64,000 nucleotides of DNA, taken from Gyrodactylus bullatarudis (taxonomy: Eukaryota > Platyhelminthes > Monogenea > Gyrodactylidea > Gyrodactylidae). The notes beneath the pieces are model-generated. The model made no database searches, had not been told where the DNA came from, and was given only the letters and a program-made list of their open reading frames with translations. The DNA is taken from the NCBI GenBank assembly GCA_012064415.1, contig SSNU01000052.1:468586-532585 (forward strand), written 5' to 3'. The position numbers and the translations under genes were made by a program. Positions 1-64,000 of the stretch are shown one piece after another (within the stretch, counting starts at the first letter, position 1; each line of letters opens with the position of its first letter).

Positions 1-1789
1 TTATGAAATTAACATTCGTGACCATCAAGGATATTTCCTCGTGAAAATAATTTTGCTATTTTTCTGCTATTCAAAATCGAATGCTATTTTTCCTCAAATT
101 AATTGCTATTCTTTTTGCTATTTCTCCGGGCTAAGCCCTTGTCATATAAATGGTGACATGAGAACAAATCTTATTTTTCTAGATTTCGATCATCTCTTCA
201 TTTGAATCAAGCTGTTTCCAAAGCGTCTCAATCTCGTAATAAGGCCTGCTCTGAAGGTTTTTGATTGGTCGAAGGAAAATTTTAAGCTTGGGATATTATT
301 TAACCTCATTTGTTCCATAATTGAATGTCTGATCACACGTTTGGATGCAATGTTCTGTCTTACCCAAACGAAAATTATTTACTTACAAGTAGTGCATATC
401 ATATTTTTCATATGCTATAATTTTTGAAAATTATGCTATTGTTTTCTGAAAAATTCTATTTTGTGAACGCCCTAGTGATTTGAAACTGAATTTTTTTCTA
501 CAGTAGCTTCATGTATCTTAAATGACTAACACATCCAAAGACAAGCGAGAACTTATTATAATGTAATTAGGGATCTTCGGTAAGTCTTACACCTTCTCCG
601 AGAATCGAATCATCTTGATATATTTTTGCTCAATTATAATTTGAATTAGTTTTATAATAAAAATCTAAACCTTAAAAATGTGAAAGAATTCTGGAAACTC
701 AAATTCGTACTCTTTCAATTATTGACATTTTTTGAAATAATCATTCCAACTTTATATTAATAAGCTTTAAGTATTTATTGACGTTGTTCGCTTGCTGCCT
801 AACTATGTTGTATTCTGGCTTGTATTGGTCTATCTGTATAAAAAAAAGGAGAGAAAGGTGTAGTATTTCTTAAAAAATAAGGATAATTAAAATTACAGTG
901 ATTGTTATAGTAATCAGAATTATTAGAGTAATAACTCTGATAATATAATTCATCACTTGAAAGAACATTAAAACTAAGATAAGAATAAAAACATTTAGAT
1001 TACCCTGATAAAAATAGTTGGGACTCACACAATATTTCGAATACATGTCGTATTCTTCTTCTGGCGTGAGATTTTAAGATACTTAAACCCTGTGTGTCCA
1101 ATCAAAACATTAAACCAATCAGATTTCTTCTCAACTTTAATCAATCAATTCTAACCAACGATTTCCAGTATCCGTCTTATTACCATTAACAACCTCGTTT
1201 AGTTTAATCTCTATAGACTCCAAAATCATACTTTTATACTTATTTCTCATGTTTCCTAGACTTCTCACGTCATTAAAATCTATAATATGATCTGGATTAT
1301 CAGCCCAGTGTTTAGCTAATGCTGACTTGTCTACCTGTTAGAATTGATTGATTAAAATTGAGAAGAAATCTGATTGGCAAGCGAACAACGTTATAGTCAA
1401 TCTATGCCGAACAGCTCCCTGAAGAACTACTTGATTCAAAATTAGGTATTTAGACAAAAAGTGCTCTTAAATCATAGTTAGGTAGTTTAAAATGTACTTT
1501 TAGAAATTATAAAAGATGAACAGTTCCAGTCCATTATTATTCGGATTGAATTTTCACCTAATTTCTTATCAATTTCTTATTAGTTTTTTTTGAGCAACTA
1601 CCCTGATAAAAATCATTTGATAATTATTCTGCCAGGAAAATACAAACGTTCGATCGTTATTTCAGGAAGAGAAAAAAACTATCTACATTTTATGCGAAGA
1701 AATATTGACTATCAGTCGTTCATAGATGAAACAAATAGATTAAGTTTGCCAGAATAGATTTTGGAAAAGAAATTTTTTTTTTTTGATTT
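1..1789. other. Intergenic AT-rich stretch without a recognisable gene
   Basis: No frame with convincing protein similarity was seen. The stretch is AT-rich and contains the inverted-repeat structure at 777-1391, listed separately. It ends at the decayed 3' end of the transposase pseudogene. Confidence 0.6.
777..1391. repeat. Nested inverted repeat, probable small foldback/MITE element
   Basis: Two inverted-repeat pairs lie one inside the other. The inner arms, 1115-1155 and 1337-1377, are 41 nt each and reverse complements with one mismatch seen. The outer pair is shorter: about 15 nt ending in gttgttcgcttgc at 781-795 matches its reverse complement at 1377-1391. A nested TIR arrangement of this kind is typical of non-autonomous foldback elements. 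No transposase frame lies inside, and no clear target-site duplication was found. Confidence 0.55.
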
Positions 1790-2440
1790 TGAGGATAATT
1801 CGATAACTGAGGTTTCAGAGAAAAACGGAATTCTATACGCTGTGTATCATGGCCCTTGTCGCTGACAAACTCATACTTGTGACACACTGTATGATGCTCG
1901 TAGCCTTCATTTTGAAGACATTTGTAGGACTTAAATTCATCAGAAATAATAATGGATCCTGATAAGATTCGTTTATCAATGATTGCAAGGAGTGTGTCCT
2001 TCTTTCGATCAGGAACAGTTGTCATCAACGCCACCAAAAACCCATACATCTTCGTTGACTAGGGTATGCCCACGGTGGTATTTTCTTGAAACAAAGTGAG
2101 ACTCATCAATTTGACAAACGACTTTATCTCCACCAATTTTGACATCTTCAAGGATCACTCTCTCTGTGTAGATATCTCTAACGAAATTTCGCCAGTCTAC
2201 AGCAGTTGGCCTTCCTATATTGAGCTCCTCCATCATATTTTGTAGAGTATTGGTTTCCTTCCTTCCATTCTAATAATTTGTAGGATTTTCCATAACTCGA
2301 GTTTGGATCCTTCGAAGAATGTATCTGAATTAAATTATTTAAGAGAAAAAACATACTTTTCCTTATCGACTCTAAGTACTTGCACTTAGGACATCTGAAA
2401 CAATAACCATCAGACTGGTAACTGATCTTTTAACTTTAAC
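1790..2440 (-). pseudogene. Broken Merlin (IS1016/ISXO2-like) DDE transposase
   Basis: Minus-strand pieces together resemble the ISXO2-like/IS1016 transposase, the enzyme of eukaryotic Merlin DNA transposons. An N-terminal zinc-ribbon piece reads DGYCFRCPKCK near 2372-2410. It continues across a putative 32-nt GT-AG intron (2325-2356) into FFEGSKLELWKILQIIR. A second piece (2009-2236) has NIGRPTAVDW and the first catalytic aspartate in CQIDES. A third (1790-2049) has the second aspartate in IISDEFKSY and a candidate glutamate in HDTQRIE. The pieces are in different frames, with shifts near 2260 and 2030, so the copy cannot encode an intact enzyme. The family assignment rests on motifs seen by eye. 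Terminal inverted repeats were not located. Confidence 0.8.
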
Positions 2441-4521
2441 CTTTTTTAGAATAAGATTTCCAAAAGAATGTGGAACAGTTGGATGTTAGAGTAGTGTAAT
2501 GAGTAAGTACATCCAGATGATCACTAGGCTTGTTATTTGTTTGTTTTGGACGCCCTACTCAGTCATCAAACTTGAGAGAAAGCTATTTTTAGATAAAAAT
2601 AAATTTCAGTGAAAAATTATAAGTTTTTTTTTTGAAATCAAACATTTTTTTTCATATACAGAATTATAATGATTAATGATTGTAGAAATAAGAGAACAGA
2701 GAAAGAGTGTTCAATGTGCCCGGTGTGGAAGGGTTTGGATATCTTTTGATCCGAAATTATGTACGATCAACCAAGCATAGAGAATTCTTCAGCAAAAGAG
2801 GTCTTTCGAATGAATTTTTTAATTATTTTTGCTCAGAAAATTTAAGGTCAGTATAGAAACCCTACTCATAAGTATGATGATGATTTCGAAAACTAAATTT
2901 AAAAAGGAATAGGGTAATTTTTGGTTCATAAGCCACAGGTCTAACTGATAGTGATAAATAGACTCTACCTCTGTTAGTTAATTAATAATAGTATTTAATA
3001 AATACTTTCACGATGTGAAAATTTTTGTACATTTCCATTGGTTGAGCTGATTATAATCCAAAAAGCAATGGGGTCACATCTCATTTATGCCTGTTCAGAA
3101 ATTAATCAATTTGTAAAATTTCCTCATGAGTTTAGATTCTAAACTTTAGAACCAAATAATATTCTTGATGAAGTTCGGCAATATTATCGCTCAAAATTTG
3201 AATTGATTATTCCCTGAATATTGATAAAGATAAAAAATATTGGCAAAATTTTTATTTTTAAAATGCTTCAACTATTGTGACAACACAAGATCAGTATGTT
3301 GTTGAGAGCACATAAACTTTATATCAACAAAGAAATCAATTAGTTGTTCATGTGGCTCAGTGTAAATTGGTCAGACAACTCGAATGCTTGGAGAAAGAGT
3401 CAGGAAACATTTAAGGCCAAATCACAACAGTGCAGTTCAGTACCATCTCAAAGAAACATAGCATGTCGCAGATGAGTCAAACCAAGAAGATTAAAATTCA
3501 GTGAAAAATCACTTTTGAATTAAGCTTAATAACTTCGATACTAGGAATAAGTTATTCCGAATAACACAAACTCATACGATGTATAAGTGGAAATTTAGCA
3601 TCAGATTTGCACCAGGAATGTATTTTAATTGATCTATTTAACCAAAAATTGTTGCTAATTTTGCAAGAAAATTTCACTCGCAATTTCAAATGCTTTTCAA
3701 GCTTCAGAACGATTTTCAAATAGGCCTAACAGAGTTAAGTTTTCCGCTCTTTTGAACAGTATAAACCTTTTTCCCTCTTAAAATTCGACTCATGTGATGC
3801 CTATTTTTGCAAATTTCGCTTTTTCACATTTTCTCAATTTTTACCCAAACCTTGAAAGATAGGAAAATGCCTGACTAGCAAAAATATAGCATGATAGTAA
3901 ACTTAGATATTTTGTGATATATTATCAAAAAAGAATCGTGAAAAAATGTTTTTAAATTATTGGAAAGGGCTTATGTTCACATCTTTTTTACCAAATTTCG
4001 TATCAAGTGTTTAAAGCTTTTCCACTCGGAATAAAGACAATGAAAAATTAAATTTAGATAAAAATTAGATTTATAGTAAAAGAAATTACACTTATATTTT
4101 GTACAAGGAATCTCTCATTTTTTGAGCAGTAAAACAAACAAATAACATGTACGAACACACTATTTGTAGTCATTTAAAAAAATAGCATAAATTTTGTTCA
4201 AATAATAATAATAATAATGAGTTGTTAGTAGAAAACTAATCTGATAAAAATCAATCTTTCTCGAGGACCACTACTGAAAAGGAGAAGTAGTGGTTTTGTG
4301 ATTTGAAAAGAAAATGATTGTAAAACACTCTAGTGTTAGATGGGAAATGATCAAGGAGATAAATGCATTAAAATATGGAAGAACATGAATTCGTTCAGGA
4401 AAAAAAGGACAGGGAATATTGTACAGGCGGGGGGTAAATTGATTTTTGTCTAAATATGGCCAAGAACAGGAAATATAATCCTCAAAATCATATGGACTAC
4501 TTTTGATTCAATTGAATTATA
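2441..4521. other. Intergenic repeat-rich stretch downstream of BAZ1A
   Basis: Apart from the Penelope endonuclease relic at about 3345-3460, no coding sequence was recognised. It includes the 3' flank of the minus-strand BAZ1A gene, whose stop is at 4522. No canonical polyadenylation hexamer was found close to that stop. Confidence 0.5.
3345..3460 (+). pseudogene. Penelope-like element GIY-YIG endonuclease relic
   Basis: One plus-strand frame reads CSCGSV, a stop, then IGQTTRMLGERVRKHLRP. This is the GIY-YIG endonuclease core of Penelope-like retroelements (consensus C-x-C-x-x-x-YIG-x-T-x-R-x-L-x-x-R-x-x-x-H). The tyrosine codon of YIG is replaced by TAA. It matches the better-preserved copies near 46.1 kb and 57.2 kb. 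The rest of the element, including the reverse transcriptase, is not recognisable, so this is a dead fragment. Confidence 0.75.
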
Positions 4522-7500
4522 TTAAATTTGTATTTTCTTGGGAATTTTTCTTGTCCTGAGAAGAGGTTTATCTGTGGAAACATCTTCGTTGAACTTTTGA
4601 TCGATGAAATTTTTCAGGTCTATAGCGCATTGATGCAGACGACTGCCCTCTCGATTTAATGTAATCCATCGTTGTAGAAGAATCTTTAGCTGTGGAATTA
4701 TTTGCAGGGGTCCATTTGGGAAGCCATCGCGTAAGAGACAATCTTGGAGACCATTCAAGTCTTGTGCGTATAATTTGGCATTCTTATTTTTCTTTTCAAA
4801 TTCATCATGATAGTTGTAAGACTTGGAGAGACCGCACTTATTCAATGGTTTTGCTGAAGGCAGGGCCATGAGCTCTTTCATGAATTCAATTGCAGAATTT
4901 TTATCGTTGACAACATTTGGCTTGTTCTCTTTGAGATCTTGAGAAGTTTCCAAAATTTGACCATTCTTCTTCTTTCTAGTTGATCCAGTTGTCTCTGACG
5001 GTGTTGATTGAGAAGAAATTTGATTTTGTTTAGCCTTTGATGCAATGGGAGCAATTATTATTTTTTTAGTTTCATTTTCATCACCAATTGATGTTCGACT
5101 TATAGAACGTTTCTTTGAATTTTTAATCGAAATAGCATTTTGATCAGGAAGGGTATTTTCGTTTGCAATCGATTTACTAACCAGTGACTTTTTATCTTGG
5201 TCAGAAGAAGAGGTTTTTTCCAGAGATTTTTCGATTTCCTTGTATTTCAAAGGAAGCTTGTCGAGAGAATCTTTCCATTTGGAATCAAAACCAGCGAGCT
5301 TTTTACATGCTTGACAGGACAAGAGAGAAGATTGGAAAATTTCTGAGGCATCTGAGTATTTCTGATTGTTTGAATTGGAAAATGCAGTGAATTGGCCAAG
5401 TAAGAGAGCTGCTTTTGGATTGATTTGATTATTGCTATTGTTCCAAGAAGATTTTTTACGAACAGATACGTTTCCTGTTCCTCTATTAGCACGTGGATTT
5501 GAGTCGACCAGGCAGGAATAATGGAAGGGGCATGCACATGTAGAACAACGAATAAATCCTAAAAATGTCAACGTGTTAAATTGAGACTCAAGAGAATTCG
5601 AGGTCTTGTAAGAAGAATTTTCATTAAAAGGCAAATGACAGGAAGAACAAATGATTTCTGGAAGAGGATTGATGTCAGCATAATTGTGCATATTAGATTT
5701 GATGCCTTTAATCATAATTGCTGTTTTTCTAGCGGCTCTCTCAAGGGTTCGTGATAAAAGATGGACTTCTGATGCTGATTTTGCATTTATAACACACGAG
5801 ATCCATCGTTGGAGGCCGTTAGTTTGACGATGACATTGGAGGGCAATTTGAGATTCACAATCATCCTGCGATAAGAAAAGGAGAATAAATTTTAAAAATA
5901 AAAAACATTCTTTTTGCATCAAAATTACCGATTCGAGTTTATTCGAAGTGAGAAGAGCTTCACGAAATTGAGAATTTTTGATAAAAAACAAGAATGCAAG
6001 TCCACCGCGGAGAGTTTTATCTTCTGAACCTGTAAATTGTAAATGATTATTCAAATTTTTGTTTAATTTTCAATTGTATATTAAAACTTACTCATTGATC
6101 CAGACAAGTAAAACGGATTTACACTGAGGAAAATTTTCAACAGTTTTCGGCAACATCTCTTAACACTAAAGGAAAAACAGTTTAAATAAGAGGAAGCTAT
6201 CAAGATTAGCTTGAATATTTCTTACTCGTCGTGAAAATCATGATTCAAAAAGTCTTTTATTATTTTTATTTCATCTGGCATGAAAAGATTTTCAAAATCT
6301 GTTTCAAAATTAACAAAATTATTAGTTTTACGAGTGAGGCGCTGTTTCAATTGAGATAAATTCCGATTGAGCCATGATACAAGTATTTCTTGAGACGTTT
6401 TTCTTTGGTCAGGCATTACCTCGACATCTGATTCCAAGCGAGACTTTTTGATTTCACTTGGTTCAGAAATATCAACGGATTCTTTTTCCTCGTTCTTAAC
6501 ATCTACCATCTCAGTTGAAAGATTTGATTTTTTTGACGGCAGAAAGAAATCCAGAGGGCATGATTTCATTGAGCGAAGGATGATTGAGCGATAATTGTTG
6601 ATTGAATGGCGGAGTTTTTGTTCTCTAATACCACGTGGATTGAGACAAACCTGTTGAGAGATGAAGAGATTAATTTTTTGGTTTAAGACGAAACCCAAGC
6701 AAAATTACCTCTAATTTTTTGAGAAGATTTACAATAGCATTGTGGTTATATTCTTCATTCATGATAATACATTCATCAGGATATAGGATTGACCATTTTT
6801 GGTTATCTGATGAGAGGGAATAATCATAAACTTGTTTCACAGCCGGATGCCTCAAATGTTCTTCTTGGTTAGTGGGTATATCCTAAATTAAAAAGTTTAA
6901 TATTTATATTTGAAATAAGCATCAAACCTACTCACTGGATTACTCAGTGATCTTAAGAATTCCAAATCAATTTTATCCCTGTGAAATTTGATGGGGAATT
7001 CAGCTGATAACTGATTTAGCATTGCTTCTCGTTTACCGATTTCTCCTGTTTTTACTAAAAAAGGAAGAAATATTTAATTAGGAGAATGATTGTGAATAAT
7101 ACTTTCTATCTGAATGCATTACATTAATGATTCAGAGGCGGTAGGGATATGGAAGAGATGTGTATTGTCCTTGGGAAGGTGGGATTTTACTTTCTCTCGT
7201 GCACATGAATTATAAAATTAGGTCAATAGGAGGAATTATTATTTTCTTTTGAGAAAATTATCAACTCAAAATTCGAGCTATTTTATAGAAAAGTTTTCAA
7301 ATAACAAAAAAACTAACTTAGATAGTTTGCATTGACACCAAAATTAGCATAATTTCCATTAGACTCAATCTCTTTGAGTAACTTTGTGGAGTTATCTAAA
7401 ACCTCTTCGCAATTCATGCCAAGTGTAAGGTTTTGTGGAATTTGTTTGACAAGAACCTTCATAGGTCGCTTCTTCCTCTTTCGGCCATTGTGATCATAAA

Positions 7501-10500
7501 CAGATCCTAACTCTCCGTGAATAATCTCTTCAGGTGGGGGCTCTATCAGTAGAGCAGGTATTGATAAAACTAACCAATAAGTTCGGTGTAGTCTATCTTG
7601 TCCGAGAGGTGTCATGTTCCCTTTGCTCGTTAAATCAAATATTGTTTCCCAGAAGAGGACATCTTTTTGAAGTTCTGTCTCAATGGGCGGCTTTCTATAA
7701 TTTTAAAGTTAATTTTAATTCATCAAATAGAATAGAGATTTAAAACAATAAAAATGGATAGAAATCAGTTATTAAATTATAAGACAATATAAATTAGGGT
7801 TTAGAGGCATTTAGATATTTGAATGAACAGGAAAAAGAATAAAAATATCATAAATTGACTGCTCAAACAATTCTTAACAGATATTTCCTTCCATCACGTA
7901 GATAAATCATCTCATTAAGAAGTTAACTTGACATAAATGGAATAATAAAAAATGATAATATATTCACGAATGGGAATGATGATTTAAGACTCGATTGAAT
8001 TTGGAGTAACAGTAATGTCAAGCATTTCTTATTTGGAGATCTCATTTCAAAAATTAATTAAACTTCTTTATAAGGAAGGTTTGACACATCGAATCGGAGA
8101 TCTTCCGGATGAATAAATTAAGTTTACAATGATAATTGAAAGAATAAAGAAGAAAAGAATACATATAAAAGACTAACTCATTAGCTATGGAGGCTGGTGT
8201 AAGTTTATAGGAACTGTTGCCTCCATTGTCGATTGGCGTCTTTTTAACAATGGGACTCTTCCCAACAACTCCTTTGGATTTCCCCTGAAAAAGGTAAAAA
8301 TTGATTATAAAAATAGGAGAACTGATAACAATTATGGAATAGAAAACAATTATAATTCAAAGAAAACCGAGAGAAAATGTAATCTTTCTTGGGGAAAAGT
8401 ATTGATGTATGCATCAGTAACTGCATTCAAATTTTATAATTTTATAGAGGGAAAATTAATAAAGAATATACGCAAAGATTTTTGAAAAAAATTCTTATCC
8501 ATCAATGAGCAAGAATGTATCTGATTTAACTGTTGATATTTCCAACTCAGAGGACTAAAATTCTGAGTAATAAAAATAAGTTTCTCTTTCACGATAAGAA
8601 TAGTTTCCAATTTATAAGTTGAGGTGAAACAACAATACACTGAAAATATTTATAAAAAAATTTTATATAGTCAAAAAGAAATGTTTAACAAAATAGAAAA
8701 ATTTATTAAAACTTGAATCAATATTAGAATTCTCGGTCATTGATCATCCCGAGTTTTGATAAATTTTAGGGGTATTTACCGTTATGGTCTGTCTGAGAAT
8801 GATTATTTCCGTTATGGTTAGTCAAATAACACAGTGTTATTGTGATGAATAATATCAATTTCCAATAAAATTTATTAGAACTTAGGTCAATATTAGCATT
8901 CTCAGCCATGGTCATCCAAACGTTTCGACGGTGATTGTCTTCATACGCCTTCTTCAGTGGTACGGCGAGTTTGTCAAAAAACAAATTACTATTTATATAC
9001 TTTCATGATCTCATACCTACCTATGGTTTGTTTTTCTAAATAAATTTTTCTGTTATAGTAATTTTTACAATATTATTTCTTTTATGGTTCTGATGAATAA
9101 ATGCTATTGGCTAATCCAAAACGTTCCCAACATTATTTCATGTATAAATATATATCGATAGTCAGTGTTTAGTCTGAAGAGAACCGACGAAAATAAAGCT
9201 TTATTCTCCAAAACTATCTTTCGTTCGTTCTTAACTCCAGCATGACTCCAAGTCAGCAACCCAAAAATATCTTCGAGGAAATCAGGCAACTTATGTCTTC
9301 CAATATTATTTCTTTTATGGTTCGTCAGGCCTTGTTTGTTTTACTGTTATGGTCTGTTTATATATCTGTTACGTGCAATGTAGAAACTAAAAACAGTGTA
9401 TACACTGTTCGTTTGCATGAACAATGTAGAAACTCTACATTACACGTAACATATCTATCTTTTCTTATTCAACAACAATCTTATATTTCAATAATAATAA
9501 ATACAATAGCAGACCTAACCAATCAGAATTATTTAAAACCTTAATTTTTTTGGAAAAATTAACTGTTGAGATTGATCTCAAGTATTTACAATTAGCTATA
9601 CAAATCTACTATAAAAACTATCATTAAAAAGAGCTATGTTTTCTTATCTGGATTCTGTTATTGCTGCTTTTCGAAAATTTAAGAGTCTCAAAAGAAATGA
9701 AATAGATTCCCGACAAAAATTGCCTGACGAACCATCAAAGAAATACTTACTATAACAGAAAAATATATTTAGAAAACAAACCATAATGGAAATTAATATC
9801 ATTCCTCACAATAAAACTGTGTTATTTGACTAACCATAACGGAAATAATCATTCTCAGACAGACCATTTTAGAAGAATACCATGTCCGAGAGACCATAAC
9901 GGTAAATACCCCTAAATTTTATTAAAAGACTAATTTTATAGATATTTTCTTACCTAACCTAAAAATATGTACAAAAATCTGCATTCCTTTAAAGATCATC
10001 AGTGGGTTTTACTTAAAAAATGATCAAGCTATAAAAAGGTTTAAAACAATAAAAGTGAAATTTTAAAAATAAATTTTGTGAATCATATCCATACATGAGA
10101 TTTAAATACTTTAGGTTAATGATTAGATTGAATTTGATTGGTTGATAACCAATGGTTATGTTAAAAAAGGAATTGAATAGAAAAATTTTTATCCCAGAGA
10201 ATTTATCAATGAGAATTGAGACAAAAGAAAATTCGAAATTTAAGTAATTTTTATGATCCATCTTTTTTCGGAAATTAATGGATCTGAGTTTTATTTTAAG
10301 AGATTTCGATATTTTCTAGAAAGAAGAATCAAATTTACTGTGTACTAAAGTACATCTTAGACTTTGAGAAATCGTTAATCGCCTTAAGACAAAGAAGGTT
10401 TATGTTAAAATCGGTGAAATCAAAAATAAATATCAACATGTTGAACATAAATTGCGTGTATCAATTGTTGAGTGGAATTTTATAATAGTTCATCGTTAAT

Positions 10501-13500
10501 AATAGTTCCAAATATTATTAGTCTAAATATCTTACATGAAAAAAATATTGAAATCCCAAAGTCCCAAAAAATGATTCTAGAACTAACTTCATTTTTATCA
10601 TCGGGTAGAGTTGATTCTGTCGGGTTAGTAGTAGTGGTTGTAGTTACTGGGATCAGGATACTCTTTATTTGGGTACGTAAATGCCGAGATTTCTCACAGG
10701 ATAATTCGATAACTTCTCTCATCTGTGGTTGGATTAGAATCTCCTCCATCAGAGTTGTCATTATCAAAAGTTTCTCTGCCACGCTTAATTCGTAAATGTT
10801 ATCTAAATCGATAATTTTGTTAATATGATGAAGAATTAATTTTACGTTAAAAAACTTGGTAAAACCGATCATCATATCTTAAGATGGGGAAAATATCAAA
10901 TTTCCTAAAAAAATGATTATGCACCAACAATAAGTTATAGTGTATCATTACTCTCTTATCAGTTGTTTTGAAATATGATATATTTGAAAAAAGTTTAGAA
11001 TAAAATGGTAATGAAATTGGAGATTAATAGACCTTATCAAAACTTGAAACGATTTGATTTTAATATGTACTTACTTGAGTCAGAGAGCTCTTGATCAGAT
11101 TTAACTGAATTCGGATCTCAATTAAATATTTAATGTGTTTATTCAATATCAGAAGTGAGAAAACGTTGATATCAACTTTCATGGAAATTTGAGAGCGAGA
11201 ATAGAACAGAGATTTTGGGAAATTAATTTTTATTCAATTCTTTTCAATTCAATGTCAATACTAGTCAATATACACTGTTATTCAATGTTATTCAATCAGT
11301 AACAAGGGATTTTTCAAATGATCGAAAGTCCGATACTTAAAATTTCTATTACAACAAAGTTTAGAAATTTTTTTATATGAAATTCTTGTACCTATCCGAG
11401 TTATGTATTGGAATAGGCCAAATATTTTAAACTTTTACCAGCCTTAATCTCATTTTGAAGATAATTGAAAAACTGAGCATTCTTTCCTATAAAATTATAC
11501 GTTTTCGAGTTTGTTGTAATATACAAAATCTCGATTGAAAACGACAATTTTCGAATACGCGCCAAGATTTTTTCAATGAATTTTACTACAAAAAGAGACA
11601 AAAATGAGATTTTCGAATAGTTTTAGCAATATTTTGAATAAAAATAGGGCTTATAGTGAAAATTGAGTCTTTTTTCACATGTTGAAAGCAATTTCTAGAA
11701 AATTATGTAAATTTTGATTTTGATTTTCAATTTGAGATTAAGGTATGAAACATTGTTGGGTGAAATTAAAATTTTGTATTACACTAGTATGTATATTAGA
11801 AATGACCAGACGTCTCAGATTATACTGTGATGAACTGGCGATAAAAATTCAGACATACTCTTTAGGGAAAATGGAACTTTTCAAATTAGGAAATTATTAT
11901 CAATTATTATGATTACTTTAGAATAAATTAATCAAGATTACTAAAAATATTCTCATGATAGACAATATTATTTTTAATGAAAAATGAATCAATATTGAAA
12001 AATTTTGATACGCAAATTGGTATGCTAAAGGAAGCCTGTTGAAAAATTATATAACTGCGATGAATAAATTAAATTTAGAAAGATTTTACTGGCATCATCA
12101 TCGTTTTCAAATAATTTGTAGAAAGAATGAAAACTTGTGAATACAAAAATGAGTACAAATTGGCTTTCTATCATGGTGGAGCATTCTTTTGTGCCCTCAA
12201 GTTGATAGTGTTGATACCAATATTTGCTCTGCAAGTTCTACAAATCGACCATGAAACTTATTATGCTGGATTCTGGGCAGGAGGAATAACCCTCATTCTA
12301 GTGATTGTTGATCTATTTGCAAGTTACCTTACAAAATTCACAGTGGGATCAGTGGGAATTTTTAGTCTTCTCTCAATTATTGAAACATTCGGAATAGTTG
12401 TTGCTTTTGCTGCAGGCGTTAAGAATGTGGAGGAGCTCAGAGATGAACTCCGACAGAATAAATCACAATTGGAAATTTTAGACTTTAACATGGACCAGCC
12501 ATGGCTAAATGAAATAGCAATAGGCCTCTTATTTGGTATACAGGTATTCCTCAGCATGTACCTGGTATGTATTAAGAAAGTGGCAATCATCATTCACAAA
12601 AAAGTTCAAAGAAGAAATATATAAGGTAGATTACAAGAAAATATTTTGTGAAGATTTACACAATTTTCAAGATGCCAAATAAATAAATAAACTTGTATTT
12701 CCGCAAAAAATAAATATCTTGACTTCCATATTTACTAACTAGTAGTTTAATGAATAAATAAAATGTAGTAAAAGATAAAAACTCACCAGTTTGGAGTTTT
12801 TGAATAATTTCATGATTATCTCTAAGAAACATGAAAGCTGGATCATCATATGGTCGAGTGCCTCCCCAAATTTGTCCCCGAAATCCTCCACCTCTGGCAG
12901 GAGAGGTCATGAAATGTAAATACAAAGCATAACTAAGACTGACACGGTCTAAGCCGACTTGAGACATTGACCCAGTAGATGCAGCGATGGCGCATGCTCT
13001 GGCAAGGCTTGTTTGAGAGCTCATTTCTGTGCTACTCATATTTAAAGAGGAGTTCATAGATGAAATCGATTGATTGAGCTGATCACCTGAAAGTTGCGAA
13101 GCAAACGTTATAGCTGCTTTGCCTGCCTTTCCGGAAGCAACTTGAGTAGAAATACCAACCAACTCAGAGATCATTGAACTGATAGCTGATTTTCTGTATA
13201 AAAGTAACAACTTTTCTGGCATTTCTTTAGAGGACTGGACCATCTCAAAGTAAGGAGAAACACTATCTAAAGTGGCACCAAGACCGAGGTTAGTAGTTGA
13301 ACTGAGTGTTGTCATTAGTTGAGAAATGAAGCCAAAACTTTCATTATTCGTTATGCATAAAGATGAACTTCCGACAACACTACTGGCAGCACCTGCTGTG
13401 GCCAAGGCTGAACTAGTAGGTGGTTTAGAGTTTAACTCATTCTAAAATAAAATTATAATGAGACTTAAAATTTGATAATAAAGATTTTAACTTGCCTCTA

Positions 13501-15680
13501 ATCTTCGAATGGCTAGCATCAATCCAATAATGAGATCAGCAAAGGGTCCACTTGGATCTTTCATTCTCAATATAAGGTCAAGATCTTCTATATTCATAAA
13601 CCCAGATGAACTCAAGATATAGTTGATTGGCTTGCCGGTTTGATCCCAGCATGTTTGTGTTGTTGAAAATGGCTCTGTTGATTTATCAGCTCTCAACCAT
13701 GGAACCATTAGAGAGAGATGATTGGAGAACTTGTGGTAAAATTCAATTATTTGTATCAGCATGCTAAACTCTTTATTGGTAAGGTCCGTGTCAATCTGAA
13801 ATTTTAAAATGATGAAACAAAAATTGATGAGATTAAAACCCTAGAAACTGCGTAATGTTTTTTATGATTAGTAATTATTAATTACTAATAAACCATCTTC
13901 AAGTAATCTGGACTCGACTAAACATCCTTGTAAAGAGAAGAAAGAAAAAAAGGTTAGCCTCAGTTAATGAGTTTCTGAAAAGGTGAAATAAAGGAGTAAC
14001 AGAAGTGAGACACATTCCTCCGTCCTTGAATTATTTTATGCCTAGCAATTTATTGACAAATAAAAGTGCTCAGAACCAGGAAACTATTAATATTTTTAAG
14101 TTTTAGGGTAATGCAAGATTTTATTTCGTATCGTAAATATATGTATTCATATTTTAACCGAATAAAAATTGCATTTTCAAAATTAAAATAAAAAATAGGA
14201 TAATAAATTCGAATCATAGAAATACACTAAATTAACTAAAAATTTACCTTGGCAAATTCTGGTAGGGGTAGTAAATCGGGACATTCAAGATCGTCACGTG
14301 TGTTTATGGAGCACCATTCGCTAGTTAAATCATTCATTTCAGCTCGTATATGTTTCGAATTACTATCTAAATAATAATCCCATTGTTACTTGATAGTAGA
14401 TTTTGGAATAGTTCATTGGAATAAATTGTTAAGAACACATTCAAATCGTTAAATTAAATTTTATTAAATGAAGAAGCTTACCACTCATTCGAGATTCATT
14501 AAGATTCAAATTTGATGAGTTTTGGCCTCCATTAGATCCCTCAATCTTAATTTGGCTATCATTCAGTTTAGTTTCATTAGTTGAAACCTTTTGACCCTTT
14601 ATTATTGGACTATTAATTTGACAAGTCTTTTGTAACATTAATTTTCTAGACTGTTCCTTCTCCAGTTTTCCTGGGAATAAACTTTGGTAGTTTTTATCAT
14701 TTTGGCCAAATGATATTGTTTGCAGGGAATTTCGTTTAACTACGTGAATCAATAAAATGAGAATAATTCAACTTTCTCGATATATGCATTGCAAAATCAA
14801 CTCACAGGAACTAGATGGAAGAAAAGAGGACCAGCTTGGCTCGACACCAGGAAAGATGTCAGACCAGGTGATTGGACCATGAGGATAAATTTGACATCTT
14901 TGTAGAAATTCGAGCTAATAATGAAATGTTCGGATGAAATTTTCGTAGTGGATTTATTTGGAAATCTTGCTCACTTTTGGCATGAGAATATCACTTTGAA
15001 ATTCGCAAGTTCTCCGTATGAGATATCTCAACTTTTCAAGATTCAACAAATTTGGATATTTTCTTTTGACAAACTCATAGGAGAGGATAAGTCTTTCTTC
15101 ATCTTGTTTTTTCCCTTTCTCATAATCAACTATGTAGTAGAGTAGAGAATTTGAAGAGGGAAACGGACCCTAAAGAAGTACACGGTTTAGAAAAGACATT
15201 TTGTATTAAAGATGAAAATTGAATTACCTGATTTTTATTTGCAATTTCATTATTGATTGTAATGAATTCAATAAGGCCAGGTTTGTAGCTAGTCATATCA
15301 TCTGTTTTATATTCAATTATTTCTCCAATGAAATATCGGGAATATCCAAACTTGTTTATTAAATCTAAGAGGGGATTTACTTCGGTAACTCTGACAGAAG
15401 ACACAATTTTGAGAATAGCTCTGAGTAAACCATTCCCAAAGACAGAAATTTGCTTAAAATCATTCACTTCACAATCGATGGCTTCTAAGTAAGTAAGGTT
15501 AGATTTAAGACACATGGAACAAGACCAGGATCTTCCATTAACTAGGAGTGTCCTTGAAAATAACTCTTCATAGGTTTTAAAAATTTCTAGTGTAATTGGA
15601 CTGAAGAATACTTCATCGTTTAGATCAAGACCAGAGGGTGGCTTTTGCTTAACGAACTTTTGGCCTCTGAGTAAAGGCAT
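4522..15680 (-). CDS. BAZ1A: BAZ1A/ACF1, ISWI chromatin-remodelling regulatory subunit
   Basis: ACF1/BAZ1A partners the ISWI ATPase in the nucleus to space nucleosomes. I model 17 exons: 15680-15228, 15169-14975, 14914-14806, 14739-14482, 14366-14248, 13795-13496, 13441-12787, 11116-11075, 10877-10588, 8284-8178, 7694-7318, 7054-6936, 6882-6709, 6650-6226, 6165-6092, 6029-5929, 5865-4522. All phases agree and the total is 5142 nt (1713 aa; human BAZ1A is about 1556). The first residues, MPLLRGQKFVKQKPP, are a WAC domain. A DDT domain follows at about 380-480, then WHIM1 (YELSVAEKL, about 740), WHIM2 (LGQDRLHRTYW, about 870) and the NPRGIRE motif (about 1070). A PHD finger runs from CSSC (1339) to CQAC (1450), with an unusually long loop before the last CxxC. 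The C-terminal bromodomain is absent or very divergent. One intron is GC-AG (13442-13495). One intron hosts an antisense gene and another a transposon. Confidence 0.92.
8285..10587. other. BAZ1A intron 9 (2.3 kb) carrying a transposon
   Basis: The donor GTTAGT (end 10587) and acceptor CAG (8285) join two phase-0 exons. The intron contains the foldback element at 8769-9912. No other gene was recognised in it. Confidence 0.8.
8769..9912. mobile_element. Foldback DNA transposon with 9-bp target-site duplication
   Basis: Long inverted arms begin ggggtatttaccgttatggt at 8769 and end with the matching reverse complement at 9912. The similarity continues inward for more than 100 nt, through gttatggttagtcaaataaca and further blocks. 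TAAATTTTA flanks both ends directly (8760-8768 and 9913-9921), a clean 9-bp duplication. That length fits Merlin (8-9 bp) or Mutator-like elements. The interior has a palindrome (cagtgtatacactg, about 9390) and no intact transposase, so the copy is non-autonomous. It sits inside a BAZ1A intron. Confidence 0.88.
12127..12624 (+). CDS. Four-transmembrane-helix protein nested antisense in BAZ1A intron
   Basis: This 165-residue single-exon frame has four hydrophobic segments at about residues 18-37, 46-66, 73-97 and 130-150. Between the third and fourth is a charged stretch rich in E, R, K and Q; the C terminus is basic (KKVQRRNI). I do not recognise the family. The tetraspanning outline resembles small MARVEL- or claudin-like proteins, but no diagnostic motif is visible. 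The gene lies wholly inside the BAZ1A intron 11117-12786, on the opposite strand. An AATAAA at 12678-12683, about 55 nt after the stop, could end its transcript. The start at 12127 is the first ATG of the frame; an upstream exon cannot be excluded. Confidence 0.72.
   Translation: MKTCEYKNEYKLAFYHGGAFFCALKLIVLIPIFALQVLQIDHETYYAGFWAGGITLILVIVDLFASYLTKFTVGSVGIFSLLSIIETFGIVVAFAAGVKNVEELRDELRQNKSQLEILDFNMDQPWLNEIAIGLLFGIQVFLSMYLVCIKKVAIIIHKKVQRRNI
12678..12683 (+). terminator. AATAAA polyadenylation signal of the nested membrane-protein gene
   Basis: AATAAA occurs about 55 nt after the stop codon at 12624 and is followed by further overlapping copies. The position suits polyadenylation of the plus-strand nested transcript. 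Confidence 0.55.
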
Positions 15681-16361
15681 CTTCTTATTTATGTGATTTG
15701 CTAAATGAATTAAAAGGATTAAATTGGATAAATAAAAGAAATTATAAGATTTATCGAAATATAAAGCTTCAGGAAATAGGTTATCAAAATGACAAATGAT
15801 AAATTCTTAAAAATTAATATTTATTAGTTGAAAATCTTAAAATGAATCAAATGTTCGAGCAAAAAAACTTAATAAGCGAATAAATTGGATTACAAGGATT
15901 AAAATAAGGTACAATAATCTGATCTTACGTGAAATAAATTTCAGACACAATGTATTAACACAACTCGAAATGACCACATAACTTTTGACTAAAACAAAAC
16001 TTATTTTTTTACTTTTTTTAAAATTAAGTAAATTTTTGAAATTTTTAGACTGAGTCTAATAGACTGACAGCCTGTCAAAGATTCATTATTTTCAAGTTCT
16101 AATCAACGTTTGAAATTCAATAATTTGAGCCTTTTTATTATCTATCATATAATATTTACTATATTTCGTATTGATTATTTCGCAGTTCTGTGTTTATTTT
16201 TTTATCTACCTCTATTACTTATCTGGGTTATATTCCACTTAGGAAGCTTTTATCAACAAACTAATTCTTATTGATCATCAATGGTTAAAGTTGTCTTGTG
16301 ATAATCATTCATTTACCATGAAAATATCTCACCAATCTCAATTTCATATGTATTGCTAAAT

Positions 16362-16490
16362 TGATCTTAATCTCCCCCTTCCGAGATATCATTTATTTGG
16401 TTCGCAATAAAAAAATAACAAAGACAATCATATTTTTAACGGCAGCATCAAATCTAAGGCGAAGACTATTTCCATAACAGCTTTGTATGT
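16362..16490 (+). repeat. Dispersed coding-like repeat, copy 1
   Basis: About 110 nt are nearly identical to about 31314-31440 (shared block begins gatatcatttatttggttcg). Read on plus, both copies give [11 protein letters not shown] and then SNLRRRLFP. This copy has a stop right after LFP, where the other reads on. It looks like a fragment of the coding region of an unidentified mobile element. Confidence 0.7.
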
Positions 16491-17059
16491 TACGTTTAAT
16501 GTGTAAAACTGGCATCGATTTGAAAGTTTCTAGTGAATAAGAGATTTGACTAACTCACTACTTAAACTTTTTAATTAGGCTTCAGAAAAAGAGTATGGTA
16601 TAAAAGGTTTTATTTCAATTAAATCTAAATTTACTGTATTTATTGAAGATTTCAGATTCCCCACTAGCTCAAAAAAAGTTCCTATTAAATGCAGGTAAAA
16701 TCAATTTACATTTGAATCTCTATTAAACCAATGGTTTTCAAACCTTCATAACTTACTAATTTTTGAAGCTATCAGGAAAATGTTTTGACCGTGAAAAAAC
16801 TTAGTTCTTGCAGAACCTTGTAGCAAAAAGAATGTAGTAAAAATATTTAAAGCGATCCCAACATTTGTCAATTTTATGATCACTCAAAGTTAGTTAAAAT
16901 TTGAGGGATAAATAATAAGAGAGGATGTTTTATGAGAAACGGGTCACACTGAACGGAGTGTACAAATTGAACGTAACATATAAATTTTATTTTTATGTAA
17001 TCTCGGTACTTTAAAGTAGATTACTAAAACATAAAAAATTGATTCCATTAAAGAAAGAT

Positions 17060-17065
17060 TTTATT
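17060..17065 (-). terminator. AATAAA polyadenylation signal of DOHH
   Basis: The minus strand reads AATAAA about 30 nt beyond the DOHH stop codon at 17094, a typical distance for a cleavage and polyadenylation signal. Confidence 0.55.
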
Positions 17066-17093
17066 AAAAAATAGACAATTTTGAATCAAAAGT

Positions 17094-18245
17094 TCATGAT
17101 GCTGTGGGAACAGAAGCATATTGGAAATTTTCACCGGAAACATAGTCTGCAACATCTAATGCTAAAACACAGCTTTCTTGGACAACTTGAATTTTATCTT
17201 TTAGATATTCATTAAGAGTCTTTTCCGCCAATTTCTCCATTTCTGGCAAATTAGCCGTTTTTGAAGATCCCATAACAGTACCCAAAGCTTCTGCTGCTTC
17301 ATGTCGAACCATTTGATGTTCTTTATTGTCTGAAAGACATTTGCAGAGATTTTCACAAGTTACAGGATGTCCTATTTGGCCCAAAACAAAAGCCACCTCA
17401 TGTCTAAGCAGAGCTGATCCCTCAGCAAAAAGGCCTTCAGATAACAGTTTGGCAGCGTTGGAAACAGTGTTTACACAATTCTGTTCATTTAAAACAGTCA
17501 AGTTTCTAAGTGAAAATAGAGCTCTATAACGTGATGCTAAGTCTTTGGTATTATCCATGAGAATATCACGTAATTCTTCTGGAGTATAAAGATCTCTGGG
17601 ATAGGGTGGACTCGGATCAATTGTTTCAGGATACGGGTTTTCAACATCTTTTGTTTTTCCGCTGTCGAGAAATTTGATTCTATCAATGCCAAGGATGCAG
17701 GTTTCCTTAAGCTAAATTAAATAAAATGAATAAGCATATTTAAAAATAATTCATGTAGATTTTTGGAGAACGAACCTCAACAATTGGTGACTTGGAATTT
17801 CTCTCGAGAATCTCAAGGATTCTAGCATTCTGAGTTCCATTCACTGTTGCTAGAGCTGCTAAAGCTTCACCAGCTTCATGTCGAACTATTGGACAGTGAT
17901 CTAAGTCATCGATAACTTTCTCAAGAATATCAATCGCTTTGAGATCCTGTCTTTGTCCAAGGCAATAAGCGGCTTCATGTTGCAAGAGGGCATTTGCTGA
18001 TGGGTGCTTATTTTCATGAACTCCCAAGAGAAATTTTCCTAAAATAAAATAAGAGCAACATAAAAGATTAACGAGAAATAATAAAATATGCAATACTTAC
18101 CGAGATATTTCAGAGCAGCTGGTTCCTTAGCATGACGTAGGCCCCAGAGGTCTCGAGCTCGATCAGCAAGTTTAGCCTTTGGATCCATGAGACGGTCGAA
18201 CCATCTTTTCAATTCAGCTTCATCAACTGGTTTAATTGTATCCAT
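17094..18245 (-). CDS. DOHH: Deoxyhypusine hydroxylase (HEAT-repeat di-iron enzyme)
   Basis: DOHH hydroxylates deoxyhypusine on eIF5A in the cytosol, completing hypusine, which translation elongation requires. Three exons, 18245-18101, 18038-17776 and 17711-17094, join in phase to 1026 nt (341 aa; human about 302). The protein is a tandem of HEAT-like repeats with all four His-Glu iron-binding pairs: QHEAAYCLGQ (H69/E70), RHEAGEALAA (H102/E103), RHEVAFVLGQ (H240/E241) and RHEAAEALGT (H273/E274). The linker motif ETCILGIDRI is also present. Splice sites are GTAAGT and GTTCGT donors with TTTAG acceptors. Extra length comes mainly from the central linker and the C-terminal tail. The enzyme looks intact. 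Confidence 0.97.
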
Positions 18246-19013
18246 TAGAGTCTGTGATAGAATATATGAATAAGTTGAAATTCTAATTAATAATTACAAT
18301 ATAATCAGAGAAGAAGCGAGGAACATTTAAATGGAAAAATCTTTATTTTTTTCATCTAATTTAGAAAATATATATATAACAGGTTCATAAAAGTTTGATG
18401 GGATTTATTAATAATGTATTTATAATGAAAGGATAGGGTAGAAATGAGGGTTTTGTATAGGGAAATGCATTGGGGGGAAGTGGGATTGAATATGGAACGT
18501 CTCTGAGGTTTCTTGTCTACATTTCTCGAGTGAAAGTGAAAAAAATAAAATTTACTTCATAAGAAAGAAAGTAACCTTAGATAGTTGAAAATTATCAAAA
18601 CGATACCATGTTGATTAAATGAGCAATGAAAAAGAGAATCTTGTCTGAGTTAATAATGATGATCACAGATTACTTCAAAGATGAGGGGATAAAATTCTGT
18701 CCTTAAAACTATCTTTTCTTTAACAAGTAGTCAAAATTTCAATGACTATCAATAACAATGAAAAGCATAGGTTCTTAAACTATATAATCCTTTGAAATTC
18801 AAGTCTAAACAGCTTCTAAAAATTTCCTTCAGTTGTTTTGTCCTTCAATAATGTAAGAATTGAGATTTATTCGTCATCTTTAGTCCGAGTGAATAATTGG
18901 CATATTCTGGCATGGCTGGGGATAAATTTATTTTTCCGGTGATATTTATTCTAATATAGTTGGCTATTGCAATCTTTTTTTCAAGAATTTTGAGAGAATT
19001 TATCATAATGAAT
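18246..19013. other. Intergenic region between ERG channel and DOHH
   Basis: This 768-bp spacer lies between two minus-strand genes. It should hold the ERG 3' UTR and the DOHH promoter. No ORF, repeat or RNA gene was recognised. Confidence 0.55.
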
Positions 19014-22000
19014 CTACTGTGTAATGGATAAGCTCTCAGTTGTTTTAAGTTGAAATGTTTCTTTTAGCAGGTCAATTTTTTCATTTGTCTTTGAGTCCAA
19101 TCTGAAAATCTCCCTTGATGAAAATATATAAGATAAAGTGATTTCACAGAAGAGGTTCAAGGCTCTAAACTTGAAAGATTTACAGTTCTTACAGAAAGCA
19201 GGGTTCAAGGAATAAAGAACAAGAAAGATTTGACTTACTTTTCAATCGAGTTCATTTTGAAGAGAATTTGATTAAGTAAATTATTTTGGTCTGATAATTT
19301 TTTATTAGCTTCTTCTTGAGCTGAATTGTGGCCAATAAGTGAACAATGATTGTTTTCGGATGAGTTCTTATAACCGCTCCTTCTTCGTCTTCGCTCAGAG
19401 GATGTATTTGAGTCAAATGACATTTTATCGCGTATCAAATAGCGTCTGCGATAAATGTCCTGAATTATTGTTCGAGACATGTAAGAATCATCAAATAAAG
19501 CCTCAGGCATTGTAGTTGTAAACCTAGAATATTTTTAATTTAATTTCAGCAATCTTTTAGAGAAAAAATTATATACTTTTTGTTTGAGAATATTTAAAAC
19601 TTGTGTAATTTCTACGGCCAAGAAATCTAATTCTTGATAAAAAAGAAAAAAATTGATGAAGATTATAATTCGAAATTCAGATAATAAAGAAGACTATTTA
19701 ATATTTGGAGAAAGAAGCAATTTCTTTTGAACTTTGAAATTGAGATTGTATTTATCAGTTTGAAAGTGGGAGAGGGTGATGTATTTTTAGAATAAAATCT
19801 CCTGGTTTTGATCAAAGTAATAACCTCATTATCGTGAGAGTGTTGGTATGAATGAAAAATGCAAAATTAACATTGCTAATTATAATGTCTTATTATTTTA
19901 ATATCTTATAACAACCTTGAACCCTGGTACCATAATAAACAAATTTTTTGTTTTAGATGGTTTCCAGAACAGAGGGAATAATCACTGTTTGGAATAATCA
20001 TTTTAGTACTTTTCGAGGCTTTAGTAATTATCAGTTCCCCCTTTCACTTTGAGATCAATCAAACTGGAAATTTGAAATTTTTTTGCACGAAATCTCCTTA
20101 CCAAGTTCCAGAATGATTCACTATGCGATTAATTCTTTCCATTTCCCAAGGTGGAGTATTGACAGGATTTCTCTTCTCCAAGTATTCTCGATGACAATTA
20201 CAATGACAAGCTTGAGAACAGTTAGTATGAGGAAATACAAAGTCATCATGTTTACCCTCATGCGTGCTGTGGTTATTATTGATGATGTTGCTGTAATTAT
20301 GATTGGGCCAAGAATATTCCTGCTATTGTAGAATTAAAATTTTAATAAAATAAAAAAAACCAATAAACTAATTATTATACTAGTAATAAGTTATTTCAAA
20401 AGAATTGAGCAACTTTTTCATAGATCAAATACGAAATAACGGCAGAAATTCATTTCAAATATTAAAAATTTTTAAATACAGAATTATTCAAAGAATTTGA
20501 TTTTCTTATTGACAATTTCTAAAATTCTACCGTTAAAAACCTATAATGGAATTACCAGAAATTGATATTAGAGCAATTATTTATCGAGGGTCGAAGCTTG
20601 TCGGAGGCTTATCCATAGGCTCACGTACGATAAATTTCTATCATATCATAATGACAGATATAAAATATTGTGGCACAGGGCTTATAAGCACATTAATCAT
20701 CCTAAATCAGACAGGTCATGCTGACCATATATTCGAGCTATGGAAGTAAATCTCAGGAAGTAATACCCAAAATTTGCTCTGGGTACATTCTTACAGGACT
20801 CATGTCTCAGGATTAGTGAAAAAAATTTTCAGGGAGATCTTGCTTCGACAGATCATCAAATTTTCAGATAACTAGAACATCATCTGAAGGAAAAAATCTT
20901 CAATGGAAAACTAGATGTTTTGGACTTACTAAACGAGTACATGGACCAAAAACCACTCAGGGGTTATAGATAGCCTGACAGAAAGATGGTAGAAATGTAT
21001 AGAAAGAAATGGTGAATATTTTGATATGTAACTTGATGGTATTCTGTATATATTTCATAAAGAAATTTGCCAATAAAGTTCATTATAATTTTTACAAAAT
21101 TATGCTTAGTACTTTTGAAACAACCTAATAAATAATGGGAATAAAATTGGAGTGGGAACATTTTTTGAAAAATTGAATATTTTTTCAATTTTATTGATTA
21201 TGCCAATAGAGTAACCAACTAATATTTAATGAAAGACTAGATTAATTAAAACTGATGAATTATATGTATATCAAGACAATATAGAGATAATTGGCAATTT
21301 AGAAGAGAGGAAGTTGACATTTAAATCAAGTGTAAATGGAAAAGTGCGGAAGAGATCGCGCGAATATAGAATTTCCATAATTAAAATTATTCTAAATTGA
21401 ATTTAAGACAATGTTATTAGACAATGATAGGGCAAATGGACCCAGATTAGAATCTTATTAATGACTTTGGATATTCTCTGTAGTAAGAAGCTGTCTACTC
21501 GCACCATTCATCAATGAGAAATTAACAATAATCGATATAGAATTGAAAAACTTACTTCATTCCAATCTGCAAAAGAATCAGCAAGGGGAAATGTAAACTC
21601 CAGAAATTGTATGAAGCTCTCAGAAATCTCTGGATACAATGCCATAAGTTCAGCTAAATCTTCACGTTCTAAATAATGAATATCGACAAAGGTAAGGGCA
21701 CGAACAGTGAACCGACTTTTGGCTGGAGGAGGTAATGTCGGTATTCCCAAAGCTAGAATAGTTAATGAGTCTTTAATTCAATTTAAAAATGAATGTACAG
21801 AAAAATTAATCAATAGAACTATGAATGAGAAATCTTTTGAACTGATAAATGATTCCCTATTATCATAACAGAATTTTGATTTGATCTATTGGGCGGTCCA
21901 AAAGTAAATAAATATCATGATCCAGCAAGTATAGAGGTAGTCATAGAAAAAAGTTTTAATGAGAATTCCATAAAAAATCGACTTGATTTTATTATTGTGG

Positions 22001-25000
22001 AAAAAATTAAGCTAACCACAAACCATGTGACGTTGAATAAGAAAATAAATTAAAATAAAAAGAAGATAATTCAAAAAATTAATGCTTTACAAACAACTCC
22101 GTTCGAGTAACATGAGATAGTTTTACTCCTAAAGTGTAGTAAACGATTATCTCAAGGTTTATCGAGTAACAAAATACAGTTTGTTTGGTTTATTCAGTAT
22201 TTATTCATTTTGTAAACTGAAACATTTAGTTACATGAAAGAATAAATTACGCCTAAAGCGAAGGACATCAAGTTAAACTAAAAATTGAAAGGAAAAAGAT
22301 GATCTCATATCACATTCTAACCAGACCAGTGAAATAAGGACCAAAGTTTGACGAGAAGATTCAATGTTCTTTGTAATGTCATTATTGAATGATTCTTTTG
22401 TGGAAAAATGTGAGATTTCCTCAAATGTTATCCAATTTTTTATTCGGTAATTTAGCTAGAAGATTCGGCATCCTTCAAATCTTATTTGATAGAAAACTTT
22501 CTCATTCTTTTGGGAATTCTAAGTGATCCCAAAGGGGTAGTCAGACTTGGTTTCGGCAAAATATAATTTGACAGCTGCAAAAAATGAGAGCAGAAATCTC
22601 TTTTTCGAAAACTATTGTGCTATAATTTCAAGTGAAAAGCAACGTGAGAATTTACTAGTTTTACTAAAATCTGAATTTTTTTCGATTCAACAGTGAGCAA
22701 CTCAAGATTTAAAAAAATTTATTATGGAATCAGGTTGAATTTTTTTGGATTTATTTAACAACACTTCATTTTCAGATTAGTTGCGGAGAAAAATATTTAG
22801 ATTTTTGTAAATTCTCCAATTTTCATATCAACTAGCTTTTTCATAACCTTAAAGTTCTGAGTATGTTGGTATTTTAATTTTTCTTTGAAATTAATATTCT
22901 GATGGAAGAAATTACATGGTATTCGACTAGAGGTATTTGGTAAATCTGGACGAAATAAAGGAGGAACGCCACCAATAAAATCCCCTTCATTGAGTAATGC
23001 GAGAATCGCTCCATCCTCTGAGTCTAGAATTTCCAATGATCCTCGGGCAATGTAAAAGAGCGAAGTGAGAATTCCGTCCGGATAGATTAGAGTATCACCA
23101 GGTGGCACGTGCATTGCTCTTAGTCTGAGCGAAACATTTCTCAGACAACCTTCTGTTGCTCCTGAATAGAAAAATTTCATATAAATCAAGTACACTTATC
23201 AAACAGTAAGAGAATTATGTAAACAGATTTACTATGTATTTGGTGTGGTAAATGAAATAATAAAACAAGGCAGATTAATTATAATCAATCAAAAAATTGA
23301 AAAAAATAGAATTTGTATACCTAGAATTATCCCACCACCATCCAGCCAAAGTGTGTGTCTGTGTGTGTAAAAGAAATACACAAAAATATCAAGTGTTTTT
23401 TATGGTTTCTGTGAAAGATGACTTTTGTTGAATTAATGGATAATAATAATTAGAAATAAATACTAAAGGGATCACTGCTGATATTAGGATGATCTTAGAT
23501 GTTAGAATATTCACGAATGCATATTTATTCGATTATTAATTTTTTGGTTATTGATTAAAAGCATTAATTGGCGAGAGATTAATTACCAAGATATCTTACT
23601 TTATTCTATACAAATTTTCCCTGAAAATAAAGTGTATTAGGCCATTAATTGGATATTGGTAAAAAAGTAGGAAAATATTTTTTTTACAGAAGAATTCTAC
23701 CAACTAATAAGAGATTCAAGGAGAAGATAATGTATCATCTATGGTTTGAGAAAGGAGAAAACTTAAAAAGTCCTCTTGAAATGAATTTCAGGCATATCAA
23801 AGGTGGGTAAAAAGCAAGATTGCAAAGGCAATAATAAGTTGAAAATGCTCTTGAGATGTCTATCAAAATTCAGAGGAAAAAACACTTCATTCTTGAAGAT
23901 AATCACACTATCTACTTGAGGCGGGAGTGTTTGAAAACAAAATAGACACCCTTTGGACTGATTTCTTATATTCAAAGAGTACAGAAAACCTCTATGTTTT
24001 ATGATGGACGATTAAAGTAACTCTAACAAAAGCTACATTGTAGAAAATAAAGACTGAAAATCTATTGCTATAATCTTCAACAACTCTTGCCTTTTTGAGC
24101 TTTCTCTCCATTGCAATTGTGGATACTTTTTTGGAGAATATTTGGTGCCCTGTTTTTAGACCCTTTTAAACTTTAAAGTGACACGATGATCATTTGAAAA
24201 ATTTCCATTTATGGTTTATATGTCACCGCGAGTCTGGTAAATCAGTGAGTGTTGGTAATTCACTTGTAACACACTGACAAGGTCAGTGAATTCAACAGCT
24301 TAACTAATTGATTAAAAATAATTACCTGAATTATAGCTTGGATAATTTATTTATCTCCGCAAGTAAGAGAGTGATGGTATCTAGAGTTACATAAAACTTG
24401 ATTCTTTTTACATTTACAGGTCATTGTTTTACAATTTCTAATACAATTACATTTGAATATTCCAAGAGTTTTTTGACAATGAGCGCTTATTCACTAAAGT
24501 CACACAGATTACCCTCATAAACTAGCGAATTAATAACACTCACTGATTTCATAGACTCACGGTTACATCGAATGACATATAGAAAATAGAGACAACCGAA
24601 ATTTGTTTAGTTTAATTTTTAAATTCGAAGAAATTCCATGTGATTTAGATAAGCCACAGAGGCTGAGAAAAAAACAAGTCGAAAACAAGAAATGTAGACT
24701 GAAAGCTAATTAAAAATATGTATGTGATTTAGAGAAAGGTTTATGTATTTATTTTTACAAGAATTATTAGAAACATCTTGTGATGTAAGGAATTATTATT
24801 ATTTCTGTCTTGAGAATACTGTGTTAAATTCACCTGTTTTTAGTTAGAAAAATATTGTTACAGGTATCATCAATTAATCAAGCCAAATTGCAAGAATATG
24901 AAAAGGTGTTAATTGAATTGTGAAAATCCATTGAGGAAATTCGAGTCCTTGAATAAAAAGTAGTATGAGAGAAATCTGATTCTAATAGATGAACTAAATT

Positions 25001-28000
25001 TCAAATCGTCATAACTAGTTTTGTTGTGGATGATGAAGCGTAAAAAAAGTGAACAATTTTTTTCGGTCCTTGAGATAAAAAGTGATTAAAGGAGGGAGGA
25101 GAATATTTCTTGTCTAAAACAAGATTAGGAAAAATGCAGAAGAGAAGAATAGGTTTTAATTATCCATGTCGTATAATTGGGTAAAGGGGATATATTTATA
25201 TATTTGTTGTAAATCCTGCATTTTTTATTGATAATAATATTATTTTCCAATAGAAATAATACAATAAGTGCGGAACTCTTTTTGATTATTGTAGAGAAAT
25301 TATGGATAGTTTACCCGATTAAAAGTTCACTGATACTACTGATATGGTGGGAATTTTCTAATTCAAGTACAATTAATAAAAATGCATATTCATTTTATTA
25401 TGAAAAATAAATTTAGTACAAATTAAAACAATTCTATTTTTAGACAATTAACCTACTAGCAAAGTCTTGTTAGTGGTAATTACTATATCCATATGAACTC
25501 ATATGTCTTCTCACACCTAGATGTTAGAATTCGGATAAGCAAGTGTCAATTCCAGTTAGAGTTCATATGGATATAGTAATTACCAGTGAGCACATTTTGC
25601 CAGTAGGTTTAAAGTCTAAAAACACTGTAAATCTCTAGATTGTTATTATTATATTAATATAAATAATTCTTTCTCACATTAAGAAACTTTAAACGATCTT
25701 ACATCTGGGGCATAGTATTTTTTGATAGATCCTTCGTTATATTTCAATAAATTCTCTATTAGAATACAAACTTATTCAAGATCTAATATCATTAAAAAAT
25801 AAAAGGCGAAATTTGAGTTTTTCGTTTCAATTTTTCTAATAAACCGAAACCCATATCAAATAATGTTACATTCCAAGTTTATTCGGTGCTAGTTAACTCA
25901 AAAAACTCGGCATGAAAAATTAAATTCTTCAAAAGTAGTTAGGAAATACTCAAAATGATAGAAAAAAGTATTGATAATAGAAAAAATTGAATAAATTTCA
26001 ATAGGAACAAAAATTCAACTAATCGATTTTTCAAGAGAAATTTATAGTCAATTGTACATCGTTACAATGGTGTTAAAAAGAGAGAACTAATCAACTAACC
26101 CAGGAATAGATTATGCTCCAAAAGTAGACTCCGGTAAACATAAGTGCAAATATCAGTTTGAAGACATTCGGGAAAGGATTTTTGAACCATTGTCATATCA
26201 ATTCCGTTAGTATAGGACCATGCTTGTTTGAAATACTCCTCAAGGCGTTGTCGAATAGGATTGGGAATCTGATAGAATCGTATAAACTCTTTAATCTTGA
26301 GGATTTGCATGTGAAATCTTGTCGTTCCGCTATAGAATCTTTGAATAATGGCGCTAACGTTACCAAATATTGTAGCATACATGAGAGCTATCAAGAAAGT
26401 AACATTCAAGACACAGAAATTATCAGCTTGAGAATATACTTACAGCCGAATAACATGACGAGTATGCTAAAAATCTTCTCTAGATTTGTATTAGGACTCA
26501 CATTACCAAACCCGATAGATGTGAGACTTGAGAAAGTGAAATACAAGGCTGTTATATACTTTGTATGAATAGAAGGACCACTTTTGCTATCATAGTCTGC
26601 ATAGTATTCTTGCGTCTGATTTGCAAGAGAATAGAGCCAGCCAATTTTGTCTGATCTTGTTTCTAATTCATGATTACCGATTGCATACCTAAATAGAGAT
26701 AAGAAAACTATTTTGATATTTTCTATTTGTGTTCATTTTTTCTAAAGAATAGCTTAGCCAAATGTCTTTGAGAATTACTACATAAAGAGAAGAAAATATC
26801 ATGGCTTGTCAGCTCAGGAAAACAGATTGAAAGAAGAGGGAATGTTAAACTAATCTGATTGTATTTTTGACATTAAAACACAGAAACACATTGGCGGTAA
26901 GTGACGTCTATTAGGTTGTTCGATAAGTAATGATACTGAATAAAAGAAATGATTTTAATTTTAAAAAATTGAAAGAGATGAATTGGAAATCAGCCAAAAT
27001 AGCTTTCCGATGAATTTGAAGTTTACCAATCCCATCAACAACGAATTATTTAAATTTTGGAGAAAGTGATTGAATCCATTCTCTACCTCAAATTTTGATT
27101 TAAATTTTTCGTCCGTTAGAAAATATTCTAGAGATCTTTTAGGGACATGACACCTGCTGAAAATGAATTTTAATCTTTTTATCGACGTGTGGTCTCGCGT
27201 TTTCCTGGCGAGATATGATTCTACAGAATCTCGGATATTTTTATCCAATAAGAAATGCTATTTGAAAGCTTGATCGAATCTTCAAAAAATAATTTAAGGA
27301 TTTTGAAAGTTCTCTGATGGCCTAGTTCTCAAGTGAACTAAATATTTGGCAATCTGCCGAAATATCTCTCTAATCAAAATACTCAGAAATACTGATCCTT
27401 TTCAATTTTAGAAACACCTAATAAGATCAAATAAAAAGAGTGATTGATTATCATTCTAGTGGTACCAAATTTGAATCCAAAGTTTGAGTCCCATTACTTA
27501 TTGCACAACCTAATACAGACCTGATTATTCTGTTGGATTCTTGCGAGAAGAATCAAGTGACAAATTTAATTTATTTCAAAGTATACAATTGCACGCATAA
27601 GAATGATAAGCCTTTGGAAAAACTCCCAAAGGTGTATGATAAATATTTCACGTATTCGTATACACAAAAGGAAAAAATCGGAATTTCAATATTTTTTCTT
27701 GGATGATGAGAGATTGATGCAGGGAAGAAACCTATTTATAAAGGGGAAATAAACCTGTAAAATCATACCCTGGGTAAAAGAGAGAAGAGTAAGGGAAATA
27801 GGAATGAAGATAATACGCAGTTTTTCAACATGCAAAAGAAGAAACGATCGAAAAATTACATACTTGATGGCAGGGTGCATAGTAGGAAAATTCAAGTGCG
27901 TTTAGGAAAAATTTACTTCAAGTTGTGTAAACTCGATCTAATTTACACAGACAGGTCAGAAATATTATCTTTTACCTGCTCACATATCCCCCCATGCTTC

Positions 28001-31000
28001 ATACTGTCTTAATAAATGTGAAGTTTCAAAGAAAAAAAATTTAGTACACCTCCTAAACTTCTAAAGAAACCTTTTTCATCATATAACGCTAATTGATATG
28101 AAGTTGGGAAACTATGATTTATACAGAAATCTCGATTTTTTTATCAAGAATTCGAATTTGTAAAAGATTTTTTGGAATCCTACCCATGTGGACCACTTTT
28201 ACCATTTGAAGAAAAAAATTTTATGCAAAATATGGCCATTTTCAAATTTCAATTTGGCGCCAAAGTTTCATTTATTCGAACTTAGAGCTAAAATTTTTTA
28301 TTGATTTAAAAGTGGGAGGCCGATCGAAAGAGTTTATTCATGATCAAAATTAGACAAGAAAATCAATTCAACTGAATTTGATCTTAAGCATAATCATTTT
28401 CACTACTTGAAAATCAATGAAATTTCGATTATTCAAAATCTCTCAAAAATGGGGTAACTGTCGGTAATTTGACGGTGCTAGTTCGCTTCCTTGTGTGATC
28501 TTGATCCTGATAAACCTCTTTTGATCAGCCTCCACTTTCTAATGAACAAAAATTTTCAGCTCACAGTTCGAAAAAATGGGATTTTAGCGCCAGATGGGAA
28601 TTTGAAAAATGACCAATGGTCATTTTCCATATTTTTCATAAGAATAATTTTTTTTCAGAATTTTTTTCTTCGACTGGTAGAAGTGGGCAACCTGAGTAGG
28701 ATTTCGAATTTTTGATGAAAAATTCAAGATTTCTGTAAAAATCATAGATTCCTAACTTCATATCAACCAACTTTATATTGTGATTTTGTATAGAAAGTGA
28801 ATGGTTTATAGGAAAATAATGAAAATCGTATGAAAAGCGTTAAGTGATAATTACACTCAAGATGTTCATTTAGAATATTCGATTGTTTCATGCTGAAGAA
28901 AAGTGTGAAAATAACTGCTACTAACAATAAAAGGACTTTTGGTTTTATTTACAGTATTCTTGTGCTTTAACTTGGTGTCTATTCTTGCCGGCTTGTGCGG
29001 TTTGTTCAATTTCATAATTTTTTTACTCTATATAAATCTTGTAAATGCTATCATCCTAATTATCAAGATGATTTCAAGTCAATGATCATCTTTATAAGGA
29101 GACATATTTTTGTATAGAATTAGTTACATACCGAAAAAATGGTAAAATAATCATGATTTAGTTGGAAACAACAAAATATCTGCCGAGATGTATAAATTTG
29201 AAATAAACCTAAGTGGCATTTCTAAAAAAAGTAATACAAAAACAAGAATATAATAAATTCATGAATATTTTGAAACAAAATAATTTCGGCTACTTTTCTA
29301 CATTAGACCGCTAACATTTAATTCACTTTTTGGTTCCATTTTGTAAAATTCTAAATATTGAAGTTATGGCCACTTTTTACTGTGTTGAAATTCGATAATA
29401 GCAGTCATGGTTAGCCCTATCTCTGCTGAATGATATTTATTTTGCAATTATGGTTACAATCTTGTAAAATTAGTGGTCTTCAAATTCAATGTGAAAGAGT
29501 AACCTAAATTGTATTTCGGTCTACCACTGAAATCATATCAGCAAATGCTAATGTCTGAGTCTCCAGTAATGTAAATTCAGATAATATTTCTGATAGCAGG
29601 TGCGTTATAGATCAATTAGTTTTGATAAAAATTTGCGTTTCGGAAAACTCTTTTGTTTACACGAATAAAGTGAAAATCGGGGAAAATTCTCAGACTGAAA
29701 TAGTAGTTTGAAAAGTTGAATGACTCTGTAATACTATTGTGTTGAGTTTATGAATTTGGCTCACGAAATGTGTCATATATTATGGAAATCTTACCTACAT
29801 CGAGTACTAACAAGTGGATGGGGATTTCATAAAGATTATTGCAGTCAAACAGTCTAAAGAAGGAAGAATTGATTTTAAACATTATCTGTATTCTGAAATT
29901 TGGTACGCGTTCAAGTCTGACCCACTTCTTTTTTAAGTCTAATGGAAAAGTTGTAGTTAAAGCTATTCTGGAAATAGTCTTCGCATATGCCGAAACCAAG
30001 AAACTATTCATTTTTCAACAGAATTGAAGGCAAAAACATAAAAATAAGGAATTAAATTAAAGATTAAGAAATTTTGAGATCTGAAGATCCATTATTAGAA
30101 ATTTTTGAGAGCTTCAAAATTGTGAAAAATATTGATCTGGGGACAAGGACAATAACAAAAAGAAGTTGTGTTAATTAATGAAAAAATTCTTCAAAAAGAT
30201 TTTCTCATTAAATTTTTAGATCAAATTTTCAGAATCACTAATTTTATTCAAGTTCATAAAATTAATATTTTTTTTTTTTAAACAAAAGTTGTTTTTCAAT
30301 TACTTTTTGTTTAAATTTTAATTTTCAACACTTATAAAATATAACTGGGTTAACGTTTGTAATCAGCATTTGTTGATTAATTTTAACTCGGCATGAAAAT
30401 ATCAAGAAGCTTCACGATATGAGAGATTAACAAATAAATAATCGCTGAAGGCTTCAATAGATGGCAACAGTCATCGAAATTTCCTGAGATGATAAATAAA
30501 AGAAGGCTTTAAATCATTTGGCAGTGAACTCATCTTCGTCTTCAGCTGCTGTAATTTTTCTTTAATCTCCTTAGACTGTAAACTTGTTTAGAAACAGAAG
30601 GCTCACAACTCATAAGCTATCAAGCTAAAACCCTGATCTGAATTCAATTGAAAACTTAATTCACTTATTGGATAACTTTTATTGAAAGTCTCTTGTGAAA
30701 ATTAAGATAGAAAACTGGGATTCAAACGGCCTAATATTGAATTTCCTTCAATTTTAAAACGCAATTTATCATGGGCTTTGAAGTGGTCTAAAGACAGAAA
30801 TGAATTCTTATTTTTGATTAAAAATCAATTTTCATTAATTTGTATATTTACTCATAAGTATGCCTTTCATTATTAATTTTTTTAAGGACAAAATTACCAT
30901 TGAAATTCAATTTTTAAACGAATTTTTGGAATGAAATGAAAATGAAAACTAATGAAAAGAAAAAATTTATATTTGAAATAAAATCAAAATACTTGAGAGT

Positions 31001-34000
31001 AAACCTGATTTAGGAAAAAAAAATCACTTTACTGGTTTTTTTGAGAGCAGAATCCAGAATGATCTTCGATCAACAAGTCAGTGTTGAAAAAATTTTTTTT
31101 TTCTTCTTGATCTGATCCAATTTTTTGGGTCGATCACACGAGTAAGGGTCAAATTTCCTCAAAAATTCTGATTTTTTAGGTTAGAAACCTCTAACTTGTC
31201 AAATAAACTTTTTGTGTTCAATCTATTTTAAAATATTTTTTTCAACCCTGTTTTTGATCCAGGATATGAGATCTGATCTTGATCGGAAAAAATTATTTTT
31301 TCTTCCCAAATTGATCTTTATCTATTTCTCTTTCTGCGATATCATTTATTTGGTTCGCAATAAAAAAATAGCTAAGAAAATCATATTTTTAACGTCAGCA
31401 TCAAATCTAAGGCGAAGACTATTTCCAGAACAGCTTTATAAATCCATGTACATTGCACAACTTCATGATCTAATATTTTGAGTTTCCTATACTGATTTTA
31501 GAACCTATATTAATTGATATAGATTCTTGTACTTTTATAACGCTGTTTCGAAGAATATAAAGACTATTATTGGTTTGAGCGTTGTTCAATTTTTATTGCA
31601 ATGAATGCTGACGTTCAGAGGATGTAATTTGATTGAATTACTTTGATTTGATTTACTATTACCAAAGAACTCTAAAAGAGAAAAATTTGCAAACATTAAG
31701 GGAAATTGACAGACTTTTATGAATGAATAATTATTCATTATTATGAAATTTACTCTTGATATATTAATCAAAATGTGTACAATGTGTACACAAGTTATTA
31801 ACTTAACTTCAATTATTTTCACAAAGATGTTAACAAAAGGAGTACAGAACATTAAGGAATTTTTACCTCATCAAATTGGAAAAACCAACATTTCATTCAC
31901 AATAGACTGGGATTCTCTTATTAATTTTTATGATGATGATTTATTCTATGAATTGCATCACATCATGAAAATCCTTTGTCAATGAAATCGTTTAAAAGAA
32001 TTTCTAAAAGAAGGATATAGAATATATTCAATGGAAGATCATTTGCTCAAATTAAATGATATAGTCCATAAGAGATTTTATCCTTAGATGATCTCTTCAA
32101 TATAAAGAAATCTCCATAGCCCTTTAGATGCTGTACATTAAGTAGTATTTTTTCATAAATCTCTTGTTCAACTACTCGTTCTAAATTCATGGGAAATATT
32201 AAAGAAAAAAAACGAGTCATAGTGATAATCACTAGTTTAAAGTGTTTTACGATTCTCTCTAAAAAATTATAGATTTGAGGCTAGAGAAAGTTGAATTTAT
32301 GAATAGATTTTATGTAAATGAAATTTTTTAATCAAAAACAAGAAAATTATGAATATTTTTAAGAATTCAGATCAAATGAACCATTTTTATCAGTTGGAGC
32401 GAAAAACTATTGAGCAAGAATATGGCCACTTTTTAAATATCGAACTTGAAACTTGATATGTTTATAGCTTTGAAAATGGGAGGTTTGTTAAGACAAGTAT
32501 AAATTTGAAGGTTAAAATCTGTTTCCGTGTTTTATTTCGATCATAATAAATTTCTTTAGTGTATATTTTTCAAAAAAATTATTATTTTTTTTTCTTAAAC
32601 TGGTCAAAGTGGGACTCATAATCTTCATCTTATTCGATTTCTTTATGAAAAATTGAGATTTTTATAAACGGGAAAATAATTTTGAAAGAAAGTAAAAACG
32701 GCTAACTCACCACATGCAAGCAAACCAATGGGCAATTAGGGCAAATCCGGCTGTCAACAAGAGTAATATAGCCCATCCATACTCAGAGTAACGATCTATC
32801 TTTCTCATGACTCCGACAAGGCGTAAAAATCTGGCTGATTTCAATAACCCAATCAAGGCTGTCTAAAATGATTAGAAACATTTTAAACTAGGCTTCCTCA
32901 AAACTATTTTCAATAGAAAGATTAAATACTACTACTAATTCAACCAGACAAAAATTTCCCTTGATATGGAAAAATCTTGTTTATTGCCAGTTTCATATTC
33001 ATTTCTCAGCTAAGATGAATTCTTTGTAATTATTTATTTCAGGTCTAAAGAATTACGAAAAAGGAATAATGTGGATCTAATTGAAACGTTTCGTTCTGGA
33101 ATCTTCATTACGGATCAAGATTAGAATAATGAAGTACTTGATAAAATTTGGCAATGTTGTATTTCGGCAGTTAGTTTTCCTAACTCTTTTCTCAATCAAT
33201 ATTTCCAGCTTTTTTTACTATTTTCAATGGATAGCTTAATAGAAGTTACCTTATCTTGATAATACCTCTATTTAGAGTATTAAGGACTATAGTTTGAATA
33301 ACTTTAAATTGAAGAACCAAAGGAAAGTTCTTGTTATGGGAAAAGATGAATTTGTCGAATGTAGAGCAGCAGTTTTTACTACTGACTAAGCATTTCGTAA
33401 TAGACAAAATCTTAGCATTTTATTCATGCTAATATTTTTACTTCAAATACTAATAGTCCAAGAGTCAGAGATTTTCTGAAAGCTAATTTTGAAATTTAAT
33501 TAGGCTTGAGATTTGAATTGTGGATGTGGTTATTAATAGAAAACTTGGAATGAACATTAGACTAATTGTTCCCAACTGACAAAAATTATATTTCTTATTT
33601 TACTAAGATCTTTTTAATCTGAATGCTATATAACTACTGAAAGTATCTTACCTGGTCTTTTGATGAATTTTTCGCAAATAACAAATCAAATGGAATAGCA
33701 GCCAAAAGATCAATTATGAACCATCCTTTGAGATAATGAGCCGCAATTTTCTTGGGACTTGAAACAACCTCATCGTTATGATTGACATATGTTGTTCGAA
33801 AGTTGATAACAATATCCAATAGGAACATGGCATCCACAAGCATATCAATATAATGAAATGCTCCAAAATTGTATTGCTATAATAAAATTAGAAAAAAAAC
33901 ATGATAAAATACAGATGCAGAGTGTAGTGTACATTAATACAAATAAAACCGATGAAAATTCTTCAGGTTATCAAGATAAGAAAATGATGAAAGAGCTAGC

Positions 34001-37000
34001 TGTAAAGGCGAAAGTTATTTATTCGTTTCTGTTCATCGGTATGTTTAGAGGGAAAAATATGCAATGGTTAGAAGGGATAATCCATAATTATTTTGATCCA
34101 TATGTGGATTAAAATATCCTGTACATGTTTTGTCTTTAGGATAAGCTATAATGGTTGATTTTAAATAAAAGCCAGTTGATAAAATCACCTCTATTTAGTC
34201 CTAGTATAGAATTATTAAAAGAGAATCAATTAACTCCTAAGAAATAAAAGCTTTGCAATAGATTGGAAAGTGGAATTTTTAATATTCAACATCCATTTCA
34301 ATAGGTGTATGACGTAATTCTCTAAATGAGATAGAATAGGATAGCTATAGAATACCAGGGAACTGAAGATCTTAGCTTTCAAGTGTTTTGCACTTCCTCA
34401 CTTTGATTATCTAGTTGCTCTTTTACCCTTAATTCTGCTTCTTCTTAAATCTGAACTTCATTTTGGGATCTTGCATGTTTTGTTTATCCATGGTGTTCCG
34501 TAAACACTGTTAATTGCTGAGTATATTCTCTAATGAGTTTGGATTTTCTACAGTAGCTCATGATGTTGTGTAAATGCGACATAGAGTACCGCAGCTCAAT
34601 AGTATAGTATAATATCATAAGAATGGAAGAACATTCATTATGTTTACTCAAGAACTTTCGCTATTTCAAACGAAAAAAAGATAGAATAGGATCAGGTTTA
34701 TAATCTCATATTTCTATCATCTTTGTCGACAGCAAGAATTCAATTAGAGACCTCAATGTATAAACATACCTAATGATCCTGAGATGTCTCTCAGAATTCT
34801 AATCTGTTTGGACAAAACTGATAGGAATGAGATCATGATATATTTTTTGTTCGATAAACTAGTCGCAAAACTGAAAAAGTCATGTTAAGACGTACCTTGG
34901 ATGACCAATGGCTAAGGAAAATATATTCCCAGATAATCTTTGAGATTTTATAAAATTTATTTTACTAAGATTAAATTCAGCGTCTGCATAGGAAAATGGT
35001 TAAGAAATGTAAAAAATCTACACTACGCGCGAGACGAGAAGATAACCATGTTCTGAAAAATATTTTTGGATAGATCACAAAGATTTCTGAATCAAAAATA
35101 GATAATTTAATTTTGATATTATTAATGTCACAGGAGAACATGATGTTGCAAGACTATTTTCAAACTTGATTGCGTTTATAAATCTATTCCTCTGAACATT
35201 ACTTATGTCTTTCATGAAATATTCTAGTTTGGACATGCACATGAGGACATTTTGCTCAAGATAAAAATACACTTCTTAGTTAATATCATCAATCAATAAG
35301 AGAGAATAATCATGAAAAATATTCACATTTTCCCACGAATTCTTTTTGTTCTTTTTCTGATTCTTCTGATAACAGTTGATTTATTAGAGAGAGATTTATA
35401 ATGAAAATTTGATAAGAAAAATCGCTTTGGATATTTTTTCAATCATCAAGATCAAACGTACAAAATTTGTGAAATCGAGATAATTGGTTGCAATACTCGT
35501 AAATTATTGATTCAGTAGATAATTAATTAATTTTTTTTCAACAGATCATCTGACAGTTTTCAGATCTGGACCAATAGAACTTGAGGTTTTTAGAGAGTTA
35601 CAAAGATTACAAACGTCTCAAGAATGTCTCTTTTAGTAACTAAACTTCTCGTAGAGGCTTTTGAAAAAGGTTCGTTATACAATTCCAATTAAATCTACTT
35701 TACTGGTTTTGTTCCTTTAAGCTAGCAAGAGGTTATTTCTAGAGAGAATTAATTTTGTTTGGGCAAGGGAAAAATTATTCAACTTGATAATTGACATGAT
35801 AATTTGAAAAGAAATACATGTGAATTTGACATTATATTTTTCTTTAGCTTAAATATTTTTCCAAAATGAAGAGAATTTATATGACATTTCCTCAGTTTTG
35901 ACATGTTGCAAAAAACCTTTACTAAAGTCTAATTTCTCCAAAATAAACAAAAAAATTCGAATGATTTTTAAGAAAATACAAATCTGAATAGAAAACAATT
36001 CAATCATAGAAATATCAATTGGAAGTTGATTTTCCATCTTGAAAATTTCAAATGCTCAAATATTTATTCAATCTCTTGAATGTATAGCTTCCAATATTAG
36101 TGGACTTATTTTGAACAAGATTCTAGATAAAACGATGGATTTAAGAAAGAAGTCATAGGCTTGCATCATTCTATAAGTTTTAGGCGTTGAGCTATGATTA
36201 AAAGGGAGAATTAATATTTTGACTCTGTGAGTTAGATCATAATGAAAAAAGATTAAAAAGATGTCTCAGAGGATTTGCGAAATTGAAATAAAAAAAAAAT
36301 TGAATAAGCGGATGTTTATATTTTGATTTAAAAGATTTCCCTTGAAACACTAATTGAAATTCGAGTACATCTTGATTAGATTTCACGGGGATTTGGATTT
36401 TTTCTAATATTTAGTGATTAAAAAAAATATGAAAATTTAATTTGCTAATTCAAACTCACTTTTTTGAGTAAAAATGTTACCGCAAAAGGGGTACAAACAA
36501 CAGTATAAGTAACAAGGAGTAGAATGAACCAATCCCAGAAAGCACGTAGTGGACTGTAATGCTTGATAATGTATTTGTGCATTCTGGTTGACTGGAGACG
36601 ATGTTCTAAGTTGACATCTTCGTCCATAGAAAGGATTTGAGCAAATTTCTCAGTGACATGCGATTTGTTGTGTTCTGCTTGAGTGCTCAGGAGAACTCGA
36701 AAGTTGGCTGGCGCATCAGAATGATTATTCATGTTGGGATTACCTGAGGTTGGAAGAAATGTAACAATTGGTATAATTGAAGCAAGATGGTTGGCTCCAT
36801 TGTAGGATTCAGGCATTGCAATGTTGTTATTGGTTCTATTTGGATTGAGAGATTGTTTTATTTCTCAGAGAATTTAATTTTTCTCCGGATAGTTAGTAAA
36901 AAAATTATTTCATGATGAAATAAACTCATAAGTTGTTGAAATAAAATGAATTTCCGTTAAAATTAAATCTTGCCAATTAATGAAATTTCAAACGTTTTCA

Positions 37001-40000
37001 ACCTCAAAACTTTTGTTGATTTTTAAGATATGAGACAATAAAATGCTGTTATTTTGAATATTATATTTGGGATAAAAATTAGACATGATTATTGCGGGAA
37101 ATCGAAACATCTGAAATCACAAAATTTGAAAAGTAAACTTATCCTTGAAAAGGCAAGACTTTAGTTACCAAATACGAATCTAAATTTTCTAATGTTTATA
37201 GCAGCATTTTATTGCTTCATAGCTTGGAAATTAACAAACATTTTAAGGCTGAAAGTTGAAACCATGAAAAATTGCTGCATTTTCAAAATTCAAAAATTGG
37301 ACTAATTTTGATCAGATTTAATTTTTTACTTTGAAAACTTTTGGGTTCATTTTATTATGTAAATCAAAAGATGGTTTAATTCCTTGCTTATCCAACGAAA
37401 AATATTGATTTTTTTGTAAAAAAAGTGAATTCCTAATTTCATCTCAATTTAACTTTAGTTTGGAATTTGAGCAAAAAAATCATGATAAAGTAAAACTATT
37501 GGTTCATTCTACAAACGAAAAATTCCAAACTATCCAAGAGTCACACTGAAGAGCATGAATGGAAATGGTCAAAGTTAAAATACTACTTGGGCGTATTGTA
37601 AGGGAAAAGTAATAAATCATGGTAAATGTATTAATCATTCATAATTTTTGTCATATTTTTCAAATTTCTCTTTGCCATGATAACTAAAAATAACTTGGTA
37701 CGGGGTAAAATAGAATAGAATATTAAATCCTTTACCATTTTAAAAAGTTTGTAATTAAAAAATGAAAAAATCCTATTTGATTTTCTACTTATGCAATGAG
37801 AGAATAATAATTTCCAAATACACCATATTATTCGTATTGGTTTAAAATCAAATCGTGGAAACTCCCCTTTCTGATACAGTCAATCAGAAGAGGGTCTTCA
37901 CGTACACCTAGTTAATATGAAGATGGGAATTTATGATTTTTACAAAATTCTTAATTTTTTCATCAAGAAATCGAATTTGATCATGAATTTTTGGAACCTA
38001 GATTATGAGGCCGTCTTTCACGATACGGAGAAAAAAAATTTAGAAAAAATCTAAAAAAGGAAAATAAGGAAAATTTGAAATTTTGAAGTAGCGCCCATTT
38101 TTTTGGACTTTGAGTTGAAAATTTTTGTTGATTTCAGTGTGAGAGAGTGATCAAAAGTTGATTTTTAGAGTTAGTCAAAGAAATCAAATATGCTGAATCT
38201 TGTTTTAAGAATCACCCCATAATCGTGTCAAAATCAAATTTTGATTTGTTCATCATTTTCCTTACTTGAAAGTCGATGAAATTTGATATTACAAGATCCC
38301 AGAAAAATGACGAATTTATTAAAAATTTAATTATGATCACCGGTTTTTTGTCTTATTGTGATCTTAAAAATAAACTTTTGATCACTCTCTCACACTGAAA
38401 TCAACAAAAATTTTCAACTCAAAGTTCAAAAAAATGGGCGCTACTTCAAGATTTCAAATTTGCCGTATTTTCCTTTTTTAGATTTTTTCTAAATTTTTTT
38501 CTCCGTACCGTAAAAGACGGCTTCATAATCTAGATTCCAAAAATTTATGATCAAATTCGATTTCTTGATGAAAAAACCATAAATTCCCATCTTCATATTA
38601 ATTAGCTTTATATTGGAATGAGAAACCGTCAAAAGATTTTCATTTATAGAGGAATGTTTTTATGTATGCTTCGGTTTATAAAGTAAATTTACGCCTCTAC
38701 ACATACCCATGAAAAGTATTAAATCAGGTTTTACAAGGGCTTAATTTGCCTATACAGCCTGTAAAATTTCTTTATCGATAAAATCATATATAAGGTCTTA
38801 TTCATCTTGGGAAAAAGTCTTTTGACTATTCATTCGAATTCGAAAAGCTTAAGATCTATCTTGAAACAGAACAAAGTATTCGTCTAGGATTTTACTATTC
38901 TGAATGAAAAAGCCTTAACTATTTGATCGTATTTTCATCAACCTTATTTAAAGGGCTATTTATATTTTTGTGTCTTATTGGGCCGATGTTTTTAGGTATT
39001 TTTTTAATTGTCCTGCTCATAGTTTAGAAAATTACACGTGTTAGAACCGAAACTAGGGAATTCAGATTCAGAATCAGCACAATTATTTAGGGGAAAACCA
39101 TAATAATTTTAAACTTGAAGGGTAATTTGGTTGTCACATCCTTAATTGAAAAATTTGAATTCCTACAAATTCAACGATTTCCAGGTGTAAATCGGACTAG
39201 ATAAATTGTACACAGGGGCCTAATTAGAAGAATTATTATTGCCAAGGCTAATCTGGTATATTTTTTCCCACAAGATATAGATTTTTCTTCAATACAGATG
39301 CACACACAAATGGAACAAGGCAAGAAATGGGGCTATCATAATGACACGAGAATAATTTCAGAAGGATAATGTAATTGTGTAAATTAAAAGATTGATTGAT
39401 CTAATCACTGCTGGTTGGTCTTCCTTGAACGAAATTATAAAAAATTTCGAATCTAGGAAGAGAATCGAAAAATATGAAGAGATTGAATGAGATGGAAAGA
39501 AGGAGAAAGGAGAGACGGGCATGGAAACTATAGATACAACATGTAAACGTAGGGAGATATGAAAAATCAATTCCCCATCAAGAGAGAGAACAAGATGGGA
39601 GGAAAACATTGGATTAGATGCTTGTAAATTGTAATAATAATGATAATCAGTTGTAAATAAATGCATAATCTAATCATGTTGTATTATAATTAATATTTTT
39701 AGAGAAGGAGTATAATAAAAATTAATAAAATGTATCAATCTATTGTAATTGTAAGCGTAGGGTGAGAGTACCGCTTTTTCTCAAAAAAGTCAAAGAACTT
39801 TAATTAAACACACGGTCCTAAAAAGACACTTACATGATATATCTTGAAAATAATTTCAAATTTTACCCCGCAGAAGATTCGAACTTTGTAAAATGTGATT
39901 TTGTCTACAGATGGGAAGGATGAACTCTGAGCCAGACAATTATTCATTATTATTTCAAATTATGTATGTCTATCCAAATCTAAGTATATTGCGACAAAGT

Positions 40001-43000
40001 TTTAGTAATTTTGACATTCATATTGAAGCTTATCATTGGAGCCTGAATGTACTACAGTATGTGAATGAAAAAAACCGGTGCTCTACCTTGGGTTAATAAT
40101 AGAGCCTCAAGACGTCTTGAAAATCTTATTGTAACCAGCTATTCCCTCTGTTCTAAAAACCATTTAAAAAAAAGAAATTTTTTATGATAACATCAGGGTT
40201 CAGAGTTACAAGGTCATAAAATGTATTATTTTGAAGATAGGGTATTAAAATAATGCACGGTATTTCATTGACACAAATGATCTCAATCCACATTTTTTAG
40301 GGTAAAATGATGATTTTCATTGCTGAAAAACTTGCTAGGCTCAAAAATTAAAATGATAACTTTGAAATTATCGCGATATTTCAGTTTAATCTTAACATTA
40401 ATTGATTTTCCATATTTTTATTCGGTTTACTTGTAAATAGTATAAGCTAGATTTTTTGGTAAATTAGTGATAAAAATTAAATCTTAAAAAATAATTTTAG
40501 GGTATTATTTTTTGAAGCTTAATAACTTATTAAGTTTGGTCTCTAAGAAATTTACAAAAATCTCGATATTTTTATCTAGAAATCGAATTCGATAAAGATT
40601 TCTAGGAATTCAGATCATTAAGAATGAACACTTCAAATGTTGAGATATCAAGAAATCTTTTTCAATTTCTTGAAAAAAAAGTAAAGATTTTTATATCATT
40701 ACTTCTAATCAAATCCTGGATCCAAGCTATCGAGCGAAATCATCAATAGCTATAGTTTGCCAGGTTAAAGTAATGATGAATATTACTCAAAAACTAAAAA
40801 CAATCTTTTTTACATATGAAAAAAAAATCAATAATCTAATTATTTTAATTTCAAGAGAAAATTGAAAAAAATGTGTCAAAAAACTTTGTATTCTAGCGCA
40901 AGCTTATTCTGTTATGGGATTAACAAGGATGCAAAGAAAATTGAATGCAAAATAAATACATGTTAGAGTGATAATCGTAGCCGTTCAAAGTTTAATTAAC
41001 AATGTAATATACAGGGCATCCAAAAATATGCCAATTTTTTTTGGAATATATTCTTAAGAATATTCTACATAAATATGCTTTTTATATGCCAAAAAATCTG
41101 TGAAAAGGATAAATATAATCTATTTTCTTAAAAAAAATCAATCAGTATTGTTAGCATAAATAACCTGCAAAATCGAAGATTTATTCTTAAACGCTATTCC
41201 TTAGCAAAACTTGCTAATAAGCTCATCACTTTTGTTGATTTTTAGATGACCTTTGAATAAACTTTGCAGAAGACATCATAAAACTTTCAATTAAAATTTC
41301 TAACTTGGATGTATGTAACTATGTAAAGACTATTTAATAAAAAATGACGAATAAAAAAGCTCTTATTTCTTATTGGACGATCCTAAAAGTGATACAAACT
41401 AAGAAATTCTATACAGTTCTTAACGATCTGAACGATCTATTGGAAAGAAGATTTTAAAAATTAGTAATTATTAGTCACTTTACACGAAATAAGAAAAGGC
41501 TTGTGTTTTTCATTCAATTAGTCTGATTATATTCATGTTGACAACAAAATAGTCTAAAAATATTCTTTATTCACTAAGGCTGAGAATAATCAAAAATATT
41601 CCTAAAGCATAATTTTGGATGCCCTGGAAATATAGTTGGGCTTATTAAATTTTTTTTGAAATAACGAGCTAAATTAGTGAGAAATCTGTATAAAATTGTA
41701 TTTGTGAAATATTCTCTCATCTATTTTTATTTTATTCTATCTTGATAAGTTATAGCTAATTTGCACTGAACTGCTAACCCGTAATTGAGTATAAATTAGG
41801 AGGAATTGCTTCAATGTATTCCGTGAATAAATGAATAGAAATAGTATTATTAAAAATTAAATAGAAGAAAAAAAACGTGGGAGTTTATGCTAGGTTAGAC
41901 ATGCAACGAAATCTTACATTTCAATCAGAGTTTCACCAGTTATAAGGTTGACTTGTTCTTCTCCATAAAACTGTTTTTCATCAACACTGAACAATTTGAG
42001 GTAAGAGGCATATAATTATAATTATTTATAGAATTCTACAAGTAATTTTGATTTACATTTTGACAAGAAAATAATTCGAGACTTTTGACAGATTTCAAAA
42101 CAAATTCTAATCAACAACGTTGATTCAAAAATTCCTGAATAATATTTGAAAATTAGGGGAACAAGTGTACAAGCAAACTTTATTCAACGATTTTAACTAT
42201 TAAAGACTAGGAGGAATTTTTTAAGAAACATCGCTGAGATCGGAAATATCGTATGGTTTCAGAATACGCTGATGACGAATATACAATTTTCTCCAAAAAA
42301 TGACAATTTTTATTTCAAGAGATGTATTCTAAGTGATTTCAAATTCTGCGGGTATGGTTTCGATAAAAGTTTCTTTCTTTTTTTCTCAAAAACGTTCTTT
42401 ATAACCATACATGCCTTGCATTTCTCTGATTCGTTCTTTATAACGTTCCTAGGAAATCTTCTAATCTTTTATCTCAATTAGTAGAAATATTCATTTCTAA
42501 GAGGATTTTGAAGACGAGCGAATAATGAATAATAAAGCTTTCAGTTACAACTGGATACCTTTCTCAGGAAAAGACAATGAACTCAGTGAAACCCTACCCC
42601 TCCTACCTGTGATATTCTTTCAATTCCCATTAGTCCAATCAGGATTTTTTATTTTTCAGTATTGTATGTATAAATATCAAGCTGGTGGAAGAGTCTGATG
42701 AGAGCCGGTGAAATGAAAGCTTTATTACTCATTATTCGCCGGTCTTCAAAATCCGCTAAGAAATGAATATTTCTACTAATTCAGATAAAATTTTTGAAGA
42801 TGTTCGGCACTATTTCCCATCAAACCTTTGTATTTTTATGAATAAAAAATTGTAGCTTGATAAGTCATAACTCATTCGAAAGAATACTAGTTCTTATTAC
42901 AGAAAAGTGGTTAGTAAAGTATTTTCAGTTTCTTCAAAACAGAATTATGGCTTGAGAAAGTTACCTGTCCCATATAGGGTTAAAACATTTTCCATGATTC

Positions 43001-46000
43001 TTGTTTCTGAGAATATATCACAAACTATACAATTTACTAGCCAAGATTAAAAATGCTATTGGTACATGTTTGAGCTGTTTTAGAAATGAGAAGAATTCGT
43101 GATCCTTTTTGATCGAGAAAATTAATCTAATTAATATTTTCAGAGATGATAAAATTCAGATTCATCGATAGTAAACCTGAATAGCAAATTCAGAAAAAGA
43201 TATATTTTTATATATTTCTGTAATCAAAGACCAAAAGAGCCATTCCGATTGATACACTATAATGATGGATGAGTCAAAGAGTAAAAAAAATTTTTTTGAA
43301 AAAATTAGACAAAAAATAAGCAGTAGAGGGAGGGGAAGTGAGAAAATTAAATTGCAGTTAAATATCAACAAGTGTACTATAAAATTTAGGATACACCTTT
43401 TTTAGAATTATTATCATTTTCCTCGGAGAGGAGTGATACCACACGTTTTCAATTAACCTCCAGGACATCAAGCTACATATTAATCGATTTGGATTTTCCA
43501 TTATAAATACACAAATTTGGGTGAAATTTTGAAAAAGAAACATACACGATCAATGTTTACTCTACTGGGGTGAGAGAAAAGATAACAATCTTTCTCTCAA
43601 AATAATGAAGCAAAAATTGATTCTATTTTCTATATTTAAATACGCGATAGAGAAAGTGACATTGGGGAAAAATTAGGGAAATAAAAAGTTGATCCACACA
43701 TGATGTATAATTTCCCATGAAATTAGAGAATAAAAGAAAAGAAACGATTTGAATACAAATTAGAGGGAAAATTATCCAGCTGGGACCTGTGTGAATAGAA
43801 TGAACCACAAAAAATTAGTTACTACGTGCTTACTTTGGAATTTTGAAACTACGCTGCATCATCTTGGCTCTTTTCACCTCTGATTCTGTTTGAACATCTA
43901 CGTCATCGGTTGACTTTATTAGTTGAGAGTTTTGCAAAAAATCTTGGGTATCTTCGTTTAAATTCCATTTTTTGGATTCCTAATAAATTAAATTAGTTAA
44001 TATCCATATATATACAAGTGTGTTAAAACTGATTCAATGAAACACAAACTTCTCAGGTCTAAGATGTAATGTTCCTGAATTCGGACAACAAAAAGACTTG
44101 TCATATTTGATAAATTTAAAAATACTTTCAAAATATTTAACAGAGTACAGTACATAAAAATAAGAGTTTACATAAAGATTTAAAAACGAACTGAAAAATA
44201 AGATTTCAGATTTTTTGTTATAATTAAACTTGAAATACGTATTTTTAATAAATTATAATTACATAATTAGTAATATGAGTAATAATGAAGATATTGTATC
44301 GTGTAATTCTCCAGATAGAAAGAATCTGATGAATTTTATAATTTCATTAGAAACAACTAATAAAAGTAGGGAATGTTTCTAAATAGTGAAAATATTTGCC
44401 AAGGGCAAAATGAATAAATTCTTCCTTTTAATTGAAATAATTGAAAGAAAAATTATGGTAAACCATACGTCTTAGAGCCGAAAAGTTCATTATCTATTAG
44501 ATAATGAGTAGATTTAAACTAAATTTTAGATATCTCTTCGAGACTCTTTTGGGATTTTTAAAATTTGTTTAGTGTAAATTATAAAATAGATTTTATGTGA
44601 TATTGGTGAGACATGCGTAATAAGTTATTACTAGGGCGACCAAAATGCCTTTTTTGCCTTTTTTGAGAGTGAATCTAAAATACTTTGAAAATATTAAAAA
44701 TTCAGTCCTTTTTTTTCTAAACCTATTAATAAGAGAAATAAGTTTGCCTATTTTGCCTATTTCGAGGAGGCTTGCCTTTTTTTAAAAGGATTGTTTTTTC
44801 ATTTTTTACAATTACTTTATTATTACTAAAAACTAGGGCGACCAGAAAAAGGCATAATTTTAATGAAAAAAGGCTATTTTTAATTCTAAAAAAGGCAAAA
44901 AAGGCAAATTCATAAAATAGAATGTTTCTCACAAGAAGCATGTCAAGAAGATATTTGCTAATAGAGGACTTGAAGTAGATCTCATTGCTAATCCAAAAAG
45001 TAGCTTTACCAACATAGTAAAGCAAAAAACGTAAATTCATAAAATTGAATGTCTCTCACAAGTAGTGATTTTTAAAAATTAATCAACTCTTTAAGCCTTT
45101 CAAGTGAATAGAATGAGATGTTGAGTTGGATAATCCATTTCTATTGGCTGTTTACCGAGTCCCCCATAAAATTAGATTCGGACAATAAAAATTTAACTAA
45201 GATCAAGATAAACAATGATAAAAAATTTGCACAATCCTTGAAAAAAATGAAAAAGCAATCCTTTTAAAAAGGCAAACTTATTAAGAGGTTTAGAAAAAAA
45301 GGACTGATTTTTTAATCTTTTCAAAGTATTTTAGACTCACTCTTAAAAAAAGGCTTAGAAATAAGAAGATGCCAGATTATTTCATAAATAAAGATCTCTA
45401 TTTCGGGCATACTCATCAGTGTGATACATGCCATATAAATACTGGTTTTACAAGAGAGAATAGAGATGATGTTATTGGTTGAAATTTCAACTCAAAATGT
45501 ACAATTGGTTAATACCTGTTACCAGGTAAGAAATGTTGAATTTATAATTTTGTACAGTTTCAAGTGAAACGGTAAGATGTTCTCGTTCTCTCTTTCGACC
45601 GTTTCTGGATGTGAAGCTATCAAGAAACGAGGACGGATCAATTACTAGAGGTATCCACAGAAGAGTACATTCACAAAAAAGTTACTGAATTTCAACTCGT
45701 TTATCCCCATGAAGGTAAAACGAGGCCTGATAACAGCTCTAGCGAAGAGGACCCGCAGAATTGTATCGGAATCTGCATGGGAAAGTGAACTAGAAGACCT
45801 GATCAGAATTTTCTTATCGAATGATTATCCAATTGAATTAATCAACGACCGTCTTTCAAAGCTTTATACGCCAAAAGGGAAACCAAAAGAACAGGAAGGT
45901 GAGACTGTGATCTTGAGTTTGCCATACAAAGGAGATAAGATAGCAGCAACTTTCCAAACGAAAATCAATCAAGTTTTCAGTGATACGTATCCAGGTGACA

Positions 46001-49000
46001 ACCTGAGAACGATTTTCAAGACACAAAAGCTGTTTACTAACTGCTCCAAAGACGAAATGGAAGCCTCCAAAAAGAGCAACTTGATCTATAAGTTCAAATG
46101 CCCTTGCGATTCAGTTTACATTGGACGCACGACAAGAAGACTTGAAGATAGGATTGATGAGCACCTCTATAAGGGTCAGACTGCCATCAGAGAGCACTAG
46201 AGAACATGTAATGCCCAAGTTTCCCCTCAAAACTTTATTTGGGAAATAATCTGGCATCTTCTTATTTCTAATTCACTCATGACATCGGTAGCTCAGCTTA
46301 AAACCAATGTCTCTGAACATTTATCTCAAGCAAAAAAGGCATTTTGGTCGCGCTACTAATAACTGATAATTTCCGATATAAGGCAAAAGATTCCCTACAG
46401 CCAATTTCCTCACACTTTTACTCAGAATCTAGTTAATTCCAGTTTCAAAGAAAAAAATCACTATAATTCATTCAAATTAAATATTCGTGGTGACTATGAG
46501 TTTGATTTTCATTAGTTTCACGCTGGACCTTGATAGGTATAGAATCTTGTTTATTATCAAATAATAAATTACCTAAAAAGATCGGGATTTTCAATTTCAT
46601 CTGAAATGAGGTCAATAAATCACTACATTCGTCGTGTAAAAATGTGTGAGACAATAGTTTTTTGTCCAAATAAATACTGTAGTTATCAAGACTCTGTTGA
46701 TAACAGCAATGTATTTTATTTGCATTTCACAATACACAATGTGTATTACACATCAATAGTTATCCAATCTATTCTTGCTATATTCATCTATAGATATTTC
46801 TCTTGTTTGATATTATTATTTACTATTGGACTGAGTGAGAAAAAACACTTTGCATAGAAAGAGTAGAAAGAAATCACTGAGTATAGCATATATAGAAGAA
46901 TAGAAAAAAGACTAAAAGCGACAGTAATACAGTTGCTGTTTGAAGAGAATAATGACTTGTATGGAGACTCTCGGATTGATTCCCAAGAGCTGACTACAAA
47001 TGTAGAAAATAAGAAAGAAAGCAAAAATTCTCTCATTTATTAACTCATGTGAACTATTTTTGCCTCGATTGACTATCTTTCCGATTGGAAATATATAGAT
47101 TCCATATATATAAATATCCCCCTATTGATGATAGCGAATGGGGTGGCATTCTGAGATCCCCTCTGCACTTTATTGTTTCAAGTTATTATTATTAATTGAG
47201 TACAACAAACATTGCATTTCAATATCTACTCCTAAGGGGGACATTGTAGTAGTGTACTTGGTGGGAGCAAATTTTGAAGAGACTATAGAATTGAATAGAG
47301 ACATTTGATAAAAAATTTACATTAGAATGTAAATAAATACTACAATAGTATGTGAACATTGAACAATATCATGAAATGAATGAATCTCACAAAGTAAAAC
47401 TCAATAAATACTACTCCTGAGATAGGAGGCTAATAAAATTTGTATGAATTGGCTTTTGGATGAAATAGTCACACAATTCAATGATTATAATCATTAGCTA
47501 ATTATAATAATGCAAGAGACAAATGAATTTTGGTCATTTTTGCTTAGCAATTGCTTATTAGTAATCGTTAATAAAACGGTCATGCAAAAAATTGTGATAT
47601 GTTAAATTAAAGAAAAGAAAATTTTCTACAACCCACGGCTTGACCACTTTCAGGTAGAGGCTATAGATTTAAATTAATCTCTAAGAAATATGAAAGTTGT
47701 TTGAAATTTGAGAAAATTTTCAAGAGTATTTTACTAGCCTTTCTTGTCGGTGTAGAAAATTATCTTTTATGATGGAATAGTTGAAAATTGCTCCAGTGGT
47801 TTTAGAATTTCAAAATTAACTGAGGGTAGCAAAAAGACGAGAAAAATTTCTGCATTTCTCAGAATATCTAAATTTTTAAATTATGACTTTTTTTATATAT
47901 AATAATTAGATTTAAAAACTTGAAATTTCTAAATAAAACTTACTTTAGTGTGATCCAAATCACTTTGTGGTGTCTCTGTGGTATTAACTGAGGATTCTTG
48001 TGGTATTGAGTTAATGCTAGCCTTGATTTGGTCACAGGAGTGTAAATCTGACGAATTATCTGAGGCCATTTGTGGGCCCTTTTCATTCTGCACATCGACA
48101 GTCTCGTGAATTACACAGGCCGATTGACGTTTACGCTTCTCTATGAGAGATCAAGGAATGAATTTTGAGATTATATTACAGGAAAAAATGAATCAAAGAA
48201 AAAATTCTCATTTCTCTAATAATGAGGTGTAGATAATTTGAATTTTGATCAAGGCCATGAAAATGTAAATAAATAACTATCAAAACATGTATGTAATCTC
48301 ATTCTTGAATTATGGAGAATAGTAGGTAATGAGAATATATTGATAATTGCTAATAAGCATTTTTTAGATTTTAATGCTCAGTAAGAAAAAAATCACCATG
48401 GAAGTAAAATAGAGTACAAGTCCACTTGATTATAATTAAGAAGGATAAAATGAAAGACATACGTCAGTTTTTTTTCTAGGGTCTCTTGAAGAAGTATCAT
48501 TAGAGAGAAACTTTGTGTCAATATTAACAGATGAAGTTAATTAATTTCTTCAGGTGATTATGTTTCAAAATATTCATAAATAATGTAAACAGTTTAGTCA
48601 GAATAAACGAATAAATCGGAGATTATGATCGAGTATTGAAAAACATCATATGGCCTCATTTAGAACATGTGGAAATTACAATCTGGCAATGAAACGCAAG
48701 AAAAATGAAACAAAAAATCAACACATGTCAAAGAAATGCAAGATCAAATATTTTTATAACAGAACTCACGCTTCATTGATACAGATTTGTGGTATCTAAG
48801 ACTCTCTTCAAAGAACGAATCTCTACTAGCATTATTTCGTTGGCTATTTTGATTCGAAGAATTTGAATAATAGTCTGATTTGAAATGTTTTGAAAAATAT
48901 TCATGAATTTTGCCATAGGTCAGAGCTCTAAATCCTTCTGATTGACCCTCTAGCTGTTCTTCGACATAAGAAATTTCACCATCTCTTCTGAAGAAAAGGA

Positions 49001-49460
49001 TATGTAATGGTATGTTTCCAGTTTCATCTTTAACAGGTGCGATGACAACATGAACATTGATCATGTTTTCTGGAAAGTGAAAATTATAATTAAAAGGCAT
49101 AATAATGAAACTTGAAAAATTTACTTTCTTTGTTGTATAACGAAATATTTATTTCTGTCTCCAAATTTTGATAAAGGGTATTGGAAAGATTTTTAGATGA
49201 GCTTTCATTGGTTTTTGGTCCGTGTAGAAAGGAGAGTGAAGCTGACTTTAAAAGAATTTGGCCTTTGGTGAAGTTAAAAAGATTACAAAATCCTTCATTT
49301 ACATAAATGATGGGTTTATTCGGTAAAGCTGCATTGGCAATTAAAAATTTTGCATCTTGAAAACAGTAAACAATTAAAGATTACTTTGTAAATTGAATTT
49401 TCTGATTAGAGTATCAATATATGTGTTCTCTGGCGCTATGTGACCACGTCTTATGGGCAT
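19014..49460 (-). CDS. erg: ERG-type voltage-gated K+ channel (Kv11/KCNH)
   Basis: This is a plasma-membrane delayed-rectifier channel subunit that assembles as a tetramer. The 15 exons are 49460-49385, 49355-49125, 49069-48770, 48140-47944, 43979-43834, 36835-36460, 33876-33652, 32862-32711, 26688-26444, 26387-26100, 23161-22916, 21752-21556, 20322-20102, 19523-19239 and 19113-19014. They sum to 3285 nt (1094 aa; human ERG1 is 1159). Landmarks in order are the N-cap [13 protein letters not shown], a PAS domain (26-135), S1 ([16 protein letters not shown]), S2-S3 ([16 protein letters not shown]), S4 ([15 protein letters not shown]), the pore with filter SIGFGN (625-630), S6 [13 protein letters not shown] and a cyclic-nucleotide-binding homology domain (745-890). 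A C-terminal coiled coil follows at about 1040-1085. One S4 arginine is glycine. Intron 1 is only 29 nt and intron 5 about 7 kb. Confidence 0.96.
20323..21555. other. ERG intron 12
   Basis: This 1.2-kb intron joins the last CNBHD exon to a histidine- and asparagine-rich C-terminal exon. No further gene or clear repeat was recognised. Confidence 0.6.
21753..22915. other. ERG intron 11
   Basis: This 1.16-kb phase-1 intron lies inside the cyclic-nucleotide-binding homology domain. It is AT-rich, and no gene was seen. Confidence 0.6.
24081..24160 (+). repeat. Penelope-like 3' tail fragment
   Basis: The blocks tttctctcca, then ttttggagaat, then ttggtg match in order the sequence downstream of the Penelope endonuclease relic at 57461-57540. 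Similarity is patchy but collinear over about 80 nt. Confidence 0.45.
24218..24583. repeat. Spaced inverted repeat (MITE-like)
   Basis: The left arm 24218-24266 (tatatgtca, then gagtct, then aatcagtgagtgtt) is reverse-complementary to the right arm 24520-24583 with several mismatches. The spacer is about 250 nt and non-coding. Confidence 0.65.
25438..25623. mobile_element. Short MITE with 63-nt terminal inverted repeats
   Basis: Arms 25438-25500 and 25559-25623 are near-perfect reverse complements, sharing taattactatatccatatg and the outer tttttagac and aacctact blocks. A 58-nt loop separates them, so a single strand would form a long hairpin. No coding content. The hairpin form suggests a MITE or small-RNA precursor. 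It lies in ERG intron 10. Confidence 0.85.
28087..28780. repeat. Foldback element, family A copy 1
   Basis: Left arm 28087-28345 (starting near aattgatatgaagttggg) and right arm 28500-28780 are diverged reverse complements about 260-280 nt long. Shared blocks include gaagaaaaaaat, gatatgaagtt and acagaaatc. The same arms occur at 37908-38612 with higher identity, so this is an older copy of the same family. Confidence 0.75.
31314..31440 (+). repeat. Dispersed coding-like repeat, copy 2
   Basis: This is nearly identical to 16362-16490. The frame here stays open as [18 protein letters not shown] and continues to [16 protein letters not shown]. The protein family was not recognised. It probably derives from a mobile-element ORF. 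Confidence 0.7.
32330..32700. repeat. Decayed foldback element, family A
   Basis: Fragments of both arms are present: aatatggccactttt, aaaatgggaggt, tttcttaaactggt and ttgagatttttataa, in the same order as in copies 1 and 2. It abuts the ERG exon that ends at 32711. Confidence 0.5.
32863..33651. other. ERG intron 7
   Basis: This 789-nt phase-0 intron lies between S3 and S4. Nothing coding was recognised. Confidence 0.6.
33877..36459. other. ERG intron 6
   Basis: This 2.6-kb phase-0 intron follows S1. A plus-strand 84-codon frame at 33858-34112 starts inside the neighbouring exon and has no recognised similarity. No repeat structure was clear. Confidence 0.55.
37908..38612. repeat. Foldback element, family A copy 2 (best preserved)
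   Basis: Left arm 37908-38175 and right arm 38355-38612 are close reverse complements of about 265 nt. Shared blocks include taatatgaagatgggaattt, gatcactctctcacactgaa (right arm) and atgggcgctacttcaa (right arm). The spacer is about 180 nt. No ORF lies across the arms. It is related to 28087-28780 and 32330-32700. Confidence 0.85.
41012..41626. mobile_element. Non-autonomous TIR element (mariner-like ends)
   Basis: cagggcatccaaaaatatgc at 41012 is matched by its reverse complement, with one or two mismatches, ending at 41626. That bounds a 615-bp element. Ends beginning CAGGG and containing a TCCAAAA block recall Tc1/mariner-type MITEs. The flanks do not show a clean TA duplication, so the superfamily is uncertain. 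No transposase lies inside. Confidence 0.65.
44660..45360. repeat. Inner inverted repeat of the composite element
   Basis: Arms of about 130-150 nt (44660-44808 and 45232-45360) are reverse complements, apart from a 37-nt insertion in the left arm. The loop contains a tandem-like pair of segments, cataaaatagaatg near 44911 and cataaaattgaatg near 45036. Confidence 0.75.
45590..46200 (+). pseudogene. Penelope-like element C-terminal fragment with GIY-YIG endonuclease
   Basis: The plus frame upstream reads [17 protein letters not shown] (45595 onward), the connector after the reverse transcriptase in Penelope-like elements. A stop and a frameshift follow. The frame at 45709-46200 then runs [18 protein letters not shown] to the endonuclease core, [19 protein letters not shown] with EDRIDEHL. 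In the family this nickase primes retrotransposition. C-x-C, YIG and the R-x-x-x-H region are intact, but the reverse transcriptase is missing and the connector is broken. This is the best-preserved of three copies in the window. Confidence 0.85.
48141..48769. other. ERG intron 3
   Basis: This 629-nt phase-1 intron follows the PAS-domain exons. Nothing recognisable was seen. Confidence 0.6.
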
Positions 49461-49676
49461 CCTATTTCATGCTATTTTCATCAATTTGGTTTGTTTTGCC
49501 ACGTAAAAAAACAAAGTAGAATTATTTTTATATTTACAAAATTAATTTAAATGAGCTTGATTTTTGATAATTGTTGATACTATCAACTTGATAGTTTTTT
49601 TTCTGAGATTTTCGGACTGAATTTCAATGAATAATCCAGATTTTAAATTAACTGTATTTATAGAAAATTTATTGAT

Positions 49677-51631
49677 TCAATATTCCCAATCTTCTGCATC
49701 CATCGGATCAGGCTTTATTCTAGATTCCTTTTGAGTGAAGTAGCAACTCAGTACGACTAGGACTAAGATGAGCATCGCAAGACAAGAGAAGAATGTGCTT
49801 TTGCCACTAAACCAAATATAGATCTTGACCTAGTTAACGACAAAGCTTACAATCTCAGAATGTTGCTTCATGGGTTTTAATTTAATCTTAAATTCTCTTG
49901 TACAGAATTTTTCTAAAGATCTCCCACTTCCACTCAAGTAGTTTACATAGCAACATTTTGCTATAGAATTTCCAAAATTTAACTTCATATATTCTATGTA
50001 CTTGGAATCCAGCTCATCAACAGTTAGTGGACCACTAGTTACCGTTTCAAGATCAATCTAAAATTATTACTCGCCATCAATCTTACTCCAAATTCATCCA
50101 TTATTAGTGTCGTATGATCTTTGGAAGGAATTTCCTTCTTCACATGAGTTGTCCAGAGTATGTCATGTCTATCTCTTCCCGCTTCATCCTTCCAATGAAA
50201 TTCCCAATAATTTTCCCAATCTAAACTAAATGGACTATTTACATGTTGCCATAATTGTTTCGACTTGCACTGTAATTCAGTTTCTTTTCCGGCCACGTAT
50301 GTCTCTTCATCGTCAGTAGGAATTACTATGAAAATGCAAGCAGATGAATACTGTTTCGGATCAAATTCATATCCATATCTGAAAATGCCTGCAGTCCACT
50401 TGTTTACATTCCTAAGAATTAGATGGGTTGAATTCATTGTATAATTTCCTTCCATATTTTCATGATCCAAGTTTGTAGGAATGCCTTTTAAATTTTTGGT
50501 TGCTCTCTTGGACCAGAAACCCCTGGAATAAGGAAATCTTTTCGGATTATCAAAGATCTCTTTTCTTATTTTCATATTTGGGTCACAAAATAAATGTAAG
50601 CCCATAACGATTTGGGCTCGAGTTGGATAAATAGTCTCGATATGTTGTTCTCTATCAACGAGATACCGTTCAAAAGTGAGAAGATTTTTTTCGTATTTAC
50701 ATTCAGATATTTTACAGTTTTCTATCCGAGCATTACCACTTTCCAAATCAAAAATGTTTTCAGCAGACAGTTTGTGCCATGCCTCTCCATCTTCATATGC
50801 TAGACTAAATAAAATGTCATCATAAAATAAACTTGCTTAACATATCTTTTGTTATTTTGAATTCTCAGTTTGGTAATATTAATTCTTGGATCATGATTTT
50901 CTTTACTGCAGTATTTTCCACCAAATTCCGGTGGTGGACACATACACGATCGATAGGCCAATCCATGAGCGTACCTTCCGCAAGTTTGATTGCAAAATCT
51001 GACTTCTCTAGACCATGGGCACCAGTTTCCATCAACAATACTAAGAGTACTTTTCAAACAAGGGATTGAGTTTGATTCTATGTCTGCTATTTGTTCTGCA
51101 TGCTCTGGTGGATTTAAAGAATATCTATATCTCTTCATTGTATTTGATTTCCGATCGCATTCTTCAAACTCTGTCCAATGAGTCCATCCACTTTTCTTTT
51201 GAAAATTTTCAAGAAAGATGGGACAACTAAGATATTCGTATTGAACTTCATTTAAATTACACTCAGTATAGAATAAAGAATCACTATCTGCAGTACCAAT
51301 ACATTGTCTTTTGCGGTTAATTGAGTCCTCTCTATTATTACATGTAGACCAAGAAGTCCACTGTGACCACCAAGACTTGCATAAGCGTTGCTTAAGGATA
51401 TAACTACAAAGGGCTATTTGCTAAATTGATTAAGTGGTTTCAAACTTTTTTGACGCAATTTGAGGAGGATTTTTCAGCAATATCAAGATTTTCCTGATAA
51501 AAACACTTGAAACGGTAGGCATAAGGTTTGGAGCAATTGTTCAAAGTATCTCCAGGACATTGCCAGCTAGTCCATTGCAAAAAGTTTGCATTCAATGATA
51601 AAAAATATGTAAAAGCTAAAATCAGTAACAT
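49677..51631 (-). CDS. Single-pass membrane protein with thrombospondin type-1 repeats
   Basis: Exons 51631-51446, 51420-50837, 50804-50087, 50057-49851 and 49829-49677 join in phase to 1848 nt (615 aa). A signal peptide begins MLLILAFTYFLSL. Thrombospondin type-1 style repeats follow, with tryptophan motifs LQWTSWQC, WWSQWTSWSTC, WTHWTEFEEC and NWCPWSREVRFCNQTC, the last ending in a GGKYC motif. The middle is cysteine-poor with Ig-like character (THLILRNVNKWTAGIF). The last exon supplies a membrane helix (FFSCLAMLILVLVVLSCYF) and a short tail, KPDPMDAEDWEY. The product should be a surface receptor or adhesion protein; the ligand is unknown. All four introns are tiny: 25, 32 (GC-AG), 29 and 21 nt. 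It lies head-to-head with RPSA, 135 bp apart. I cannot name an orthologue. Confidence 0.85.
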
Positions 51632-51766
51632 ATTTTAAATTTGATCTCTTGTTTTGCGACAATAAAAACAAATTTAAATTTTGCATGGAATTCGTTTGAA
51701 TGTATGTTTACAAAAAACACTATTCAAATTTATCGTGTGTGATCACAATAAAAATATCATCACATC
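51632..51766. promoter_or_regulatory. Bidirectional promoter interval, RPSA and thrombospondin-repeat gene
   Basis: Only 135 bp separate the two divergent start codons, so both promoters and 5' UTRs must lie here or overlap the genes. No convincing TATA box was identified. This is an inference from spacing. Confidence 0.5.
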
Positions 51767-52588
51767 ATGTCTGGCGTATCTAACGAACTTGAACTTAAAG
51801 AGGAAGATCTCAACTTGATGTTAGCTGCATCTGTACAGACTGGCAACAAGAATGTTAACTTTCTAATGAAACAATATGTTTTTGGAGTCCACCCCGAGGG
51901 TAACCAAATTTTCAAGCTCAAGATGGTATGGGAAAAGATTCTTCTCGCAGCTAGAGCTATCGTTGCTGTCCCTAGCACTACTGATGTCGTTGCAGTAGGA
52001 ACTAGATCTTCTTGCCAAAGAGCTTGTTTGAAATTTGCTCAATATTGCAAAGCTACCGCTATGGCTCAAAGATTCACTCCTGGTGCTTTCACTAATCAAA
52101 TTCAATCATGCTACAAAGAGCCACGTCTTCTTATTGTTAGTGATCCTACTGCTGATCATCAACCTCTCAAAGAAGCTGCAGCTGTTAATATTCCCGTTAT
52201 TGCTTTCGTCAATTCAGACACCAGACTCAACTATGTTGATATTGCAATCCCATGCAATAACAAATCACCAGAAGCTGTCGGTCTCATGTGGTGGCTTTTG
52301 GCCAGAGAGGTTCTGAGAATTAGAGGAGAATTAAGCCGAAGCAAAGGATGGGATGTTATGGTAGATATGTTCATCAGTCGTGCCGTTGTCGAAGATGAAG
52401 TAGATGACGAAGAAAATATCGCCATGAATGGAGATCGTCTTGAAACTGAAAGTGTTGAATGGCAAAATGATGGCCCAGCTGGAGGTATGCCAGCAATCGG
52501 TACCATGGATGCTATGGCAAACTACGGTCAGGCTAATACCGTCGCTGAGAATTGGGATCATCTTGAAACCCATGAAAATGGATGGTAA
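51767..52588 (+). CDS. RPSA: 40S ribosomal protein SA (uS2, laminin-receptor homologue)
   Basis: This 273-residue uS2-family protein of the cytosolic small ribosomal subunit is needed for late 40S assembly. It begins MSGVSNELELKEEDLNLMLA and contains the conserved NVNFLMKQYVFG, TRSSCQRACLKFAQY-like region, FTPGAFTNQIQ, PRLLIVSDPTADHQPL and GLMWWLLAREVLRIRGEL motifs. The eukaryote-specific acidic C-terminal tail is present but shorter than in the human protein (295 aa) and ends ENWDHLETHENGW. The gene has no intron, unlike most neighbours, and its codons are GC-richer, as expected for a highly expressed gene. The ATG at 51767 is preceded by acatc. AATAAA at 52597 follows the stop. Confidence 0.98.
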   Translation: MSGVSNELELKEEDLNLMLAASVQTGNKNVNFLMKQYVFGVHPEGNQIFKLKMVWEKILLAARAIVAVPSTTDVVAVGTRSSCQRACLKFAQYCKATAMAQRFTPGAFTNQIQSCYKEPRLLIVSDPTADHQPLKEAAAVNIPVIAFVNSDTRLNYVDIAIPCNNKSPEAVGLMWWLLAREVLRIRGELSRSKGWDVMVDMFISRAVVEDEVDDEENIAMNGDRLETESVEWQNDGPAGGMPAIGTMDAMANYGQANTVAENWDHLETHENGW

Positions 52589-52596
52589 TTTTATAC

Positions 52597-52602
52597 AATA
52601 AA
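52597..52602 (+). terminator. AATAAA polyadenylation signal of RPSA
   Basis: A canonical hexamer occurs 9 nt after the RPSA stop codon. Such proximity implies a very short 3' UTR. Confidence 0.65.
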
Positions 52603-52895
52603 GATGGTTTCAATTTCTTTAAAAATGAACTGGATTTCTTTTCGATTTATTTATTCTAACAAGCTTAATTTTCTTAATCTTCTAAACTTTGCAAACTGTT
52701 AAAGAGATCATCATAAGATAAAAGTCATTTCAAAAATAAACATTTATCAAAATTTTAAAATCTGCACTGGTCAAATCACTACTCCAAATGTAATCTAGTA
52801 TTTCCTCGACTCTCTTCGTGAACATTCATCTCTTTTGTTTTAAATTCATTGAGCTCTCTTCTGATCTGAATCTAAACCAAAATTGATTAATTAAA

Positions 52896-55800
52896 CTAGC
52901 ACGTTACTTTGTCTTCTTCCCTGATTCTAAGCCAAGGTCTATCGCCAATTCTGTAATAGTGATCAGCTGGTCCAACTTCGACATACTTTGAGAATCGTGT
53001 GGAAACAGTCTTGCTTCTTAAATCAAGCTTGGATGCTTTCTTGATTAGATTATCATTAGAAATAGAATTTACCATTTTGACTAAACTTTTGCGATACTCC
53101 AAATCCTGTTCCTCAGTAAAGGCATCTAAATTTTTTTTTACAAATTTCTACTTGAAAGTAACTCTTAAGTTGATTAAAAAATAATATTTCTTGATTAATC
53201 TTCTACATTAAACTTTAAAATTGACCATAAATAAAATTCACTTGATACTAACCTTTGGAAATGATATTATTCTGAGATAACTCCATTGGCGTGGGTCTAT
53301 TCAGGATCCATACGGATAAATGACGTATTGTTGGACCAAATCCCGATTTGCATAATTGAGTTGCAACTTCACTTTCGTCAGTAACAGCAAGACGATTTGT
53401 TGGACTAGGTGGGTCTTTTTTAAATAAACAGTTATCTCCTATATAACTCTCAAGATTTGTAACAAGGCATGATTTTGGAAATATCATTTCAGAATCCTAA
53501 ATTAATTAATACAAAGTTATTAGAATAGAAAAAGTTCGTTTAAATATAGTTTAAATTTAGTTTACTAAAAATCTGAAAAGCTAGTGTACCAGATCTGTTG
53601 TATTTATTTCATTGGATCTTATTCACGGTGAATAAACTTTTCTAATCAAAATTAACCTAGAGCCTCATATACAGAAAGAGGGATAGGGATAAAAACATGT
53701 CATCATTATGTTTCTATGGTGTAGAATGTTTTGAGTAATAGAGGTAGATGAAATTTTAAAATCACTCGGGTCAAATGGACATTGATATAATATTGAATAG
53801 AGATGTAAAATCTATAAATATCAAGCAGTAAAATTTTTTCCTGATTGAATATAATTACAAAAACATAATTTCATCATTTAAATTGCCACTATAAATTTTA
53901 GTGTAATACCACTGTATCTCAATAAAAATAAAAATCTGAATTTTTCCTTTATTCTTGATAATTTATTGAGGATTTCTTCTACTACCATCAAAAGTTGGAA
54001 CTGATTTAATGAAGTTGAAGATTCTCCTCATCGTCTTCAAGAGTCTTATCTAGAGAAAAATAAAATCAAGATGGCAAGAAGAAAAAAGAAGAGCAATTCA
54101 TAAAAATCACTTTTTTTCTCCACAGACTTGTGAATCAAAAGAAAATTGTAGTCTTTTAGACCCAAAATTGTTCTGTCATCCACGTCGGTGACTAGGCATG
54201 TATGGAACTTCCGCAGACATCGATCTTCACTGTCGCTTCTTGAGGAGTGACCACGATTTCCCTTCCAAACCCGACGAGTCTTCTCTCAGAGGGTCTCAGT
54301 TCTAAATTAATAGCTTTGGCAAACTCGAGGGGTAACAGAGTGCACGACGCACAAGTGTCAACGAGCATATATAACTTTTGCCCATTAACCAAGGCGGGCA
54401 CAGTGATAAAGTATGAGCTATCTTGGGACTGAGTAAAACAGGACAGGCCAGAATCTAAAATTTTATTTGTTGGTTTCTTTGGAACTTTTGGACAAGCTCT
54501 AACAATGTGACCAATTTCCTTGCAACAGTTACACTGCTTGTCAATATAATAACATCTTTCAGGCGGATGCTTGCTGAGACATCTAGAGCATGTCACATCA
54601 ACTACAAGGACATTTACTTCAGGCTTGGCCCTTACTGATTCATAATCTTTAATAACTTTTATCATCCCCTTTAGGTCGTACTTCTTCATCTTGTCAAGAA
54701 TTCTAGCGTCGAGGTTTTCATCATTTAATCCAGTGTGAAGAAAATGACACGTGACATTGTCCCACATTTCCTCAGGCCAATCACTTCTCTTGACCTTGCC
54801 TCTGATGCGATCGGCGAAATCCTCAATTCTCTCACCATCTCTTCTCCTCATTCTGAAAAGCTCTTTATGATACACAAACACTGATTTGTTATCAGTATAT
54901 CTCTCCAACAGCGCGGACTCTATCTGATCGAAATCCGCTTCAATAATCGAACAAGGGGCCAAAAGGTCCTTGACTTTATCGAAAGCCTCTGGTTTCAAGC
55001 TTGTTAAGAAGAAGGCTGCCTTCATCTTCTGATCCGTTACGCCTCCGATTAAAGTATCAAGTTTAAACTGCTCCAGCATGCTAAATAGTTTATCTCTTTC
55101 AACAGGAAGGTCCAAGGAGCGCTTATTGCTAGACCATGACGCCATGTTTTGTATCGGGGCTACTAGCTCAGGCTTGGCTACAGGAGTTTCAATACAGTCA
55201 AAGAATTCAACACTAGACATAATTCAAACAGGCATGTATTTCCAGAATCAAAAATCAAAAAAACTGTTCAATAATTATCGGTCCATAATAACAAAATAAT
55301 AAATAGTGTTTTAAATTAATCTTTTGACATATTCAAATCAATTGATCTCATTTCAACTAGGTTTTTATACGCTGTATAAAATATAATATAATAATAAAAT
55401 AATATACAATGCACTGCGAAACTCATGGGTATCAGAAAATAAAACGTATCAAGAGTCGAAATTCATTCTAGAATAGCAATTTTTCGTAAGGATTTCAAAA
55501 ATCAAATCATTATTTAAGGCGGGAAATCAAAATAAATGCAAAAAAGAAAAAAAATTCGATGATTTTAAGACTTTAAAGGTCAGATAAAAATATTTCAACT
55601 AAAAGTAACGATTTATATTTTTATTCTTCACAAATTCTCAGACATTAAACTTCAAAAAAGTGATCGAGATATCATTTTTTCTAAAATTCTAAAATTCATG
55701 AATAAATTGAAAATTTATTTGGAAACGAATGAAAAAATTTGAATCCGCTGTAGAATTTGGAACTAGTCAAGTTTTTAAAATTCTCAAAAAGATAATTTCT

Positions 55801-58465
55801 TTCTTACATGATTTTCATCCTCTTCTTCTCTAATGGCAGGGTTAAGCTTGTCTTTGGAACGTTTTTGTGACCTCTCTGATATCTTATCAACTTCAGTTGG
55901 CATAGAGCTGGTTTTGGTTATGCTGAAATGAAATTTTGAAATCGTTCCTGTTTGAGCATTTCTCTGATCACCATTGTTTAACAGGAGTTCTGACCGATTT
56001 AAGCTTAATTGGCTTAATTAAAAATAATGGAATAAATTTCTTTTGCTTAAAGAATGCATTGCATAAATTAGCAATTGGCTTGTGGTTAAACCTGTACAGG
56101 TGGAAACGATTCCTTTAAAAATGAATAAAATGTACACTGAGAAAAGTAGAAAAATCCAAGCATTTATAATGACTTAGAGTGAGTAGAAGAAGAATAAGAG
56201 TCTCTTAATGAGATACAAACATTTTTTATCATTAAAATATTTTTGCGTGACGATAGAATGACCAGCGAACGAAATGAGCATTGATTTCGGAGTATCCTCA
56301 TCAAATATTTTTTCTTTTCATGCATCTTATATTCTTTACATGAAAAAAAGTGATTGAAGGTTTATAAATATTTGCAGTTTCATCAGTTTGATTTATAATA
56401 AATCTCTGTCGAAATATAAAATCGATACAAGCAACTCCTATTTTAATTGCGATTGTTGAAAAATTTAACCCTTAAGTCCCAGAGGTCTTTTTCATGACTC
56501 GTTGATTACGAATCTACAGTCATTTTAATGCAGCTATCTTTAGTTCAGGAGTTATCAATCAAACGTTTTAAACAAGAATAAATTTTCTGGAAAAAATCAA
56601 CTTTATTTGAATTATTAGTATGGTATTAGTTTGACAAATGATATCTTTGCGTATTCCAGAAGATTATTAGATTTCCTGTGGAATGAGAGGCAAACAAAGT
56701 CTCGAATGAATAATTCTAATAATAAACGGGTTATTTTTAATATATTTACAGTGATCTGTCTGATGAATTAGAATGAGGAACAATATTTTTGAAAATCTAC
56801 AAAATTTTCAAAGTTTGACTGATATTTAAATATTTTTCCCCTATCCAGATACTGTACCTGAAATGAAAGAAATTCAAAGTATCTAATTCAAGAGAAGATA
56901 TTGATATCACAAAAGATGAAGAAAAAATACATGTATTCAGAATCATCAATAGTGATCCATTAAAATCTAGGAAATTTCTTTTTTCTTGATTGACTATAAT
57001 AAGAAGACCACAATTTTCATGAAACTTAATTTCAAAGGAGATGGTTTTAGTAATGATTTAAAGAGAAAGTTGACAAGTATCATCAATTAACACTATAACA
57101 ACATACAATTGAAAATTGTATTTAAAACTCAGAGATTGTTCCATTTGATTCAGAAAGATTTACTGAGACCTGAAGAGAAGACTCTATTGATTTATAAATT
57201 TCAATGTGACTGCGGATCTTCTTATATAGGACGCACAATCAGAAAGTCGTCAACTAGAGGGAACGATCACCTTAAGAAAGATACAGCGATAACTAGGCAT
57301 CTTAGACAGGAAGGGCATGAGGCTTGAATTTCAAATTTTTCAATTTTATACAGAAACTCGAGTGATGACAGTACAGAGGTTTGGGTGAAGGAGAAATTCT
57401 TCATAAATCTATATAAAACAGACTTATGTGTTCAAAAGAATTATTCTTATAACCTTCAACTACCTTGGCCTAAGCAAGCTTTTTCACTTTTCTCTCCACT
57501 GTTGCTATTTATTGGAGAATTTTGGTGTTTTTTCAGCTTACATTCATTCTAATTTTCTTCAACTTTTACTATTTCTTTCATAATTTGTAAATTATTATTT
57601 TCATTCATCTTTTAACTTTTATCATTATCAAAGAGACACTACTGATGAACTTTTGAGAAATGTTCATTTGGTGTTAATATATCCTTTTTCTACTTTTCCA
57701 ATAATAAGAAAAGAAAAATTGAAAATTCACTTGTACTTCTAATAACCATTACTTGTATGTAAACTATCAATTTTACTAGCAATAAAACTTTCTTTAATAG
57801 ATTGAAAAATTATTTAATTACAATGCAGATAAAAAAATATCGAGGCAATTCAACAGTATATTCGCAAATCAATATATGGTTTATGATCCTCAACACTGTA
57901 TGATAAATCCACTCAAAATCTTCAGCTAGAGAGTAATTTAAACTTGTGTAAATACACATTAAGGTTCTCTGGGTTCTGTAGAACCTTTCGCAAGTAGTGA
58001 ACTTCAATAGTAATGAAAAAATATACAAGTTACACGATTAACGAACCTTCCTTGACGACTCCCTTTAAGAGCTGAACGGATCGGCGTTGAATTTTGACTT
58101 GGCGTACAAACGAATAAATTCCTAACATTAACATGTTGAAGAGATTCACACCGATTTATATCGTACTTTTCCATACAGTTCAGTCCATCTTCATTATTGC
58201 CTATATACTTTTCCAAATTGACCGAGGCTGACTTTTGAGTTCGGGATAAGCTCTGGGGATTTGTCTCAACAATTTCATAATCCCTGTATCGGACAAAACT
58301 CGAGTTTGTACTGATAGCATCGTTACCATTGACTTTTTTACGATCTCGAAAGGATTTTGCAGTTTCAATCAATGATTGCTCGGTTATTCTATTGAATGCT
58401 AATCTAGTTATTATTTTAAAATTTATTTAATCAGACCATTCGGCCTTAAACTTACAATTGCCCAT
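52896..58465 (-). CDS. Unrecognised 316-residue protein, predicted N-myristoylated
   Basis: I do not recognise this protein. A five-exon model, 58465-58456, 58398-58047, 55922-55808, 53496-53253 and 53125-52896, joins in phase to 951 nt. The 10-nt first exon gives MGNSFNRI, a possible N-myristoylation signal (MGxxxN/S). The middle is Ser/Lys-rich and probably disordered, with CTPSQNSTPIRSALKG and an acidic EEEDENH. The C-terminal half looks better ordered: FGPTIRHLSVWILNRPTPME and then HYYRIGDRPWLRIREED. A TP- and SP-rich sequence such as KKDPPSPTNR suggests phosphorylation. Exons 4 and 5 are the best-supported part; the 10-nt first exon and the exon 2 donor (GTTCGT) are the weakest. Two mobile-element fragments lie in its introns. 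Confidence 0.58.
53497..55807. other. Intron 3 of the orphan gene, hosting a retroelement fragment
   Basis: This 2.3-kb intron contains the gag-protease fragment at 54192-55220 on the same strand. A short charged frame after an acceptor-like TCTAG near 54051 (DKTLEDDEENLQLH and a stop) might be an alternative terminal exon, but its phase does not match. Confidence 0.5.
54100..55220 (-). pseudogene. Ty3/gypsy-like gag-protease fragment
   Basis: A 342-residue minus frame (54192-55220) has a Gag capsid-like region (about 30-200) with the motif ERYTDNKSVFVYHKELFRM. A CCHC zinc knuckle, CNCCKEIGHIVRAC, lies near residue 230, and an aspartic-protease start, LVDTCASCTLLP, near 290. The active-site DTG is DTC here, probably inactive. 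The frame stops just after the protease flap, and protease-like sequence resumes one frame over (VDDRTILGL, near 54165). No reverse transcriptase, integrase or LTR was found. The fragment sits in an intron of the orphan gene. Confidence 0.82.
55923..58046. other. Intron 2 of the orphan gene with Penelope relic
   Basis: This 2.1-kb phase-2 intron contains the plus-strand Penelope endonuclease fragment at 57109-57540. The rest is AT-rich without recognised coding content. Confidence 0.5.
57109..57540 (+). pseudogene. Penelope-like GIY-YIG endonuclease relic with 3' tail
   Basis: The plus frame 57109-57327 reads IVFKTQRLFHL and then YKFQCDCGSSYIGRTIRKS, with NDHLKKDTAITRHLRQEGH. This is the GIY-YIG endonuclease end of a Penelope-like element. 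A stop codon follows, after which the frame is still partly readable (VWVKEKFFINLYKT, about 57385). The distal part (57461-57540) matches 24081-24160. The reverse transcriptase is not recognisable. Confidence 0.8.
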
Positions 58466-60921
58466 ATCTTCATAGAACTATCACTTCTAGTAACAAAAAA
58501 TATTCATTTTACTCAAGTTAAGTAACGTAAACTGAAATGAGAATTGAGTAGACTGGAAATTTCTCGTAGAAAACATTATACTCTAGTCTTTTAACCAATC
58601 AGATAACACCAATATTTCTCTGCACAAATTCTTAACGTTAACATACAAGAATATGAAACAAACGCACAAAAATTAGATCCTATTTATAGAATGTATATCT
58701 TTTTCTGTGCACCAAACTTTTTAGATATAAATTGACAGATTGTGTGGACTAGACATGAATCCCATTGGTTAAATGGTAAATTCTATGTTACAGAAGAATA
58801 TTCCAGCTGATCGATAATAAAAGATTCTTTTCTTACCTTGTGCAGAATACTTTTTTCCCCCTAGAGGTTCAAGTGTTCCACTTAAGACGTGATAAAAATA
58901 CGAAATAACTAACTAAAGCTTGTTAATATGAAGATGATCCCAAATAGTCAAGGGATCATGTCAACGATGTTAAAAAAATCCCCTTATTCTCATTTTCATT
59001 CAGATAAATTACTATAAAAAAAGAGGGGCTAAATTTCTAAATAAGATTCATTTGATCCCTTCTGAAAATTTCGTTTTTCTTTCTGACATTTTCATTGACC
59101 AATATTGTGAATTTAAATTTTGATATATCGATAGTTTGAAAGATTCCGCGTCAATTGAGCTATTTACGATACCTCTATCATGAGATTATTCGGAAGAGAT
59201 TCAACCTCAAAGTTAAAGAGTTTTGGTTTTCTGCCAAAATTCGAAATCATAAACTTAAATAGTGGAAAAAATTTTAAAAATAAAGAAGGAGAATTTCAAA
59301 TTCTATTCTGAATCGGATCGTGTGCTTTGCAAACGTGTAATCTCTATGCTAAAGAGAAGAAATTCAAGTCGGAAATACTTTCTTCTTCGAATATCTCGTA
59401 AACGAGTCGCTAAATTTTTTTTATTATTTTGGATTTGAGATCAGAATATATTTATCATATTTGAAATATTTATGTAATAAACTGTTTTCAAGTTTGACTG
59501 ATAATTCAAAGACCTTGGCTTAACATATAATCATAACCTCTCTATAAAACTTAATTTAAATAAGCTATTAAAAACGCCAATTGTCTCAAACTTGCCTCAA
59601 GCTGTCTTGCAATGGAACACTTCTATGAATACATCGAACCAGACAAAAACTCAACTTATAACACTAAAAACCCGTTGAGATACTTTACAACATTCTCCCT
59701 CTCAAAGTTAGATTCAAACATCCCCTCAGCGAATTTAAAATCCACATGCGACTTCTTTCGAAAGCTCATCCCGAAAGACGAAAACCCCTTTAGAAACTAT
59801 TTCTCATGACAATTGAATACAATACAAGTGAATTTTAATAGTTTAGTGTACAATTTATATCAGATTATCAAATACTATAATAGATAAATAATAATAATAA
59901 ATTCATAATTTTATAAACATATCAGACCAGGATTAGAGATTGATAAGACCTGGCGAAATACGTATTTCTTAAAATAAAGTTCTTTTTAAAAACATCCAAT
60001 AATGACTGTACTATAAAAGTTTATATTTACTGTTCTAAAATCTGCGTATCATTTTTGTCTAAAGCCAATTCAGATTATTCTGAAAATTCGATGAGAATCT
60101 TGCTTGCACGAAAACTTGATTTAAGCACACTAACTGAAAGATTTTTATCTCAGGAAATTTCAGCTATCTCATGGAAAATCATCATAAACGTACTACAGTA
60201 TGAGAATGAATAATGTTTTGGAATAATTTTTTTTGTCGAAAAAAAGAATTTCTGTTCAATTATGTTTCAGTTTAAATAATTTTGAGATCTAAATTTCTTG
60301 AATTCAATGGAAATCTATTTTACTTTCCATAACTCAATTCTTTATTGAACTAAGAATAAGTAGTTCTTCTGAAGGAGCACTTCAAAATAAATTTATCAGC
60401 AATAAGCTCACTTGTTTTGCCTTTTATAGTACTAACATTCATTAAATGGAAGAATTTCTTTCAGTTTTCAAATACAATGTCTTGCAAGAGAACCCAACGC
60501 TTGTATTTATTCTTCAAGGCTGTTTCAAATTGCAAACACTTTTTCTTTAAAGTTTTTTTCGGTATCTTTCAAAAATTTTAAATAGCTTTCTTCTAATATT
60601 TCTCAGAGAATGTTTCAAAAAGATCTCAGCTTTGGTATTTCTATGGATAATATGCAAATTTTGTGCAAACATTAAAAAATTTATTCCTGAGAGCCGTAAA
60701 ACCAAATCAATTTTATTAAATAATAATTTGACAATCATTTTTTACTTTCTGAGTAGTTCAATCTATTTTTCATAAAAATTAAAAAAAATCTCGAGTCTTA
60801 AATAGATAAAAGACGTCCATTTTGAATAATCAAAGAGTTAGCAATATGAAAAAATTTAATTCTCTTTTTTATCGGCAAGTTACAGAATTTAAATTTTTTT
60901 GAAAATAAATTTATAATATAT
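58466..60921. other. Intergenic stretch between orphan gene and LAMP-like gene
   Basis: This 2.5-kb interval should hold the orphan gene's promoter and the LAMP-like 3' UTR. A plus-strand 65-codon frame at 59612-59809 (MEHFYEYIEPDKNSTYNTKN and on) is richer in GC than its surroundings but has no recognised family or supporting features. A short segment near 60185 (cgtactacagtatgagaatg) resembles one near 40046. No other structure was seen. Confidence 0.5.
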
Positions 60922-61862
60922 TCAAAAAGAGAATGGTTGATACTTTTTGTTCGCTTTGAAGACGCCAGGTTTAGGCCCGTTTTTATTTTCAATCAAACTT
61001 TCAAGAGGAAAGGTCTTGGCTGATTTATCTTCCCCTCCAGGTGAGGCATCATCCTTTAATTGGCACATGCAGGCGAAAATACAAGTGAACAGGCCCATAA
61101 TAAGAATTATTATTAATATTGCCATTGTCACTATATTTGACTCGGAATCGTTTGGACAATTGACAGCTGTTGATTAAAAGAAGATTTTAATTAAAAAGTA
61201 TTAATCTCTACTCATAAGTACTTATAAGTAGTTTTTATTTTTTACTCACCGTATCCTGAAAAATTTTTAGAATCTAGCCTAGGAAAAACTTGATATTCAA
61301 AATCTTTTAAATGAAACAGTATATGAAAAGTATTATTGCCAAGTGAATATAATGAACCGTTCCAACCTGATCGGCAGACATATTTCCATCCAACTCTAAT
61401 AGTGATAATATCTCCAAAAGCATTTGTTGGTTCTGGATCAATGATATTATTGAAGTATAGCCTGTCATATACTATACCCTTGTAGTTGACAGTGAAATTT
61501 CTTAGTCCATAAAACCCGTTGAGTGAAGTGTATGAAATGCCCAAGCCACTCCATGTAGGTTCTTCTCCAAGAACAAGAGGATCAATGGTGAAAACCCATC
61601 TAAAATTCAATGTTATGTCATTAAAAGTAAGTTTGGCAGTTGCAGGAGCGGTAGAATTACAAAATAAATGTCTACTAGTCAGGTATTGTTCACTGATTTC
61701 TTCATTTTCTATAACGTCTGAGTTTGAAATAACTTGAATAGAGCCTCCGATAGTAAATATTAGACAGGTTTTTTCAGAATCATTATAAGAGAAAAAAATT
61801 TTGGCATTAGTGGTTAAAAAGTTACAAATATACAAAAATACAAGAATCCAGATCTTTTTCAT
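60922..61862 (-). CDS. LAMP-like lysosomal membrane glycoprotein
   Basis: Exons 61862-61250 and 61166-60922 give 285 aa. The likely start is MKKIWILVFLYICNFLTTNA, a signal peptide; an in-frame ATG 27 nt upstream (61889) is an alternative. The lumenal part (about 21-217) has several NxS/T sites and four cysteines spaced as in a LAMP domain: KTCLIF, LFCNSTA, KYVCRSG and AVNCPNDS. The fold signature KLTFNDITLNFRWVF and HLKDFEYQVFP also resembles LAMP, whose family members line the lysosomal membrane. A membrane helix (MAILIIILIMGLFTCIFACM, about 219-238) precedes a 47-residue tail ending KKYQPFSF. The tail lacks the usual terminal GYxxI but has a YQPF motif that could act as a YxxF-type sorting signal. 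The family call is by architecture, since sequence similarity is weak. Confidence 0.75.
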
Positions 61863-61944
61863 ATCAGTTAAAATGAACGATTTAAACACTAATTTAATTC
61901 ATTTGTAATTATAATTATCTTTATTGTTTTATTATCTGGAAATT
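61863..61944. promoter_or_regulatory. Bidirectional promoter interval, LAMP-like and ATG16L1
   Basis: Only 82 bp separate the preferred start codons of two divergent genes (55 bp if the LAMP-like gene starts at 61889). A shared core promoter is inferred from spacing. No specific transcription-factor motif, such as the CLEAR element GTCACGTGAC, was seen. Confidence 0.5.
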
Positions 61945-63575
61945 ATGTTTTATAATGAATTTGTGAATCTTCTTATAGAAAGAGATAACAACGAATCTAC
62001 TAAATTTGACCAGCTTATTTGTGACTGTAATTCTCCGTTTATATTTTTTAGTTAATCGAGTACTTGAAGAATGGCGACATATAAAATTACAAAACATCCA
62101 GTATCAGAATGAGTTGAATAATTCCAACTCTCTAATTGATAACTTCAAAAATGAATTAGATAGAGCGTATGATGCACTTTTTAAATATTTTTTAGGGATA
62201 GCAATAAGTGTCACGAACTTGATAAAAAGGCTAGTCGACTTCAAGATGAATTAAACGATGTTCATAAATCAAATGGCAAAGTATTTTTAACTTTATAGTA
62301 ATATTGTAGCTTGTTCAAGATCTACATGATGCCAACAAAATGCTGCAAGAAAAAGAACGCTCTTTTCAATCTTTAAACTCAAAGTATACTGAAGTTGACA
62401 GGGAAATGAAGACCCTAAGTGGCATGGTTCAAAGCTTTAAGAATAAAATTCTTGACCTCGAAGAAATTAAAAGACATCTACTTGATGAGCAAAATGCTTC
62501 TAATTTACAGATTAAATCCCTTGAAACAAAACTTAATTCATCTAAAGACGAAAATATCAAGTTAATCATGAAAATTCAATCTCTACAGAAGCAAATAGAA
62601 GAATATGAGAATACAAAATTTGACTTGAACTTTCGTATGGAAAAGGAGAAGGCTAAACTTATTCTCGCTGATGCTGCCAATAGTGTTTTAGATGTAGATG
62701 ATTCTAGCATAGATTTTGGAGATGTTTGCAATGTTATACCAACAAAACCTGTAGTTACTCTAACAAATGACATTGATGGAGACTTATCCTGTGTCAAATT
62801 CTCTCCATCTGGCTTTTCATTTGCTTCAGGTGGTCAAGATAGGAAAGTTCGCATTTGGTCTTTTTACAATGGAAAATCTGAGTTCAAATCAATGTTTGTT
62901 GGTTGTAACGCTGGAATTCTATCTATTGATTTTGATCCAACTGAAAATTTAATTTTGGGTTCGTCCAATGATTTTGGTTGTCGAATTTGGAACATATCTG
63001 ATTGTCGAGTCAAAACCAACCTGACCGGACATTCTGATAAAGTAGTATCTGCCAAGTTTATGGGAACTGACAGTAAAGTTGTCTCTGCTTCGAGCGATCG
63101 AACCCTAAAGATATGGGATTTGAACAAGCGCCAATGTCTTAAAACAATTGTTGCTATGAGTGCTTGTCATGATGTTGTCTTCAATACTTCATTCGGCCTT
63201 ACCATTAGTGGACACTGTGATAAAAAGATTCGACTATGGGATCAGAGAGGAGAATTAAATACAGACCAAATTGTATTACCAGGAAAAGTCACTGGTCTCG
63301 ATATTTCCAAAGGTATTCTTGGCATTATTTTTATTGAATTTAGATTCCTATTATCTACTTGCCTGTACAAGAGATGATGTCCTACGTGTAATAGATCTTA
63401 GAATGAATGATGTTATTGAAGTATTTCAAGGCGAAGGATTCCAAACTGGTTTTGACTATCAACGTCCTTGCTTTTCTGCGAATTCCAGATATGTTTGTGT
63501 CGGTGGTAGTGATGGCAATGTTTACATTTGGGACCGACAAAATCGTCAACTGGAATGTAAACTCTCTGGTCACAG
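61945..63575 (+). CDS. ATG16L1: ATG16L1, autophagy conjugation-complex subunit (3' end beyond window)
   Basis: ATG16L1 binds ATG5-ATG12 and directs LC3/ATG8 lipidation at the phagophore. Exons 61945-62020, 62052-62166, 62196-62280, 62310-63312 and 63344-63575 agree in phase and give 503 residues before a GTTAGT donor. The last WD blades must lie past the window. The N terminus (NLLIERD, then KFDQLIFNRVLEEW) matches the ATG5-binding helix. A coiled coil spans about 45-220. WD40 blades begin at about 240: GDLSCVKFSPSG, CNAGILSIDFDP, NDFGCRIWNI, LTGHSDKVVSAKF, SSDRTLKIWDL, ISGHCDKKIRLWDQ and CTRDDVLRVIDLRMND. These are close in order and wording to human ATG16L1. The four introns are 31, 29, 29 and 31 nt. 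Confidence 0.95.
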
Positions 63576-64000
63576 GTTAGTTTCTTTATAAAAATTAATT
63601 TTATTGCTCTTTTACAATTTTTTTTCTAATTTCTTTCTTCAACTTATTCCCAAAAATCACTCTCTTTATCATCATTAACCCTCGCCCTATACAATGTAAA
63701 AATTACAAATAATACCTCTGGGGTCCATATGGACCACATTCATTTTAATGTGAAAAATTGAGGTTTTCAATAGAAAAAAAATTTATATATAAAAAATTAC
63801 ACGAGTCACAAATAATTTCATAATGTTCATCACAAACATTTTTCGAGCATTTTGAACATAAAGATCGAATTTTTTGTCTCTTGACCTTGGACAAATGACG
63901 CATCTTCCTTTTGACACGCTGATTTTCCTACTTGGAGTTTCAGAGGAATGATTTGAGACCTTTATCCTCTTAGCTAGTGGTGGCTGAGACGGTGTACTTT
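63576..64000. other. ATG16L1 intron 5, invaded by piggyBac (partial)
   Basis: The intron opens with the donor GTTAGT at 63576 and runs off the window. From 63679 it is transposon sequence. Confidence 0.7.
63675..64000 (-). mobile_element. piggyBac element, 3' end with TTAA target and transposase C terminus
   Basis: TTAA at 63675-63678 is followed by ccctcgccctatac, as expected of a piggyBac terminal repeat, and by a subterminal palindrome, ggtccatatggacc (63722-63735). The minus frame from 64000 to a stop at 63745 is the cysteine-rich C-terminal domain of the transposase. It reads GRCVICPRSRDKK and then, after a one-base frame change near 63868, CSKCSKNVCDEHYEIICDSC. The frame change sits at a run of A/T, so decay or a sequencing error are both possible. 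The rest lies outside the window. Confidence 0.85.

What the first reader, a model, noticed from the sequence alone, without database searches (positions are those of the whole stretch)
49356..63343. A distinct class of ultra-short introns (21-32 nt, commonly 29 nt)
Ten introns fall between 21 and 32 nt: ERG intron 1 (49356-49384, 29), four in the thrombospondin-repeat gene (25, 32, 29, 21), four in ATG16L1 (31, 29, 29, 31), plus 32 nt in a Merlin transposase relic at 2325-2356. The next shortest is 53 nt. All follow GT-AG or GC-AG, and removing them restores phase in conserved proteins, so they are not annotation artefacts in ATG16L1 or ERG. Animal introns are rarely under 40 nt, because branch point and both splice sites must fit. 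A two-class distribution with a mode near 29 nt suggests a spliceosome tolerant of minimal introns.
Basis: partly seen in the sequence, partly recalled or inferred. Interest (0 to 1): 0.85.

Follow-up and report, generated by a model that had tools for sequence, protein, structure and literature searches.

The report
Ultra-short introns in a gyrodactylid flatworm
This small parasitic flatworm appears to remove gene interruptions of only about 21 to 33 letters, shorter than the human splicing machine can handle, alongside a separate class about twice as long, so it is a good natural test of how small a working intron can be.

Summary
The four ATG16L1 introns (31, 29, 29, 31 nt) and ERG intron 1 (29 nt) restore conserved proteins. 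The four in the "thrombospondin" gene rest on frame continuity alone; the Merlin one cannot be decided. The 77.3-Mb genome is a gyrodactylid monogenean (COX1 89% identical to a Gyrodactylus). Away from the window I read the Cpn60/CCT loci whose matches showed gaps or stops (6 of 9) and all 14 proteasome loci found: 33 introns, of which 19 are 23-33 nt (mode 29), none 34-53, 12 are 54-69 and 2 exceed 100. So the two classes exist beyond the window. In all 8 of these genes holding both classes, every ultra-short intron read precedes every longer one (1 in 12,960 if order were random). Ends are GT-AG; U1, U2, U2AF and RED are present; the two U6 copies found are altered. The kind is known: cestode peaks near 36 and 73 nt, bimodal short introns reported for Gyrodactylus salaris, dicyemid median 27 nt. 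New here are exact sequences, the empty zone, the order within genes, and lengths below the human limit. RNA evidence is missing.

The parts
62021..62051 (+). ATG16L1 intron 1, 31 nt, GT-AG, codon 26 phase 1
62167..62195 (+). ATG16L1 intron 2, 29 nt, GT-AG, codon 64 phase 2
   Evidence: junction beside an alignment gap
62281..62309 (+). ATG16L1 intron 3, 29 nt, GT-AG, phase 0
63313..63343 (+). ATG16L1 intron 4, 31 nt, GT-AG, codon 427 phase 1
63578..64000 (+). Probable ATG16L1 intron 5, donor GTTAGT, acceptor not identified before the end of the window, which is the end of contig C409
61945..63577 (+). ATG16L1 exons 1-5, 504 codons read
49356..49384 (-). ERG (KCNH2-like) intron 1, 29 nt, codon 26 phase 1
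49070..49124 (-). ERG intron 2, 55 nt, codon 103 phase 1: first of the longer class in the same gene
51421..51445 (-).
   Evidence: frame continuity only
50805..50836 (-). 32-nt GC-AG intron, same gene
   Evidence: frame continuity only
50058..50086 (-). 29-nt GT-AG intron, same gene; a 17-nt join is also possible
   Evidence: frame continuity only
49830..49850 (-). 21-nt GT-AG intron, same gene; if kept it ends the protein just before a hydrophobic, probably transmembrane, stretch; four other joins are possible
   Evidence: hydrophobic stretch seen by eye
2325..2356 (-). 32-nt GT-AG segment in a degraded transposase-like stretch; intron or indel undecided

Best explanation
These are ordinary U2-type spliceosomal introns that have shrunk, in a gyrodactylid monogenean, to near the smallest length the splicing machine can use (21-33 nt, mode 29). 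They form the lower of two classes; the upper class starts at 53-54 nt, close to the conventional minimum of animal introns. Shown: lengths, joins at GT-AG or GC-AG that restore conserved proteins, no intron of 34-53 nt in two families, and a short-before-long order of the classes within genes. Inferred: one major spliceosome removes both classes by intron definition; in the short class donor, branch point and acceptor are read as one compact unit, with the branch point necessarily under 30 nt or so from the donor. Also inferred: at least some of the short class lies at old intron positions that lost sequence (ERG introns 1 and 2 sit at the codon and phase I recall for human KCNH2), and factors that relieve short donor-to-branch distances in humans (SMU1-RED) take part.
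For: Frame and homology. Ten spliced proteins were compared with solved structures; the 13 microintron junctions inside those alignments (CCT6 two, CCT4 two, PSMB6 two, PSMA6, ERG, CCT2, PSMA7, PSMB5, PSMB1, PSMA4 one each) all fall in ungapped stretches. Distribution and order: (33 introns; 8 of 8 mixed genes ordered). Taxon: mitochondrial contig C13, COX1 89% to Gyrodactylus. Machinery: U1 with ACUUACCUG 5' end and U2 with GUGUAGUAUC, U2AF large subunit, RED_N; SMU1 was not searched. Human limit: PMC11291888 and PMC6692369, passages. Same kind in relatives: PMC5036155 and PMC6530080, passages.
Against: No RNA reads; splicing is inferred. My joins allowed only GT or GC donors and AG acceptors, so those ends are partly by construction, though every one of the junctions tried, PSMB3 apart (read), had such a join. 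Seven of the 33 introns had more than one join, and for three of them an alternative would fall at 34-44 nt (CCT2 40, PSMA7 34, PSMB5 38 or 44); the chosen joins are the ones without a gap. An ab initio gene model did not separate GT-AG from decoys (at a strict setting 5 introns against 0-1). Donor-acceptor distance counts in 264 kb show only a weak excess at 26-32 nt (2.86 per nt against 1.58 at 34-52; four control counts at 26-32 nt were 1.71-3.14). No clear branch-point consensus. One kinesin intron is 42 nt and that gene breaks the order (63, 31, 42). Three micro introns lie near 3' ends (PSMA4, PSMB5, PSMB6). The U6 copies found are altered.
Confidence: 0.9

Rival explanations
1. The segments are assembly errors or indels in decaying genes rather than introns.
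For: The Merlin-like stretch, and the orphan gene without homologues, could be read this way.
Against: Essential genes elsewhere (CCT, proteasome) carry the same kind of segment, and its removal restores full-length proteins.
Confidence: 0.03
2. The genome is a dicyemid, and the finding only repeats the known dicyemid 26-27-nt introns.
For: A dicyemid genome is of similar size (67.5 Mb) and dicyemid introns have a median of 27 bp (PMC6736024, PMC6543705, passages).
Against: COX1 is 89% identical to Gyrodactylus and 83-84% to the next three hits, and reads sensibly with the flatworm mitochondrial code. In the two families 14 of 33 introns are 54 nt or more.
Confidence: 0.01
3. The longer class is two micro introns in one: a nested or tandem intron removed in two steps, which would explain its doubled length (about 59 against 29; 73 against 36 in cestodes).
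For: The ratio of the two peaks is near two here and in cestodes.
Against: Only 1 of the 14 longer introns tested holds a nested GT-AG unit of fitting size, fewer than in shuffled sequence (mean 4.3); the halves are no more alike than in shuffled sequence.
Confidence: 0.03
4. Short and long classes are removed by two structurally different assembly routes of the same spliceosome, so that lengths between them are hard to use. This is an addition to the best explanation rather than its opposite; the figure is its own.
For: 0 of 33 introns at 34-53 nt in two families. Donors differ: GTNAGT in 8 of 30 micro and 15 of 21 longer introns, p 0.002 uncorrected.
Against: A 42-nt intron exists. In the two-family set alone no donor difference reaches 0.05. 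Deletion bias plus selection could also make two peaks.
Confidence: 0.25

Closest known systems
Bimodal short introns of cestodes and of Gyrodactylus salaris (PMC5036155, passages; the G. salaris genome paper cited there, Hahn et al. 2014 as I recall, is not held)
   Same: Two peaks of short introns in a neodermatan flatworm; peak ratio near two; AT-rich introns
   Different: Tapeworm peaks are about 36 and 73 nt, here about 29 and 59. There the shorter class is said to lie towards the 3' end, here it precedes the longer class in 8 of 8 genes. The G. salaris peak values were not visible to me.
Trematode microintrons, Opisthorchis felineus (PMC6530080, passages)
   Same: Peaks at 37 and 90 nt, clustering of microintrons, enrichment near the 5' end
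   Different: Shorter here. There microintron splice sites are closer to consensus; here, in the pooled set, micro donors fit GTNAGT less often than the longer ones.
Dicyemid ultra-short introns (PMC6543705, PMC2222250, passages)
   Same: Median 27 nt, mean 26.2 nt; an animal parasite with a small genome
   Different: Two thirds of predicted dicyemid introns are under 30 nt; here a second class of 54 nt and more makes up 14 of 33, often in the same gene. Different phylum.
Ciliate introns near 25 nt, Paramecium (PMC5014332, search listing; PMC2222250, passage)
   Same: Length range
   Different: Some ciliates have only such introns; distant eukaryote group.

Membership tests
U2-type (major) spliceosomal introns | GT-AG or GC-AG ends | tested here: met
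   One GC-AG among the 51, the rest GT-AG; the joins allowed no other ends, so this is partly by construction
U2-type (major) spliceosomal introns | U1, U2 and U2AF in the genome | tested here: met
U2-type (major) spliceosomal introns | Intact U6 with ACAGAGA | tested here: inconclusive
   Only two U6-like copies found, both altered; only 48 of 11,714 candidates were scored
U2-type (major) spliceosomal introns | Branch-point consensus | tested here: inconclusive
   Candidates differ from intron to intron; 19 micro and 18 longer introns looked at
U2-type (major) spliceosomal introns | Removed from mRNA | not testable with these tools
   No RNA data
Flatworm bimodal microintrons | Host is a neodermatan flatworm | tested here: met
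   COX1, 89% to Gyrodactylus
Flatworm bimodal microintrons | Two short peaks with a trough between | tested here: met
   19, 0 and 12 introns at 23-33, 34-53 and 54-69 nt, 2 longer; n 33
Flatworm bimodal microintrons | Peak positions near 36-37 and 73-90 nt | tested here: not met
   Here about 29 and 59. This sets the species apart rather than the kind, since the published class already varies in average length
Dicyemid ultra-short introns | Host is a dicyemid | tested here: not met
U12-type (minor) introns | Donor RTATCCTT | tested here: not met
   By eye, none of the donors printed has it; AT-AC introns would have been missed by my joins, and U12 snRNAs were not searched

The most novel reading that the evidence does not exclude
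Gyrodactylid spliceosomes have two discrete working geometries: a compact one for introns up to about 33 nt and the usual one from about 53 nt, with the lengths between largely unusable, and genes use the compact one first, in 5' to 3' order. A bolder form: the compact route goes with a changed U6 snRNA, since the only near-complete U6-like copy found by two searches has ACAGAAA in place of ACAGAGA. I think that form more likely reflects pseudogenes and unassembled snRNA arrays (about 0.05).
Probability: 0.2. Interest if true: 0.8.

Novelty: new member of a known kind. Interest (0 to 1): 0.5.

Why it matters
Human spliceosomes need about 45-50 nt between donor and branch point; here whole introns are 21-33 nt, many in essential genes, next to introns that respect the usual minimum. 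One genome thus offers a built-in comparison for asking what sets the lower limit of intron length. It is also a practical warning: a gene predictor with a minimum intron above 33 nt would miss 19 of the 33 introns read in these two families and break 15 of their 16 intron-bearing genes.

Tried and rejected
A self-trained coding model with free introns was tried with five decoy dinucleotide pairs at one setting and four at two others. At a strict setting it gave 5 introns against 0-1 for decoys; at looser settings it gave as many or more with decoys (106 against 97-120; 348 against 402-529). I dropped it (one search had no decoys) and used conserved genes. Counting donor-acceptor distances in raw sequence gave a weak, unconvincing excess (one search included eight loci that a 29-nt pattern had brought in). 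A fixed 29-nt pattern genome-wide had more hits for its reversed control than for itself and says nothing. The nested-intron idea was tested and dropped. A homology search with the orphan gene found nothing at E 0.01. Gene names for the CCT, proteasome and kinesin loci were given with the help of recalled human sequences; nine CCT and proteasome proteins and the ERG N-terminus were then confirmed by search, the rest only by eye.
Full report
What the sequence shows. In the window, ATG16L1 on the plus strand is broken by four segments of 31, 29, 29 and 31 nt with GT-AG ends. Without them the gene reads as one 504-codon frame. A protein search gave a tapeworm ATG16-like protein as the best hit (38% identity, 98% coverage), and the alignment runs through three of the four junctions without a gap, the second lying beside a gap in the coiled coil. 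Pfam finds ATG16 and WD40 domains in the product. A fifth intron probably opens at 63578 with GTTAGT; the window ends, with the contig, 423 nt later. ERG intron 1 is 29 nt; the joined N-terminus aligns to solved KCNH2 chains over residues 1-102 without a gap. The next ERG intron is 55 nt. Exon 1 has 76 nt and exons 1+2 have 307 nt, the same as the human KCNH2 boundaries as I recall them, which would make both introns old.

What is weaker. Removing them gives a 615-aa frame with a hydrophobic stretch near its end, but Pfam and one protein search found nothing like it, so these rest on frame continuity and splice sites alone. The Merlin-like segment cannot be judged.

Which animal. The genome has 77.3 Mb in 471 contigs. 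Contig C13 (14,926 bp) carries mitochondrial cox1. Read with the flatworm mitochondrial code, its best match is a cluster named for Gyrodactylus albolacustris, 89% identity, followed by Macrogyrodactylus, Cichlidarus and Paragyrodactylus at 83-84%, which I recall as gyrodactylids. The species is not identified.

Test in genes chosen without regard to the finding. The Cpn60/CCT family gave 14 matches on 9 contigs. Three contigs matched as single open frames and were not fetched; the six with gaps or stops were, so the count is of intron-bearing members. The 20S proteasome family gave 14 matches on 14 contigs; all were fetched, and 10 of 14 showed at least one intron. The first 180 nt of each proteasome locus were not displayed, so more introns may lie upstream. 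Joining frames at GT or GC donors and AG acceptors gave 33 introns: 23, 26, 26, 26, 27, 28, six of 29, 30, 30, 31, 31, 32, 32, 33; then 54, 55, 56, 57, 58, 59, 60, 62, 63, 68, 68, 69, 109, 118. Two of the micro introns, in CCT2 and PSMB3, come right after the start codon, where alignment can test them least. Seven of the 33 had more than one possible join (two in CCT2; one each in CCT6, PSMA7, PSMA4, PSMB5, PSMB1). I first chose by the recalled human length, which was not blind; some rejected joins would have fallen at 34-44 nt (CCT2 40, PSMA7 34, PSMB5 38 or 44). I then compared all six of those proteins, and CCT4, PSMB6 and PSMA6, with solved structures: the chosen joins leave no gap at the junction. 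With ERG that makes 13 microintron junctions in ungapped stretches, 12 of the 19 in the two families. The other seven (CCT8, CCT3, CCT1, CCT2 first, PSMB7, PSMA3, PSMB3) were judged by eye.

Kinesins. The kinesin search gave 26 matches on 13 contigs. I fetched four loci picked because their gaps looked short, so they are not part of that count. They hold introns of 85, 63, 31, 42, 53, 61, 27, 121 and 64 nt; the 85, 61 and 64 are ambiguous. The 42-nt intron is the only one of the 51 between 34 and 52 nt.

Order within genes. Eight genes of the two families hold both classes, and in all eight every micro intron read comes before every longer one: CCT1, CCT2, CCT3, CCT4, CCT6, CCT8, PSMA3, PSMB1. 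The chance of that under random order is 1 in 12,960. ERG (29, 55) agrees, as do ATG16L1 if its fifth intron is long, and one kinesin (27, 121, 64). Another kinesin does not (63, 31, 42). Micro introns can lie near the 3' end in genes without a longer one (PSMA4, PSMB5, PSMB6). So the rule is about order, not a ban.

Signals. Among 30 micro and 21 longer introns, A at +3 is in 25 and 11, T at +6 in 16 and 19, and GTNAGT in 8 and 15 (uncorrected p 0.028, 0.006, 0.002). In the two families alone none reaches 0.05. Both classes end in a T-rich stretch. I found no fixed branch-point motif. Micro lengths are mostly 3n+2 (17 of 30). Of the four micro introns of length 3n in the two families, three have a stop in frame and one (PSMA6, 30 nt) does not.

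Machinery. Two U1 copies were found, one with the standard ACUUACCUG 5' end; two of three U2 copies found keep the GUAGUA region; U2AF large subunit and RED each match as a single open frame. SMU1 was not searched. The two U6 copies found are altered. Human SMU1 and RED are needed when donor and branch point are close (PMC6692369, passages), and human splicing fails below a distance of about 45-47 nt (PMC11291888, passages). Here the whole intron is shorter than that distance. Hence the mechanism I favour: one major spliceosome, intron definition, a compact arrangement for the short class, with RED-type relief of crowding. All of that beyond the lengths and ends is inference.

What is known. 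Tapeworm short introns peak near 36 and 73 nt, and the same paper reports the bimodal pattern for Gyrodactylus salaris (PMC5036155, passages); I did not see the G. salaris peak values, and the primary paper is not in the library. Trematode microintrons peak at 37 and 90 nt and favour the 5' end (PMC6530080, passages). Three gyrodactylid genomes are tabulated with mean intron lengths only (PMC12677651, passages). Dicyemid introns have a median of 27 nt (PMC6543705, passages). In the listings of four searches I saw no peak values for a gyrodactylid; I did not read every listed paper. The finding is therefore a new member of a known kind, with exact positions, a trough without introns in two families, and an order rule as its additions.

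Noticed in passing
L013:1501-1603 (C154), L014:1501-1601 (C426): Only two U6-like snRNA copies were found (48 of 11,714 candidates scored). The better one has ACAGAAA instead of ACAGAGA and a poor 5' stem; the other, aligned from the right by eye, also lacks the G. A pattern search allowing one mismatch found only the first. Probably pseudogenes, with the working genes unassembled.
   Followed up: partly
L009 (C408), L010 (C241), L011 (C125): Three U2 copies, each imperfect in a different part: L009 lacks a good 3' stem, L010 a good 5' end, L011 the 5' end and branch-site region. This fits snRNA arrays missing from the assembly.
   Followed up: partly
L038 (CCT2), L055 (PSMB3): Micro introns of 29 and 27 nt directly after the start codon, so that the first coding exon is the ATG alone.
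   Followed up: partly
L056 (PSMB6), intron of 29 nt: The intron ends just before the codon that I recall as the catalytic threonine of this proteasome subunit.
   Followed up: no
49830-49850: If the 21-nt intron is kept, the protein stops just before its hydrophobic stretch, which could switch a membrane protein to a secreted one.
   Followed up: no
54192-55223: Open frame on the minus strand with a retroelement-type aspartyl protease match.
   Followed up: no
micro class against longer class, two families: The two peaks stand near 1 to 2 here (29, 59) and in tapeworms (36, 73). No explanation; the nested-intron idea failed.
   Followed up: partly
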